Positions 1-64,000 of a stretch of 64,000 nucleotides of DNA are shown here, piece after piece. Position 1 is the stretch's first letter. Each line of letters begins with the position of its first letter. Under the pieces are notes generated by a model. It had not been told where the DNA came from. It searched no databases and saw nothing but the letters and a program-made list of their open reading frames with translations. The position numbers and the translations under genes were made by a program. Origin of the DNA: an uncultured Bryobacteraceae bacterium (GTDB lineage Bacteria > Acidobacteriota > Terriglobia > Bryobacterales > Bryobacteraceae); the NCBI GenBank assembly GCA_937924525.1, contig CALDSU010000005.1, forward strand, positions 248,001 to 312,000. The letters are read 5' to 3'.

Positions 1-2
1 AA

Positions 3-581
3 CTCGATCGTGTCGGTGACCAGCCGCATGGAGGGACGAGGGGGATACAGGTACTCTTTCTGGGCGATGTACTCCTTGAGAATGTCGTTCTGCAAAGTCC
101 CCGCCACCCGGTCCCAGGCGACGCCCTGCTGTTCGGCCACCACCAGATACATCCCCCATAAAATGGCCGCGGGAGAATTGATGGTCATCGACACGGTGAC
201 CTCGCCAAGCGGAATGCCGGCAAACAGAATCTCCATGTCTTCGAGCGAACTGACCGGTGCGCCGCACTTGCCCACCTCTCCGGCGGCCATGGGGTCGTCG
301 GCGTCGTACCCCATCAGCGTCGGCAGATCGAAGGCCACGCTCAAACCGGTTTGCCCCTGCGCCAGCAGGTAGCGGTAACGCTCGTTGGTTTCCTCCGGAG
401 TCGAGAAGCCAGCAAACTGGCGCATGGTCCACAGGCGGCCGCGGTACATGGTCCGGTGGATGCCGCGGGTGTAGGGGTACTCGCCTGGAGGTTCGGGAAG
501 TCGGGCCGCGTCCGCGGGGTAGATCCGCTCGACCGGCAGGCCGCTCAACGTCGCCGGACTGTCCAGGGAGCGCCGCGTCAC
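3..581 (-). CDS. methylmalonyl-CoA mutase large subunit, N-terminal part (gene runs off window start)
   Basis: Manual minus-strand translation from a [27 protein letters not shown]...[61 protein letters not shown]...[26 protein letters not shown], typical of the MCM catalytic domain. Not in the supplied ORF track. Confidence 0.9.
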
Positions 582-633
582 GTTGTCATTCTAGCGCGGG
601 GCCTCCTCCCCGGCCCCGCGAAGCGGCGCGGAT

Positions 634-1575
634 TCAAATGTGGAACTCGAGAATGTCGCCATCCTCGACCTGATGGGCGCGCTCGACCATCAGTCCGTCC
701 GGGCCGCCTGCGGCGTGGAACAACCGCGCATAGCGCAGGTGCTCGGCGAAATCTTTATGCACATGCCGCGCGGCGTCGAGGACCGTGGAGCCGCGCGGCA
801 GGACGTAAGGAGCGCCCAGATCGGCCTTCTTGCCCGGCGCTTTCGTATAGACCCGCACCACCCGCAGCGCCTCGAACGCGGCTTTGCGAAACGCGTCCAG
901 GTTCTCGCCGGTCGCCGCGGAAATGGCCAGGCACGGCAGGCGCGGGCCATACAGTTCGGCGAGCGCCCGGAAATTGGCTTCCCCGCCGGGCAGATCCCGC
1001 TTGTTCGCCGCCAGGAAAGCGGGCGGGGGAATCCGCCAGCCGGCGAGCGTTTCGAGGATATAGTCGATTCCGTCCAGCACATCGCCATCGCCGAGGTCCG
1101 CCACCAGGACAAGCAGGTCGGCGGTCCGCAGCGCCTGCGGCAGCCACGGTTCGGTGAAGTGGCGGCTGATGGGCGGCAGATCCACCAACTGAATCTGGAC
1201 ATCCTCGAAACTCATCATGCCCGGCACGGGGGCGTGCGTGGTGAACGGAAACGGCGCGATTTCCGGCCGGGCGTGCGTCAGCGCGCCGACCAGTTGGCTC
1301 TTGCCGGCATTGGGCGGTCCCACCAGCGCCACCTGGCCCGCGCCTTCCTTCCGCACCAGGTAAAACGGCGCGGCGTGCGCGGCGCTCTTCCTGCCGCTTT
1401 CCTTGCGCGCCTGGGAAAGTTTGCGGCGGATGTCAGCCTGGAGTTTCTCGGTGCCCTTGTGTTTGGGCAGGGTGGCGAGCATGCGCTCGAGGGCCGCGAT
1501 GCGGGCGGCGGGCGTTTCCGCGCGGCGATATTCGCGCTCCGCCTCCAGATAGTCCGGGGTGAGGTTGGCGGGCAT
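634..1575 (-). CDS. DRG/Obg-like GTPase with C-terminal TGS domain
   Basis: G1 GPPNAGKS, G4 NKRD, G5 SAATG, C-terminal TGS-like VYTKAPGKKADLGAPYVLPRGSTVLDAARHVHKDF; start chosen at MPANL. Confidence 0.8.
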   Translation of the reverse strand: MPANLTPDYLEAEREYRRAETPAARIAALERMLATLPKHKGTEKLQADIRRKLSQARKESGRKSAAHAAPFYLVRKEGAGQVALVGPPNAGKSQLVGALTHARPEIAPFPFTTHAPVPGMMSFEDVQIQLVDLPPISRHFTEPWLPQALRTADLLVLVADLGDGDVLDGIDYILETLAGWRIPPPAFLAANKRDLPGGEANFRALAELYGPRLPCLAISAATGENLDAFRKAAFEALRVVRVYTKAPGKKADLGAPYVLPRGSTVLDAARHVHKDFAEHLRYARLFHAAGGPDGLMVERAHQVEDGDILEFHI

Positions 1576-1642
1576 CGCCTCCGGACCGCAGGATATCACG
1601 GCCGCCGGGGGCCCGGGACGCGGCGTATGATGAGGGATCGGG

Positions 1643-3190
1643 ATGCCCCGCTACGCCGCCGTCGACATTGGAAGCAACTCGATCCGCATGGAGGTGACCG
1701 AGATCGAGGCGTCCGCCGATGGCGCCGCGCCTCGCTACCGGATTTTGGCCTCGGACCGCGAGGTCACCCGGCTCGGCGAGGGCGTGTTTGCCTCCGAGCG
1801 GGTGACGCCGGACGCCATGGCTTTGACCGAGCAGGTGCTGGCGCGGTTCGCGCGCACTTGCGCGCGCTTCGACCTGGACGGCGTGCGCGTGGTGGCCACC
1901 AGCGCCGTGCGGGATGCGCGCAACCAGGACGAGTTCCGAGCCGTGGCCGAACGGGCCATCGGCGCGCGGGTGGAAGTGATTTCCGGCGCCGAGGAGGCGC
2001 GGCTGATCCACCTGGGCGTGCAACTGCGCTGGCCGCACCGGGACAAACGCGTGCTCCTGATCGACATCGGGGGCGGCAGCGCGGAACTGATGGTCAGCGA
2101 CCGGGGCGCGCTGGTGGAATCCCACTCCAAGCCTCTGGGCGCGGTCCGGCTGACCGGCATGTTTCTCGAACACGATCCGCCCACGGACGCCGAATTACAC
2201 CGGCTCAATGAGTACATCGCCCAGAAACTGGCGCGCCCGCTGGAGACGCTGCTGCGCCCCGGGCTGGACCGGATGATCGCGACGTCGGCGTCGGCGAGCG
2301 CCGTGGTGTGCGCCGCCAACCGGATTCCGCGGTCCGACCGGGACCGGGCGGACCGGCTGCGGGCCACGCTGAAGCAGGTGCGGAAACTTTACGAACAGGT
2401 GACCACGCGCGACCTGGACGGGCGGCGGAAAATCACGGGGATCGGTCCGCGCCGGGCGGAGATCATTATCCCGGGCGTGTCGGTGCTGTGGCAGGTCATG
2501 GAGGCTTTTCACCAGCCGGCCTTTTACTACTCGGCCGGGGGCGTGCGCGACGGAATCATCGCGGACCTGTTCGCCCGCGGCGTCGGCCGCGAGAAGTCGA
2601 TGCTGGCGCCGGAGGAGCGCCGGGTGGTGGAGCAGGTGGCGCGCCGTTACGGGGTGGAACTCCGCCATGCCCGCCGGGTGGCCGAACTGGCGCACGCGCT
2701 GTTCACCGGCGCCGCTCCCCTGCACGGCCTGGCCCGCGCGTATGGCAAGCTGCTCCAGGCGGCGGCCCTCCTTAAGGATACCGGCCACTACGTGAGCGAC
2801 TCCCGGCATCACAAGCACTCGTATTATCTGGTGGCGAACTCGCCCCTGCCAGGGTTCACCGACGGCGAACGGGAAGTGGTGGCCAACCTTTGCCGCTACC
2901 ACCGCAAGTCGATGCCCACCACGCTCCACCCGTCGTTTGCGGCTCTGTCGGCCGAACAGCAGCAGGCGGTCCGGCTGCTGACGCCGCTGCTGCGGATCGC
3001 CGATGCGCTGGACCGCGGCCAGCGGCAGGCGGTCCGCGCCGTCGAGTGCCGCCTGAATGGCGACCGCGTCGACCTGATCGCCGACAGCTTGCCGGATGCG
3101 GATCTGGAGATCTGGGCCGCCCAGCAGGCCGGCGACGCATTCCGTCAGGTCTACGGGCGTAACCTGATTGTAGCGAGGAAATCCGGATGA
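1643..3190 (+). CDS. Ppx/GppA phosphatase family protein with C-terminal HD-like domain
   Basis: AAVDIGSNSIRMEV, LIDIGGGSAELMV, C-terminal DSRHHKHSYYLVAN / LLRIADALDR. Confidence 0.9.
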   Translation: MPRYAAVDIGSNSIRMEVTEIEASADGAAPRYRILASDREVTRLGEGVFASERVTPDAMALTEQVLARFARTCARFDLDGVRVVATSAVRDARNQDEFRAVAERAIGARVEVISGAEEARLIHLGVQLRWPHRDKRVLLIDIGGGSAELMVSDRGALVESHSKPLGAVRLTGMFLEHDPPTDAELHRLNEYIAQKLARPLETLLRPGLDRMIATSASASAVVCAANRIPRSDRDRADRLRATLKQVRKLYEQVTTRDLDGRRKITGIGPRRAEIIIPGVSVLWQVMEAFHQPAFYYSAGGVRDGIIADLFARGVGREKSMLAPEERRVVEQVARRYGVELRHARRVAELAHALFTGAAPLHGLARAYGKLLQAAALLKDTGHYVSDSRHHKHSYYLVANSPLPGFTDGEREVVANLCRYHRKSMPTTLHPSFAALSAEQQQAVRLLTPLLRIADALDRGQRQAVRAVECRLNGDRVDLIADSLPDADLEIWAAQQAGDAFRQVYGRNLIVARKSG

Positions 3191-3630
3191 TCAAACCGCG
3201 CTCCACCGACCGGCTTCCCGTCTACGCGGCTCGGCAGGCCGACGCGCTGCTGGCCAACCTGGTGAAACAGATCGGACGAGTTCGCGCCGATGGCGATCCG
3301 GACTCGATTCACGATCTGCGGGTGGCGGTGCGGCGCCTGGCGCAGTGTCTGGACGTGTTCGAGAGCCTGTTTCCGCCGGGCGCGGCGCGACGGGTGCGCA
3401 AACGGGTGACCCGGTTGCGGCGCGCCGCGGGACTGGCGCGCGACTGCGATATCGCCCTCGAGTTTCTCGCCGCCCACCCCCTTCCGGACCAGACGGCGTT
3501 CGCCGCGGAACTCAAACGAACCCGGAAGCGGGCCCAGGCGCACCTGCTCAGACTCCTGGACCGGGTAAACCAGCGGCGCTCCTGGGAGAAGTGGCGCCAG
3601 CGGCTGGGCCTGGCGGAGACGGCCCCATGA
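3187..3630 (+). CDS. CHAD domain protein, N-terminal half
   Basis: IHDLRVAVRRLAQCLDVF CHAD signature; ATGA overlaps at both ends. Confidence 0.8.
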   Translation: MIKPRSTDRLPVYAARQADALLANLVKQIGRVRADGDPDSIHDLRVAVRRLAQCLDVFESLFPPGAARRVRKRVTRLRRAAGLARDCDIALEFLAAHPLPDQTAFAAELKRTRKRAQAHLLRLLDRVNQRRSWEKWRQRLGLAETAP

Positions 3631-4094
3631 AGAATGCGTCCATCCGGTGGCTGCGATCCCGCACCGCGGCGGACAACGCCAAGGCGCGCCTTCCCGAGTT
3701 GGCGGGCGCTTTCTTCACGGCGGGACGCGCGCTGGCCGCCGCCGAGTCCGGACCCGCTGAGGCGCACCAGTTCCGGATCCGCACCAAACGTCTGCGCTAC
3801 ACCCTGGAACTCTTCCAGCCCTGCTATGGCGCGGGCCTCAAGCGGCGGCTGGAGTCGCTCCGCGGCATCCAGCAACTGCTGGGCGAACTCAACGACCTGG
3901 CCACTATTGCGCGGCTGGCGAACCGGCCTGCGACTGAAGCACTCATGAACGAACGCGTCGCCGCGAAAATCGGCGAGTTCCGCCGGCTTTGGGGAGAGGA
4001 ATTCGACCGGCCGGGGGCGGAGGCGGACTGGAAGCAGTACCTCCGCGGCGGCCCGCGCAGGACCGTCGGGAGGCGAGGAGCGGCTGGTGGATAA
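3627..4094 (+). CDS. CHAD domain protein, C-terminal half
   Basis: MKNASIRWLRSRTAADN...AHQFRIRTKRLRYTLELF...LRGIQQLLGELNDLA; second CHAD half in a new frame starting at ATGA (3627). Confidence 0.75.
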   Translation: MKNASIRWLRSRTAADNAKARLPELAGAFFTAGRALAAAESGPAEAHQFRIRTKRLRYTLELFQPCYGAGLKRRLESLRGIQQLLGELNDLATIARLANRPATEALMNERVAAKIGEFRRLWGEEFDRPGAEADWKQYLRGGPRRTVGRRGAAGG

Positions 4095-5274
4095 TAAATA
4101 TATGCGTTTGGGTCGTTTGGGCTGCCTGTGTTTGTTGGCCGCCGGCGGTTACGCCGGAGACGTGCGCATGATCGAACAGATTGTGGCGAAAGTAAACGGC
4201 GACATCATCACCCTCAGCGAAATCGAGCGGATGCGGCAAACTCTCCGCGCCGACTTACAGCAACAGCGGGTGCCGCCCGCCGAGATGGAGAAAATCCTTC
4301 GGGAGCGCGAGCGCCATGTCCTGCGGGATCAAATCGACCAGTTGCTGCTGGTGCAGAAGGGCAAGGAACTGGGCATCAACGTGGACCCGGAAGTGACCCG
4401 GCAACTGGCCGAGATCCAACTGCAAGCCAAAATCGCCGATACGGACAAGTTTCATCAATACGTCCGCGAGCAGTCCGGCGTGCCTTTCGAGGACTTCAAA
4501 CAGCAGATGAAGAACTCCCTGCTGACCCGGCGCGTGGTCCAGCAGGAGGTGGGCGGCCGGATCGCCATTTCCAAGGCGGAGATGGAAAAATACTACGAGG
4601 AGCACAAAAACGAGTTCATCCGTGAGGAACAAGTGCTCCTGCGGGAAATCTTCCTGTCGACGGAAGGCAAGACGCCTGCTCAGATCAACGTGATCGAGCG
4701 GAAAGCCAAGGACTTGGCGGCGCGCGCGCGGAAGGGCGAGAAGTTTGGCGACCTGGCGCGGGACCACTCCGACAGTGAGAGCGCGAAGAACGGCGGGGAG
4801 ATCGGCTGGTTCAAGCGCGGCGAACTGCGGGACGACGTCGAGAAACTGGTGTTCGCCGAACGGCGCAATTTCGTCAGCGATCCCATCAAGACCGACCGGG
4901 GCTTTCTGATCGTCCGGCTGGAGGAACGGCACGAAGCGGGACAGGCATCCTTGCAGGAAGTGGAAAACGAGGTGATGGAGCGCCTCTACCTGCCGCGCAT
5001 GGAGCCGCGAGTGCGGGAATACCTGACCAAATTGCGGCAGGAAGCGTTTCTCGAGATCCGGGAGGGCTTTGTCGATAGCGGCGCGGCCCCTGGCAAGGAC
5101 ACCTCGTGGCGCGACCCGGCGCAGTTGCGGCCGGAAACGACCACCAAGGCGGAAGTCGCCGCGCGCCGGAAGCGCAAGCTGCTGTGGGTAGTCCCGCTTC
5201 CGGGCGGCAAAGGGCGTCCGGCCGCCGAAGCCGCCACACCGGATGCCGCCAGTACGCAGGCCGCCAAGCCCTGA
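4087..5274 (+). CDS. SurA/PpiC-type parvulin peptidylprolyl isomerase, exported
   Basis: N-terminal signal-like segment, IVAKVNGDIITLSEIERMRQ, PpiC core SDSESAKNGGEIGWFKRGEL. Confidence 0.88.
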   Translation: MDNKYMRLGRLGCLCLLAAGGYAGDVRMIEQIVAKVNGDIITLSEIERMRQTLRADLQQQRVPPAEMEKILRERERHVLRDQIDQLLLVQKGKELGINVDPEVTRQLAEIQLQAKIADTDKFHQYVREQSGVPFEDFKQQMKNSLLTRRVVQQEVGGRIAISKAEMEKYYEEHKNEFIREEQVLLREIFLSTEGKTPAQINVIERKAKDLAARARKGEKFGDLARDHSDSESAKNGGEIGWFKRGELRDDVEKLVFAERRNFVSDPIKTDRGFLIVRLEERHEAGQASLQEVENEVMERLYLPRMEPRVREYLTKLRQEAFLEIREGFVDSGAAPGKDTSWRDPAQLRPETTTKAEVAARRKRKLLWVVPLPGGKGRPAAEAATPDAASTQAAKP

Positions 5275-5304
5275 GCCAGGCTTGGCCTCGGGCCCTCCGG
5301 CCCG
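5263..5304. terminator. two tandem GC hairpins after the SurA-like gene
   Basis: GCCAAGCC-N8-GGCTTGGC (5263-5286) and CGGGCC-N4-GGCCCG (5289-5304). Confidence 0.4.
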
Positions 5305-5318
5305 CTCGAGCTGAACCA

Positions 5319-6395
5319 ATGAAATCGCCGTTTGTCAGAGACATCGAACCCAACCAGGCGGTCCACACCACGTTCCTGGTGCAGAGCAAGGAAATCCGGC
5401 AGAAGAAGTCCGGCGATCCCTACCTTTCCTTGAGCCTGGCGGACCGAACCGGCGAGTTGGACGCCAAGATGTGGGATAACGTCGCCGAGGTGATGGAGAC
5501 CTTCGACCGCGACGACTTCGTGAAGGTGAAAGGCCAGGTGCAGGTCTTCAACAACCGGCCGCAATTGACGATCCACCGGATGCAGCGCGTGAGCGATGAC
5601 GAAGTGGAGTTCGCGGATTACTTTCCGGCGTCGGCGCGGGATCGGGACGAGATGCTGGCCGAACTGCGCCAGGTGATCGCGGGGATCGGCAACGAACATC
5701 TCCGCGCGCTGCTCTCCGCCCTCTTCGACGATCCGGAAATCGCGCGGCGGTTCAAGACCGCCCCCGCGGCCAAGAGCATCCACCACGCGTACCTCGGCGG
5801 GCTGATCGAGCATGTGCTGTCGTTGTGCAAACTCGCGCGCCTGATGGACGGCCACTACCCGCACATCGATACGGACCTGCTGTTGACGGGCGCCATCCTG
5901 CATGACATCGGCAAGATTTACGAACTAAACTACGAGCGGGCGTTCGGCTACTCGACCGAAGGGCAACTGCTCGGGCACCTGCTGATCGGGTTGCGGGTGG
6001 TGGGAGACAAGCTGCAAAACCTGCCTGATTTTCCGCCGAGGCTGCGCACGCTGGTGGAACACATGATCGTCAGCCATCACGGCCATCTGGAGTTTGGCTC
6101 GCCGAAGGTGCCGCAATTCGCCGAGGCGCTGCTGCTGCACTATCTGGATGATCTGGACTCCAAGATGGCCTGCGCGCAGGCTCTGGTGGAGCGCGACTCG
6201 CTGGTGGAGGGAGAGTTCACCGCGTATCAGGCCTCGCTGGACCGCGCCCTGCTCAAGAAAGAGAAATACTTGAAGGGACCGGCAGCCGCGCCCAAGCCCG
6301 CGGACCGGCCGGCGCCGCCGGCGCGCGAATTGACTCCGTTCGCCGCCAAATTGTGGAACGCCACCCACCCCGCGGCGGACGCCGACGGAGAGTGA
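5319..6395 (+). CDS. YhaM-like 3'-5' exoribonuclease (OB fold + HD domain)
   Basis: MKSPFVRDIEPNQAVHTTFLVQSKEIRQKKSGDPYLSLSLADRTGELDAKMWD (OB) and HHAYLGGLIEHVLSLC...GAILHDIGKIYEL (HD). Start set inside ORF 5106-6395. Confidence 0.88.
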   Translation: MKSPFVRDIEPNQAVHTTFLVQSKEIRQKKSGDPYLSLSLADRTGELDAKMWDNVAEVMETFDRDDFVKVKGQVQVFNNRPQLTIHRMQRVSDDEVEFADYFPASARDRDEMLAELRQVIAGIGNEHLRALLSALFDDPEIARRFKTAPAAKSIHHAYLGGLIEHVLSLCKLARLMDGHYPHIDTDLLLTGAILHDIGKIYELNYERAFGYSTEGQLLGHLLIGLRVVGDKLQNLPDFPPRLRTLVEHMIVSHHGHLEFGSPKVPQFAEALLLHYLDDLDSKMACAQALVERDSLVEGEFTAYQASLDRALLKKEKYLKGPAAAPKPADRPAPPARELTPFAAKLWNATHPAADADGE

Positions 6396-6399
6396 ATCC

Positions 6400-6786
6400 A
6401 TGCCGCGCGAAGTGCCTCCGCCGCTGGAAATGACGTGCCTCAACGCCCTCTGGGCGCTGCGGGAGGGCAACGTGGCGGATGTGCGGCGGGTGGTGTCGGC
6501 CTCGCGTCCGCTGGCCTACACCACGGTGATGACGCTGCTCGAAAGGCTGGCGCGGAAAGGCGTGGTGTCGCGGCGCAAGGTGGGCCGGGCGTTCTTTTAC
6601 ACCCCGGCGGTGTCCCGCGAAACGTTGCAGCGCGCGGCGCTGCAACAGTTCCTGGACTGCTTCTTCGAGGGTTCGCGCGAGCAACTCGAGGCTTTCCTGG
6701 CGCGCGAAAACTCCTCTCGTCCCGCCGTGACGCCCAGCATCAATGGCGCGGCCTCCGACGACGGCATGGACGCGACGCTGCTCTGA
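6400..6786 (+). CDS. BlaI/MecI/CopY family transcriptional regulator
   Basis: VRRVVSASRPLAYTTVMTLLERLARKGVVSRRKVGRAFFYTPAVSRE is the BlaI winged-helix signature. Confidence 0.88.
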   Translation: MPREVPPPLEMTCLNALWALREGNVADVRRVVSASRPLAYTTVMTLLERLARKGVVSRRKVGRAFFYTPAVSRETLQRAALQQFLDCFFEGSREQLEAFLARENSSRPAVTPSINGAASDDGMDATLL

Positions 6787-6794
6787 GCGGCGGC

Positions 6795-6813
6795 CTGCCG
6801 GTCAATCCGGCAG
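6795..6813. terminator. CTGCCGG-TCAAT-CCGGCAG hairpin between convergent genes
   Basis: Perfect 7-bp stem at the convergent junction of BlaI-like and 6802-8277 genes. Confidence 0.45.
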
Positions 6814-8277
6814 CGTGAGAATCTGGCAGCGCCCCGGGGTTGCCGCCACGCGGAGATCGCGATCCATCACGTGCACGGTGACCGGCTCGCGGCGCGCGGC
6901 GAAGTCCGTCCGCCGCACCAGCACGCGCCGGTCCAGGCGGAGCCCGGAGACCACCGGTCCGGGGCGGCGGGGAGTCTCGAATGTAATCGGCACGCCCTTG
7001 TCCAGAAACTCACCGTACTCCTGCGCCGCGGCCCAGACCGGGTGCAACAGTTCGACCTCCTTGCGGTACTCCTTCTCGGTAGCCCACAGGAAGAACGTAT
7101 CCACGCCGCGAAGCAGCAAGTGCCAGAGCAATTCCTGGTAGACGGCTTCGCTCATCTGTACGGCGGGCTGCGCGCCGGCGGGGGGCTTGCCCTCGCGCTC
7201 GCTCAAGCCCACGTCCACCGTATGCCAGTGGACGAACGCAATGATCGGAATATGCGGCGGCGTATGCCGGCCCGCGCTCGACCCTTCCCGCAGCCCGTTA
7301 TAGAACCAGCGATAATCTCCCGGCTCGAAGTCGTACCAGTTCCAGGTCCACGACCAAGGGTAGATGACCGGCATGGCGAAGGTGTAGCCGGAATCCTCGA
7401 AATCGTTCGCCCAGTGCCGGTAGCGGGCGCGCTGCTCGCGCAGGGCGGGCTGTCCCTCCACGTACTTCTCAAAGTAGTCGTACCAGAAGCGCCAGCCGGA
7501 GTGCGGGTAGACCGCGTAGTTTCCCACCAGCGCGGCGGGGTGCCGCCGCAGAATCGGCTCGGCGTAGGCCAGGCGTTGGAGGCGGCTCCGCAGCCGGCGC
7601 AATTCCTGCTGATAGGCGAAGAAGTCGTCGAGTTGCGGCAGGCGCTTGCGGCACTCGGCGCACCGTTTGGCCACGTCGTGCGCGCGGTTCCACTCGAGGG
7701 GCCCGTCGATTTCCCAATCGGCGAATACAAAGTCGACCGGCAGCCCCTCGCGGGCGTAGGCATCGGCGAAGCGGCGGACCCGGTCCCGTATGGGCGCGAG
7801 GCGATGCTCCAGCCGGAACGGGCAACCCATCTTCACCTTGCCGAAGGAGGCGTCAAAAAAAGGCTTGCCTTGCGCGTCCAGGTGCGCGGTCGCATCGGTT
7901 CCGTCAAAGAACGAATACAGCAGCGCGTTGGCGTTCGCGTTGACCGGTACGCCGAGTTTTTTCTGGGCGCGGGCCACCGGCAGCGCCTCGGCGAGGCTGG
8001 CGTCGAACTGCGCGTGGTTCCAGTTGGAGACCAGGCCGACACCGCGCTCGTTGAGCCGCCGGACCAGCGTCTCGGCGGTGGCGTCGTCGAGCCTGCCGGG
8101 TCCCATCGCGGGCCACAAATAGAGGGGCAGCCGGCGCCCGCGCGGGTGTTTCAGCGGCTGGGTGTGCTCGAGCACCAGTTGCACGGAGGCGGACCAGGCG
8201 GGTTTGGCGGGCTGTGCGGCCGCGGGCCAGGCCAAGGCTGCCACCAGCGTGGGCATCAGCAGGCGGGAGTCGCTCAT
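6802..8277 (-). CDS. secreted putative TIM-barrel glycosidase, possibly GH56-like
   Basis: Signal peptide, VDFVFADWEIDGPLEW, VGNYAVYPHSGWRFWYDYF, AMPVIYPWSW, RGVDTFFLWATEKEY. Confidence 0.55.
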   Translation of the reverse strand: MSDSRLLMPTLVAALAWPAAAQPAKPAWSASVQLVLEHTQPLKHPRGRRLPLYLWPAMGPGRLDDATAETLVRRLNERGVGLVSNWNHAQFDASLAEALPVARAQKKLGVPVNANANALLYSFFDGTDATAHLDAQGKPFFDASFGKVKMGCPFRLEHRLAPIRDRVRRFADAYAREGLPVDFVFADWEIDGPLEWNRAHDVAKRCAECRKRLPQLDDFFAYQQELRRLRSRLQRLAYAEPILRRHPAALVGNYAVYPHSGWRFWYDYFEKYVEGQPALREQRARYRHWANDFEDSGYTFAMPVIYPWSWTWNWYDFEPGDYRWFYNGLREGSSAGRHTPPHIPIIAFVHWHTVDVGLSEREGKPPAGAQPAVQMSEAVYQELLWHLLLRGVDTFFLWATEKEYRKEVELLHPVWAAAQEYGEFLDKGVPITFETPRRPGPVVSGLRLDRRVLVRRTDFAARREPVTVHVMDRDLRVAATPGRCQILTLPD

Positions 8278-9098
8278 GCGTTCTCGCTCCGTCCGAGGGC
8301 CGCGGGTTCGGCCTCCTCCACTTCGCGGGCGGCCCGGCGAAGATGCGCCAGCACCTCGCTGCCGCGACTCATCGGCAGTTGGCCCGTGGTGCCGGTGACG
8401 CTCAGCGCGGCGGGTGTCCGCAGTCCGGCACAGAATACCGGAACGGCAAAGCAGCGGACCTCGCCTTCTTCCTCTTCATTGTCGACCCCGTAGCCCAGCC
8501 GCCGCACCCGGGCGATTTCCTGCCGCATCGCGTCCGCGGTGGCGATGGTGCGCGGCGTATGGCGGAGAAACGCGCCTTTCGCCAGGAACCGTTGCTGTGT
8601 TTCCGAACAGGCGAAAGCGAGCAACACCTTGCCGACGGCCGTGCAGTGCAGGTCCATCCGCTTGCCGATGTGCGTGCCGAACCGGATCAACCCCGGCGGC
8701 TCGACCTTCTGGACGTAGACGCCTTCGATGCCGTCCAGCACGGCCAGGTGGCTGGTCAGGCGCAATTCCTCCGCCAGCCGCTGCATGGGCGCCAGCGCCA
8801 CTTCCGCGAGCGTGAACCCCCGCGCCATGCCGTGCCCCAAAGTCCGCGCCCGCAGGCCGATGCGATACCGCCGCCCGCCCTCGTCGCGCTCGGCGTATTG
8901 CAGGCGCTGGAGCGTCTGCAACAGCACGTGCGTGGTGCTTTTCGGGATGGCGAGTTTGCGGCTGAGTTCCGACAGGGTCAGCCCGCGGCGCGACTCGTCC
9001 AGCGCCTCGAGGATCGCCAAAGCCCGTTCGACCGCCAGGGCGTGCGGCGCTTGCGGAACTGGTTCAGGCATCGGCATCCGGGGGATCGAGCGAGGCAA
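8274..9098 (-). CDS. IclR family transcriptional regulator
   Basis: ALAVERALAILEALDESRRGLTLSELSRKLAIPKSTTHVLLQTL plus IclR effector domain (HCTAVGKVLLAF, YGVDNEEEEGEVRCFAVPVF). Confidence 0.93.
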   Translation of the reverse strand: MPRSIPRMPMPEPVPQAPHALAVERALAILEALDESRRGLTLSELSRKLAIPKSTTHVLLQTLQRLQYAERDEGGRRYRIGLRARTLGHGMARGFTLAEVALAPMQRLAEELRLTSHLAVLDGIEGVYVQKVEPPGLIRFGTHIGKRMDLHCTAVGKVLLAFACSETQQRFLAKGAFLRHTPRTIATADAMRQEIARVRRLGYGVDNEEEEGEVRCFAVPVFCAGLRTPAALSVTGTTGQLPMSRGSEVLAHLRRAAREVEEAEPAALGRSENA

Positions 9099-9855
9099 GC
9101 CGGTACATGGCGGTCATCCCGCCGTCCACCACCAACGTCGCGCCGTTGATGAACCGGCTTTCCGGAGACGCCAGAAAGAGGGCGCACGCGGCGATGTCCG
9201 CCGGCTCGCCGAAACGGCCGGCCGGATACAGCGCGCGCAGTTCTTCACGCAGGCGCGGCGCGGCGTCGTACGCCACCCGCGAACTTTCGGTGAGAATCGT
9301 CCCGGGACAAATCGCGTTCGCGCGAATGCCGTATCCACCGTACTGGCGGGCCATCAGCCGCGTCAGGGACACGATGCCGCCCTTGGCCGCGGTGTAGGCG
9401 GCCAGGTGAATGCCGGCCAGCGCGTTGACGCTGCTCAGCGAAATGATCACCCCGTCGCGCCGCCGCATCATCCCCGGCAGGACCTCCCGGCTGAAAAGAA
9501 AGACGCTCTTCAGGCACACCGCCAGCAAGCGGTCCCAGACGGCTTCGCCGATTTCGTGCAAGCGCCCGTCGCCCTGCACCGAGGCGGCATTATTCACCAG
9601 GATATCGACCGCGCCCGCAGCCGCGACGGCGCGCCGGACCTGGCCGGGGTCAGCCACGTCGGCTTCGATCGCGAGGCAAGATCCCCCCGCGGCGCGGATC
9701 TCCGCGGCGGTCTCTTCATTGGCCGGGCCATCGAGGTCAACCGCCGCCACCTGCGCGCCTTCCGCCGCGAAGCGCCGCGCGATCTCCCGGCCGATGCCTT
9801 GCGCCGCGCCGGTCACCAGCGCGCGGCGGCCAGCCAGCAACTTTCCCGTCATCAT
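9064..9855 (-). CDS. SDR family oxidoreductase
   Basis: RRALVTGAAQGIGREIARRF, NNAASVQGDG, YTAAKGGIVSLTR, NAICPGTI. Start set at ATGATG inside ORF 9064-10293. Confidence 0.92.
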   Translation of the reverse strand: MMTGKLLAGRRALVTGAAQGIGREIARRFAAEGAQVAAVDLDGPANEETAAEIRAAGGSCLAIEADVADPGQVRRAVAAAGAVDILVNNAASVQGDGRLHEIGEAVWDRLLAVCLKSVFLFSREVLPGMMRRRDGVIISLSSVNALAGIHLAAYTAAKGGIVSLTRLMARQYGGYGIRANAICPGTILTESSRVAYDAAPRLREELRALYPAGRFGEPADIAACALFLASPESRFINGATLVVDGGMTAMYRLASLDPPDADA

Positions 9856-9875
9856 GGTCGAGACTTGTGAAGGTA

Positions 9876-10295
9876 TCACGGGAGGCTCAACATCACCACT
9901 GCCGCGATGCCGCACGCGATGCCGGCGATTCCGTACGGCCCCACGCGCTCGCGGAAGATCAGCCTGCCCGCCAGCGCCACCAGGAAGATGGTCGCGCCCG
10001 CGATCACCGGGTACACCACGTACCCCGGCGCGCCGTTCGACACCGCGCCCACCAGGCAGGCTTGGCCGAGGAGACTCATCAGCGCCATGGCCGCGCCAAT
10101 GACCGCCTCGCGCAAGTAGGGGCGCGACACCCGCCGCGCGCTCATCGCGAGCGCCAACAGGAAACCACAGCCGTACCACGCCGCCAGGTAATGGCTGCTG
10201 TAGCGCACGCCCAGTCCCGCTTCGGCCAGCACCTTGGCGCCCAGCAGCGCGAATCCGTTGGCGGTCATCGCGGCCAGCATCAGGCGGAACCACAT
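9876..10295 (-). CDS. EamA/DMT-type half-size transporter (second of pair)
   Basis: 139 aa, about 4-5 hydrophobic segments, ending IFRERVGPYGIAGIACGIAAVVMLSLP. Confidence 0.7.
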   Translation of the reverse strand: MWFRLMLAAMTANGFALLGAKVLAEAGLGVRYSSHYLAAWYGCGFLLALAMSARRVSRPYLREAVIGAAMALMSLLGQACLVGAVSNGAPGYVVYPVIAGATIFLVALAGRLIFRERVGPYGIAGIACGIAAVVMLSLP

Positions 10296-10296
10296 C

Positions 10297-10740
10297 TTAG
10301 CGCCCCCGCTCCTGGAGCGTCTTGTCCTTCCACACCAGCAGTATCGCCATCAGGATGGCCACGAGCGCCAAGCCCTTGCGCGGATTCAGCCGCTCCCCGA
10401 ACACCCACAGCGAAATCAGGGTGGGAATGCCATAAGACAAGCTCAGCATCAGCCAACTTGTGGCCAAGCTGCCGTGCCGGATGCCCATCTGAAACGTCAG
10501 CACCGCCAGCGCCGCGCACGCCGCGCTCGGCACGGCGATCCGCCACACCTCCCAGGGAATGGCGGGCGCCGGACCCCCCTGGCGGGCGAGCAGCGCGTAG
10601 GCGAACAAGGCGGACCAGCCAAACAGGAGAAAGTTGATCACCACCGGCCGGCAATGCCTCGTATCCGCCATCTTGTGCAGAATCCCCAGCATGGTGTAAC
10701 AGCCCAGCGTGCCCAGCAGGTAAAGGTATCCGAGTTCCAT
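10297..10740 (-). CDS. EamA/DMT-type half-size transporter (first of pair)
   Basis: 147 aa, about 5 hydrophobic segments, VFGERLNPRKGLALVAILMAILLVW EamA C-terminal motif. Confidence 0.72.
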   Translation of the reverse strand: MELGYLYLLGTLGCYTMLGILHKMADTRHCRPVVINFLLFGWSALFAYALLARQGGPAPAIPWEVWRIAVPSAACAALAVLTFQMGIRHGSLATSWLMLSLSYGIPTLISLWVFGERLNPRKGLALVAILMAILLVWKDKTLQERGR

Positions 10741-10741
10741 A

Positions 10742-13700
10742 TCAGAAGACCGCTTTCACCTGCACTCTGCCGCGCGGGGGCAGCCGCACTTCCTGGACGG
10801 ATGGCGCGTCCTGCCCGCCGATGGTGACGGCGCGGGGCGTGCGTGGCAGCCGGAGAATCACCTCGCGCGCCGAAAAACCGGGAGCGAAGTCCACCGTGAC
10901 CTCGATGGCGTCCCGCGCCGCCCTCGCCTCCAGCGAGACTTTTCCGAAAAAAGTGGCCGCGTCGCGGAACGCGATCCGCTTCGCCGGCTCAAACCAGTGC
11001 GGCGGGACTCCGTCCAGCAAACGCAGCGTATCCTGGGCGGGCTGTTCCACGGTCTCGCGCACCAGGGCCATGCGCAGCAACTGCAAAGTCATGCCCGGAC
11101 CGGCCGAGAGCGGTTCCCCTTCGCACATTTGGGCGCCGGTGAAACCCCAGTTCCAGTGGAAATACCAATACCAGAGGAAGCGCTGCGTCTCCCGCCACAG
11201 GGCGGCGTTGTCCGAACGCAACGGCCAGATGCCGGCCACTTCCGGAAAACTGTACAGGTTCTCCGACATGCCGTGCGCCAGCACGCCGTACAGCGAAGTC
11301 CAGAAGCGATCCCGCCGTCCGTGTTCGAGCAGGCTCTCGTAATAGCCTTTGCCATAAATCTGGTCCAGGCCTACGGTAAAGCGCACCAACCCCGCCGCGA
11401 TGCCGCCGCGCTGCTCCATGTAGTCGGGAATCCAGCGCGAGCGCGGATCCTCCGGCGGGAACAACTTCACTTCGAGCAGCATCGGCGCGAACAGATTCCA
11501 ATAGTTGCCGAGGAACGACCACGTGTGCGTGGACGGCGTGTCCAGGCCGAGGAACGCGTACGGGGGCTCTTTCTCGCGATACTCCCCGCCCGAGCCGATG
11601 TCGAAGGACATGGGAAGAAACGGCAGCCCGGTCGAGCGGTCCACCAAGCCGTCGGCGAACTCGAGCAGGCGCGTGCGGTAGCGCTCCGCCTCGCGCTCGT
11701 AACGGGCGGCTTTTTCCATCTGGCCCAGCAGCCGGAACGCCAGCGCCGTGTCGCGCAGGCCGCGCCAGCAGGTGGCGTTCGCATAGAAACTGTACGCCGG
11801 CGTGGAAATATCGCCCCCGTAGGCATGGCGGGGCAACAGGCCGGCGTACTTGGCATCGCGGTTCTCCTGCGTGACTTTCAGCGTCCACTCGGCGGCGGCC
11901 TCCAGGTCGGGAGCATGGTTTCGCAGCCAATCCAGGCCGTCCGACAGCCGCGCGATGGTGATCGCGTACCACGGCTCGAGACCGTTGCGGTACTGGTGAT
12001 GGTAATTCTTCTTGTCCATCAACTCGGGCGCCAGCATGGCCGTCAGGATCTGGCGCGCTTCCCGGGGGTAACCGGCCTGGGCGAGCGCCACCGCCGGCCA
12101 TCCTTCCTCGATGCCGAAGTAGGACTCATAGAAATACGCGCCGTAGCGGACCGTTTTTTCCCCGTCCTGGGTAATGATCAGGGACTGCGCCAGCAGGTTC
12201 TTGAAGATCTCATTCAGGTGCGGTTCGGGCAGATCCACCGTCATGCCTTCGGTCAGCTTGCGCCGCCACCAGGCGGTGAACCCGGCCGCGGAGCGCGCGA
12301 ACGAAAAGCCCGACAGTTCGCCGGACGAGCGCACCGGCGCGGACACATCCGGCAGGAAGAAGCGGAGCGTCACCGTCTGCCGCGGGGCCAGGGCGAGCGG
12401 ATATACGAGATGGTTTTCGAGCGGCGTCCCTCGCCATTGGCCCGCGGTTTCCGCCCGTAAGACGACCTCGCCGCCGGCGCGCGTAACGGTGCGGCTCTCC
12501 GGATCCCAGCGGTAGCCGGTGGGTTCCGGCGCGTAGACGAGCGGACTGGAACGCGGACCGGGACTGCGCTGCCCCCGCCGGCGGCCCATCGCCAGCGTAA
12601 ACGCGGTGGTGACCGGCCGGGCCGCGAGGTTGGTGATGGCGACTTCCGCGAGCGCGCCGTAAAACGGGTCGTCCGGTGCCGTGACCAACAGGTCCTGCGT
12701 AAAGCGCACGCCGTCGCGCTCGAGCACGGTGCGCGTCGCCGGCAGGTAGCCGTCGCGGAGGGAGGTCTGCGGCCACGCGAGGCCCGCGCCAAACAGCTCC
12801 GGCGTGGCGCCGGCGGCGGGGGCGAACCACCGGTCTCGCGGCTCGGGCGCGAAGCGGCCTTCGTACTGGAGGAACGTCCCGTTCCAGTTCACGATCCACT
12901 CTTCTTCATCGGCCGGGCGTCCGATCGCGGTCCGGGCGAAGTGCAGCGGCAGCAGGAGCCCGCGCATGGCCTGCAAATCGGGGTTGGTCAAAGTGGCGAA
13001 GCGCGCCTGCAGCAGGTCCGTGCGGGAGTGCTGGAGATCGGCCGCGTACTGCGCTCCCGCGGCGTCGTGAAAGGCATGCAGCCGCGCCGGCGGCCCCCCC
13101 GCCGCCGATCGGGCACGGTACCGCTGCGCCGCGACAGGAAGAAAACGCGCTTCTCCGGGGGAGGCGACCCCGTGAGACTCGACGTCGCGCCACCGCAGGC
13201 CGTCCCACCATTGCGCCGTCAGCGGAGACGTTCCCGCCGGCGCCGCCAAACGATTCAACAGGACGCGAAACGGCCACTCGACTTCCCGCCAGCCATCGCG
13301 GACGCCCTGCCGGCTGGCGGGCGCGGCGGCCAGGTCCGCGCCGGGTTGCATCCAGGCGGGCGCCGGGGGCGGTTCCGGCGGAATGGCGATGCCCGGGGCG
13401 GGCGCGGCTTGTCCGGAGAATCGCGCCTGGATCCCGCGCACGGCGTAAAGACGCTGTCCGGGATCCTTCTGCGCCGGAATCTCCAGCCGCACGCGCAGGC
13501 GCGTGGTCGTGACCGGCGCGAAGCGGTACGTCCAGCGAATCGACCCGAAACCCTGCAAGGGCGCGAGCGCCGCGGCGTCCCGCCGGTCCGCCGTCACGCG
13601 CGCCGCCAGCGGCGTCCACGCTCCGTCGCGCCAGTATTCCAGCCGCTGCCCGTGCGGTTCCGGCTGATACGCACGCCCACCCATCGTGACGTACTCGATG

Positions 13701-13894
13701 GCGAGTTCATCGGCCTGCGCCGGCGCCTCCCAGCAGACTCCCGCATCCACCGGATCGAGCTGCAAGCCCGTGCCCAACACCTCGATCGCGGCGTCGGCAA
13801 ACAGCGGCCGGCTCTGCGGAGTCCAGGTGAATGGCTGCGGCTGCGGCGCGCCGAAGGCCAGAGAGGACAGCAAGACCAGACAGCGGGCGGTCAT
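10742..13894 (-). CDS. secreted large glycoside hydrolase-like protein, (alpha/alpha)6-barrel type
   Basis: Start at MTARCLVLLSSLAFGA (signal peptide) inside ORF 10742-14050; EEGWPAVALAQAGYPREARQILTAML, GLEPWYAITIARLSDGLDWLRNHAPDLEAAAEWTLKV. Confidence 0.6.
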   Translation of the reverse strand: MTARCLVLLSSLAFGAPQPQPFTWTPQSRPLFADAAIEVLGTGLQLDPVDAGVCWEAPAQADELAIEYVTMGGRAYQPEPHGQRLEYWRDGAWTPLAARVTADRRDAAALAPLQGFGSIRWTYRFAPVTTTRLRVRLEIPAQKDPGQRLYAVRGIQARFSGQAAPAPGIAIPPEPPPAPAWMQPGADLAAAPASRQGVRDGWREVEWPFRVLLNRLAAPAGTSPLTAQWWDGLRWRDVESHGVASPGEARFLPVAAQRYRARSAAGGPPARLHAFHDAAGAQYAADLQHSRTDLLQARFATLTNPDLQAMRGLLLPLHFARTAIGRPADEEEWIVNWNGTFLQYEGRFAPEPRDRWFAPAAGATPELFGAGLAWPQTSLRDGYLPATRTVLERDGVRFTQDLLVTAPDDPFYGALAEVAITNLAARPVTTAFTLAMGRRRGQRSPGPRSSPLVYAPEPTGYRWDPESRTVTRAGGEVVLRAETAGQWRGTPLENHLVYPLALAPRQTVTLRFFLPDVSAPVRSSGELSGFSFARSAAGFTAWWRRKLTEGMTVDLPEPHLNEIFKNLLAQSLIITQDGEKTVRYGAYFYESYFGIEEGWPAVALAQAGYPREARQILTAMLAPELMDKKNYHHQYRNGLEPWYAITIARLSDGLDWLRNHAPDLEAAAEWTLKVTQENRDAKYAGLLPRHAYGGDISTPAYSFYANATCWRGLRDTALAFRLLGQMEKAARYEREAERYRTRLLEFADGLVDRSTGLPFLPMSFDIGSGGEYREKEPPYAFLGLDTPSTHTWSFLGNYWNLFAPMLLEVKLFPPEDPRSRWIPDYMEQRGGIAAGLVRFTVGLDQIYGKGYYESLLEHGRRDRFWTSLYGVLAHGMSENLYSFPEVAGIWPLRSDNAALWRETQRFLWYWYFHWNWGFTGAQMCEGEPLSAGPGMTLQLLRMALVRETVEQPAQDTLRLLDGVPPHWFEPAKRIAFRDAATFFGKVSLEARAARDAIEVTVDFAPGFSAREVILRLPRTPRAVTIGGQDAPSVQEVRLPPRGRVQVKAVF

Positions 13895-13991
13895 GGTGAT
13901 TTCTGAATTTGTACCATACCGCCGCACTCCCCAGCGAGACGCTTTGGCTACGGCGCGCGCGGCAGGGGGTTGCGCATCAGTGCGCCATGGG

Positions 13992-14990
13992 CTATCGGGG
14001 TGTTCGCCTCGGGAGGTCGGGGAAGCCGTGAGGCGCGGAGGAACTCCCAATCACCTGCCCGACCTCCACTTCCCCATTGCCCCAAACCGTATGCCGCCCC
14101 ACGCCGGCCCACCTGGCGGCTTCGAGGTAGGGGACGAATTCGGTCAAGTCACCGGCGTACTCGGCTTGTCCGAGGAAGCCGCCGATCGGATGGCGCTGCC
14201 CGGTCCTGCCGCTGCGGCGTTCGGTTTCGATCATCCGGCCTTCCCAGCGGACCAATTCGACCTTGGCCGCGCGCTCGCCCATGGCCCGGAAATCGACCTC
14301 GAGCGGTCCGCGCCCGTAGAGCGCCCGGAGCGTGCTGATCCGGTCGCGGATGCGGCGGAACAGCAGGCCGAAATCCGGACGCGCCACCAGCTCCTGGCCG
14401 GCCTTGAGTTCCGTGGGGGTCACAAACCGCACCCGCAGCCGGCTCACGGCAACGCGCCCTGGATCGTCCAAGACCACCCTGATCGAAGGCAGCGTCTTGG
14501 GCTGGTACAGCATCTCCCCGTCCGACACCAGCGCGCCGGCCTGTTCCTGCTGGTCGAGCGCCTCGACCCGGCGCAGAACCGCCTTGCCCCGCCCCGGTCC
14601 CAGTCCCTCCCGCGCCAGTTGCGCGAAGGTCTGGACGAAATAAGGCGCCACCGGGCGCCGCACATCAAACAAGTGGGCATCAAAATAGAGTCGCGCCCCG
14701 GGCGTCACCGCGCCGCCCAGCCACGACGCGCGGAACACAAAGGGGCGGGGCCAGTCGCGCAGGCCGCTGGGGCCTTCGCCGCGGGCCGCTTGCGGCTCGA
14801 ACACTTGGGCGTAGGGGCAAGACTCGCGGAGTTCACAGTTGGCCACCCCCCGGCACGCGGGTACGCAGGCAAGGCGGCGGAAGATGGTCCCGAACGCCCC
14901 CCGGAGCACATTCCCGGCCTTGCCTGGCGGAAAATACAGAGGGTCGACCGCTTCCAGCCAGAACCGTAGCCGTATCAACGCGAAGTCCAT
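13992..14990 (-). CDS. Cas6-family RAMP protein (CRISPR precrRNA-processing endoribonuclease, PF10040-like)
   Basis: PPGKAGNVLRGAFGTIFRRLACVPACRGVANCELRESCPYAQVFEP, LRDWPRPFVFRA, LRVRFVTPTELKAGQELVARPDFGLLFRRIRDRIS, IGGFLGQAEYAGDLTEFVPYLEAARWAGVGRHTVWGNGEVEV. Confidence 0.82.
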   Translation of the reverse strand: MDFALIRLRFWLEAVDPLYFPPGKAGNVLRGAFGTIFRRLACVPACRGVANCELRESCPYAQVFEPQAARGEGPSGLRDWPRPFVFRASWLGGAVTPGARLYFDAHLFDVRRPVAPYFVQTFAQLAREGLGPGRGKAVLRRVEALDQQEQAGALVSDGEMLYQPKTLPSIRVVLDDPGRVAVSRLRVRFVTPTELKAGQELVARPDFGLLFRRIRDRISTLRALYGRGPLEVDFRAMGERAAKVELVRWEGRMIETERRSGRTGQRHPIGGFLGQAEYAGDLTEFVPYLEAARWAGVGRHTVWGNGEVEVGQVIGSSSAPHGFPDLPRRTPR

Positions 14991-15076
14991 CCCGTGGTTC
15001 CGCCCGAATCCTGGTTGTGCCGCTTCCTTCCAGACGCCTCGGCAAGGCGGCGATTCTCCCGCCAACGCCGGGCTCT

Positions 15077-16147
15077 CTAACCGTGCCGGATCACCAGGAC
15101 GTCTCCGTCCTTGACCACGTAGTCCTTGCCCTCCAGGCGCAGGAGTCCTTTTTCCCGGACTCCGGCATAGCCCCGGTGATCCACCAGCGCCTGCCAGTTC
15201 ACCACCTCGGCGCGGATGAATTTCTTCTCGAAGTCGGTATGGATGGCGCCGGCGGCTTTCACCGCGTGGCTGCCCGCGGGCACGGTCCAGGCGCGCACTT
15301 CCGTTTCGCCGGCGGTCAGGAACGACATCAGGCCGAGCAGCGCGTAGGTAGCCGAGATGATCCGGTTCAGACCGGGCTCGGCCAGGCCGTAGCTCGCCAT
15401 CAGGTCCTGAGCTTCCCCGGGCGACAGTTCGGCCAGTTCGGCTTCAATCTTGCCGCACACCGCGGTCACGGCCGTGCGGGGCCGGGCGGGAAGCGCGGCG
15501 CGAAACTCCGCTTCCTTCTCATGCAGCCGCGGCGCGTCGTCCTCGCCCAGGTTCATCACGTACAACATGGGCTTCTGCGACAGGAATTGAAACCCGCGCA
15601 GCCGCCGGTCGCCTTCGGGGTCGAGCGCCAGCTGGCGGAGCGGCGTATTGGCTTCCAGCAGTTCCTTGCACCGGTGCAGGAGTTCCCACTCGTGGTCGAG
15701 ATCGGCGCTCTTGATCTTCTTGCGGTCTTTCTCGACGCGCTCCAGGCGCTTTTCGACCACCACCAGATCGCTCAGGATCAGCTCGGTTTCCAGGTTGTCG
15801 ATGTCGCGCAGGGGATCGACGTCGCCGAATTCGTGCGGCACGGTTTCGTCGGCGAACACGCGCACCACGTGCGCGAACGCGTCCACCACGCGCAGGCTGG
15901 CCAGGTAGGATCCGTCGCGGAGCGATTCCTTGGAGATCGCCGGCACATCCAGGTACTCGACGGTCGCATGGGTGACTTTGGGCGGCTGGAAGATCGCCGC
16001 CAGGGCCTCCAGGCGGGGGTCCGGCACCCGGGCGACGCCGGTGCGCACGGCCGTGGAGCCGATGCGCGTCTCCTGGTGCACGCCGGTGAGGATGGTAAAT
16101 AGGGAGGTCTTGCCCACCATGGGCAAGCCGATGATTGCGGTCTTCAT
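15077..16147 (-). CDS. ychF: YchF-type GTP/ATP-binding protein
   Basis: MKTAIIGLPMVGKTSLFTILTG; MLYVMNLGED; TGS region RAWTVPAGSHAVKAAGAIHTDFEKKFIRAEVV, DYVVKDGDVLVIRHG. Confidence 0.9.
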   Translation of the reverse strand: MKTAIIGLPMVGKTSLFTILTGVHQETRIGSTAVRTGVARVPDPRLEALAAIFQPPKVTHATVEYLDVPAISKESLRDGSYLASLRVVDAFAHVVRVFADETVPHEFGDVDPLRDIDNLETELILSDLVVVEKRLERVEKDRKKIKSADLDHEWELLHRCKELLEANTPLRQLALDPEGDRRLRGFQFLSQKPMLYVMNLGEDDAPRLHEKEAEFRAALPARPRTAVTAVCGKIEAELAELSPGEAQDLMASYGLAEPGLNRIISATYALLGLMSFLTAGETEVRAWTVPAGSHAVKAAGAIHTDFEKKFIRAEVVNWQALVDHRGYAGVREKGLLRLEGKDYVVKDGDVLVIRHG

Positions 16148-16156
16148 GTTCGTGAT

Positions 16157-17146
16157 CTACAAAGGCACATCTACGTGGAGTAGGATGTCCTCGATGATGC
16201 GGTCGCTCAGATCGGAGCGGCGTTGGGCAAGCGCGGCCTTGGGCGAGACGATGACGCGGTGCGCGCAAACCGGCGCCGCCAGCCGCTTCACATCGTCGGG
16301 CAGCACGTAGTCGCGCCCGTCCACCAGGGCGTGGGCCTGCGCGGCGCGAAACAGCGCCTGGGCGCCCCGGGGACTCACTCCCAGGGCGAGCGCTTCGTGC
16401 CGGCGCGTCTGCTCGACGATCTCGAGCAGGTAGTCTTCGAGCGCGGCATCCACGCGAACTCGGCCGACGGCTTCCTGGAGCGCCAGCACGTCTTCGCCGC
16501 CCAGCACCGGCTCGGGGAAGACCGGCTTGGCCAGAAAGCCGTCGCGCAGGATCGCCCGCTCGCTCTCGCGGCCCGGATAGCCGATGCGGATGCGCATCAG
16601 GAACCGGTCCAGTTGCGACTCGGGAAGCGGATAGGTGCCATGGTGTTCGACGGGATTCTGGGTGGCGATCACCATGAAGGGCCGCGGCAGCGGGTACGAG
16701 CGGCCGTCGATGGTGACCTGGGTTTCATTCATCGCTTCCAGCAGCGCCGATTGCGTCTTCGGCGTGGTCCGGTTGATTTCATCGGCCAGCAGGAAGCTGG
16801 TGAAAATGGGGCCCGGCTTGAACTCGAACGCCTGGGTGCGGGAGTTGTAGACGGTCACCCCCAGCACATCGCTGGGGAGCATGTCGGAAGTAAACTGCAA
16901 GCGGCTGAACGCGCAGGACACGGCACGGGCCAGCGCTTGCGCAAGGGTCGTCTTGCCGACGCCGGGGACGTCCTCAATCAGCAGATGGCCGCGCGCCAGC
17001 AGGCTGGTGAGGGTGAGGGTCACCACCTCCGGCTTGCCCTTCAGCGCCTGGCGGAGCGCATCCCCCAACCGCCGCAGTTGTTCCCGCGCCTGGGCCAAGC
17101 CGGGCGCACTTCGCGCGGGGGCTTCCGTGGTGTCCCGCGTGAGCAT
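16157..17146 (-). CDS. MoxR family AAA+ ATPase
   Basis: GHLLIEDVPGVGKTTLAQALA, FLLADEINRTTPKTQSALLEAMNE, FMVIATQNPVEHHGTYPLPESQLDRF. Confidence 0.95.
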   Translation of the reverse strand: MLTRDTTEAPARSAPGLAQAREQLRRLGDALRQALKGKPEVVTLTLTSLLARGHLLIEDVPGVGKTTLAQALARAVSCAFSRLQFTSDMLPSDVLGVTVYNSRTQAFEFKPGPIFTSFLLADEINRTTPKTQSALLEAMNETQVTIDGRSYPLPRPFMVIATQNPVEHHGTYPLPESQLDRFLMRIRIGYPGRESERAILRDGFLAKPVFPEPVLGGEDVLALQEAVGRVRVDAALEDYLLEIVEQTRRHEALALGVSPRGAQALFRAAQAHALVDGRDYVLPDDVKRLAAPVCAHRVIVSPKAALAQRRSDLSDRIIEDILLHVDVPL

Positions 17147-17178
17147 TCCTCTTCATGGTACTAAAGTGGCCGCCGCGG

Positions 17179-17532
17179 TTACTGATGGTAATAAAAGCGC
17201 TCGGCCACTACCCTGCCGTCCTTCCAGCGCCGGACCGCCACCTGCGCCAGCAGCACACGCGCCCCGTTCTTCAGGGTGAAATCCAGCTCCCATTCCGAGA
17301 ACGTGACGTCACCGTTGACGGCGCTGGCCAGCATCCGGGCGCGATGAAACTCGGCGACCGAATGGAAGAACGCCAGTTCCCGCTCGCGGTTGGGGTCTTT
17401 GCCCGCCGTGGGAGGATCGTTGTTTTCTTGCATGACGACGTCGTCGGCATAGTACTGCTCGAACGCTTCCATCGCCTTTCCTTCCAGCACCGCCTGGTTG
17501 AGGGCGGCATCCAGTTCCGCGACGTTAGCCAT
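17179..17532 (-). CDS. SnoaL/NTF2-like protein
   Basis: MANVAELDAALNQAVLEGKAMEAFEQYYADDVVMQENNDPP, cone-like small protein. Confidence 0.75.
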   Translation of the reverse strand: MANVAELDAALNQAVLEGKAMEAFEQYYADDVVMQENNDPPTAGKDPNRERELAFFHSVAEFHRARMLASAVNGDVTFSEWELDFTLKNGARVLLAQVAVRRWKDGRVVAERFYYHQ

Positions 17533-17550
17533 CTTCTTCTCCTTGACTAG

Positions 17551-17575
17551 TGATGCATTGCCCAATCATCCAATG
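17551..17575. promoter_or_regulatory. candidate MarR operator upstream of the SnoaL-like gene
   Basis: TCATCCAATG (17566-17575), reverse complement of the site at 18088-18097; CATTG...CAATG dyad. Confidence 0.4.
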
Positions 17576-17596
17576 GACCGCAAATCTTTTGCCGGG

Positions 17597-18070
17597 TTAC
17601 GGCGCCTGCCGGACCCGCTCGAGCAGGGCGATCAGGGTGCGCACCTCGTTCGAGCTCAGCAGGGCGAGCGCGGCCTCGGCGCCGGCCGCCACGGGGGCGT
17701 CGAGCGAAGACAACAAGGCATGGCCGGAGTCCGTAAGGTAACAAAACACCTGCCGGCGGTCCTCCTTGCGGCGGCGGCGGACAATCCACTTCTTCTTTTC
17801 GAGGCGGTCCAGCAGGCGGGTGATGCCCGGCGTTTCCTCGATCATCCGGTCGGCGATCTCGAGGGTGGGCAAACCGTCCGGCCCCGCGCCGCGCAGGATG
17901 CGGAGCACGTTGTACTGCTGCAACGTGATGCCCTGGGGCCCGACGACCGCGCTTTGCCGCCGGCGCAGCCGGTCGGCGGTCCGCAGCAAAGCCAGGAAAG
18001 CCTCCTGCTGCGGGGAGGCGAACGGCTTGCGCTGGCGGATCTCCTCCTGCAAGCTGCCGGGCCGGCTCAC
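17597..18070 (-). CDS. MarR family transcriptional regulator
   Basis: LQQYNVLRILRGAGPDGLPTLEIADRMIEETPGITRLLDRLEKKKWIVRRRRKEDRRQVFCYLTDSG. Confidence 0.93.
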   Translation of the reverse strand: MSRPGSLQEEIRQRKPFASPQQEAFLALLRTADRLRRRQSAVVGPQGITLQQYNVLRILRGAGPDGLPTLEIADRMIEETPGITRLLDRLEKKKWIVRRRRKEDRRQVFCYLTDSGHALLSSLDAPVAAGAEAALALLSSNEVRTLIALLERVRQAP

Positions 18071-18087
18071 AGCGTTAGCATACCCGT

Positions 18088-18111
18088 CATTGGATGACTA
18101 ATCAACTAATG
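18088..18111. promoter_or_regulatory. candidate MarR autoregulatory operator
   Basis: CATTGGATGACTAATCAACTAATG imperfect palindrome 17 nt upstream of the MarR start (18070, minus strand). Confidence 0.45.
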
Positions 18112-18121
18112 GGACGGCGGA

Positions 18122-18505
18122 TTAAGCCGTTCCCGCCGCCGCCCGCACCGCTACTTCCGAGGCGAACAGATAAAAGCCGAACAACGGCTTGCCGTCGCCC
18201 CGTCCCCAGCGGTTCACTTTCCATTGCGCCCGCAGGAAACGCGTCTCCGGATGGGCGCTCAAATCGAGCAGCATCTGGTAGGTTCCACAGTAGAACTTCT
18301 GCGGGAAGGCGAGGAGCGGTTTGTCGCCCCAGTTCTCGCCGTCGCTCGATCCCCAGATCAGCACGTCGAGACTTTCCTGTTCAATAATGCGGGTGATGCC
18401 GAGAGTAAGAAGGACCATCCCGCCTTGGGAGCTGTCAAGGCTCAACACCAAGCCGGTCCCTCCGTCGCGTACCGTGCTTTCCGGAACCAGAAAGTTGGGC
18501 AGCAT
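18122..18505 (-). CDS. conserved-looking hypothetical protein
   Basis: MLPNFLVPESTVRDGGTGLVLSLDSSQGGMVLLTLGITRIIEQESLDVLIWGSSDGENW...; start chosen inside ORF 18122-18637. Confidence 0.6.
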   Translation of the reverse strand: MLPNFLVPESTVRDGGTGLVLSLDSSQGGMVLLTLGITRIIEQESLDVLIWGSSDGENWGDKPLLAFPQKFYCGTYQMLLDLSAHPETRFLRAQWKVNRWGRGDGKPLFGFYLFASEVAVRAAAGTA

Positions 18506-18727
18506 GGCTGGTCTGTTTTTAGACTCGCATAAATCGGCCTCGTTGAAAAGGCTTCCGGAGGGGAGGTTCTCGGGAAATTGGGCCGTAGCGCCGGCGTACC
18601 CGCAATTGGGGGTAGCCGTCTCTCCGCAACCGCGCAAAACTCCGGGTAGAGGCGAAAACAGTAAACATTTTGTCCTTGACGATCCGCCGATTTTTTGCGG
18701 GCCTGCCCGGGCCGAAAGGCAGCAATA

Positions 18728-19321
18728 GTGAGCGCCGGCAAGTGGGAAGAGCGTTATCGGAAGGGCGAACTGCTCGACCGCCGGTGCTCCCCATTGCTTG
18801 AGGAAGTCTGGCGGCGGTGGTCCGCGCCGCCCGGCCGGGCGCTGGACCTAGCCTGCGGACCGGGAAGGCATGCGCTCGAATTTGCGCGCCGGGGATGGCA
18901 GGTCACCGCGATCGATGCCGCGCCCACCGCCATTCGGCGCCTGGAGGAAAGAGCCGCCGCCCTCGGCTTGCGCGTGGATGCTCGCGTCGCCGACCTGGAG
19001 GCGACCCCGGAACTGATCGAGCCCCGATCCTTCGACCTCATCGCCGACTTCTGCTACTTGCAGCGCGACCTGTTCCCCCGCATGCTCGGCGCGTTGCGGC
19101 CCGGCGGACTGCTGGTGGCGGAACTGCTGCTGGTGGACCCGCGGCTGGAGACCCCGCCTGCGAATCCGGCGTTTCTCTTGGATCCGGGCGAGTTGCCTGG
19201 CCTGGTCGCTCCCCTGGAGATCCTTCACTACGCCGAGGGGCCGTCGCGGGAACCCGGCGCCTCCTCCCGTCATCGGCTGGTCGCCAGTCTGATCGCCCGC
19301 CAGCGGCCGGACGTGCGCTGA
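18728..19321 (+). CDS. class I SAM-dependent methyltransferase
   Basis: ALDLACGPGRHALEFARRGWQVTAIDAAPTAIRRLE; GTG start. Confidence 0.88.
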   Translation: MSAGKWEERYRKGELLDRRCSPLLEEVWRRWSAPPGRALDLACGPGRHALEFARRGWQVTAIDAAPTAIRRLEERAAALGLRVDARVADLEATPELIEPRSFDLIADFCYLQRDLFPRMLGALRPGGLLVAELLLVDPRLETPPANPAFLLDPGELPGLVAPLEILHYAEGPSREPGASSRHRLVASLIARQRPDVR

Positions 19322-19349
19322 ACCGCCGTGGCGCTGATACAGTTGAAGG

Positions 19350-20549
19350 ATGCGGCGAACCGGAATCGCGCTCGTGCTGGCTATCTTCGCCGCCAGCGCC
19401 GCGGACTGGCCCCAATGGCGAGGCATGCATCGGGACGGAAAATCTCCCGAAACCGGCTTGCTCACCGCGTGGCCGGAGAACGGCCCGCCCCTGCAATGGA
19501 AAACGTCGGGCTTGGGAGAAGGATACTCCGCATTCTCGGTAGCCGGCGATCGCCTGTATACGCAAGGCCAGCGCGGCAGCCAGCAGTTGGTGATGGCCTT
19601 CGACACCGCGACCGGCCGTAAAGTTTGGGAGACTCCCTCGGGCGGAGGGTACCGAGAGCGCAGAGGCAACGGCCCGCGCGGAACTCCCACCCTGGACGGC
19701 GATTGGCTCTACGCCCTGGCTTCGGACGGAACGCTGGCGTGCCTCGACCGCGCCGCCGGCAAGAAACTTTGGGAGATCAACATTGTCAAGCAGTTCGGCG
19801 GCGAGGTGATCCACTGGGGCATCAGCGAGTCGCCCCTGGTGGACGGCGACCGCTTGATTGTGACGCCCGGGGGCCCCGGGGCGAGCGTCGTCGCGCTGGA
19901 CAAGAAGACCGGCAAGCTGCTTTGGAAATCGCAAAGCGACTCGGCCGGCTATTCGTCTCCCATCGCGTTCGACGCCGCCGGCAAACGGCAGATCGCCGTC
20001 CTGACCGGCGAAGGGGCGCTGGGATTGAACGCCGCCAACGGCGAACTGCTGTGGAGGAACAAAAAGGTGGCCAATGGGACCGCCAACATCGCCACCCCGA
20101 TCGCGTTTGACGGCCGCGTTTTCTTCTCCACCGACTACGGCACGGGCTGTCTGTTGCTCGATGTCCGGTCCGGGGGCGCGCGGGAGCTGTACTTCAACCG
20201 CGAGATGAAGAATCACTATTCCTCGTCGGTACTGCACCAGGGGTACCTGTACGGGTTCTCGAGCTCGATTCTGACGGCGATGAAGTTTGAGGACGGCTCG
20301 GTGGCATGGCGCGACCGGAGCGTCGGCAAGGGATCGGTGACCTACGCCGACGGGCACTTGTACGTGCTGAGTGAAGCGGGCCGGGTGGCGCTGGTGGAGG
20401 CGACCCCCGCCGGCTATCGCGAGAAATCGCGCTTCTCGATTCCCTCCGGCGAGTTCCCCACCTGGACGCCGCCGGTCATTGCGCACGGACGGCTCTACCT
20501 GCGCGAGCAGGATCGCCTGTACGCTTTCGACATCCGCGCAAAGCGCTGA
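19350..20549 (+). CDS. PQQ-binding-like beta-propeller repeat protein, exported
   Basis: Signal peptide, DWPQWRGMHRDGKSPETGLLTAWPENGPPLQW, TGRKVWETPSGG, AAGKKLWEINIVKQFGGEVIHWGISESPLVDGDRLIVTPGGP. Confidence 0.88.
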   Translation: MRRTGIALVLAIFAASAADWPQWRGMHRDGKSPETGLLTAWPENGPPLQWKTSGLGEGYSAFSVAGDRLYTQGQRGSQQLVMAFDTATGRKVWETPSGGGYRERRGNGPRGTPTLDGDWLYALASDGTLACLDRAAGKKLWEINIVKQFGGEVIHWGISESPLVDGDRLIVTPGGPGASVVALDKKTGKLLWKSQSDSAGYSSPIAFDAAGKRQIAVLTGEGALGLNAANGELLWRNKKVANGTANIATPIAFDGRVFFSTDYGTGCLLLDVRSGGARELYFNREMKNHYSSSVLHQGYLYGFSSSILTAMKFEDGSVAWRDRSVGKGSVTYADGHLYVLSEAGRVALVEATPAGYREKSRFSIPSGEFPTWTPPVIAHGRLYLREQDRLYAFDIRAKR

Positions 20550-20595
20550 CCGGCGCCGGCGGCTCACCGCCCGGGCGGGAATCCGGAAACTCGAA

Positions 20596-20616
20596 GGGCA
20601 AGTCGGAGACTTGCCC
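20596..20616. terminator. GGGCAAGTC-GGA-GACTTGCCC hairpin between convergent genes
   Basis: Perfect 9-bp stem with 3-nt loop; core 16-mer recurs at 39228-39243. Confidence 0.5.
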
Positions 20617-20722
20617 CCTGGCGGCCGTCAACCCGGGGTTGGGGGTCGCGGCTCTTCGTTGCCATGGCTGAAGACCGCGCCTCGCGCGGCATCACGATTT
20701 TCGACCCGGGCCGCCTGAAGCT

Positions 20723-23380
20723 TCATTCCACCGCGGAGAACTCGGCCGCGCCGAGGAGCACTTGCGCGTACTGCGGCCACAGGTTCTCCCCGGATTGCAC
20801 AAACTCGATCCCGGCCCGGACTTCCTCCGGCGACGCCGGCCGCGCGTAGAGCAGCAGGTAGGCTTGCTGGATGCGGGCTTCGTCGCCAGCAAGCGGCGCC
20901 AGCCGTTCCGCCAGCGCCCGCGACTGGCGCGTGACGAACGGGTTGTTCAGGAAGAACAGTCTCTGCATCGGTCCGATGGTCACCGCGCGCTGTTCGCTGG
21001 TCTGGTTTGGATTGGGGAAGTCGAACAGCGAGAGGATCGGCTCCTGCCGGGTGCGCGCCACCGTGCCGTACACCGTGCGGCGCCGGTTTTCTTCGTCCAG
21101 TTTGGCGGGCGCCTCGCCCGGCGTCAGGTCCAGCGTCCCGGCGACGGCGAGCATGGCGTCGCGCAGCGCTTCCACGTCCAGCCGTTTGCGGAGGGGAAAC
21201 CGCCACAACAGACGGTTCTCCGGATCCTTGGCGGCATGCTGGGGATTGTGCGCCGCGGCCTGCCGGTAGGCGGCCGAGAGCAGGATCTCCCGGTTCAGTT
21301 TCTTCACTGACCAACCGTTCTCGACGAATCTGGCCGCCAGGTAGTCGAGCAGTTCGGGATGCGTCGGCCGCTCGCCTAACTGGCCGTAGTTGGACGGTGA
21401 GCGCACGATGCCCTCGCCGAAGTGCATCTGCCAGACCCGGTTGACGAACACCCGCGCGGTGAGGGGATTCGAGGGGCTCGCGATCGCCTCCGCCAAGTCC
21501 AATCGCCCGCTGCCGCGGGTGAACGCCGGCGGGGTATCGCCGGCCAGAATCCGCAGGAACCGTCGCGGGGCCTCCTCGCCCAGATGGTTCTGATCCCCGC
21601 GGATGGCCACGCGGGTGTTGACTGGTTTGTCGGCTTCCGTCAGCGCATGCAGGAACGGATACTGCGGCGGCAGCGCTTTCTTCAGAGTTTCGATCTCGTC
21701 GCGCTCGCGGTGCAAATACTCCCTCCATGCGCCGCTCAGCCACCGCTCGATCTGTTTGGGACCGTAATAGAACACGCCGCCCGCCGCATCGAAAGCGTCC
21801 CGGCGGTACGGTTCGCTGGCGAGGTCGCGCCAGAAGTAGTACTTGACGGGGGACAGGAAATCCAGGTTGGCGTATTGGCGGGTGCGCTCGTCCTTGACGC
21901 CCTTGGCGCCACCCAGCTTGACGTAATTGCGGTCGTCGATGTCCTTCTTCTCCGCCAGTATGCTTAAGAAGAACGCTTGCAGGTCCGCCGCCAGCCTGGC
22001 CATCTCCGCTTCCGGCGCCTTGCGGTCCAGCGCGTCGAACCAGGGCTTGAAATAGGCGTAATCTTTGTCGCGGTCGCGCAGGAAAGCAACCCAACGGGTG
22101 ACGGTTTCCGCATCGAGGTCGTCCGGCGCGACGCCGCCTTGCTGCACCCGCCACGCCGCCATCATGTAGCCGGCGGTGCGGGTGGCCAGAATGTCAATCA
22201 GGCCATCGATTTGTTTCCCCGTCCAGTCCTTGAGCGCGGCTTCCTTGTCGTCAATGATCTTCTTGCTGGCCTTGTATTCCTCCACCACCGCGGGGGGCGC
22301 CAGGGGATGCTCGGTCAGACTGCTGCTGCGGAAGACGCCCAGCAGCGAGTAGTAATCCTGGGTGGGGATCGGGTCGTACTTGTGGTCGTGACATTGGGCG
22401 CACGCGACCGTCAAGCCCAGGAAGGCGCGCGTAGTCACGTCGACACGGTCATGGTGGTCGTGGCCGAGCGCCTGGAAACCCAGGCCGGGCCGGAGGCGGT
22501 CCGCGTCCGGCAGTAGGTCCCCCGCGATCTGCGCCTTGACGAACGTGTCGTAGGGCAGATCTTCGTTAAACGCCTGAATCACCCAGTTGCGGTAACGCCA
22601 CGCGTTGGGGAACGGCGTATCGTTGCTGACGCCGTGCTCGCCGTCGGCGTAGCGGGCCACATCCAGCCAGTGCCGCCCCCAGCGTTCGCCATAGCGAGGC
22701 GAAGCGAGCAGGCGGTCCACCAGTTTTTCATAGGCGTTGGGCGAGGTGTCTTCCACGAACGCCCGCACTTCTTCCGGCGAGGGCGGCAGGCCGGTCAGAT
22801 CAAAACTCACGCGCCGGATCAGGGCATGCCGGGAAGCCGGAGGCGCGGGCGTTAAGCCCGCCTGTTCGAGTTTCGCCAGCATGAAGCGGTCAATCGGGCC
22901 GCGCACCCAGGCCTCGTCGCGCACGGGGGGCGGCGCGGGCTTGCGCACGGGCTGAAAAGACCAGAAGGCGCGCTGCTCGGGGGTAATCTCGTAACGGCTG
23001 CCCGCCGGTTTGGCCGGTTGCGGGGCCTCCGGCCAGACCGCACCGCCGTTGACCCACCTGACCAGCGCGGCGATCTCGTCTTCCCGCAGGCTCTCCGAGG
23101 GCGGCATCTTGATGCGGTGTGTTCGGCGGACCACCTGAATCAGCAGGCTCTCATCCGCGTTGCCCGGTACGATGGCGGGGCCGGAGCGGCCGCCATTCAG
23201 CAGGTGCTCGCGCGAGTCCACGCGCAACCCTGCGGTGTGCGTTTGCGTGTGGCAGGTGTAGCAATGGCGGGCCAGCACCGGGCGGACCTTAGCTTCAAAG
23301 AACTCCGCCTCCGGACCGGAGGGCGCGCCCCAGGCGAGGGCGCACGCCCCTACGAAAACGCCAGGACGCAACCAAGTCAT
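20723..23380 (-). CDS. PSD1 / DUF1549-DUF1553 planctomycete-type cytochrome c domain protein
   Basis: [118 protein letters not shown]. Start set inside ORF 20723-24991. Confidence 0.9.
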
Positions 23381-23428
23381 TGGACCGGAATCTATCAGGC
23401 GGGTTTTCGCGGTGTCAAATCGGACGGT

Positions 23429-25000
23429 ATGATGACGCAGGACCTCAACCGCAGGCCGCGCTTCGCTATGCCACGCCACGTACGCATCATGACCGCCCGG
23501 GAGGCGGTGGAACTGATTCCCGATGGGGCCACGCTGGCCACCAGCGGATTCGTCGGTATCGGCCACGCCGAGGAACTGACGCAGGCCCTGGAAAGCCGGT
23601 TCTTGCGCGACTCGCTTCCGCGCGATTTGACGCTGATCTATGCCGCGGGGCAGGGCGACGGCCAGAAGCGTGGCCTGAATCACCTGGGCCATCGCGGGCT
23701 GTTGAAACGGGTGATTGGCGGTCACTGGAACCTGGCGCCCGCCATCGGCCGCCTGGCCGCGGAGGAAGCCATTGAGGCCTACAACTTTCCCCAAGGCGTC
23801 ATTTCCAAGATGTTCCGGGAGATCGCATCGGGGAATCCGGCGGTGCTGAGCCGCGTGGGTTTGGGCACGTTTGTCGATCCCCGCTTCGGAGGCGGGAAAC
23901 TCAACGGGGCGGCGCGGGAGGACCTGGTCGAACTGGTTGAGGTTTTCGGGCAGCCAATGCTGGCCTACCGGACGCCCAAGGTGGATGTGGCGTTTGTGCG
24001 GGCGACCGCGGCCGATGCGGAGGGCAACCTGTCTTTCGAACGGGAGGCCCTGACCGGGGAGTCGCTTTCGATTGCTCAGGCGGCCCGCAACTCGGGCGGC
24101 CTGGTCATCGCGCAGGTGGAGAGGCTGGTGGATGCGTTCTCCCGTGATCCCAAGGACATCCGGGTTCCGGGGATTTTTGTGGATGGAGTGGTGGTGGCGT
24201 CGCCGGAAAACCATCCCCAAACGTTCTCGGAGGCGTCCAACCCGGGCTATTATCAGGCCGGAAGCCTGGAGGGGATCGCACTGCCCCCGCTGGAACCCGG
24301 TCCGCGGCGCTGGATCGCGTCCCGTTGCCTGGACGAATTGCAGGGCGGAGAAGTCGTCAACCTGGGAATCGGGATGGCGGAAGGCATTGCCCGGCTGGCC
24401 CTGGAACGGAAACGTTTCGGCGACTTCGTCCTGACCGTGGAAGCGGGCGCGGTCGGCGGGATTCCGGCGGGCGGCCTCAGTTTCGGCGCGGCGTTGCACC
24501 CCACCGCCATCATCGACCAACCGTATATGTTTGATTTTTACGACGGCGGCGGACTGGACGTCGCGTTCCTCAGTATGGCCGAATGCGATGCGGAAGGAAA
24601 CGTGAACGTCAGCCGGTATGGGGGGCGGATCCCGGGGACCGGCGGCTTTATCAATATCGCCCAAACCGCGAAGAAAGTGGTGTTCCTGGGCACCTTCACG
24701 GCGGGGAATTTCGAAGCCGTCTTTCAAAACGGCGGTCTGAAAATCCTCAGGGAGGGGCGTACGAAGAAGTTCGTCCGGCAGGTGGAGCAGGTCACGTTTA
24801 GCGCACCGCAAGCGCTCCGCGAGGGAAAATCGGTCCTTTACGTTACCGAGCGCGCGGTATTCCGCCTTACCGGAGCAGGGCTGGAATTGTGCGAGATTGC
24901 GCCGGGCATCGAAGCTGCCCGCGCAATCCTGCCGCAGATGGAGTTCATCCCCCGCCAGGCGGCGCAGATTACGCTGATGCCCGCGCGCCATTACGCTTAG
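23429..25000 (+). CDS. acyl-CoA:acetate/3-ketoacid CoA-transferase (PCT/YdiF-like)
   Basis: [143 protein letters not shown]. Confidence 0.92.
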
Positions 25001-25052
25001 ACCAATCCTGGTGAGCGCCCGTCCGGTTCAGGAGATTCATCGAAACGGGCTA

Positions 25053-25080
25053 TTGACATTTCCGGATGGAAAGGTACGAT
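25053..25080 (+). promoter_or_regulatory. candidate sigma-70 promoter TTGACA-N16-TACGAT
   Basis: Perfect -35 hexamer, 16-nt spacer and TACGAT, about 48 nt upstream of the 25128 start. Confidence 0.5.
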
Positions 25081-25127
25081 TAGCAAACAGAGGTTTTTCG
25101 AAGCCTCCCAGACGAAAAAGGTAAATA

Positions 25128-26039
25128 ATGAACAATCAAAAACTTGCATCGATGCTAATCACCGGCTGGACGGTCCTGATGACGGTGGGCAGCCTGCCGG
25201 CGCAGACGCCGGCCCCTCAGTCCCCCGTGGTGGGGTCGTGGTTTGGGCGCGCGGTGCCCTTCAACCCCCCGTGTGAGCCGGGCACTCCGGGATGTCCGAT
25301 CCCGTTCGAAATCGTGATGCTTCCGACGTTCTACGCGGACGGCAACTTCATTGGCATCGATTCGAATGTCTTCGTGGGTTTCCACAGCACCGCCCACGGC
25401 GGTTGGGTGGAGACCGAAGGCGATCAGATCGAATCGAACTTCATGTGGCTGCAATCGGGCGCGGAAATCACCACCTTCGAAGGCGCGTTTCGGGTTCGCC
25501 TGGTGGGACGCATTGATCCGACGAACCGGGACCGCATGGTGGGCTACATTCAGGCGTATTTTTTTCCGTTCGTCGATGGGCCGACGCAGCGGGTGATCTT
25601 GGACCGGGATAACCTGCCGGTGCCCGATCCGCTCGGCCAGCCGCTCCCGGCAGTATGTTCGCCCCTGGTGGGATGCCTCGGGACGTTCAACTTCACGCTG
25701 CGGCGGATCAAGGTCGACCGGCAGCCCAACGCGCCGCCCGCCGCCTTGGCCACCTTCACGGCGACTCCGAATCCAATCGTGGTGACCGATGGCACGGGTT
25801 TGGGTCAGACCACGGTTTCGTGGATTGCCCCGACCGCGACGCAGGTGGAAGTCCGGGTGGGCGCGCCCAATGGGGCGCTGTTCGTCGCGGGCGGTCCCGT
25901 GGGGAACGCCCAGACCGCCCGGTGGGTCCGCGACGGGATGACCCTGTTTTTGCAAGACGTTTCCGGGGGCAAACCGCTGACGGCGGATCACACCCTGGCG
26001 CGCTTGACCTTGACATTGTCCGTACGAACGACGCCTTAG
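25128..26039 (+). CDS. secreted hypothetical protein, two-domain
   Basis: Signal peptide ending LPAQ; N-terminal part VVGSWFGRAVPFNPP...; C-terminal Ig-like segment ATFTATPNPIVVTDGTGLGQTTVSWIAP. Confidence 0.65.
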   Translation: MNNQKLASMLITGWTVLMTVGSLPAQTPAPQSPVVGSWFGRAVPFNPPCEPGTPGCPIPFEIVMLPTFYADGNFIGIDSNVFVGFHSTAHGGWVETEGDQIESNFMWLQSGAEITTFEGAFRVRLVGRIDPTNRDRMVGYIQAYFFPFVDGPTQRVILDRDNLPVPDPLGQPLPAVCSPLVGCLGTFNFTLRRIKVDRQPNAPPAALATFTATPNPIVVTDGTGLGQTTVSWIAPTATQVEVRVGAPNGALFVAGGPVGNAQTARWVRDGMTLFLQDVSGGKPLTADHTLARLTLTLSVRTTP

Positions 26040-26101
26040 CAGGGGCCGCCATCTCGCCGCCGGCGGGGCAATAATCTCGCGAATACCCACCGTCTCCGCT
26101 C

Positions 26102-26132
26102 GCGCCGGGCGACAGAAAGCGTCGCCCGGCGC
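26102..26132. terminator. GCGCCGGGCGAC-N7-GTCGCCCGGCGC hairpin between convergent genes
   Basis: Perfect 12-bp inverted repeat, no T-tract. Confidence 0.5.
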
Positions 26133-26234
26133 TGCCGAATCGAGACGCTCTTCCACCCAGGGGCAATTGGCGGAACCCCCTCGTATGGAGAGGGCGATCA
26201 GCAAAGGGGGCGCGCGCTTCCTCCCGGCCGTGGC

Positions 26235-27650
26235 TCAGCGTGAAGGCGCGCCCACCGGCTGCGCGGCCGCGACGGAGACGACAATCTCCCAATGGAACCG
26301 CACGAACCGGTGCAACTCCTCCTCGAGAATACGCTCCTGATCGCTGTGCGCGCCGAAGCCCTTCGGGCCGTCCTCGACGTCGGTCGCCGGACCGACGCCG
26401 TAGCAATCGACGCCCCGGGCGCGCAGATAAGCCATATCGGTGGCGCCGGTGCTCATGTAGGGTAGCGTGGGCACCCCGTAGATGCCCCGCACCGCGGCTT
26501 CGACCGCCCGGAACGCCTCCGTGCCCAACCGCGAGGGCTGCGCGGGAGGGCGGGTGTCGCGTTCGGCCGGGACTATTTTGACCGCCGGGTCGTTGATGAC
26601 GCCGCGAAGCAGTTCGAGCAAGCGCGGGACATCCTCGTCCGGCAGCGCCCGAATGTCCAGCGTCGCCACCGCCTCGGAAGGGATCACGTTCACGCGGTAA
26701 CCGGCTTGGAGAATATTGGGAGAAATTGAGGTGCGCAGCATCGCGTTGTGCCTTGGTTCATGGACGGCGAAGTACTCCTGGATTTCCGCGGAGCGGTCCG
26801 GGTGCGCCAGGCCGTTGTAGCGGGCCGCGTCTTCCGGCGCGCTGATGGTGGCCAGGCGCTCGAAGTAGGCGCGCGTGGTGTCGTTCAGACGCATGGGCGT
26901 CTGCCACGCCGCCACCTTGGCGACGGCTTGCGCAAGGCGAACCACCGCGTTGGTCCGCAGCGGCACGGACCCATGCCCGGCAGGCCCGGTGGCCACTAGG
27001 CGCACCGCGTAGGGAATTTTCTCTGTGGTTTGAATCTGCGCATAGCGCGCCCGCCCTCCGCTCCGGACGACGCCCGCGCCCTCGGCGAAGCAGAACTCGG
27101 CTTCGATCTCCGGCCAGTGCTTCTCCACCATGTACTGGATGCCGTAGCGGACGCTGCCTTCTTCGCCCGCTTCGGCCAGGAAGATCACGTCGCGGTCCAG
27201 CGGAATGTTGCGCCGCTTCAGTTCGAGCATCACCATCAGGCATGCCACCACGTTGTCCTTGTCGTCCACGGCGCCGCGGCCGTAGACATAGCCGCCTTCT
27301 CGCGTAGCGGAGAAGGGCGGATGGATCCACTTGGCGGGGTCCACGTTGACCACGTCGGTATGCCCCATGATCAGCAGCGAGCGCTTCTTCCCGCTCCCCT
27401 TGAGCCGCGCCACCAGGTTGGGCCGCTTAGGATCGAGCGCGAAGATCTTCACGGGTATCCCTTCCCGCTCGAGGACCTGCTTCAGATATTCGACGGCGGG
27501 GGCTTCGTGGCCCGGCGGGTCGCTGGTGTCGAAGCGCAGCAGCGCCTGGAAATGGCGCATCGTTTCCTCTTCCAGGCGCCGCCAGTCGGGAGAAGGCTGC
27601 TGGGCGGGCAGCGTCGCGGCAAGCAAGAGAGCCCCAATCGCGAGTTTCAT
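26235..27650 (-). CDS. M20 family metallopeptidase, exported
   Basis: LLRFDTSDPPGHEAPAVEYLKQVLE, SLLIMGHTDVVNVDPAKW, GRGAVDDKDNVVA, LAEAGEEGSVRYGIQYMVEKHW. Confidence 0.93.
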   Translation of the reverse strand: MKLAIGALLLAATLPAQQPSPDWRRLEEETMRHFQALLRFDTSDPPGHEAPAVEYLKQVLEREGIPVKIFALDPKRPNLVARLKGSGKKRSLLIMGHTDVVNVDPAKWIHPPFSATREGGYVYGRGAVDDKDNVVACLMVMLELKRRNIPLDRDVIFLAEAGEEGSVRYGIQYMVEKHWPEIEAEFCFAEGAGVVRSGGRARYAQIQTTEKIPYAVRLVATGPAGHGSVPLRTNAVVRLAQAVAKVAAWQTPMRLNDTTRAYFERLATISAPEDAARYNGLAHPDRSAEIQEYFAVHEPRHNAMLRTSISPNILQAGYRVNVIPSEAVATLDIRALPDEDVPRLLELLRGVINDPAVKIVPAERDTRPPAQPSRLGTEAFRAVEAAVRGIYGVPTLPYMSTGATDMAYLRARGVDCYGVGPATDVEDGPKGFGAHSDQERILEEELHRFVRFHWEIVVSVAAAQPVGAPSR

Positions 27651-27670
27651 TCCGGCGCGTACTCCTGAAG

Positions 27671-29260
27671 TCATAGATCGAGTGCGATCTCGGCCCAAAC
27701 CACGCGGGCGGTGTGTTTCGCCTGGAGTTCCACCAAATTGTACCCGCGGTTGAGCGAGGGCAGAGGGATTCCGAACCGGGAGAGCGGGACCTCCGGTTTC
27801 GGTGCATCCGCTGGGGCCGGCCCCTGATACGGGCAAACCTCGCCGTTCAGCCGCACTTCCCACTGCCGGATGTTTTCCTCGCCCGGTCCCTCCAGTCCGA
27901 GGTAAACGTAAGCTCGGCCGCCGGCGGGTTGCGGACCCGTCGCCAGCCGGAAGGGGTACCACCGGCCGGGCTCGCAGGCAACCGGCAGGGCGGAAGCGCG
28001 AGGTTCGCCCGGCGCCCACGTGTCGGCGAACGTGAGGATATGCCGGCGGGGCTTGCCGCGCAGCGTGCTCAGGCTGCCCGCCTCCCGCAGCAGGGTGGGG
28101 TAGTTGGCCAGGTCGTCCATCGCGGTATCCGAATCCATGAAGTTGAACAGGTACACGCGGTCCGCGCCACGCTCCAGGAAGGATGCGGCCGCGCCGCGCG
28201 CGGTCAGCAGCGAATTTCGCAAGGGCGCCTTGAACTCCGGATAGGGGCGCACCAGAATCTCCAGGCCAGCGGCTAACGTGACGCGGGAGCCCTCGAGCAA
28301 CTGCTTCCACAGTTCGATCGGGATGTCGGTCTCGCAGGAGGAGAAGAACGGGGTGACCACCAGCAGGTCGACCAGATTCCGCCGCGCCCACGTAACCGGG
28401 TCGTAGCCCAGCCCAAGGGCCGTGGCCGGCCGCGTAGGCACGCGCGCGCCCAAACGGATGCGATGGCCCCGGCGGTGCTGCCAGCCGTCCAGCAAGCGGC
28501 GGACATCGGCGGTGAACTGGGTGAGAATCTCGCGGCCGGCGGCTTCCTGTCCCGGACGGAAGTGATAGCCGAAGCGCATCCAGTCCAGTTCCAGACCGTC
28601 GAAGTCATAGCGCTCGGCCAGTTCTTTGATCAAGCGGAAGTGATGCGCGCGCACTTCGGCGCGCTCGTAGTCGAAGGCGCGGTCGTTCCAGTGGGTGAAG
28701 CGGTAGGGCACACGGCGCAGGTGGGGATTCTCGCGCCAGAATTCGCTATGAAGGAAGCTGCGTTCGTCGTCGACGTTGTGGACGTCGTTCATGCGGACGC
28801 TCAGCCACGGCGAGAGTCCATGCTGGCGGGCGCGGCGGATCCAGCGCGCATAAACGTCGATGCCGGCCTGGTTCAGTTCCCAGGCCGTGTGGATCCAGCG
28901 GCGCGCGCTTTTGCGAGCCTCCGGTGCGGTGCTGGCCAGCAGGGGCTGATCGTCCGGACCCTTCGGGTCGTAGCCGCGCCAGATGGGATCCCACACGCTG
29001 CTGGCGTAGCTGGTGCGCATCGCGTTAGGACACAGCATCAGCTCGCGGACGTGCGTGCCGGCGTACTGGTCCACCCAGGAGTCCACCGCGGCTTCGTCCA
29101 GCTTCTGCCCGGCGCGCGTGTAGAAGTAGTGGCTGTTGTCTTCATTGAGGCAGAGGCCGCCCGGGCTGGACTGGTCGGTTCTGCGAAGGATGCGCTTCTG
29201 GGCCAGGGCGGCGGATCCGGCGCCGCCGGCCAGCAGCGCGCTACGACGGGAGATCAACAT
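27671..29260 (-). CDS. secreted putative TIM-barrel glycosidase (GHL10/DUF-type)
   Basis: Signal-like MLISRRSALLAGGAGSAALA; ERYDFDGLELDWMRFGYHFRPGQE. Confidence 0.55.
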   Translation of the reverse strand: MLISRRSALLAGGAGSAALAQKRILRRTDQSSPGGLCLNEDNSHYFYTRAGQKLDEAAVDSWVDQYAGTHVRELMLCPNAMRTSYASSVWDPIWRGYDPKGPDDQPLLASTAPEARKSARRWIHTAWELNQAGIDVYARWIRRARQHGLSPWLSVRMNDVHNVDDERSFLHSEFWRENPHLRRVPYRFTHWNDRAFDYERAEVRAHHFRLIKELAERYDFDGLELDWMRFGYHFRPGQEAAGREILTQFTADVRRLLDGWQHRRGHRIRLGARVPTRPATALGLGYDPVTWARRNLVDLLVVTPFFSSCETDIPIELWKQLLEGSRVTLAAGLEILVRPYPEFKAPLRNSLLTARGAAASFLERGADRVYLFNFMDSDTAMDDLANYPTLLREAGSLSTLRGKPRRHILTFADTWAPGEPRASALPVACEPGRWYPFRLATGPQPAGGRAYVYLGLEGPGEENIRQWEVRLNGEVCPYQGPAPADAPKPEVPLSRFGIPLPSLNRGYNLVELQAKHTARVVWAEIALDL

Positions 29261-29309
29261 GGTTACGGTTCGAGGGCCAGCATAGCGCATGTTATGTTGG
29301 AACTCGTAA

Positions 29310-30152
29310 ATGCCCGTACCGGATCGCACCCTTGCCCTGCCTGGCGGCGGATCGATCCCCGTCTTCGGACTGGGCACCTGGCGGATGGGCGAGCAGGCGC
29401 GACGCCGCGCCGAGGAAGCGGACGCCATCCGCTGGGCGCTCGACCTGGGCGTCCGTCTGATCGACACCGCCGAAATGTACGGCGAGGGCGGCGCCGAGGA
29501 AGTGATCGGCGAAGCCATTGCCGGGCGGCGCGACGGATTGTTCCTGGTCAGCAAGGTCTATCCGCACCACGCCGGACGCCGGGAGTTGCCTTTGGCGTGC
29601 GAGCGCAGTCTGCGCCGTCTCCGGACGGAGCGGCTGGATCTGTACCTGATTCACTGGCGCGGCTCGGTCCCGCTGGAGGAAAGTTTCGCGGCGCTCGAGC
29701 GACTACGGGAGCAGGGAAAGATTGCGGCATACGGCGTCAGCAATTTCGACGTGGACGATCTGGAGGAGATGGCCACCTGCGACTGCGGCCTGTCCGCGAG
29801 CAACCAGATCCTCTACAGCCTGGCGCGGCGTGAGGCCGAATGGGCGGTGCTGCCCTGGTGCCGCCAGCGCGGGATTCCGGTGATGGCCTATTGCCCGCTG
29901 GACCAGGGCCGGCTGGTCCGGCGTCCCGAACTCCGCCGCGTGGCTGATCGCTTGGGCGCCACCCCCGCGCAAGTGGCTCTTGCCTGGTTGCTCGCGCAGG
30001 ACGGCGTGGCGGTCATTCCGAAGTCGAGTTCGCGGGAGCGGCTCCAGGAGAACGTGGGCGCCTGCCAGGTGCGGCTGGACGCGGCCGCGAGCGCCGAACT
30101 GGACCGGGCCTTCCCCCCGCCGCGCCGCCCCGCGCGGTTGGGCATCATCTGA
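29310..30152 (+). CDS. aldo/keto reductase
   Basis: VFGLGTWRMGEQARRRAEEADAIRWALDLGVRLIDTAEMYGEGGAEEVIGEAI...DLYLIHWRGSVPLEE...VIPKSSSRERLQEN. Confidence 0.93.
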   Translation: MPVPDRTLALPGGGSIPVFGLGTWRMGEQARRRAEEADAIRWALDLGVRLIDTAEMYGEGGAEEVIGEAIAGRRDGLFLVSKVYPHHAGRRELPLACERSLRRLRTERLDLYLIHWRGSVPLEESFAALERLREQGKIAAYGVSNFDVDDLEEMATCDCGLSASNQILYSLARREAEWAVLPWCRQRGIPVMAYCPLDQGRLVRRPELRRVADRLGATPAQVALAWLLAQDGVAVIPKSSSRERLQENVGACQVRLDAAASAELDRAFPPPRRPARLGII

Positions 30153-30164
30153 CGGAGGTCCCTC

Positions 30165-31637
30165 GTGCGTTTCTTACTTTGGATGGCCTGGAGCGGTGCG
30201 GCCCTGCTGGCGCAGCCGGTCTCCATCGGCTCGCGGCTGGAACTGTTTATCGACCCCTATCTCATCGACCGGTTCGAGGATGGCGCGCGCCTGCGTCTCC
30301 ACCACCCGGTCCGCCGCGAGGTTGTGATGGTGCATGACGCGCCCTGGGAGGGCCGCGGCGGAGGGTATCACACCGTTTTCCGCGACGGCGATCTCTATCG
30401 CATGTACTACCACGCGTGGAACATGCCCGAGGTGACCGGCAAGCCGGGCCGCCTCACCATCGCCTACGGCGAGAGCCGCGACGGCATCCATTGGACCAAG
30501 CCGGAACTGGGGCTGGTGGAGTACAACGGCTCCCGGAAGAACAACATCGTGCTGGGAGAGATCAACGGCAAGGAACCGCACGACTTGGCGCCGTTCCGCG
30601 ACCCGAATCCGGCCGCGAAGCCGGAGGCGCGTTACAAGGCCGTGGGCTTCGGCTATGAGCCGCGCGGACTGTACGCGTTTCAATCGCCCGACGGCCTGCG
30701 CTGGAAGCTGATGAAGCCCACGCCAGTGCTCACCGACGGGTATTTCGACACGCAGAACATCGCTTTCTGGGACCCCACCATCCGGCGCTACCGCGCCTAC
30801 ATCCGGGATTTCGACCAGAACAAAATGCGGGGCATCCGCACCGCGGTGTCGGACGATCTGATCAACTGGTCGAAGCCGGAGTGGCTGGTGTATCCGGGAG
30901 CGCCGGGGGAGCAGTTGTACACCAACCAGGTGCTGCCTTATTACCGCGCACCGCACATTCTGATTGGCTTCCCTGCCCGGTACGTGGATCGCGGCTGGAC
31001 CGAATCGACCCGGCTGCTGCCCGAATTGGCCGAGCGCGAGGAGCGGGCGAAGAAGAGTCCCCGGTATGGCAGCGCCGTGACGGACGGTTTGCTCATGTCC
31101 AGCCGCGACGGCCTGCACTTTCATCGCTGGGACGAAGCGTTCCTGCGTCCGGGCCTGAAGACCCGCCACAACTGGTCATACGGCGATAACTACCTCGCCT
31201 GGCACGTGGTGGAAACCGAGCCCACGACGGACGACGAACCACGCGAGCTTTCGCTCTACGCCACCGAAAGCTACTTCACGGGCGACAGCAGCCGCCTGCG
31301 GCGCTACACGCTGCGCATCGACGGATTCGCCTCGGTATTCGCGCCGCTCGGAGGCGGGATGGTGGTCACCAAGCCCCTGGTGTTCGAGGGCAGCCGCCTC
31401 GTGCTGAACTTCTCGACTTCGGCGGGCGGGAGCTTGCGGGTGGCTTTGGACAACGCCGACGGAACGCCGCTTCCGGGCTTCACGCTTCACGAGTGCCCGG
31501 AAATTTTCGGCGACGCGCTGGAACGAACGGTCGCCTGGAAGAACGGTCCGGACGTGAGCAGGCTGGCGGGCAAGCCGGTGCGGTTGCGGTTGGCGCTGAA
31601 GGACGCCGACGTGTTCTCGTTCCGGTTTGGGAAGTAG
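30165..31637 (+). CDS. secreted protein, beta-propeller glycosidase-like (GH32/43-type fold suspected)
   Basis: Signal peptide; LELFIDPYLIDRFEDGARLRLHHPVRREVVMVHDAPWEG, YYHAWNMPEV, YRAYIRDFDQNKMRGIRTAVSDDLINWSKPEW. Confidence 0.6.
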   Translation: MRFLLWMAWSGAALLAQPVSIGSRLELFIDPYLIDRFEDGARLRLHHPVRREVVMVHDAPWEGRGGGYHTVFRDGDLYRMYYHAWNMPEVTGKPGRLTIAYGESRDGIHWTKPELGLVEYNGSRKNNIVLGEINGKEPHDLAPFRDPNPAAKPEARYKAVGFGYEPRGLYAFQSPDGLRWKLMKPTPVLTDGYFDTQNIAFWDPTIRRYRAYIRDFDQNKMRGIRTAVSDDLINWSKPEWLVYPGAPGEQLYTNQVLPYYRAPHILIGFPARYVDRGWTESTRLLPELAEREERAKKSPRYGSAVTDGLLMSSRDGLHFHRWDEAFLRPGLKTRHNWSYGDNYLAWHVVETEPTTDDEPRELSLYATESYFTGDSSRLRRYTLRIDGFASVFAPLGGGMVVTKPLVFEGSRLVLNFSTSAGGSLRVALDNADGTPLPGFTLHECPEIFGDALERTVAWKNGPDVSRLAGKPVRLRLALKDADVFSFRFGK

Positions 31638-31849
31638 CCGCATCCAGGAATGCCGCGGGAAACTCGTGAGCGCGCGAAGGTGTCTGGCCGCAGGGCCATC
31701 CTCGTGATGCGAACGCTGTGACTGAGCGAACCTGGGGACCGGGACCGGCGGCCGCGGCTGTGCGATCCTGAAACGGTAGCCTCGCCCAAGGCGCGCGGAG
31801 CCACGGGCCGCAACCGGGTGGGGAGCGGCCGGTTTCGGGTTTGCGGACC

Positions 31850-34800
31850 ATGCGGCTTGACGACAAGTACACGGCGGACGGCGGACGTGTCTATCTGACC
31901 GGGATTCAGGCGCTGGTGCGCCTGCCGATGGAGCAGGTGCGGCGCGACGCGCGGGCGGGGCTGCGCACCGGCGCGTTCATCTCGGGCTACGCCGGCTCGC
32001 CGCTCGGGACCTACGATCTGGCGCTGCAACGGGTCGCGCGGCTGCTGCGGGAGCACGAGGTGCACTTCGTGCCCGGCATCAATGAAGAGGTCGCCGCCAC
32101 CAGCGTCTTCGGCAGCCAGATCGTGGAGGTGGTGGGCGGGCAGAAGCTGGACGGCGTGCTGGGCATTTGGTACGGCAAAGGGCCCGGCGTCGACCGGTCC
32201 GGCGACATCTTCCGCCACGCGAACCTGGCCGGCACCGGGCGGCATTGCGCGGCGCTGGTGCTGGCGGGCGACGATCACATCTCGAAGAGCTCCACCATTC
32301 CCCACCAGAGCGACTTCAGCTTGTACAACGCCGCCATCCCGCTGTTCTGCCCCGGCAACGTGCAGGAGATCCTCGACTACGGCCTGCACGCGGTGGCCCT
32401 GTCGCGCTTCTCCGGGGCGTGGTGCGGGATGAAGATGGTCACCAACGTTTGCGACGGCGGCGGCATGGCGGAGACCGATCCCGCGCGGCTCGCCATTGAG
32501 TGGCCGCCGGATTACGAGAAGGTCTTCGAAGCGCGGCTGGTGGTGCCGTACACCCTGATGCTGGAATACGAGACCGTGCGGCGGCGGTTGGACGCGGTGC
32601 GCGCCTATCTGCGGCTGAACCGCCTGAACCGGTGGCACGGCGCGCGCGAGGGCGCCTGGCTGGGGATCGCCGCCGCCGGGAAACCGTACCAGGACCTGCA
32701 GCAGGCGTTCCGGGATCTGGGCCTGAGCGGCGAAGACCTCGCCAAGCTGGGCATCCGCGTGGCGAAGTTCGCGGTCACGTTTCCGCTGGAGCCGGATTTT
32801 GTGCGCGAGTTCGCCGCGGACCTGGACACGCTGCTGGTGGTCGAGGAAAAGCGCAGCTTCCTCGAATTGCAACTGCGCGAGACGCTGTACGAGGCGCCCC
32901 GCCGCCCGCGCATCCTCGGCAAGTTCGACGCGGCGGGCGCCCCGCTGTTGCCGGTCACCGGCGAGTTGGATCCGGAGGACATCGCGCACGCCCTGGCGCG
33001 CGTCCTCGAAAGGCGCGCCTTGCCCGAAAGCGTCGCCGCGCGGCTGGCCCGCGTCGCGGAGATCGCCGGGCGCGAGTGGGAGCCGGCGCCCGCCCGCTCG
33101 CCGGGTTTCTGTTCCGGCTGCCCTCACAACCGTTCGACCATCGTGCTCCCCGGACAACTGGCGGGAGGCGGCATCGGCTGCCACGCCATGGCGTCGATGG
33201 TCGAGCACACCGGCCGCGGTTACGCGTTTCTCACGCAAATGGGCGGCGAGGGCGCGCCCTGGATCGGCATCGCGCCGTTCGTGGAACGCGCGCACATGTT
33301 CCAGAACATCGGTGACGGCACTTATTTCCACTCGGGGACGATGTCGCTCAACGCCTGCATCGCCGCCGGCGTCAACATCACGTTCCGCATCCTGTATAAC
33401 GGCGCGGTGGCGATGACCGGCGGACAGGTGGCCTCCGGCGCACTGCCCGTGCCCGAACTGACGCGCAAACTGGAAGCCGAGGGCGTCAAGCGCACGGTGG
33501 TGCTGACCGACGACCTGGACAAGTACGCCTCCGTCCGGCTGGCCGCCAATGCGGAGTTGCGGGATCGCGATGAGCTGGCGGAGGTGATGCGCGCTCTGGA
33601 GCGCGTGGCGGGCGTTACGGTGATCATTTACGATCAGCAGTGCGCCGCCGAGAAGCGCCGCCTGCGCGCGCGCGGCAAGCTGGCCGAGCCCACGCGCCGG
33701 CTGATGATCCACCAGGAAGTCTGCGAGGGCTGCGGCGACTGCGTACGCCAGTCGAACTGCATGAGCCTGTATCCGGTGGAGACCGAATACGGGCAGAAGA
33801 CGCAGATTCACCAGTCCTCGTGCAACAAGGATTACTCGTGCGCGCTGGGTGACTGCCCGTCCTTTGTCACCGTGAACTTGAAGCCGGGCACGGGGTTGAA
33901 GCAGCGCGCGATGGACCCGGGCGCGGCCGGCGCGCCGCCCGAACCGGAGGGCAAAGCGCAAGCCGGCGGCGGATATGCCATCCTGTCCCCCGGTATCGGC
34001 GGCACCGGCGTGGTGACCGTCAACGCGCTGCTGGCCACGGCGGCCTGGATCGACGGGCTCTCCGCCCTCACGCTCGACCAGACGGGCCTGGCCCAGAAAG
34101 GCGGCGCGGTGGTCTCCAGCATCATCCTCAGCGAGCATCCGCTGGAGGCGTCCGCAAAAATCAGCTTCGGCAACGCGGATTTGCTGCTCGGTTTCGATCT
34201 GCTGGGCGCCGGCGCTGCCGATACCCTGAAACGCGCTCATCCGTCGCGGACCGTCGCGGTGGTGAATACCGCCGAAGTCCCCACCGGGGAAGTCATCCGC
34301 GGAGAACTTCCGCTCACGGGTCCCCAAAGGATTCTGGGCCTCGTCAACCGCTGCACGGATCGCGGCCGGAACGTGTTCGTGGACGCCGGCCGCGTCACTG
34401 AGAGCCTCTTTGGCTCCCACCTGGCCGCCAACGTATTCCTGCTGGGCGTGGCCTATCAGGCGGGGTTGATCCCACTCCGCGCCGAATCTTTGGAAGAAGC
34501 CATGCGTCTGAACGGAGTGGCGGCGGCGCAAAACATCGAGGCGTTTCGCTGGGGCCGCAGATACTACGTGGACGCGCGGGCGGTCGAACAGCATATCGCG
34601 CCCGCGCCTCCTCCCGCCGATGCGCGCCCGCTTGCGGAACGCCGCTATGCCGATTTGATCGCCTATCAGGATCGGCGCTATGCGGACGCCTATCTGGCCT
34701 TCGTGCGCGGAGTCTCCGCCCAGGCGCCGGCGCTCGCGGACACCGTGGCCCGCTACCTGTACAAGCTGATGGCCTACAAGGACGAGTACGAAGTCGCGCG

Positions 34801-35242
34801 CCTGCTCACCGCCCCGGCGTTTCGCCGCCAGATCGAGGAGATGTGGGAACAGGTGGAATCCATCGAGTTCAACCTCCATCCGCCGTTCCTGCGCGCCTTG
34901 GGGATCCGGCGAAAACTGCCTCTGGGCGGCGGGATGCGCTTCGCGCTGCGCGCCCTGGCCCGCTTGAAGTTTCTGCGCGGCGGCGTGCTGGACCCGTTCG
35001 CCCGGCAGGCCTCCCGGCGCGAGGAGCGCGAATTGATCGGCTGGTATCGCGGACTGGTGCGGGAAGTGCTGAGCCGTTTGACCAGTCAGAACGCCGAGGA
35101 AGCCAAGGCGATTCTCTCCTTGCCGGACCGGATCCGGGGCTACGAGCGGGTGAAGCACGAAACCGTGCTGCGCGTGAAGGCGGAGGCGGCGTCGCGCGTT
35201 GCCGCGCTGGCGGCCGGGGTGGAAGTTCTGCGCAACTCCTAG
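31850..35242 (+). CDS. indolepyruvate ferredoxin oxidoreductase family protein, fused alpha/beta
   Basis: GLRTGAFISGYAGSPLGTYD..., FCSGCPHNRST, IGCHAMASMVEHTGRGYAFLTQMGGEGAPWIGIAPF, ferredoxin-like CEGCGDCVRQSNC, C-terminal GIGGTGVVTVNALLATAA. Start may be 31841. Confidence 0.9.
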   Translation: MRLDDKYTADGGRVYLTGIQALVRLPMEQVRRDARAGLRTGAFISGYAGSPLGTYDLALQRVARLLREHEVHFVPGINEEVAATSVFGSQIVEVVGGQKLDGVLGIWYGKGPGVDRSGDIFRHANLAGTGRHCAALVLAGDDHISKSSTIPHQSDFSLYNAAIPLFCPGNVQEILDYGLHAVALSRFSGAWCGMKMVTNVCDGGGMAETDPARLAIEWPPDYEKVFEARLVVPYTLMLEYETVRRRLDAVRAYLRLNRLNRWHGAREGAWLGIAAAGKPYQDLQQAFRDLGLSGEDLAKLGIRVAKFAVTFPLEPDFVREFAADLDTLLVVEEKRSFLELQLRETLYEAPRRPRILGKFDAAGAPLLPVTGELDPEDIAHALARVLERRALPESVAARLARVAEIAGREWEPAPARSPGFCSGCPHNRSTIVLPGQLAGGGIGCHAMASMVEHTGRGYAFLTQMGGEGAPWIGIAPFVERAHMFQNIGDGTYFHSGTMSLNACIAAGVNITFRILYNGAVAMTGGQVASGALPVPELTRKLEAEGVKRTVVLTDDLDKYASVRLAANAELRDRDELAEVMRALERVAGVTVIIYDQQCAAEKRRLRARGKLAEPTRRLMIHQEVCEGCGDCVRQSNCMSLYPVETEYGQKTQIHQSSCNKDYSCALGDCPSFVTVNLKPGTGLKQRAMDPGAAGAPPEPEGKAQAGGGYAILSPGIGGTGVVTVNALLATAAWIDGLSALTLDQTGLAQKGGAVVSSIILSEHPLEASAKISFGNADLLLGFDLLGAGAADTLKRAHPSRTVAVVNTAEVPTGEVIRGELPLTGPQRILGLVNRCTDRGRNVFVDAGRVTESLFGSHLAANVFLLGVAYQAGLIPLRAESLEEAMRLNGVAAAQNIEAFRWGRRYYVDARAVEQHIAPAPPPADARPLAERRYADLIAYQDRRYADAYLAFVRGVSAQAPALADTVARYLYKLMAYKDEYEVARLLTAPAFRRQIEEMWEQVESIEFNLHPPFLRALGIRRKLPLGGGMRFALRALARLKFLRGGVLDPFARQASRREERELIGWYRGLVREVLSRLTSQNAEEAKAILSLPDRIRGYERVKHETVLRVKAEAASRVAALAAGVEVLRNS

Positions 35243-35302
35243 GATGGCGCCAAGCGGCATGGGATCCGCTCCTACCCGGCGCGGAGCAACGAAAACGCCA
35301 AA

Positions 35303-35336
35303 ACGGGCGCGGGGGGAGCTGCCCCCTCGCGCCCGT
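35303..35336. terminator. strong GC-rich hairpin ACGGGCGCGGGGGG-AGCT-GCCCCCTCGCGCCCGT
   Basis: Long near-perfect inverted repeat between convergent genes ending at 35242 and 35361. Confidence 0.65.
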
Positions 35337-35360
35337 GGAAACGGCTCAAAAAGATACCGA

Positions 35361-38300
35361 CTAGAACACGAACCGGAGCGCCATCTGCATGAAGCGGGCG
35401 TCCTGCGCCACGGTGACGTACTGCCCGAAGTTGGTATTCGAGATATTGCGGTTCGCTTCCAGGAACGAGGTGTTGTTGAAGACGTTGTACATCTCCGCAC
35501 GGAACTGGATGCGCATTCGCTCGCGAACGTGGATGTTCTTGAAGAACGTCCAGTCGAAGTTGCGCTCGCCGTTCAGCCGGTGGCTGTTGCGGCCGACCCC
35601 GCCGAAGTTGCCGATCAGGGGCTGCGACAGACCGATGCTGTTGGCATACGCCGAGATGGCCTGCGCACCGTCGGGATTGACGGTCCCGGCGGGAGCGCCC
35701 TCCCGGCCGGTGGGAATCGGGTTGAAGTTGAACGCGCCAGTGGCGTTCACGCGAACATCGCCGCCGCCGATCAACGACAGAACGCTGACGCCCCGGCGGG
35801 GACCGGAAATAAACGTGATCGGGAAGCCGGACCGGAAACTGGTGATGCCGGAGAAGCCCCAGCCGTGGACCACTTTCCGCAGGACCCCGTTCGAAATGCT
35901 CTTGCCGAACGGAAGCTCCCAGGAGTGCACAATCACCAGGCGCTGCTGAATGTCGAACTGGGAGACGCCCCGGTTGTCCCGATTGTTCCGCGGATCCTGT
36001 TGCACCGGTCCATCGTTGACCAGCACGCCGAGCGCATCGGAGCCATCGTCAATGGACCGGCCGTAGGTATAGGCGACGTTCCAAAGGTAGCCGCTCGAAT
36101 AGCGCTTGCTGATATCCATCTGGAAGCTGTTGTAGATGGACTTGGCCGAGCTTTCCAGCAACTGGACCACATTGAACCGGGGATCGATGCGGTTGGAGGG
36201 CCGCGCCGCGTTACCCGCTTGGAGCACCTGAATATCCAGGAACGTCGCCAGTCTGGCGGTCTCATCCGCGACAGACGTGGCCGGAATCAGGCGGGGATCG
36301 TTAGTCAGATTGATGTTCTGGCTGCGTTGCAGATAACGGCCCGCCGTACCCACATAAGTACCTTTCCACACGATGCCGTAAGGAAGCTCGCGCTGAATCC
36401 CCAGGCTGAACTGCTGCACCTGCGGGTTACGCAAATCCTGCTGAATCAGCGGGCTCATGTTGCCGAAGTTCCGCACATTCTGCGGGACCTGCCCGACCTG
36501 GGCGCGCGTCTGCTCCTGGATGGGCGCGTTGCCGGCCACCAGCGCCGCGAAGGTGTTTCCGCCCGTGAACGCCGCCGCGCCGGAAATCACCGCCGTCGGC
36601 ATAAACGGAGGCAGGAAGCGCTGGTTCGTAATGGGGTTCAGGAAGATGAAGTCATAGGCCATCCCGTAGCCGCCGCGGAGCACGGTCTTTTCATTGATCG
36701 CGTAGGCGAAGCCAAACCGGGGGCCCCAGTTGGTGGAGGTATTGAACGCCGGCCGGCCCAGCGCGAAGCAGCCGAACGGCCCCGTTCCGGCGATGCCGAT
36801 CGGCTCCCGGCAATTGGAATCCAGCGTGGAGATGATTCCGTTCGCCTCTCGCGGACCGCCAGCCACCTCGATGCGCATGCCCAGGTTCAAGGTCAGCTTG
36901 CGGTTCACCTTCCAGTCATCTTGCACGAAATAGAAGTGGTTCCACACGCGGTTGGCCCGCTCGGAATTGCCAAAACGCTGCTGGTAGGTCAGCGGCCGGC
37001 CAATGGCGAAATCATCCCAGCTTGCGAATGAGATCACCGGGCGGATCAGCGCGTCAAAATAAGAGTTCGCCCGATAATAGAACACGTCGGCGCCAAACTT
37101 GAGGTTGTGCGATCCGCGGGTCACGGAAAGCTGATCGAGCCACTGGAAGGTGCGCTGGTTGCGGCCTTGCAGCAACCCCTCCCATGTGCCTAGCGACGCC
37201 ACCTGCGCATTGGCGAACGTAATGCGAGGACCCATGAAATCCGGGTTCTGCACCGGGAAGTCCGGAGCGCTCCAGCCGTAGCCAAAGCGGGCTTCGTTGA
37301 CAATCGTCGGACTGACCACCGTGGTGTAAGCGACGCTCAACTGCTTCGGATCATTCCGCGAATTCGCGCCGAATCCGTTAATGTTGCCGCCGACAAACGC
37401 CAGGCTCGTCGACGCCGTCGTCGCCGTATAGCTGCCGTAGCGCGAACTCAACCGGTGTTTTTCGCTAAAGTTATGGTCACCCTTCACGGCCCACTGCCAC
37501 GAATCGGAAACGTTGGGCGCCGCCTGCTCGACGGTTCCGGTGTTGCCGGAGACGCCCGTAGCGGCGGGCAGCTTGTACCGATCCAGGATGGCCTTCGCGG
37601 TGGGGTCGGTCACCTGCGCCAGCATGGCCGCCGTCGGCACCTGCGCAATGCGCGTCGCGCCGGCGCCCCGCAGTTTCAGGCCTTCGAACGAATTGAAGAA
37701 GAACGTCCGGTTTTTGCCATTGTAAATCCCGGGCAGCAACACCGGGCCGCCAAACACATAGCCAAACTCGTTGCGGCGAACCACGTTGGTCTTGCCACTA
37801 CGGTCGAAGAACGGACGCGCGTTCAATTTGTCGTTTCGGAGAAAGTTGTAGGCCTCGCCGTGAAAATCGTTGGTTCCGGAACGGGTGATGTACTGCAATT
37901 GCGAACTCGCGTTGCGCCCGTACTCCGCGCTGAAGTTGTTGGTGATGAATTTGACTTCCTGGATCTCGGCGAAGTTCAGCGGCCCGAGCGGACCGCCCGT
38001 ACCGGTGACCGAGATATCAGTCGCGGTGATGTTATCCACGGTGACGTTGTTGGCGCGGCCGCGGCCCCCGTTGGTGTTGAAGCTGCCGGATCCCAGGAAG
38101 GGATTGTTGGAGGACACCGGCGCCGTGCCCGGGGCGGTGATCGCGAACAGATTGGGGTTGCGGGCTACGGGCAGTTCCTGAATCGCCTGCCCCACAAATC
38201 CCGTCTGAATTTGTGCGTTTTCCAGATCAAGCTTCGACGCGGCTGCCTCTACGGTCACCGTCTCGGACACCTGGCCGACTTCCATCGTGAACCGGACGCT

Positions 38301-38639
38301 GGCGATTTCGCCGGAGCGAACTTCCGCCCGCGTCAGCGCGCTCCGAAAACCGGCGGCCTCCGCACGAACTTCGTACGTGCCGATCGGAAGCAACGCGAAG
38401 GAAAAGTAGCCTTGCTCGTTGGAGGTCTGTGTCCGCGATTCGCCGGTGGCGACGTTCTTGATCGTGACGGACGCGTTGGAAATGACCGCGCCGGTCGAGT
38501 CCGCGATCTGACCGCGCACCTCGCCCGTGATCTGCGCGCTGGCGCAAGGGGCGAGCGTCAAGGTCAGGATCGTGAGCAAGAACCCGGCAAACATCGCCCT
38601 TGCAGAGAGCGGAAAGATCTTTGCGCCTAATTGAATCAT
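35361..38639 (-). CDS. Oar-like TonB-dependent receptor with N-terminal carboxypeptidase-regulatory-like domain
   Basis: [92 protein letters not shown]; terminal ...MQMALRFVF. Confidence 0.93.
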   Translation of the reverse strand: [1092 protein letters not shown]

Positions 38640-39227
38640 CTTAGTCGTTACCTCTTTTTCCGGGATCCTTACTTGGCGTCGAGCGTCCCGGTGTCGAAAT
38701 TTGACGCGCCCGGCGACGGTCCGGTGGGACCAGCAACTCGATTCGCGTCCTCTCTTAAGGTGCACGTGAAGGGCCAATGGCACGACTGCCCGGGGGAGAG
38801 GAGCCATCTCCCGAACCCCTTGAACCCATTCATATGTAGCTAGTTTTGCAGATGTAAACGTGGCGAAGAACGTTCCGGCTTTTGGAAAACGGGCGCCAGC
38901 CGTCTTCCGATTTTCATGAAGCGGAGTCCATCCAAAACCCCGGAGTCCACGCCGTGCGCGAACGGTCCAAAACCCGTAGCCGTCGGCTCCGCGCCGGTCA
39001 AAGCGCCCCTTGGCTCGGCGCAGTTTGCGACCGTTCCGGGCCACGTTCCGAGCCGCGAGCGGAAGCGGGCGGGCCATGTGTTGGGGCTTCCGGCGCCCAC
39101 CGGCCCACCGCCACCCCGGTGGCGCACCTTTCGAAAGCGCAGGGAAACGTCGTGGCGCCGGTCTCCGACCGGTCGACGACCGGCGCGGCCAAGCTTCCAG
39201 CCGAAAGAGGAACCCACAATCGCGAAA

Positions 39228-39243
39228 GGCAAGTCGGAGACTT
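39228..39243. repeat. copy of GGCAAGTCGGAGACTT hairpin motif
   Basis: Identical 16-mer to 20597-20612; inverse-oriented GTCTCCGAC core also at 39161-39169. Confidence 0.45.
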
Positions 39244-39387
39244 ATCCCAACTTTGTTGGCCCGCAGGCCGTGGGGCACTCCCTCCCGGTCGGGGCTCGGT
39301 GGCGCGGCGCCGTCTTTGGGTGGATTCCAGAGCGAGGCGCGTCCGGCATCGCGATTCGGGACACGGACTGGTAACCTAGTACTCTCC

Positions 39388-40428
39388 ATGCGACTAAGCG
39401 AACTTGCGGGGCGGCTGGGGTGCCAGCTTTCCGGCGACGGCGACGTAGAGATCACGGGAGTTGCGGGAATGGAGGCGGCCGAGCCCGGGCAACTTACGTT
39501 CCTCGCAAACCCGAAGTACGCCGCGAAAGTCCGGCACACTAAAGCCAGTGCGATCCTGGTCGGGCAGGCGCTGCCCGGTCTGCCGATCGCCAGCCTGGTT
39601 TCCGCCAACCCTTACTTGGATTTCGCTCGGGCGCTCGAATTCTTCTACCAGCCGCCCAAGCCGCCAGCCGGCATCCACCCCATGGCCGCGATTGCGCCGT
39701 CCGCCCGCATCGGCGCGGGCGCTTCGATCGGCCCCTTCGTCTCGATCGGCGAGCGGGTGCGCATCGGCCGCAACGCCGTGCTCTTCCCGCACGTGGTCAT
39801 CTACGAGGGCGCCGAGATCGGGGACGATTTTGTCGCCCATGCGCACGCCTCGGTTCGCGAGTTCTGCCGCATTGGCCACCGCGTGATTTTGCAGAATGGC
39901 GTCGTGGTCGGCGGCGACGGATTCGGGTTCGCCAAACGCGCCGACGGGACGCACTACAAGATCGTCCAATCCGGCGTTGCGGTGATTGAAGACGACGTGG
40001 AGATTCAATCACTTAGCAACATCGACCGGGCCACGGTCGGCGAGACCCGCGTCGGGCGGGGCGCCAAGATCGACTCGCTGGTGCAGGTCGGCCACGCGTG
40101 CGTGGTTGGCGAAGACAACATCATTTGCGCCCAGACCGGGCTCGCCGGCAGTTCCATCCTGAAAAAGAACGTCCTGCTGGCGGGACAGGTCGGGGTCTCC
40201 GGCCACCTGACCATCCACGACAACGCCGTCGTCTATGCGCAGAGCGGCATCGGCGGAGACGTGCCCGCCGGCGCGCGCGTGTCCGGCTCTCCCGCGTTCG
40301 CCGCCAACGAGTGGCTGCGCGCCATCACGGCATTTCCCAAACTTCCCGAATTGCTGAAGCTGGCGCGGGACCTGAAGAAAGAGGTCGGCGCGCTGCGGCA
40401 AAAGCTCGAGAAAGGAACCCCTGCATGA
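39388..40428 (+). CDS. lpxD: UDP-3-O-(3-hydroxymyristoyl)glucosamine N-acyltransferase
   Basis: MRLSELAGRLGCQLSGDGDVEITGVAGMEAAEPGQLTFLANPKY; left-handed beta-helix hexapeptides; VVVGGDGFGFAKRADGTHYKIVQSG; NIDRATVGETRVGRGAKIDSLVQVGH. Confidence 0.96.
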   Translation: MRLSELAGRLGCQLSGDGDVEITGVAGMEAAEPGQLTFLANPKYAAKVRHTKASAILVGQALPGLPIASLVSANPYLDFARALEFFYQPPKPPAGIHPMAAIAPSARIGAGASIGPFVSIGERVRIGRNAVLFPHVVIYEGAEIGDDFVAHAHASVREFCRIGHRVILQNGVVVGGDGFGFAKRADGTHYKIVQSGVAVIEDDVEIQSLSNIDRATVGETRVGRGAKIDSLVQVGHACVVGEDNIICAQTGLAGSSILKKNVLLAGQVGVSGHLTIHDNAVVYAQSGIGGDVPAGARVSGSPAFAANEWLRAITAFPKLPELLKLARDLKKEVGALRQKLEKGTPA

Positions 40429-41228
40429 GTCATTCCGACCGGAAGCCGCGGCGGCGTCCGCTGGCTTACAAGAACGAAGCGTTCCTGGAAACCTCGGACG
40501 CGCGTCCGCTCCGGATTCTCTCCGAGTACCTCGAGCCGCTGTCGCACTTCCGCAAGCACTCGATCCGCGATACGGTGGTGTTTTTCGGCTCGGCCCGCAT
40601 CTTTGAAGACGGCCCGCTGGGGCATTACTACCAGGCGGCGCGCGATTTGGCGCGCGAATTCACCCTCTGGAGCGACCGGATGGTGGAAGCCAACGGCGAC
40701 CGGCGCTTCGTCATCTGCTCCGGCGGGGGGCCGGGCATCATGGAAGCCGCCAACCGCGGCGCCGCGGATGCGCACGGCCCGAGCGTCGGACTCAACATCT
40801 CGCTGCCCTTTGAGCAGTTTCCCAATCCGTACATCACGCCGGAACTTTCTTTCGAATTCCACTACTTCTTCATGCGGAAGTTCTGGTTTGCCTACCTGGC
40901 CAAGGCGCTCGTGGCCTTTCCGGGCGGTTTCGGCACTTGGGATGAATTGAGCGAGATCCTCACGCTGGCCCAGACTCAGAAGCTGGCCAAAAGACTGGTG
41001 ATCGTACTCTACGGCTCGGAGTTCTGGAAAAAGGTCCTGAACTTTGAAGCGCTGGTGGAATATGGCATGATTTCGCCGGAGGACCTGGAATTGTTCGCCT
41101 TCGCCGACGATACGGAGACCGCGATGCGGATTCTCACCGAGGGCCTGCTGAAGTATCACGTCAAGCCGGAACCGGAACTGCCCGCGATCGCCAAGACGCG
41201 CGTGCAGGAGCCTCCGCGGAAGCGATGA
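40425..41228 (+). CDS. LOG family (lysine decarboxylase-like) protein
   Basis: DTVVFFGSARIFEDG, VICSGGGPGIMEAANRGAADAHGPSVGLNISLPFEQFPNPYI, VAFPGGFGTWDELSEILTLAQT. Confidence 0.93.
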   Translation: MSHSDRKPRRRPLAYKNEAFLETSDARPLRILSEYLEPLSHFRKHSIRDTVVFFGSARIFEDGPLGHYYQAARDLAREFTLWSDRMVEANGDRRFVICSGGGPGIMEAANRGAADAHGPSVGLNISLPFEQFPNPYITPELSFEFHYFFMRKFWFAYLAKALVAFPGGFGTWDELSEILTLAQTQKLAKRLVIVLYGSEFWKKVLNFEALVEYGMISPEDLELFAFADDTETAMRILTEGLLKYHVKPEPELPAIAKTRVQEPPRKR

Positions 41229-42838
41229 CGCTGTGGCGCAAGCTCGGCTGGCTGGAGCGGGTATTCCTGGCGCTGCTGTTGATTCAGAGCGCCGCCTATC
41301 TGGCCGGCCGCCCGGGCGCGCTGGGATTCCCGCTCTCCGTTCTCTTCCTGATCCTGCTGTACCGGTACACGCGGCGCGGGCTCGAGCGCGTCGTGTGGCG
41401 GGTCCGCAACCGCCTGATCGTCAGTTATGTATTCATCGCGGTGGTGCCGATCGGACTCCTGCTGCTGCTGGTGGGCATCGGGCTGTGGCTGCTGATCGGA
41501 CAGGTAGCCGTCTACACGGTTTACCACGAATACCGGCAGCGGGCCTCGACCGCGTCCGGAGAACTGCAAAGACCGACGCCCGAGCTGCTGGCTTCCCTGG
41601 CGCCGCAACTGGGCGAAGTGATCCTGGTGGACGCGCGCAGCGGCTTGGTGTTCGACGGGCGCTTCCCGTCCGGAAACACCGAGTTGCGCGCCCGCCGGAT
41701 TCCTCCCGCCGCCCATCGGCTGGACATTCAGGTAGCCGGGTTCACGCCCGTGCGGGTCGAGGGGCAGGCGTACCTGCTGGCGGTCTTCACCCGCCCGTCG
41801 GCCGTGTTGCGCAGCCTGTTCGGCATCAGCGTGGAAGGCCAGGAAATCTACATCTATTTCTTCCTGGCGGTAGGCGTCTTATTCCTGCTGGCGCAGATCA
41901 TTTCGGTGGTCATCGGCGTGTCGATCACCCGCACCCTCACGGGCGCGGTGCAGAACCTGTACGAAGCCACGCAGCGCGTGCAGCGGGGCGACCTGGCGCA
42001 CCGCATCCAGGTGACCGGCAACGACCAGTTGGCCGAGCTGTCCGCTTCCTTCAACAGCATGACCGCCAACCTCGAACGGCTTATCGAGGTGGAAAAGGAA
42101 CGGGAACGCCTGCACTCGGAACTGGAAATCGCGCGGCATGTGCAGGCCCGGCTGTTTCCCAAGTCGGCGCCCCACCTGCGCACCCTGGCGATCAGCGGCA
42201 GGTGCCAGCCGGCCCGGATGGTTTCCGGCGACTACTTCGATTTCCTCCCCCTCGGCGAGGCGCAGGTGGCGCTGGCCATCGGCGACGTCGCCGGCAAGGG
42301 AATCTCGGCCGCCTTGCTGATGGCCTCCATGCAATCCGTACTGCGCAGCCAGTTGATGGAGGCCCGCTCGCTCCACCCGCGCGACCTGGTGGGCGTGCTG
42401 AACCGGCAGCTTTACGCCAATACCACTCCGGAGAAATACGCTACGTTCTTTTTGGGCGTCTACGACGACCAGACGCGCCTGTTCACTTACACCAACGCCG
42501 GACACCTGCCGCCGGTGCTCGTGTCCGGAGGCAAGGCCATCCGCCTCGAAGTGACCGGCACGGTGGTGGGAGCGTTTCCGGCGATGCCGTACGAGGAGCG
42601 CCAGGCGCCGCTACAGCGGGAAGATTTGCTGGTGGCCTACACCGACGGCATCACCGAACCGGAGAACGCCTACGGCGAAATGTTCGGCGAACAACGGCTG
42701 GTGGAGGTGTTGCTGAAGTATCGCTCCGCGGCCCCGGAGGAGATCATCGCGCGCACCATGGAGGCCGTGCGCGAGTGGTCGGCGGGCCCCGAGCAGGAAG
42801 ACGACATGACGATGGTGGTGGCGCGCTGCGTGGCCTAG
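41225..42838 (+). CDS. membrane PP2C/SpoIIE family protein phosphatase with HAMP domain
   Basis: N-terminal TM segments, HAMP ITRTLTGAVQNLYEATQRVQRGDLAHRIQV, ISGRCQPARMVSGDYFDFLPLGEAQVALAIGDVAGKGISAALLMASMQS. Confidence 0.93.
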   Translation: MTLWRKLGWLERVFLALLLIQSAAYLAGRPGALGFPLSVLFLILLYRYTRRGLERVVWRVRNRLIVSYVFIAVVPIGLLLLLVGIGLWLLIGQVAVYTVYHEYRQRASTASGELQRPTPELLASLAPQLGEVILVDARSGLVFDGRFPSGNTELRARRIPPAAHRLDIQVAGFTPVRVEGQAYLLAVFTRPSAVLRSLFGISVEGQEIYIYFFLAVGVLFLLAQIISVVIGVSITRTLTGAVQNLYEATQRVQRGDLAHRIQVTGNDQLAELSASFNSMTANLERLIEVEKERERLHSELEIARHVQARLFPKSAPHLRTLAISGRCQPARMVSGDYFDFLPLGEAQVALAIGDVAGKGISAALLMASMQSVLRSQLMEARSLHPRDLVGVLNRQLYANTTPEKYATFFLGVYDDQTRLFTYTNAGHLPPVLVSGGKAIRLEVTGTVVGAFPAMPYEERQAPLQREDLLVAYTDGITEPENAYGEMFGEQRLVEVLLKYRSAAPEEIIARTMEAVREWSAGPEQEDDMTMVVARCVA

Positions 42839-42872
42839 GCCAGGCGCCGCGCCGCCCCGCTACGGTGAGCCC

Positions 42873-43679
42873 ATGCGCTTCGATTTCCACTACGCCCGGC
42901 TCGGCAAACTGCCGAACCGCCTGTTCCGCCTCGGCTTGTCGGCCAGCTACCGGCCCGGCCGCGAGACGGTGTTCCGCGCCGCCGATCTTGGCGTAAACCT
43001 CTTCTTCCTGTTCGGGTTCGACGGGCAGATGATCAGCGCGCTGCGCGACCTGCTGCCGCGCGAACGCGAGCGCTACGTGGTGGCGACCGGGGCGTACAAC
43101 TACGTCTGGGGGCGGCAGAATTTCCGGCGCACGCTGGAAAAGCGCCTGCGCCAGTTGCGCACCGACTATCTGGACCTGTTCCTGTTCCTGGGCGTGATGC
43201 AACCGGAGCAGTTCGCCCCGAGGGACCTCGAAGCGCTCCAGGCGCTGCGGGAGGATTCCCGGGTGCGCGCGGTGGGCTGCTCGATTCACCACCGGCGCTA
43301 CGCGGGACAACTGGCGGCCGCCGGCGCCGTGGATGTGCTGATGGTCCGGTATAATGCCGCGCACCGCGGCGCGGAAGAGGAGATCTTTCCGTTCCTGGAG
43401 CCGCACCGGCCGGGCATTTTGAGTTACACGGCGACCCGCTGGACCGCGCTGCTGCGACCGCCCAAAGGCTGGACGGGGCCGGTCCCGGACGCCGGCCTGC
43501 TCTACCGCTTTGTGCTCAGCAACCCGCACGTCGACGTCTGCCTGACGGCTCCCCGCAGCACCCGGGAACTGGAAGAGAATGTGCGCGCGCTCGAACGGGG
43601 TCCGCTCGACGCGGAAGAAATCTCCCGCCTGCGCGCGTTCGGCGACGCCGTGCACGCCCAGCGGAAATGGTTCCTGTGA
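42873..43679 (+). CDS. aldo/keto reductase family protein
   Basis: KLPNRLFRLGLSASYRPG..., LRTDYLDLFLFLGVMQPEQF, VRAVGCSIHHRRYAGQLAAAGAVDVLMVRYNAAHRGAEEE. Confidence 0.82.
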   Translation: MRFDFHYARLGKLPNRLFRLGLSASYRPGRETVFRAADLGVNLFFLFGFDGQMISALRDLLPRERERYVVATGAYNYVWGRQNFRRTLEKRLRQLRTDYLDLFLFLGVMQPEQFAPRDLEALQALREDSRVRAVGCSIHHRRYAGQLAAAGAVDVLMVRYNAAHRGAEEEIFPFLEPHRPGILSYTATRWTALLRPPKGWTGPVPDAGLLYRFVLSNPHVDVCLTAPRSTRELEENVRALERGPLDAEEISRLRAFGDAVHAQRKWFL

Positions 43680-43682
43680 GCG

Positions 43683-45362
43683 TCAGCCCGCCAGTTCGAC
43701 TTCGATCAGTTTTTTCGCCTTGTCCAGGCGCGTGATCCGGAAGGACCGGACCTGGCCCGCGCGGGCGATCTCCTTGCGCTCCGCGCCCCCGCCGCCCGAT
43801 TTCCATTTGGCGGCGAGCATGGAGGTCAGGGATTTGAGGTCCGCCGCCGCGGGCGCGGCGCTGCCTTCCGCGGCGTTGGCTTCGCCGCGAACAATGCACG
43901 CGGCGCGCACGCCGTCGGCCAGTTCCACGGCCAGCGTGCGGCTGTCTTTCACCTCGGCCACCCGCCCCGTGACCACGTCGCCTTCCTGGTGCTCGGCGAT
44001 GTATTCGTCCGCCGTGGTGGGCTGCAACTGCTTCACGCCCAGGCGAAGCCGCCGCCGCTCGCGGTCGATGCCCAGCACGATCGCGCGGACGCTGTCCCCT
44101 ACTTTCAGAACCTCGCTGGGATGATTGATCCGGCGCTCGTGGCTCAGGTCGCCGACGTGAATCATCCCCTCCAGGCCATCCGCCAGTTCGACGAACGCCC
44201 CGAACTTGGCCAGGTTCAAAACCTTGCCCTCCACGATGGAATTCACGGGAAAGCGCGTGTCTACGTCCGCCCACGGATCGCCCAGCGCCTGCTTCAAACC
44301 CAGCGAGATCCGTTTTTCGCCGGGGTTGACGCCCAGCACCACCACCTCGACGTTTTCGCCCGGGGCGAGCACATCCGATGGTTTGCGAATCCGCTTGGTC
44401 CAGGACATCTCGGACAGGTGGATCAACCCCTCGACGCCCTTTTGCAGTTCGACAAACGCGCCGAAGTCCGTCACGCGGGTCACGGCGCCGCGCACGCGCT
44501 GGCCGGGTTGATAAGTCTGTTCCGCCACCGACCAGGGGTCCGGAGCAAGCTGTTTGAGCCCCAGGGAAATGCGCCGTTTGGCGGCATCCACCTTGAGGAC
44601 CATCACTTCTACTTCGTCGCCCACCGCCAGCAACTCGGAGGGCTTTCCGACCCGGCGCCACGACATGTCCGCAACGTGCAGCAGGCCGTCCACGCCTCCC
44701 AGGTCCACGAACGCGCCGTATTCCATCAGGCTGCGCACTTTCCCGCGCACGGTCTGGCCGGGCTGCAATTCCGCGAAGCGGCGCTCGCGGGCCTGCCGCT
44801 CCTCTTCTTCCAAAATCACGCGCCGGTCAACCACCACGTCCTCGTCGCTGACATCGAGTTTGATAATCCGGCAGGTGATGTCCTGACCGACCAGCGCCTC
44901 CATCTCAGCGGCGTCGCGCGCGCCGCTTCGCGAAGCCGGCAGAAAGGCGCGCACGCCCACGTCCACGCTCAAACCGCCCTTCACCACTCCGGTAACGCGT
45001 CCGCCCACGGCGGTCTTATCCGCGAAGGCCTTCTCGAACGCGCTCCAATCTTTCGGCCGCGCCACGTGAATCCGCGACAGCGTATAGTAGCCTTCCGCGT
45101 CGCGGCCGGTGATGCTCACTTGAATGGTCTCGCCCGGCTGGGGAATGTCGCCGGCGAACGCGCTTACGGGAACCACGCCTTCCATCTTCAGCCCAATGTC
45201 GACGACGACATTGTCGGCGTTCACGGCGACTACGGTGCCGGTTCTTCCGCCCTCCTCCGCGCGCGCGGTGCGGTGGGCCTGTTCGTATTCCGAAAGGATG
45301 TCTCCAAAGGAAGAATCAGAAGACACGGAGACTTCCTCGGGGTCAAGGGGGTTACTGGACAT
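43683..45362 (-). CDS. rpsA: 30S ribosomal protein S1
   Basis: Repeated S1 domains: GKVRSLMEYGAFVDLGGVDGLLHVADMSW, GAVTRVTDFGAFVELQKGVEGLIHLSEMSW, GKVLNLAKFGAFVELADGLEGMIHVGDLS. Start set inside ORF 43683-45704. Confidence 0.9.
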   Translation of the reverse strand: MSSNPLDPEEVSVSSDSSFGDILSEYEQAHRTARAEEGGRTGTVVAVNADNVVVDIGLKMEGVVPVSAFAGDIPQPGETIQVSITGRDAEGYYTLSRIHVARPKDWSAFEKAFADKTAVGGRVTGVVKGGLSVDVGVRAFLPASRSGARDAAEMEALVGQDITCRIIKLDVSDEDVVVDRRVILEEEERQARERRFAELQPGQTVRGKVRSLMEYGAFVDLGGVDGLLHVADMSWRRVGKPSELLAVGDEVEVMVLKVDAAKRRISLGLKQLAPDPWSVAEQTYQPGQRVRGAVTRVTDFGAFVELQKGVEGLIHLSEMSWTKRIRKPSDVLAPGENVEVVVLGVNPGEKRISLGLKQALGDPWADVDTRFPVNSIVEGKVLNLAKFGAFVELADGLEGMIHVGDLSHERRINHPSEVLKVGDSVRAIVLGIDRERRRLRLGVKQLQPTTADEYIAEHQEGDVVTGRVAEVKDSRTLAVELADGVRAACIVRGEANAAEGSAAPAAADLKSLTSMLAAKWKSGGGGAERKEIARAGQVRSFRITRLDKAKKLIEVELAG

Positions 45363-45384
45363 GCGATTTTTCTCATTGTGACAT

Positions 45385-45422
45385 AGACCGCGGGCGGGTT
45401 CGCCGCACTCGTCCCGCGGTCT
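45385..45422 (-). promoter_or_regulatory. AGACCGCGGG-N18-CCCGCGGTCT hairpin directly upstream of rpsA
   Basis: Perfect 10-bp inverted repeat ending 23 nt before the rpsA start on the minus strand. Confidence 0.45.
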
Positions 45423-45562
45423 GGTCCGAGATGGGGGAGCGCCGCAGAGCGGCTTTGGCTTCCCTGTTCGAGCCCTTGCCGGAGGCGAGCGATGCGAGCG
45501 CGCCGGGGCCCAGACGAGGCGGCCGGCAGGCAGCGGGCCTCGCGCTCCCGCCGCGGTGCGGT

Positions 45563-46786
45563 TCACGCGGCGGAGTGGAACGCGATCCCGGCGAAGGTGA
45601 CCACGCTTTGCTCGTCGATATTCCACTGCTCGTAACGCTCCAGGGTTCCGCGTGCGCCGGGCGCCGCCCGCAGGAACGTATACAAGGGCGACGACCCGCA
45701 CCATTTGAGATCGTCCTGCCCCTGCTGCACCAGGCGCCAGAACCCCTCTGCGTCGCCCGCATTCACGCGCGCCAAGCGCTCCGCGTCGCGCGCGCGCACC
45801 TCGAGCATCGGCCCTTGCTCCGCCACCGCGGCGAACGGGTCCTGATACCGGCGGCCGATATGAGCCAGATCGATCCCCAGCACCCAGACCAGGCTCCCGG
45901 CGTCCCGCGCGCCCAGTTCTCCCAGCGCGTCCAGAAACCGCCGCACGGCTTCATCGTCCTCGGGCATGCCGCCCAGGTACACGCTGCGGGCAAAGGAGCC
46001 GCACAGGATGGGCAGGACGCGAACGCGCGGCCCGAACAGATACTGGAGAAACACCACCTGAAATTCGATGGAGTGTTCGATGGCGTGACAGTAGTCTTCC
46101 ATCAGCACGGCGTCCCCCGCCCGTTCCGCCAGCCAGTCCACGCGCCGGCGGTCTGTTTCGGCGGCGCCCCACGGGGTGACAAACGGCTTGCGAGTCAGTC
46201 CGAACCGATCCGGCGTCCCGTAGTGCGAGGTGCCGAGGATGACAAACGTGCGCTCGCCAAGATCCGGAGTCAAACGGCGGTAGGCTGCGCGGTACGAAGC
46301 CCAGCCGCCTTCCGGACTGACATGCGGGGCGGCAATGCCCAACAGCGGCGTCTCCCGGATCTCCAGCGCCGGACCGTCCAGATACATCTGCATGGTCGTC
46401 CGCAGCGATGCGGGATCGTCCGGATACGCCGACCCCGCATGCGCCGGGCTCCGTTCGGAGGCCTCGGCGAACTCCCGATGCCGCGTCTCGCGCAGCCGCT
46501 CGTAGACCTCGTTCTCCACGAAGCCGCTCGTCTCCAGCGCTTCCACCATCTGCTGCTGCAAGCCGCCCACTTCCAGGCTGCCCGTGAGCCGCACCAGATG
46601 CTCGCGCAGGTCGAGTTCGGTCGACTTGCCGTCGAAGAACTCGAGCGCGCTCACCAGCGCCGGCGGGATGATCAGCGTGGCGTCCGAATATTGAAACGAG
46701 TCGCGGATCAGCAGTCCCGGCCGCTCGGGCACCGGGGACGGCATAAAGTCCAGGTTCATCCGGAGACGCGGGAGCGTGCGGGACAT
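45563..46786 (-). CDS. MEMO1/AmmeMemoRadiSam system protein B family, with extra N-terminal PqqD/RRE-like region
   Basis: GIAAPHVSPEGGWASYRAAYRRL, FVILGTSHYG, DYCHAIEHSIEFQVVFLQYLFG, VWVLGIDLAHIGRRYQD. Confidence 0.88.
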   Translation of the reverse strand: MSRTLPRLRMNLDFMPSPVPERPGLLIRDSFQYSDATLIIPPALVSALEFFDGKSTELDLREHLVRLTGSLEVGGLQQQMVEALETSGFVENEVYERLRETRHREFAEASERSPAHAGSAYPDDPASLRTTMQMYLDGPALEIRETPLLGIAAPHVSPEGGWASYRAAYRRLTPDLGERTFVILGTSHYGTPDRFGLTRKPFVTPWGAAETDRRRVDWLAERAGDAVLMEDYCHAIEHSIEFQVVFLQYLFGPRVRVLPILCGSFARSVYLGGMPEDDEAVRRFLDALGELGARDAGSLVWVLGIDLAHIGRRYQDPFAAVAEQGPMLEVRARDAERLARVNAGDAEGFWRLVQQGQDDLKWCGSSPLYTFLRAAPGARGTLERYEQWNIDEQSVVTFAGIAFHSAA

Positions 46787-46989
46787 GCCCCTTCATCTTA
46801 GCCCGCAGGGCAGGCGAGCCGCGTCCCCTGGGGATCGCCAGGCGCCCGCGCGCCTTCCCGGCCAAGTGAGTCAATTTGCCGCATGGCGCAACGCTTGCCA
46901 AGCGCGCGGGGCACTGTGATACCATCAGCAACCAGTCCCGGCCGCGAAGTCATGCGCGGGGCCCTTCACCCGAGAAAGGAGCCACGATT

Positions 46990-47397
46990 TTGATCCGTAC
47001 TTGGAAGTTCTGCGCGACCGCGCTCTGCGCCTTTGTCCTTTGCCTCGCCGCCGCCGAGCGCCCTTATGAAGAGATGATGAAAGAGCTCGCTGGCGCCTGC
47101 ACGAGCCTGAAGAATAACCTCGACGCCAAGTCCATGGAGGGCGCCACCGCGGACGCCGCCAAGCTGGAAAAGCTGTTCAAGGAAATGGAGAAATTCTGGA
47201 GCAAGAAGAAGGTCGCCGACGCCACGCAGTGGGCCAAGGACGGCGGAACCGCGGCCCGGATGATCGTCAAAGCTTCCAAGGCCGGCAATGGCGAGGAAAT
47301 GATGACGCAGTTCAAGAACCTGACGGGAACCTGCAAGTCCTGCCACGACGTCCACCGCGAGAAGGGTCCGGACGGCAAGTGGCAGATTAAGATTTAA
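46990..47397 (+). CDS. cytochrome c'-like exported monoheme protein
   Basis: TTG start, signal LIRTWKFCATALCAFVLCLAAA, C-terminal CKSCHDVHRE heme motif. Confidence 0.75.
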   Translation: MIRTWKFCATALCAFVLCLAAAERPYEEMMKELAGACTSLKNNLDAKSMEGATADAAKLEKLFKEMEKFWSKKKVADATQWAKDGGTAARMIVKASKAGNGEEMMTQFKNLTGTCKSCHDVHREKGPDGKWQIKI

Positions 47398-47481
47398 GCG
47401 CCACGAAGGTTAGTCTGTGCCCTGCCCGGGGAGGCGCCGCTCGCCGCGCCCGCGGTGACGTACCTCCCCATCCTCAGCGGC

Positions 47482-48264
47482 TCACCAGTTGCTGGAAGCG
47501 CCGCCTCCGCCCGAGTCGCCACCCCCAAAGCCGCCGAATCCCCCGAAGCCGCCCGGCGAATCGTAGCCGCCAAAGCCGCCCCCGCCGCGCGACATGTGCC
47601 AGCCGCCGGGCAGGATCACCGGAGGCACAAACCCGCCATAGCGGCGGCGCACGCCGTGCCCCCTCTGCGTCATCGAAAACAACAGGAGACCGGCCGCGCC
47701 CAGCACGAGCGGCCAGGGAATCCCATCCTGCGGCCGTTCCCGCAGACGGCGGCGCGGCGCGTCCGCCAGGCTTACACCTTTCGCCTGGGCGATGCGCGTC
47801 CCGATGCCGTGCGCGGCGGCCAGCAGCGCTTCGCCATAGTGCTGCTGTCTGAGCGCGGGCCGCATTTCGCGCAGGATGGATCCCGCCAGTCCGTCCGGCA
47901 GAATGGGCTCCAGGCCGTAGCCCACCTCCAGCCGCGAGCGGCGCTCGGTCACCGCGAGCAGCAGCAGAATACCTTCATTCTGCCCTTTCTTGCCGACGCC
48001 CCAGGCCCGGAAGAGCGTGTTGGCGACGTCCTCGACAGGCTCGTCCTCCAGCGACCGGAGAACCACAAACGCCATTTCCGCGCCTGTCGCCCGCTCCACC
48101 TGCGCGGCGTAGCGCTCAAGCTCGGCGCGGCTGGCGGGATCCACCACCCCCGCGAAATCGCTCACGTAGCCTTGCGGCTTGAGCGTCTTCCAGTCGAAGG
48201 CGGCCAGGGGCGCCGCCAACAACAACCAGATCACCGCCGCCGCCTGCGCGGCCTGGCGGAACAT
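47482..48264 (-). CDS. TPM domain protein (YgcG-like) with Gly-rich C-terminus
   Basis: YVSDFAGVVDPASRAELERYAAQVERATGAEMAFVVLRSLEDEPVEDVANTLFRAWGVGKKGQNEGILLLLAVTERRSRLEVGYGLE; FGGFGGFGGGDSGGGGASSNW. Confidence 0.93.
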   Translation of the reverse strand: MFRQAAQAAAVIWLLLAAPLAAFDWKTLKPQGYVSDFAGVVDPASRAELERYAAQVERATGAEMAFVVLRSLEDEPVEDVANTLFRAWGVGKKGQNEGILLLLAVTERRSRLEVGYGLEPILPDGLAGSILREMRPALRQQHYGEALLAAAHGIGTRIAQAKGVSLADAPRRRLRERPQDGIPWPLVLGAAGLLLFSMTQRGHGVRRRYGGFVPPVILPGGWHMSRGGGGFGGYDSPGGFGGFGGFGGGDSGGGGASSNW

Positions 48265-48284
48265 CAGCGCGGAACTTGAACGGG

Positions 48285-49580
48285 TCAGCACACCAGGTCG
48301 TCGCGAGTGAGCTTGAATCCTTCCAGGTTGCCGAGCACGGTCAGGGCGATCTGCCGCTGATCGAAAAACTCGTTGGCGACGCGCTGGATGTCCTCCGGGC
48401 GCACCGCCTCGATGCTGTCGATCAACTCGTCCAGCGTGAAAAACCGGCCAAAGTACAGCTCCTGGCGGGCCAGATTGGACATCCGGCTGGCCGTGGACTC
48501 CAGGCTCAACATCAATGATCCCTTCAGGTGATCCTTCGCCCGCCGCAGTTCTTCGTCCGGCACCGGGTCGGTCTTCAGGCAACGGAACTCCCGGAGGATG
48601 GAGCTGACCACCTTCGGCGTGGATTCGAGCGAAGTCCCGGCGTAGACGGCCAGGCACCCGGTGTCCCGGTACGGATTGAGCTCGGAGAACACCGCGTAGG
48701 CGAGCCCCTGCCGCTCCCGGATGTTCTGAAACAGCCGGGAGCTCATGCCGCCCCCCAGGACGGTGTTCAGGATGTAACACGCAAAGCGCTCCTCGTGCGG
48801 CAGGGGGTAAGAGGGCACCCCCAGACAGAGATGCACCTGTTCCAGCGATTTCTTGTTGCGGAGCGCGATGCGGGCGTGCGTCGAGGGGCGGGGACCGGGC
48901 GGCGGCGTCTCGCGCGGAGTCAGGCGCAGAAAATGCCGCTCCACCAGGCGCACCAGCACGTCGTGCGTCAGGTTGCCGGCGGCCGTCACCACCATGTCGC
49001 CCGGAACGTAGCACGCCCGGTAAAACTCCTCGATCTTTGGCCGCTCAAAACGCCGGATCGTGTCCCGGCTGCCCAGGATGGGCTTCCCCAGCGGATGGTC
49101 TTTCCAGAAATTCGCGCAGAAGATCTCGTGCACCAGGTAGTCCGGACTGTCCTCCTCCATCTTGAGTTCTTCCAGGATCACTCCCTTTTCCTTGGCGATG
49201 TCCTCTTCGCGAAAAACGGGGTGCAGCACCAAGTCGGCCAGGACGTCGAAGCCCTTAGCCAGGTGCTCATCCAGCACCTTGATGTTGAAGCAAACGATCT
49301 CTTTGGAGGTGAACGCGTCCAGGTTGCCGCCGATCGAGTCTACTTCCCGGGCGATGTCCTCGGCGGAACGGCGGTGCGTCCCCTTGAACAGCATGTGTTC
49401 AATGAAGTGCGTGATCCCGTTCTCTTCGCCCCGTTCGCGCCGGGAACCGGAGGCCACCCACACCCCTACCGAAACGGAGCGGACGTGCGGCATCCGCTCG
49501 GTGATCACCCGGACCCCGTTGGGGAGACGGGTCATGTCAATGTCCCGCACCGGCGGGGCGATGGTTGGAGTAACGGACAA
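48285..49580 (-). CDS. M16 family zinc peptidase
   Basis: GITHFIEHMLFKGTHRRSAEDIAREVDSIGGNLDAFTSKE (HxxEH). Confidence 0.96.
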   Translation of the reverse strand: MSVTPTIAPPVRDIDMTRLPNGVRVITERMPHVRSVSVGVWVASGSRRERGEENGITHFIEHMLFKGTHRRSAEDIAREVDSIGGNLDAFTSKEIVCFNIKVLDEHLAKGFDVLADLVLHPVFREEDIAKEKGVILEELKMEEDSPDYLVHEIFCANFWKDHPLGKPILGSRDTIRRFERPKIEEFYRACYVPGDMVVTAAGNLTHDVLVRLVERHFLRLTPRETPPPGPRPSTHARIALRNKKSLEQVHLCLGVPSYPLPHEERFACYILNTVLGGGMSSRLFQNIRERQGLAYAVFSELNPYRDTGCLAVYAGTSLESTPKVVSSILREFRCLKTDPVPDEELRRAKDHLKGSLMLSLESTASRMSNLARQELYFGRFFTLDELIDSIEAVRPEDIQRVANEFFDQRQIALTVLGNLEGFKLTRDDLVC

Positions 49581-49617
49581 GAACTTGGTTTCCCGCTTTT
49601 AGTGTACCCGCCCGCCG

Positions 49618-50004
49618 TCAGGAGCGCGGACGATACGCCACGCAGTCGATTTCCACCTTCATATCGGGATTGGCGAACTTTGCCTCCACGGTGGTGCGGG
49701 CCGGTTTCGCATCCCCGAAGAACTCGGCGTACACCTCGTTCATGGCCGCGAAGTCGCTGCCGTGGCGCAGAAATACCGAGCACTTCACCACGTCGAGGAG
49801 CGACGCGCCGCACGCCTCCAGAATGCGCTGGATATTGGAGAGCACCACGCGCGTTTCGTGCCGGATGTCGCCGAACGACCACTGGCCGGAAGCGGCGTCA
49901 ATCGGCCCCTGGCCGGAAACATAGATGAAGTCGCCGGCGCGCACGGCGGGAGAATACGGACCGCGCGGCGTGGGGACGCCTTCGGGATGCAGACGTTCAA
50001 TCAT
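49618..50004 (-). CDS. RidA family protein
   Basis: GPYSPAVRAGDFIYVSGQGPIDAASGQ, CSVFLRHGSDFAAMNEVYAEFFG, RTTVEAKFANPDMKVEIDCVAY. Confidence 0.94.
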   Translation of the reverse strand: MIERLHPEGVPTPRGPYSPAVRAGDFIYVSGQGPIDAASGQWSFGDIRHETRVVLSNIQRILEACGASLLDVVKCSVFLRHGSDFAAMNEVYAEFFGDAKPARTTVEAKFANPDMKVEIDCVAYRPRS

Positions 50005-50007
50005 GTC

Positions 50008-50931
50008 CTAATGTCCCTCCGCTTCCAGGAATCGCTCCGCCTCGATGGCCGCCATGCAGCCTGCCCCCGCGGCGGTGATGGCCTGGCGATAGACCCGGTC
50101 CTGCACGTCGCCGGCGTGGAAGACCCCCGCGACGCTGGTCCGCGCCCCGCCGTGAGAGACAATGTATCCCTCGCTGTCGGTCTCGATCTGCCCGCGAAAA
50201 ACCTTCGTGTTAGGGATGTGCCCAATGGCCACGAAGAAGCCGTCGACGTCCTGTTCCCAAACCCGGCCCGTCTGCACGTTGCGCAAGCGCACGCCGGTGA
50301 CCACGCCTTGCTGCACGTCGTGAATGTCCTCGACCACGGTGCTGGTCAACCACTTGATCTTCGGGTTCTTCCGTGCCCGGTCCAGCATGATCTTCGACGC
50401 GCGGAACTCCTCGCGCCGGTGGACGATGGTCACCTCCGAGCCGAAGCGGGTAAGGAAGTTGGCCTCCTCCATCGCCGAATCTCCTCCGCCGATGACCATG
50501 ATCTTCTTGTCCCGGTAAAAGAACCCGTCGCAAGTGGCGCAGGAACTGACGCCGCGCCCGATCAGCTTCTGTTCGTTGGGGAGCCCCAGCCACCGCGCCG
50601 ACGCGCCCGAGGCGATGATCAGCGTGCTGGTTTCCAGCCTCTCCCCATCGACGCTCAGGCGGAACGGGCGCGAGGACAGGTCCGCCTCCGTCACTTCGCC
50701 GTCCAGATACTCGGCGCCGAAGTGCTCCGCCTGTTTCTTCATGTTCTCGACCAGTACCGGACCGTCCACTCCCTCCGGAAAGCCCGGGAAGTTTTCCACC
50801 AGCGTGGTGAGGGACAATTGGCCGCCCGCCTCCTTCCCCTTGACGACCAGGGGCTGAAGATTCGCGCGCGCCGCGTAGATGGCGGCCGTGTTCCCCGCGC
50901 AGCCGGATCCGACAATGACCACTTTTCGCAT
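50008..50931 (-). CDS. trxB: thioredoxin-disulfide reductase
   Basis: VIVGSGCAGNTAAIYAARANLQPLV, CATCDGFFYRDKKIMVIGGGDSAMEEANFLTRF, GVFHAGDVQDRVYRQAITAAGAGCMAAIEAERFL. Confidence 0.95.
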   Translation of the reverse strand: MRKVVIVGSGCAGNTAAIYAARANLQPLVVKGKEAGGQLSLTTLVENFPGFPEGVDGPVLVENMKKQAEHFGAEYLDGEVTEADLSSRPFRLSVDGERLETSTLIIASGASARWLGLPNEQKLIGRGVSSCATCDGFFYRDKKIMVIGGGDSAMEEANFLTRFGSEVTIVHRREEFRASKIMLDRARKNPKIKWLTSTVVEDIHDVQQGVVTGVRLRNVQTGRVWEQDVDGFFVAIGHIPNTKVFRGQIETDSEGYIVSHGGARTSVAGVFHAGDVQDRVYRQAITAAGAGCMAAIEAERFLEAEGH

Positions 50932-50957
50932 ATCGAGTAAAGGAATACCCCTCTACT

Positions 50958-51344
50958 CTAGCGCAGGTGGTTGCGCGCCACCGCCGCGCCGGTGGCCGCC
51001 GCGGCCGCCAAGTTCGCTCCTGCCGCCCAGCCCGAGGCCTCGGGATGCTTCCGCAACAGCAGATGCTGCCCCAGCAGCGCCCCGCCTACCATCGCCGCTT
51101 TCAGCGAAACCCCGCGCGTAGTGAACCGTCCCTCGGCGTTGCGCAGCAACGGGTTCAGTTCCAGCCGTCCCATGGACGACTGCATGTCCGCAATCGTGAC
51201 GGCGCCCAACACCGCCGCGCTGATCTTCCAGATTTTACGAGCCTTGCCGCCGGAGTAAGAACGCTCGGCAAGATCCTCTGCAAAGGACGGGGAAACCAAC
51301 ATCAGGACCGCAAGAAAAGCGGGTGCAAATGATCGAAATCGCAT
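50958..51344 (-). CDS. small exported hypothetical protein
   Basis: Signal peptide MRFRSFAPAFLAVLMLVSPSFAEDLAERSYSGGKARKIWKISAAVLGAVTIADMQSS. Confidence 0.65.
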   Translation of the reverse strand: MRFRSFAPAFLAVLMLVSPSFAEDLAERSYSGGKARKIWKISAAVLGAVTIADMQSSMGRLELNPLLRNAEGRFTTRGVSLKAAMVGGALLGQHLLLRKHPEASGWAAGANLAAAAATGAAVARNHLR

Positions 51345-51357
51345 GCATCGACTATGA

Positions 51358-51421
51358 CAGGTAAGGTATTTCCCTGAAAGACCCTACCGGGCGCTTTAGT
51401 ACCAGGGTTTTCCCTTACCTG
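51358..51421 (-). promoter_or_regulatory. candidate structured leader RNA: CAGGTAAGG...CCTTACCTG with nested CCCTG...CAGGG
   Basis: Perfect 9-bp outer and 5-bp inner inverted repeats, ending 14 nt before the 51344 start on the minus strand. Confidence 0.45.
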
Positions 51422-51475
51422 GACTAGGAGAAGCGGGATATCCTTTTCTTGCGGAGAGCTACCTCTGCGGAACGC

Positions 51476-52468
51476 TTACTGGTCGAAGCCGAGGTACTGA
51501 ACTTCCTCTTCCAACTCCAGTCCGAACCGCTCCCGGACCCGCTGCTTGAGTTCCGCGATCAGCGTCACCAGTTCCGCAGCCGAACCGCTGCCGTCGTTAT
51601 AGACCAGGTTCGCGTGGTAAGAGGCCACCGCGATGCCCCCCCGGCGCATTCCCTTGGCGCCAGCCTGCTCGAGAAAGTACGCCGCGGGAACTTTGCCTTC
51701 GCGGATCACCGCCGGCGGCACCTCCGCCGCCACCCGGGCGGGAAGTTCCGCAAGCAGGAAGTTCTTGAAAATACTGCCGGCGCATTTCATGCTCGGCGGG
51801 AATTTCTGGTTGCGGATAGCCAGAATTTCCGCGGAAATCTTCGCCAGCTCCCGCGGGTCGCCGGGGAGCAGGTCCAGCGTCACCGACAGAATCACCCAGT
51901 CTTTGTGCGCTTTGAAGCGGCTCTCGCGGTAGCGGAACTCACATTCGGCATTTGTAAACACACGAAGCGAGCAACCGTCAGTAAAGCGGACCTCGCGCAC
52001 CCGCTCGGAGATGGAGTGTCCGTAGGCGCCGGCGTTGCCGTAGATTGCCGCGCCCACCCAGCCGGGAATGCCCGAGAGCGTCTCCAGCCCTTGCAGTCCA
52101 GCCGCGACGGTGGCGTCCACCAGGTCCTGAAGGACTGCGCCCGATGCCGCGCGCGCGGTAGTCCCCTCGATGGTAATCTCGCTGGCCCCGTAGCGCAGCA
52201 CCACGCCGCGGAAGCCGGCGTCGGCGACGATCAGGTTGGTGCCGCCGCCGATCAGGGTGTAAGGTAATCCCGCGGCGCGCAGCGCACCCCAGGCGGCTAC
52301 GAAGGCTTCGGCGTTGGAGGTATCCACCAGCCAGTCCGCCGGGCCGCCCAGCGCGAAGCGAGTGTAGCGGGCGAGCGGTTCATCGCGGAGAATGCGCAGG
52401 TGCGGAATTCCGGCCAGGCGCGCCACGGCCGAAGGCGCGGCGGCTTCGGAGGAGGTCATTAGCCCCAT
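51476..52468 (-). CDS. murB: UDP-N-acetylmuramate dehydrogenase
   Basis: YTRFALGGPADWLVDTSNAEAFVAAWGALRAAGLPYTLIGGGTNLIVADAGFRGVVLRYG; GSIFKNF; EQAGAKGMRRGGIAVASYHANLVYN. Start may be 52459. Confidence 0.95.
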   Translation of the reverse strand: MGLMTSSEAAAPSAVARLAGIPHLRILRDEPLARYTRFALGGPADWLVDTSNAEAFVAAWGALRAAGLPYTLIGGGTNLIVADAGFRGVVLRYGASEITIEGTTARAASGAVLQDLVDATVAAGLQGLETLSGIPGWVGAAIYGNAGAYGHSISERVREVRFTDGCSLRVFTNAECEFRYRESRFKAHKDWVILSVTLDLLPGDPRELAKISAEILAIRNQKFPPSMKCAGSIFKNFLLAELPARVAAEVPPAVIREGKVPAAYFLEQAGAKGMRRGGIAVASYHANLVYNDGSGSAAELVTLIAELKQRVRERFGLELEEEVQYLGFDQ

Positions 52469-52510
52469 TATAGGGAGGCCGATCGAGCGTACACTCGAAG
52501 TTTGGGAAAC

Positions 52511-53044
52511 ATGCGTTGGGCGGGATGGACGGCCATGGGCCTGCTGCTGCTGGCCGGGTGCCAGCGGCATGACCTTGTTCAGGGAGAGACCGACGAGGGA
52601 GAAATCACCCTGGCAAGCGCGCTGCCGATGTCTGAAACCGGGCTGGAGCGGCAGTTGCTCTCGGGCTTCTATGCGCCGGAGCCCGGCGGGTGGCGATGGA
52701 CGGCCAGCAAGTTCAGCGCGGCCCTGGGGGTGCCGCCCGGCGCGCGCGCGCACGGTGGCCGGCTGGTGCTTTCCGTTTACGCTGCGCCGCCCCTGATCGC
52801 CCGCTTCGGCAGCCAGACTCTGGCCGTCAAGGTGGCGGGACAGACGCTGCCTCCCGAAACCTTCCGCGGCGCGGGCGAGTACATCTACGCACGCGACCTG
52901 CCGCGCGAGTGGCTGGACGCCGACAGCGTGCTGGTGGAAGGCGAACTCGACCGTTTCGGCCGCCCGGGCGAATTCGACGGTCGGGAACTGGGGCTGATCG
53001 TGCGCTCGCTCGCGCTGGCACCGAAGGAGGATGCGAAACCTTGA
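52511..53044 (+). CDS. putative lipoprotein, hypothetical
   Basis: Lipobox-like MRWAGWTAMGLLLLAGCQRHD. Confidence 0.65.
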   Translation: MRWAGWTAMGLLLLAGCQRHDLVQGETDEGEITLASALPMSETGLERQLLSGFYAPEPGGWRWTASKFSAALGVPPGARAHGGRLVLSVYAAPPLIARFGSQTLAVKVAGQTLPPETFRGAGEYIYARDLPREWLDADSVLVEGELDRFGRPGEFDGRELGLIVRSLALAPKEDAKP

Positions 53045-53733
53045 AAACGCCGTTTGCCGGTTTTCCGGAGGAAGGCATCGCTTTCTTGCGGGCCCTGAAA
53101 AAGCACAACCGCCGCGAGTGGTTTCAGCCGCGCAAGGAACTGTTCTCCGAGCAAGTGCTGCGGCCCATGGTCGGGCTGGTCGAGGCGATCCAGCGCGGCT
53201 TGCTGCCCATCGCCCCGGACTATGCCCACGGCGATCCTCGCAAGGCGGTGTACCGCATCTACCGGGATACGCGCTTTTCGGCGGACAAGACGCCGTACAA
53301 GACGCATATCGCGGCCTCGCTGACCCGCGCTGGCCTAGATAAAGGGAGCAGCCCGGGCATTTACTTCAGCGTGGGTCCGGACGAGATCGAAGCCGGCGGC
53401 GGCTGGTACCTGCCGCAGCCCCCGCAGGTGTTGGCTGTGCGGAACGCGATTGCCGCCGAACCGGCTCGTTTTCGCCGTATTGTCGAGGCGCCTGCGCTGA
53501 CGAAGCGGTTCGGCGGCTTGCAGGGAGCACGGCTGACGCGCCCGCCCAAGGGATTCGCCCCCGATCATCCGGCGGCGGACTATCTGAAGTTCAAGCAGTT
53601 CTTTGTGTACACCACGCTGGATCCGAGTCTGGCGGTGACGCCCAGGTTATATACAGAGCTGATGGCGCATATCCGCGCGATGCTGCCGCTGGTGGACTTC
53701 CTCAGCGAGGCGGCGGGCGGTGGGCGCGCGTAG
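53041..53733 (+). CDS. DUF2461 family protein
   Basis: FPEEGIAFLRALKKHNRREWFQPRKELFSEQVLRPM, YRIYRDTRFSADKTPYKTHIAASL; TTG start with TTGA overlap. Confidence 0.88.
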   Translation: MKTPFAGFPEEGIAFLRALKKHNRREWFQPRKELFSEQVLRPMVGLVEAIQRGLLPIAPDYAHGDPRKAVYRIYRDTRFSADKTPYKTHIAASLTRAGLDKGSSPGIYFSVGPDEIEAGGGWYLPQPPQVLAVRNAIAAEPARFRRIVEAPALTKRFGGLQGARLTRPPKGFAPDHPAADYLKFKQFFVYTTLDPSLAVTPRLYTELMAHIRAMLPLVDFLSEAAGGGRA

Positions 53734-53751
53734 AGCCGGCGGAGGCGGAAG

Positions 53752-55163
53752 ATGCCGCTCGAGGACCTGAACCGGTTCGGGAAACGCATGCTGGCGGGCT
53801 ATGCCCTGGTGCTGGCGTATCAGCTTCTCCTGCCCCCCATCGTCGGCCTGGCGGACAACGGCGACTACGCCGTGGTGATGGACCTGTTCAAGCTCGAACC
53901 GGTGAACGGCGGCCGCGAGGATCTGTACTTCCGCTATCTCGTTCCGAAATACCGCCGGGAGGCTCAGCGGAAACCGGAGGTGGTGCTGCTGACGACCGCG
54001 CATCGGACGCTGGCGCCCGCCTGGCTGCTGAATCACGTGGTTTCCAAGGACGGTTACTTTGACCTCCGCTGGACGGGCTTGACGCATGGCCTGATGGCGG
54101 CCGCCGCACTGGCGCTGGTGCTGCCCCTGCTGCAAAACGTGCCCGGCTGGCGGAGGACGGCGCTGGCGGCAACTTTGCTGCTGGTCTACTGCGACCCGCA
54201 GTATGTGGCGCAGATGAATTCGTTCTACACCGACGCCACGGCGTTCGCCTACCTGATGCTGGCGGTGGCGTGCTACCTGCGGCGGCTGTACGGGGCGGGC
54301 GACCCGCGCCGGAACGCGTGGGGACTGGCGCTGTCCTTGGGGATGTTCGCCGCCGCCAAGTCCCAGCATGCGCTGCTCGCCGGGCCGCTGGTGGCGCTGC
54401 TGGCCGGGCAGCACGCCCCGCTGGCCCCCTTGGGACGCCGCGGCAGAATCGCGGCGCTGGCCGCGCTGGGACTCGCCGGCGCGGTTTGCCTTGGCTTCAC
54501 TCCGCGCGCCTACACCGCGCAGGCTTTCTACAACGTGGTGTTTCTCGAACTGCTGCCTCGGGCGGCGGACAAACCCGCCGTGCTGCGCGAGCTGGGGCTG
54601 AAGCAGGAGTGGATCGTCTACTCGGGGACTGGCGCTTACACCCCCGGCGCGGCCCTCCGCGAGGAGACGTTCCGCCAGGAGTTCCTGGCGCGCGCATCGC
54701 ACCTGCGGCTGGCGGGCTATTTCCTGCGCCATCCGGGGCAGGCATGGGTGCTGATCAAGCTGGGAATGATCGAAGCGGCCTACCAGCGCCCCTACATCGG
54801 TAATTTCGCAAACAGGAGGGACTGCCTCCGTCGCACAAGAGCGAGGCGTTCTACCTGTGGAGCCGGTGGAAGTACCTTGGGTTTCGCGACCGGCCGGTTC
54901 TCCAGTTCAGTTACGCGGTGGCCGTGGCGGCGCTCGCCGCTCTCCTGGCCTGGCGCAAGCGGCCCGAACTGTTTCCGGCCGTCCTCACGCTGGCAGTGAT
55001 GGCGGCCATCGAACTGGGGTTGGGCGCCCTGGCGGACGTCGCCGAGACCACCCGCCACCTGTTTCTGTACCTCGCGCTGATCGATCTGCTGGCCGTGGCG
55101 GCCGTATGCCTGATGGCGCTCCCCGGGACCCGCGGACGGGCGCCCGCGCCGGCCGTCGCCTGA
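53752..55163 (+). CDS. polytopic membrane protein (glycosyltransferase-like), apparent frameshift near 54814-54820
   Basis: Frame 53752-54999 is hydrophobic until YIGNFANR; membrane-protein reading then continues in another frame as EGLPPSHKSEAFYLWSRWKYLGFRDRPVLQFSYAVAVAALAALLAW... to the stop at 55163. Confidence 0.6.
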
Positions 55164-55174
55164 ACCGCGCGCCC

Positions 55175-56887
55175 CTAGTCGTGACCGTTCGATTCCAGAA
55201 ATGCCCGCAACCGGTAGCTCCGGCTGGGATGACGCAGTTTGCGCAACGCCTTGGCTTCGATCTGCCGGATCCGTTCCCGCGTGACCGCGAAATTCTGCCC
55301 AACCTCTTCCAGCGTGTGCTCGCTGCCATCCTCCAGGCCGAAACGCATGCGCACGATCTTCTCTTCGCGCGGCGTTAGCGTCTTCAACACCTGCGCGGTC
55401 TGTTCGCGCAGATTCAGGTTGATCACCGCCTCCGACGGCGACACCACCCCGCGGTCGATCAGAAAATCGCCCAGGTGCGATTCTTCTTCCTCGCCCACCG
55501 GCGTCTCCAGCGAAATCGGCTCCTGCGCGATCCGCATCACCTTGCGGATTTTCGAGACCGGCAACTCCATCCGTTTGGCCAGTTCCTCGTTGGTGGGCTC
55601 GCGTCCCAGTTCCTGCACCAGTTGCCGCGTAGTCCGGATCAGTTTGTTGATGGTCTCGATCATGTGGACCGGGATCCGGATGGTCCGCGCCTGGTCGGCG
55701 ATGGCGCGCGTGATGGCCTGCCGCACCCACCAGGTGGCGTACGTCGAGAATTTGTAGCCGCGGCGGTATTCGAACTTGTCCACCGCCTTCATCAGGCCGA
55801 TGTTGCCTTCCTGAATCAGGTCGAGGAATTGGAGGCCGCGATTGGTATAGCGCTTGGCGATGGAGACCACCAGGCGCAGGTTCGCCTCGATCAATTCGTT
55901 CTTCGCCGCTTCCGCTTCAGCCTCCCCGCGCTGGATAATCTGGAGCGTGCGGCGCAGGTCGGTCGCGCTGGCGCCGAATTGTTCTTCCAGCTCCTGCATG
56001 CGCTGGCTGTGCGAGCGCTGCTCTTTGCGCAGTTCCTTGGCCGCTTCGGCGCGCTCGCCTTGCGGGCCCTCGAGTTCGCGCTGGGTGCGGGCGATGTCGC
56101 GCTCCACCGGCCGGAGCAACTCCACCGCCTGGCGCACGGTCTCGGTGAAGTAGCGGGTGGCGGCCGTGCTGAGGCGCATCGATCGCACGGCCTGTGAAAT
56201 CCTCACCAGCGTGCGGCCCAACTCCCAGCGCAGTTTGCGGCCCTGCTTCACCTTCGTCCGCGGCATGCTCGCCAGGCGCTGCCGCGCCTGGTTCGCTTTC
56301 TTGTGCAGCCGCGCGATTTCGTCGATGGCCGCCAGGACCCGCTGCCGGCGCTCCTCGACGGCCTCATCGGAAACCGTCGGCTCGGAAAAATGCGTGAAGT
56401 CCCGAATCAGCGCCGGGTTGGCCCGAAACTCATCGGCGAGCGCGAGGATCTTCTGCACCACCAGGGGCGACCGGGACAGCGCGCGCATCACCGCGTTCTG
56501 GCCACGCTCGATCCGGCGGGCGATCTCTACCTCGCCTTCCCGCGTCAGCAGCGAAACCGCGCCCATTTCCCGCAGGTACATGCGGACGGGGTCGTTCGTT
56601 TTATCGCCGACGCCCGGAGGCAGTTCCAGGTCGAGAGCCGCCTCGCCGTCCTCGCCTTTGAAGTCCCCTTCCTCCAACAACTCGAGCGGACTTTGCTCGA
56701 ACTCTCCGAGGAATTCTTCCAGATCGCCGCCTCCCGGCAAGTCACCGGGCAGATCTTCGCTCACTTCGTCGTAAAGCGCGAACCGCTTATCTTTACGGAC
56801 CTCCATGATCTGCCTTTCCGGGCGCGAGGCCTTCCTACCCTTCCGGCGCCGGGCGCGCCGGCCCAAAATCTTCTGCCAATTGTACAC
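55175..56887 (-). CDS. rpoD: RNA polymerase primary sigma factor
   Basis: [108 protein letters not shown]. Confidence 0.97.
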
Positions 56888-56891
56888 CTAC

Positions 56892-58619
56892 TCAGCGGCT
56901 TTGGAGCCGGCCAAGCTGGTGCGTCAATTCCATCGCTTCCTCCAGGCGGCCCCCTGCGGCCGCCTCCCGAATCCTTTGCTTCAACTCCGCCACTTCCGAT
57001 TCCCGTTCGCGCCGCTCGAGCGCGCGGACGCACTCCCACGCCTGTTCCAGCGACACTTCCGCTTCTTCGGCCAGAATCAACCGGTCCAGCCGGGTCTGAT
57101 CGCTTTCCTTCAGGCGCGCGCGCAGCGCCCCATAGTCAAACGCGGCGTCCGCCTCGGCCAGCGCCAGAATCTGTTCGAAGACCGGCCAGGACGCGAACCG
57201 CCGCAGCGACGGCAGGCCGGCCAAGGCCGGGGCCAGCTGCCGCCGCGCCTCCGCGTCGCGAATCAACAGCGGCAACAGGTGCCGTTCCGTGAAGTGCGGC
57301 GTCTCTTCCACCGGGCGAAGCGCCGCGCCCCGTCGCGCGGCCGCCCGGCGGAAATTCTCCAGCACCAGGCCCGGGGTCACGCCCAGGTAGCTGGCGACTT
57401 CCGCGGCGATCGCCGCCCGTTTGATCTCGTCCGGCACGCGTTGAATGGCTGGCAGCAGAAACTGGAACGCCTGCGCCGTGCCCTCCGGGGTGCGTACATC
57501 GAAACGCGCCCGCGCCCGGTCGCACAACCACAAGAAGTAATCGCGCGCCCCCTCCAGCCGCTTCCGGTACGCCTCCGCCCCGCGCTGGCGGCAATATTCG
57601 TCCGGATCCAGGTCCGCGTCCAATTCCACCAGGCGCGTGTCCATCCCCTCTTCCAGCAGCAACTGGATCGACCGCTCTGCCGCGTCCGCACCCGCGGTGT
57701 CCGGATCGAAATTGACCACAATCCGGCCGGCGTGCCTTTTCAACGCCTGGATCTGCGCCGCCGTCAAAGCCGTGCCGCAACTGGCCACCACTTCCCGCAC
57801 GCCCGCCGCCCACACGCCCAGCACGTCCATGTAGCCTTCCACCAGCACCGCCCGTCCTTGCTTCCGCACCGCCTCCTTCGCCCGGTGCAGATTGAACAGG
57901 ACCTGGCTCTTTTCGTAGATCGCCGTCTTCGGCGAGTTCAAATACTTCGGCTCGTCTCCCGCCGCCAGCGTCCGCCCGCCAAAGCCGATCACTTTCCCGG
58001 ACTCGCTGTGAATCGGAAACATCAGCCGGTGGCGGAACCGGTCGTACCACCCGCTGCCGTCCTGGCGCTCGAGCAACAGGCCGGATTGCGCCAGCGCGTC
58101 CCGCGGCAGTCCTTCCCGTTCCAACGCGCGCACGAGCGACTGCCCGCCCCGCTCCGCGTAACCCAAGCCGAATTCTCTCGCCAAATCCTCTCCCACGCCG
58201 CGCCGCTCGAGGTAGGCGCGGGCTTCCGCGCCTGCCGGCGAAGCCAGGTTGCGCTGGAACAGGTCCGCCGCGATCTCGTGCATCCGGTAGACCGCGCTCC
58301 GCAACTTAGTTTCCTCATCGGCATATTCGCTGCGCTTGGGGAGGGGAATGCCGTGTTGCTCGGCCAGCCGCCGCAGCGCCTCCGGAAAGCTCAGCCCCTC
58401 CATCCGCATCACGAACTTGAAGACGTCGCCCCCCTCGCCGCAGCCGAAGCACTTGTAGAACTGGTGGTCGCCATGCACCCGAAACGACGGAGTCTTTTCG
58501 GTATGAAAGGGGCACAGGCCCACGTACGCGGAACTATTGCCGACGCGCTTGAGCCGCACATACTCGCCCACGACGCGGACGATATCCACGGAGGACTTGA
58601 CGTGCTGCGCGAAATCCAT
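56892..58619 (-). CDS. dnaG: DNA primase
   Basis: CHC2 zinc motif CPFHTEKTPSFRVHGDHQFYKCFGCGEGGDVFKFVM; Toprim VLVEGYMDVLGVWAAGVREVVASCGTALTAAQ, NFDPDTAGADAAERS. Confidence 0.96.
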   Translation of the reverse strand: MDFAQHVKSSVDIVRVVGEYVRLKRVGNSSAYVGLCPFHTEKTPSFRVHGDHQFYKCFGCGEGGDVFKFVMRMEGLSFPEALRRLAEQHGIPLPKRSEYADEETKLRSAVYRMHEIAADLFQRNLASPAGAEARAYLERRGVGEDLAREFGLGYAERGGQSLVRALEREGLPRDALAQSGLLLERQDGSGWYDRFRHRLMFPIHSESGKVIGFGGRTLAAGDEPKYLNSPKTAIYEKSQVLFNLHRAKEAVRKQGRAVLVEGYMDVLGVWAAGVREVVASCGTALTAAQIQALKRHAGRIVVNFDPDTAGADAAERSIQLLLEEGMDTRLVELDADLDPDEYCRQRGAEAYRKRLEGARDYFLWLCDRARARFDVRTPEGTAQAFQFLLPAIQRVPDEIKRAAIAAEVASYLGVTPGLVLENFRRAAARRGAALRPVEETPHFTERHLLPLLIRDAEARRQLAPALAGLPSLRRFASWPVFEQILALAEADAAFDYGALRARLKESDQTRLDRLILAEEAEVSLEQAWECVRALERRERESEVAELKQRIREAAAGGRLEEAMELTHQLGRLQSR

Positions 58620-58645
58620 CGCTCTCTCACCCCGCGCTTTTATTC

Positions 58646-59971
58646 TCACCCCGCGTCGGCGCGCACTTCCCGGCGCAGCTCGCGCAGCGTGGCGGCCATT
58701 TTCCGCGCCCGCGCCGGTTCGCGCTCGGCTAGGTTGTGCCGCTCGGTGAGGTCGGCCCGGAGATGGTACAGCTCGAACGTCTGCCCGTCCCCGTGGGCGA
58801 GCAGCTTCCAGTCGCCATCGCGAATCGCCGCTTTCGGCGCGCCCAGCGCCCGGTCGTATTCCCAGTAAATCGGCCGCTCGCGCCGCAAGGGCTGGCCGCT
58901 CAGCAGCGGCAGCAGCGACACGCCGTCGATGGCCCGGCCGCGGGGAGGAGACACGCCCGCCGCTGCGCAGAACGACGGCAACAGGTCGGTGTTGCACACG
59001 GCTTCGTCGCAGATCTGCCCGGGCGTCGCGCGGCCTGGCCAGCGCAAGATGCCTGGCACTCGGATGCCTCCTTCATATAAGTGTAGTTTCATTCCCCGCA
59101 ACGGACCGGGACTGCCGTGGGACCGCCAGGCGCCCGGGTACCGGTTCAGCGTCTCCGGCCCGTTGTCACTCGTGAAGAAGACCAGCGTGTTCGCCGTCAG
59201 ATTCCGCCGGTCGAGCGCGGCGAGCAGGCGTCCCGCCGCCTGGTCGATATTCGTGACGTTGGCGTGGTGCAACGCCTCCCCGCGCCGCCTCGCCCCCGGA
59301 TACTGTTCCACAAGCGCTGCCGGCGCATCGATCGGCTCGTGCGGTTCGTGAAAGCACACGTGCAAGAAGAACGGACGCCCGGCCGCCGGGCCATCCAGCC
59401 ACCGGATCGCCTCGTCCACGATCAAGTCGCACGAGAAGCCTTCCAGCTTGCCCGCCGGCTTCCCGTTCCGGACAAAGTTGTCCGGATGGCGGTGGCTGGG
59501 CGCGGCGTTGTTCTGCGTCGCAAACCAGTGATCGAATCCGTGATCGCCGGGCTGCGGCTGTTCCGGCGAGTTGAACAGGCCGTTGAGGTGCCACTTGCCC
59601 ACCAGCGCGGTCGCGTAGCCGGCCTGCCGCAGCAGGGCCGCCACGGTGATCTCCCGCCGGCTCAGGTGCAGCGGCGACCCCGCCGGGATCCAGTCGGTGA
59701 TGCCCAGCCGGTACGGCGTCCGGCCGGTCAGCAGTCCGCCGCGCGAGGGCGAGCACACCGGCGCGGAGGCGTAGCAACTGGTGAAACGCACCCCTTCCTC
59801 CGCCAGCCGGTCCAGGTGCGGCGTCCGGATCGCCGGGCTGCCGAAGCAGCCCAAATCTCCGTACCCAAGGTCGTCACAGAACAGCACCAGAAGATTGGGC
59901 GGCGCGGACCCGGCGCCGAAGCAACTCGCCGCCGCCGCTCCCAGAAATCCGCGTCTGCTCAGCCGCGTCAT
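58646..59971 (-). CDS. Tat-exported sulfatase (Cys-type)
   Basis: SRRGFLGAAAAS; NLLVLFCDDLGYGDLGCFGSPAIRTPHLDRLAEEGVRFTSCYASAPVCSPSRGGLLTGR (CxPxR). Confidence 0.93.
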   Translation of the reverse strand: MTRLSRRGFLGAAAASCFGAGSAPPNLLVLFCDDLGYGDLGCFGSPAIRTPHLDRLAEEGVRFTSCYASAPVCSPSRGGLLTGRTPYRLGITDWIPAGSPLHLSRREITVAALLRQAGYATALVGKWHLNGLFNSPEQPQPGDHGFDHWFATQNNAAPSHRHPDNFVRNGKPAGKLEGFSCDLIVDEAIRWLDGPAAGRPFFLHVCFHEPHEPIDAPAALVEQYPGARRRGEALHHANVTNIDQAAGRLLAALDRRNLTANTLVFFTSDNGPETLNRYPGAWRSHGSPGPLRGMKLHLYEGGIRVPGILRWPGRATPGQICDEAVCNTDLLPSFCAAAGVSPPRGRAIDGVSLLPLLSGQPLRRERPIYWEYDRALGAPKAAIRDGDWKLLAHGDGQTFELYHLRADLTERHNLAEREPARARKMAATLRELRREVRADAG

Positions 59972-60047
59972 GGCGTCTCCTCGCGTTCCCCGCGCCCGTT
60001 TTGGCGGGAACTCTCCATGGTAGCGTCCAATGCGAGAATAAGTGCTT

Positions 60048-60815
60048 ATGCCTTTGCTGGAAGACCGCCTGGCCCTGGTGATGGGCATCGCCAATAAGTG
60101 GAGCCTGGCGTACGCGATCGCCCAAGCCTTCAGCCGCGAGGGCGCGCGGCTGGTCCTCACGTATCTGGGCAGCCATCAGAAAGAGGCGCTCGAATCGCTG
60201 GCGGCCGGACTGAACGTGAGAGCCGTGCTGCCCTGCGACGTCACCAAGGAAGACGAAGTGGAAGCGCTGGGCCGCTCGCTGGACGCGCTGGGGGAGCCGT
60301 TGTCCGCCGTGGTCCACAGTCTCGCCTTCGCCAACCGGGAAGACCTGGCGGGAGAGTTCGTCGCGACCAGCCGCTCCGGCTTCCTGCTGGCGCAGGAGGT
60401 GAGCGCGTATTCGCTGGTGGCCGTGGCGCGCACGGCGGCGCCGCGAATGCCGGCGGGCGGGTCGATCACCACCCTGAGCTATCTGGGCGCGGTCCGCGTG
60501 GTGCCGCACTACAACGTCATGGGCGTGGCGAAGGCATCGCTGGAAGCTGCGGTGCGTTACCTCGCCAGCGACCTTGGGGCGAAGGGGATTCGCGTCAACG
60601 CGATCTCCGCCGGCCCCGTGAAGACCGCGTCGGCGCGGGCGATCAAGGATTTTTCGGGCGTACTCGAGACCGTGGCCCGGCGCGCGCCGCTGCGCCGGAT
60701 CACCGAACCGGGCGAGGTGGCCGACGCGGCGGTGTTCCTGGCCAGCGCGTTGGGGCGCGGGGTGACCGGCAACGTGCTGTATGTGGATTCCGGCATGCAA
60801 ATCATGGGCATGTGA
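60048..60815 (+). CDS. fabI: enoyl-[acyl-carrier-protein] reductase (NADH)
   Basis: LEDRLALVMGIANKWSLAYAIAQAFSREGARLVLTYLG; VVHSLAFANREDLAGEF; SYLGAVRVVPHYNVMGVAKASLEAAVRYLA; ISAGPVKTASARAI. Confidence 0.95.
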   Translation: MPLLEDRLALVMGIANKWSLAYAIAQAFSREGARLVLTYLGSHQKEALESLAAGLNVRAVLPCDVTKEDEVEALGRSLDALGEPLSAVVHSLAFANREDLAGEFVATSRSGFLLAQEVSAYSLVAVARTAAPRMPAGGSITTLSYLGAVRVVPHYNVMGVAKASLEAAVRYLASDLGAKGIRVNAISAGPVKTASARAIKDFSGVLETVARRAPLRRITEPGEVADAAVFLASALGRGVTGNVLYVDSGMQIMGM

Positions 60816-60843
60816 CCGGCGAAGGGTCTGCCGCCACGCCGCG

Positions 60844-61710
60844 TCACAGCACGGCACGCAGTGCGTCGAATTCTTCCTGAAACGACGGACCCATTGCGTG
60901 CGCCACTTCTTCCAGGCCGAATCGGCCGGGCGCGTCGCGGGCCTTCACGTCCGCGTCCGCAGGCGGCGGCTCGAGCGTGTAACCCAGGCGCGTGACGTAG
61001 CGGTCCGCGGTTTGCACAACGTGGGCCAGGTGGAGCGCTCCTCCGGCCGCCTGCTCCGGCGCATGATGATAGGTGACCGCCTCGCGGATCGGCATGGGCA
61101 GATTCCACCGTTCGAGAATCCATCCCGAAACTTCGGCGTGCGACACTCCCAGCCACTCCGTTTCCAAAAGGCGCATGGGCGTAGCCTCCCGCTCGGCCGC
61201 CTGGTGGAGTTTTTCGAAGTCCTCCGGGATGGCGATGGCGGTGAGCAAACGGCCGATGTCATGCAGCAAGCCGGCGGCGAACGCGCCCTCGGCGTAAGGC
61301 GCCGGGGCGTGCAGGACGATCAGGTCGGCCATGACGCCGCAGGCCAGCGCGTGCAGGTTGAAAAGCCGGGCCGACCAGCGGCGGGGCACCCGCGCCGTGG
61401 CCCAGCGCCTGGTCACGCTCAGCCCCAGCACCAGATTCCGGATCTTCACCATCCCCACGATGGACAACGCGTGCCGCACCGAGTTGACCGTGGCGCGGCG
61501 TCCGTAGAGCGGCGAATTCACCACCCGCAGAATCGTTCCCGCCAACACCGTATCGTTTTCGATCAGCGTCGCCAATTGCGCAAAGGAGACGTCCTCGTTG
61601 GCCAGCGAGGCCATGACTTTCGCCAGGACGGGCGAGAAGGGGGGCAGCAAGTCGATCGAAGCCAGCAGTTTCTCGCGCCGATCGGCCGCCACGGGAGTGG
61701 GGGCGCTCAT
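60844..61710 (-). CDS. HDOD domain protein
   Basis: LPPFSPVLAKVMASLANEDVSFAQLATLIENDTVLAGTILRVVNSPLYG; FAAGLLHDIGRLL; VTYHHAPEQA. Confidence 0.93.
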   Translation of the reverse strand: MSAPTPVAADRREKLLASIDLLPPFSPVLAKVMASLANEDVSFAQLATLIENDTVLAGTILRVVNSPLYGRRATVNSVRHALSIVGMVKIRNLVLGLSVTRRWATARVPRRWSARLFNLHALACGVMADLIVLHAPAPYAEGAFAAGLLHDIGRLLTAIAIPEDFEKLHQAAEREATPMRLLETEWLGVSHAEVSGWILERWNLPMPIREAVTYHHAPEQAAGGALHLAHVVQTADRYVTRLGYTLEPPPADADVKARDAPGRFGLEEVAHAMGPSFQEEFDALRAVL

Positions 61711-61799
61711 ACTCGGGCTTATCGGCCGCCGGCCACCCGGTTTGAACGAGCTCCCGCGGGGGCCGCGCCCGGCCCGCAACCCGCAGTAGGATAAGGTGA

Positions 61800-62561
61800 A
61801 TGTCTCTCCCCGCCGGACCGGCCATCGTGGCGCACAACCTGCGCAAGGTCTACGGTTCCAAGGCGGCCGTGGACGGGCTCAACCTCACCGTGCCCCGCGG
61901 CTGCTTCTTCGGTTTCCTGGGACCGAACGGCGCCGGCAAGTCCACCACGATCCGGATGCTGACCGGGCTGATCCCGCCCACCTCCGGCTCCATGGAGATC
62001 CTGGGCATGGCCATGCCGGACGACGCGCTGGCCATCAAGCGGCGCATCGGCCTCGTGCCCGACGAGTCCCTGCTGTTCGACCGGCTGACCGGCGCCGAGT
62101 ACCTCGAGTTCATCGGGCGGATGTACGGCCTGCCCCGCCGCCAGGCGCGCGAGCGCGGCGCCAGTCTGCTGCGCCTGTTTGAACTCGACGAAAGCAGCCG
62201 CAAACTGATCGCGGAGTACTCCAAAGGCATGCGGAAGCGCCTGGCGATGGCGGCGGCCCTGATTCACCGGCCCGATCTGTTCCTGATGGACGAGCCTTTC
62301 GAAGGCGTCGACGCCGTCGGCGCGCGGCTGATGAAGGAAATTCTTCTCGACCTGGTCCGCCAGGGCGCCACCATCTTTCTGACCTCGCACGTGCTCGAGG
62401 TGGTGGAGCGGCTCTGCGACCGGGTCGCGATCATCCACGAAGGCAAGATCGTGCGCGAAGGACCGATGGAGGAACTTCGCTCGGGATCGGAAACGCTGGA
62501 GGATGTGTTCGTCAAGGTGGTGGGCGCCGAGCGCGCCTTCGAACGGCTGGAGTGGCTCTGA
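61800..62561 (+). CDS. ABC transporter ATP-binding protein
   Basis: Walker A GPNGAGKS, signature EYSKGMRKRLAMAAAL, Walker B LFLMDEPFEGVD. Confidence 0.95.
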   Translation: MSLPAGPAIVAHNLRKVYGSKAAVDGLNLTVPRGCFFGFLGPNGAGKSTTIRMLTGLIPPTSGSMEILGMAMPDDALAIKRRIGLVPDESLLFDRLTGAEYLEFIGRMYGLPRRQARERGASLLRLFELDESSRKLIAEYSKGMRKRLAMAAALIHRPDLFLMDEPFEGVDAVGARLMKEILLDLVRQGATIFLTSHVLEVVERLCDRVAIIHEGKIVREGPMEELRSGSETLEDVFVKVVGAERAFERLEWL

Positions 62562-64000
62562 ATGCTGGCGGCGATTGCGCGCGCGCAGTGGCTGAGCCTG
62601 CGCAACCTGCGCGGCGCCAGCGTGCCCGGGCTTGCGGTCACCGCCCTCACCTCGCTGGTCTGGTACGGGCTGTGGGCGTTCCTGGCGGCGGCGGTGTTCG
62701 AAGTCATGGCCGAACCCCGCTTCCGGCGGTGGGTGGAGATGGGTCTGCCCCGGGGACTGGCGGTGATGACGATTTACTGGCAGTTCGCTCCGATTCTGGT
62801 GGCCAGCCTGGGCGCTTCCCTGGACCTGCGGAAACTGGTGGTCTACCCTATCCCCGAGCGTTCGCTGTTCTGGAGCGAGGTGGCGCTGCGGCTCACGACG
62901 GCGGGCGAGATGCTGCTGTTGCTGACTGGCATCGTGGCCGGGCTGCTGGCGAATCCGGAAGGGGGCGGCTGGCGCGCGGCGCCGCGGATTCTGCTGGCGG
63001 CGGGAATGTTCACCGGCGGCAACCTGCTCCTGGCCGCCGGCGTCCGGAACCTGATTGAGCGATTGCTCAGCCGGCGCGGCATCCGCGAGATCGCGATTCT
63101 GACGCTGGTGCTGGCCGCCACCTTGCCGCAACTGGCCCTCGCGTGGGGCGTGCCCGCCGAACGGCTGAAAGCGTGGTTTGCCGAGATGCCGCTGGTCTTC
63201 TGGCCGTGGGCGGCCGCCGCGCGGCTCCTGCTGTCGGGAACGGAATGGACCCCCTGGCTGGCGCTGGGCTGCTGGGTGGCGGCAGCCTACGGCTTCGGCC
63301 GCTGGCAATTCCGGCGCAGCTTGCGGTACGACTTCAGCGCCGCGCAAGCCACCGGGTCCGCGCCGCCGGGAGCGCGTCCCTCGCGCTTTGAGTGGTGGTT
63401 CCGGCTGCCGGGGCTTTTGCCGGACCCGGTGGGCGCGCTGGTGGAAAAAGAGGCTCGCACGCTGGCCCGCAACCCGCGTTTCCGCCTCGTGTTCATCATG
63501 GGATTTACCTTCGGGCTCCTGGTCTGGCTGCCGTTCCTGGTGGGCGAGAACCGTTCGGCGGCCATCGTGGCGAATTTCCTGACCGTGGTCTCCGTGTACG
63601 CGCTCACGCTGTTGGGCCAGGTGTCCTATTGGAACGCTTTCGGGTTCGACCGTTCGGCGGTGCTGGTCTATTACGCGGTTCCGGCGCCGCTGTCGCGAGC
63701 GCTGCTGGCCAAGAATATCGCCATGGCGCTCTACCTGGCGCTGGAAATCCTGCTGGTGACCGCGGCGTGCGTGCTGCTGGGGATGCCGGTCAGCGCCGGC
63801 AAGGCGCTCGAAGCCGTGGCGGTCACCGCGACGCTGGCGCTCTACCTGTTCGCGGCGGGCAATTTGAGCTCGGTCTACGTGCCTCGCGCGATGCACCCGG
63901 AGCGAGTCGGCCAGGGCGGAGGCGGCGGGCGAATGCAGGGTTTGTTGCTGCTGATTTACCCGGTAGCCGGGATTCCGGTGGCGCTCGCGTATCTGGCCCG
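62562..64000 (+). CDS. ABC transporter permease (runs off window end)
   Basis: ATG immediately after the ATPase stop; multiple hydrophobic segments across the continuous frame. Confidence 0.85.
   Translation, partial: MLAAIARAQWLSLRNLRGASVPGLAVTALTSLVWYGLWAFLAAAVFEVMAEPRFRRWVEMGLPRGLAVMTIYWQFAPILVASLGASLDLRKLVVYPIPERSLFWSEVALRLTTAGEMLLLLTGIVAGLLANPEGGGWRAAPRILLAAGMFTGGNLLLAAGVRNLIERLLSRRGIREIAILTLVLAATLPQLALAWGVPAERLKAWFAEMPLVFWPWAAAARLLLSGTEWTPWLALGCWVAAAYGFGRWQFRRSLRYDFSAAQATGSAPPGARPSRFEWWFRLPGLLPDPVGALVEKEARTLARNPRFRLVFIMGFTFGLLVWLPFLVGENRSAAIVANFLTVVSVYALTLLGQVSYWNAFGFDRSAVLVYYAVPAPLSRALLAKNIAMALYLALEILLVTAACVLLGMPVSAGKALEAVAVTATLALYLFAAGNLSSVYVPRAMHPERVGQGGGGGRMQGLLLLIYPVAGIPVALAYLA

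What the first reader, a model, noticed from the sequence alone, without database searches (positions are those of the whole stretch)
13992..14990. Orphan Cas6-family endoribonuclease in a housekeeping neighbourhood
Seen: a full-length protein with the N-terminal LRGAFGTIFRRLACVPACRGVANCELRESCPYAQVFEP block, the LPRPFVFR-like block and a C-terminal GGFLGQAEYAGDLTEFVPYL...GVGRHTVWGNG block. Known: these match the PF10040-type Cas6 RAMP family that processes precrRNA. No repeat array and no other cas gene was seen in the 64 kb; neighbours are ychF, moxR and a secreted glycosidase-like gene. Inference: it either serves a distant CRISPR array in trans or has been repurposed to process another RNA.
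Basis: partly seen in the sequence, partly recalled or inferred. Interest (0 to 1): 0.65.

Follow-up and report, generated by a model that had tools for sequence, protein, structure and literature searches.

The report
Family-wide solitary Cas6 RNA-processing enzyme
This is an intact Cas6 RNA-cutting enzyme that sits away from any CRISPR locus, is kept by most members of one family of soil bacteria (Bryobacteraceae) whether or not they have CRISPR arrays, and is found alongside an equally solitary Csm-type CRISPR effector operon, so the family may carry CRISPR machinery as ordinary housekeeping genes.

Summary
The gene is real: a 332-aa Cas6 (window 13992-14990, minus strand) whose predicted fold matches solved Cas6 structures. 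No array or other cas gene was found in the 64 kb. [quoted passage not shown] It is not tied to ychF either: neighbours differ across 110 loci. It is a near-core gene of the family Bryobacteraceae (about 143 of 170 genomes; dN/dS about 0.1), and the clade was not seen elsewhere in the phylum. It persists in 17 of 19 good genomes without Cas1 and in 109 of 132 without cognate-like repeats. The family also carries, in 163 of 170 genomes, a solitary cas10-csm2-csm3-csm4-csm5 operon without array, adaptation genes or cas6. Most likely the orphan Cas6 serves this core Csm complex in trans, and also arrays with CCCC-8nt-GGGG-ATTGAAAC repeats when present. The link to Csm is inferred (co-distribution, correlated evolution, weak co-loss); the RNA substrate in array-less genomes is unknown.

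The parts
13992..14990 (-). solitary cas6 gene (332 aa), Bryobacteraceae-specific Cas6 clade
   Evidence: Pfam PF10040 57.4 bits, PADLOC Cas6 E 3.9e-75, AF2 fold matches solved Cas6, family-wide conservation
14067..14432 (-). C-terminal RAMP domain covered by the PF10040 model (residues 187-308 of 332)
   Evidence: hmmscan best stretch 212-333 of the 357-aa reading, profile 1-89/89
14073..14219 (-). clade signature R-x-S-x-R-T-G-Q-x-H-x-x-GGF ... GVGR-x-T-V-W-G-N-G, with invariant R258, S260, H267, W303
   Evidence: invariant columns of the 48-member alignment; same residues invariant in the 8 CRISPR-linked members
14817..14867 (-). four-cysteine motif C42-x3-C46-x5-C52-x5-C58 in the N-terminal domain (lost in many relatives)
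   Evidence: alignments
15077..16147 (-). upstream neighbour: YchF-like GTPase, 86 nt away, same strand; adjacency not conserved in relatives
   Evidence: PF06071 112.9 bits; neighbourhood comparison
16157..17146 (-). neighbour: MoxR-type AAA ATPase, adjacency not conserved
   Evidence: PF07726 213 bits
10742..13894 (-). downstream neighbour: large probably secreted protein, no significant Pfam family

Best explanation
The gene encodes a probably active Cas6-type RNA endonuclease. It belongs to a chromosomal Cas6 clade of the Bryobacteraceae that is uncoupled from CRISPR loci. Shown here: fold, family, conservation, purifying selection, persistence without Cas1 or cognate repeats, and co-distribution with a solitary five-gene Csm operon. 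Inferred: it cuts a hairpin RNA (CCCC-8nt-GGGG) just 5' of an ATTGAAAC-like 8-nt handle, and the product is loaded in trans into the family's core Cas10-Csm complex. That Cas10 mostly keeps the GGDD polymerase motif but lacks a recognisable HD nuclease, and its Csm3 keeps the conserved Asp, so RNA cleavage and cyclic-nucleotide signalling are predicted outputs. When arrays with such repeats are present, including type I arrays without their own cas6, the same enzyme processes them. The RNA it processes in array-less genomes is unknown.
For: Cas6 identity. Clade in about 143/170 family genomes; outside the family only ordinary, distant Cas6 is found. Purifying selection, dN/dS about 0.06-0.2 in close pairs. 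Of 62 residues invariant in 8 CRISPR-linked clade members, the window protein keeps 60, including H267, R30, R213, R217, Y225, R258 and S260. Solitary cas10-csm2-csm3-csm4-csm5 operon in own genome (G000 C2) and nearly all relatives: gene order seen in most of about 40 fetched loci, Csm3 in 163/170 genomes, 80% mean column identity, no cas6 or array beside it. Both clades stop at the family boundary in 297 phylum genomes. Both are kept in 16 of 19 good genomes without Cas1. Co-absence Fisher p = 0.013. Cas6 distances correlate with Cas10/Csm distances after removing a YchF control: partial r 0.35-0.49, 0/2000 permutations. Clade members beside arrays sit with CCCC-8nt-GGGG-ATTGAAAC-like repeats. 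The G027 type I locus plus array lacks a local Cas6.
Against: About 23 family genomes keep the Csm operon without a detectable orphan Cas6, and three keep the Cas6 without Csm3, so dependence is not strict. In the loci examined the two are not adjacent, and they share no upstream motif. The co-absence statistic ignores shared ancestry, and YchF may be an imperfect species-tree control. The window genome has no match to the cognate-like repeat pattern. No guide RNA was found for array-less genomes. Most genomes are MAGs, which lose arrays.
Confidence: 0.5

Rival explanations
1. Ordinary trans-acting Cas6: it is kept only to process CRISPR arrays that come and go in the family (chiefly type I systems, some type III), and has nothing to do with the solitary Csm operon. 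Arrays are under-counted because MAGs lose them.
For: Clade members sit next to type I operons in at least six loci (L039, L042, L073, L088, L217, L248) and next to arrays in L056 and L203. G027 has a type I operon and a long array without a local Cas6. Published view: most type III loci use Cas6 in trans (PMC12669027). CRISPR-linked copies are scattered in the tree, and two IMG/VR contigs carry this Cas6 next to serine recombinases, so exchange occurs.
Against: Orphan retention does not depend on cognate-like repeats (34/38 with, 109/132 without, p = 0.45) or on Cas1 (17/19 without, 28/32 with). G460 and G464 (2-3 contigs, 100% complete) have orphan Cas6 and Csm3 but neither repeat pattern. 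The window genome's own array has its own Cas6.
Confidence: 0.3
2. Fully repurposed housekeeping ribonuclease: the clade processes a host RNA unrelated to Csm or CRISPR.
For: Family-wide retention under purifying selection; in Candidatus Solibacter relatives it sits beside cspA-like, infA-like and AAA/Clp-type genes; genomes with Cas6 but no Csm3 exist (G003, G007, G356).
Against: Nearly every residue conserved in CRISPR-linked members is also kept in the window protein, so substrate recognition seems unchanged. No Rfam family or shared non-coding element was found beside it. G007's copy sits beside real CRISPR arrays.
Confidence: 0.15
3. Decaying relic of a lost CRISPR locus, without function.
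For: No array or other cas gene in the window; N-terminal Cys motif eroded in many relatives.
Against: Mostly intact ORFs across about 110 loci, dN/dS about 0.1, invariant residues kept over the family.
Confidence: 0.03

Closest known systems
Cas6 pre-crRNA endoribonuclease (PF10040; solved relatives T. thermophilus TTHB231 and TTHA0078, S. thermophilus Cas6)
   Same: Fold, PF10040 domain, Gly-rich C-terminal loop; clade members occur beside CRISPR arrays with hairpin-ATTGAAAC repeats
   Different: Encoded alone, in unrelated neighbourhoods, as a near-core family gene; clade signature RTGQxH...GVGRxTVWG; identity to own CRISPR Cas6 only 28%
Type III-A (Csm) CRISPR-Cas
   Same: The solitary operon encodes Cas10, Csm2, Csm3, Csm4, Csm5 in canonical order; Cas10 GGDD (mostly) and Csm3 Asp kept
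   Different: No array, no cas1/cas2, no cas6, no Csm6/Csx1 in the operon, no recognisable HD domain; core locus of a whole family
Array-less type III loci using crRNA or Cas6 in trans (III-B, III-C, III-F, III-G as described in PMC12669027)
   Same: Effector operon without array; Cas6 supplied from elsewhere
   Different: Here subtype III-A, near-universal and strongly conserved in one family, also in genomes where no donor CRISPR locus was detected; not found reported in the library searched
M. tuberculosis type III-A with suggested non-immune roles (PMC13334790)
   Same: Conserved type III-A machinery whose role may exceed adaptive immunity
   Different: M. tuberculosis keeps arrays, cas1/cas2, cas6 and csm6 in one locus

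Membership tests
Cas6 (PF10040) | Match to the family profile above the curated cut-off | tested here: met
   57.4 bits vs 25; PADLOC E 3.9e-75; NCBIfam TIGR01877 13 bits, below its 58.65 cut-off
Cas6 (PF10040) | Cas6 fold (two ferredoxin-like RAMP domains) | tested here: met
   AF2 pLDDT 90.5; top Foldseek hits are Cas6, E down to 2.6e-12
Cas6 (PF10040) | Conserved putative catalytic residues | tested here: inconclusive
   No invariant N-terminal His; invariant H267, R30, R213, R217, Y225, R258, S260 shared with array-linked members; their catalytic role is not known
Cas6 (PF10040) | Cleaves repeat RNA to give an 8-nt 5' handle | not testable with these tools
   Only the repeat class beside clade members was determined
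Cas6 of a CRISPR-Cas locus | Encoded beside cas genes or an array | tested here: not met
   No array or other cas gene in the 64 kb
Cas6 of a CRISPR-Cas locus acting in trans | Genome has a CRISPR locus lacking its own Cas6 | tested here: not met
   The CRISPR III-A locus found in G000 has its own Cas6; arrays of other classes were not scanned for
Type III-A effector (the solitary operon) | cas10-csm2-csm3-csm4-csm5 with matching profiles | tested here: met
   PADLOC hits on all five, Pfam hits on all five
Type III-A effector (the solitary operon) | CRISPR array and adaptation genes at the locus | tested here: not met
   No array or cas1 beside the operon
Partner of the solitary Csm complex | Cas6-generated RNA bound by that complex | not testable with these tools
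   Needs RNA sequencing or purification

The most novel reading that the evidence does not exclude
An entire bacterial family has domesticated a type III-A Csm complex together with a dedicated solitary Cas6 as core, array-independent machinery. It would use a Cas6-processed host RNA (or RNAs captured from transient arrays) for RNA cleavage and cyclic-oligonucleotide signalling rather than heritable CRISPR immunity.
Probability: 0.35. Interest if true: 0.9.

Novelty: new variant of a known kind. Interest (0 to 1): 0.66.

Why it matters
CRISPR genes are normally patchy and quickly gained or lost. Here an intact Cas6 and an intact Csm effector operon behave like core genes across about 60 genera, including genomes with no detectable adaptation genes or matching arrays. 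That makes a direct question testable: what guide RNA, if any, does a Csm complex use when there is no CRISPR array? Deleting cas6 or the csm operon in a cultured Bryobacteraceae strain and sequencing Csm-bound RNA would answer it.

Tried and rejected
Conserved ychF-cas6 synteny: rejected; 110 distinct loci share no general neighbour, only sublineages share one, e.g. cspA-infA-clp types in Candidatus Solibacter. The orphan as the missing Cas6 of the genome's own CRISPR: rejected, that locus has one. A known structured RNA beside the window gene or the Csm operon: none in Rfam. A solitary hairpin-handle RNA conserved in array-less genomes: pattern absent from 132 of 170 genomes; the single copies looked at resemble relic arrays, chance-like sites or array starts beside type I operons. 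A promoter or leader motif shared by cas10 and cas6: cas10 often has a conserved extended -10 just before its start, cas6 does not. Apparent arrays near the Csm operon (L100, L282, L315): tandem repeats without variable spacers, not CRISPR. Direct sequence match to a PDB chain: none at E 10, although the fold search matched Cas6. Literature: no report of this family-wide arrangement in the open-access library.

Full report
Observation. The gene at 13992-14990 (minus strand) is a complete ORF of 332 aa, 86 nt downstream of a YchF-like GTPase gene on the same strand. It matches Pfam PF10040 with 57.4 bits and PADLOC Cas6 with E 3.9e-75. Its AlphaFold2 model, built on 48 sequences, has mean pLDDT 90.5, and the best PDB matches are solved Cas6 proteins: T. 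thermophilus TTHB231 and TTHA0078, S. thermophilus Cas6, archaeal Cas6. The window has no CRISPR-like repeats, and genome-wide Cas6, Cas1 and RAMP searches list no other hit in it.

Own genome. The window lies on contig C5 of a 5.52 Mb assembly, 99.3% complete. A second Cas6, only 28% identical, heads a type III-A operon at the end of contig C3: cas6, csx1 (CARF), cas10, csm2, csm3, csm4, csm5 and an array of a 37-nt repeat. A variant of the same repeat, followed by a small Cas2-sized gene and cas1, lies at the end of C12, so this is probably one complete locus broken by assembly. The window gene is therefore not this locus's missing Cas6.

Family-wide conservation. Relatives of the window protein (many 45-61% identical) were found in most of 61 sampled genomes of the family. 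Record titles in a named collection identify it as Bryobacteraceae/Bryobacterales of the Acidobacteriota. In 170 family genomes at least 90% complete, 143 have a strong match, E below 1e-40 (my count). In 297 genomes across the phylum, strong matches occur only in the family members drawn; the other matches score as distant Cas6, several on the same contig as Csm3. Close pairs show dN/dS of about 0.06-0.2. The neighbourhood is not conserved among 110 distinct loci except within sublineages: in Candidatus Solibacter relatives the gene stands beside genes that read as cold-shock protein, IF-1-like and Clp-type ATPase (named from the sequence, not by a profile search).

Clade signature. Invariant residues include R30, R213, R217, Y225, R258, S260, H267 and W303. 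The C-terminal signature is R-x-S-x-R-T-G-Q-x-H-x-x-GGF...GVGR-x-T-V-W-G, whereas the family's CRISPR-type Cas6 group has YSSRQ...MGG...GLG. A tree separates the two groups with full support. Eight clade members are linked to type I operons or arrays; of 62 residues invariant among them the window protein keeps 60, losing only two Phe. This argues that it is still an active nuclease; activity itself was not testable.

A solitary Csm operon in the same family. The RAMP search showed a single extra Cas7-like gene in nearly every family genome. In the window's genome it belongs to an isolated operon on C2: cas10 (486 aa, palm domain, no HD found), csm2, csm3, csm4, csm5. The same gene order occurs in most of about 40 fetched loci of relatives, without cas6 or an array beside it. 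Csm3 of this type is found in 163 of 170 genomes, with 80% mean column identity over 18 genomes and the conserved Asp of the DNPV motif invariant. The Cas10 GGDD motif is kept in most copies; it is GGDE in three, lost in one and AGDD in one. The operon differs from the CRISPR III-A operon of the same genome (Csm3 41%, Cas10 26% over a part).

Link between the two. Both are restricted to the family in the samples searched. Absence of Csm3 goes with absence of the orphan Cas6 in 4 of 7 genomes against 23 of 163 (Fisher p = 0.013); ancestry is not corrected. Genome G396 (6.3 Mb, 4 contigs) lacks both. It resembles Bryobacteraceae strain F-183, whose announcement reports four circular sequences and no CRISPRs (PMC8759368), though I could not confirm the identity. 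Cas6 tree distances correlate with those of Cas10, Csm3, Csm4 and Csm5 after removal of YchF distances (partial r 0.35-0.49, 0 of 2000 permutations). Against strict dependence, about 23 genomes keep the Csm operon without a detectable orphan Cas6.

Independence from arrays. Of 19 genomes at least 90% complete without Cas1, 17 have the orphan Cas6, 18 the Csm operon and 16 both. Orphan presence is the same with or without cognate-like repeats (34/38 against 109/132, p = 0.45). An array pattern of three spaced TTGAAAC ends is found in only 31 of 170 genomes. G460 and G464, 100% complete in two or three contigs, show neither pattern but have both genes. Other array classes were not searched.

What it probably cuts. 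Where clade members stand beside arrays, the repeats contain CCCC, an 8-nt loop, GGGG and then ATTGAAAC, ATTGAGAC or ACTGAAAC. The reversed control pattern gave no hit in 170 genomes. Genome G027 has a type I operon and an array of about 4.5 kb with no Cas6 beside it; its only Cas6 match is the orphan. So service in trans to arrays is likely in some relatives. No conserved solitary hairpin was found in array-less genomes.

Judgement. It is an ordinary Cas6 in fold and probably in chemistry, but in an unusual state: a near-core, CRISPR-uncoupled gene of a family that also carries a near-universal solitary Csm operon. Array-less type III loci and trans-acting Cas6 are known (PMC12669027); a family-wide core III-A module with a solitary Cas6 was not found in the papers searched. 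I rate it a new variant of a known kind.

Noticed in passing
L056/L370 (genome G007, contig C13, about 65-75 kb): A 1221-aa protein with three RAMP stretches, a 481-aa protein, and a 351-aa reverse transcriptase-Cas2 fusion lie with two arrays beside a Cas6 of the window's clade; this genome lacks the solitary Csm3.
   Followed up: partly
G000 contig C2:62714-67735 (L099:7715-12736): Solitary cas10-csm2-csm3-csm4-csm5 operon in the window's own genome; Csm3 of this type is in 163 of 170 family genomes.
   Followed up: yes
L403, L404 (IMG/VR contigs): Cas6 of the window's clade next to genes that read as serine recombinases, suggesting carriage by mobile elements.
   Followed up: no
upstream of solitary cas10, e.g. 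L266, L271, L115: A conserved extended -10-like element (TG-N-TACAGT) just before the cas10 start, where the sequence further upstream varies between species.
   Followed up: partly
window 15077-16147: The window's YchF-like GTPase belongs to a group about 70% identical in relatives; other genomes gave only a match of about 40%, so two YchF-like paralogues may exist in the family.
   Followed up: no
L106 and other Csm loci, gene after csm5: A protein of about 290-300 aa that reads as an ExeA-like AAA ATPase follows csm5 in about half of the first set of solitary operons.
   Followed up: no
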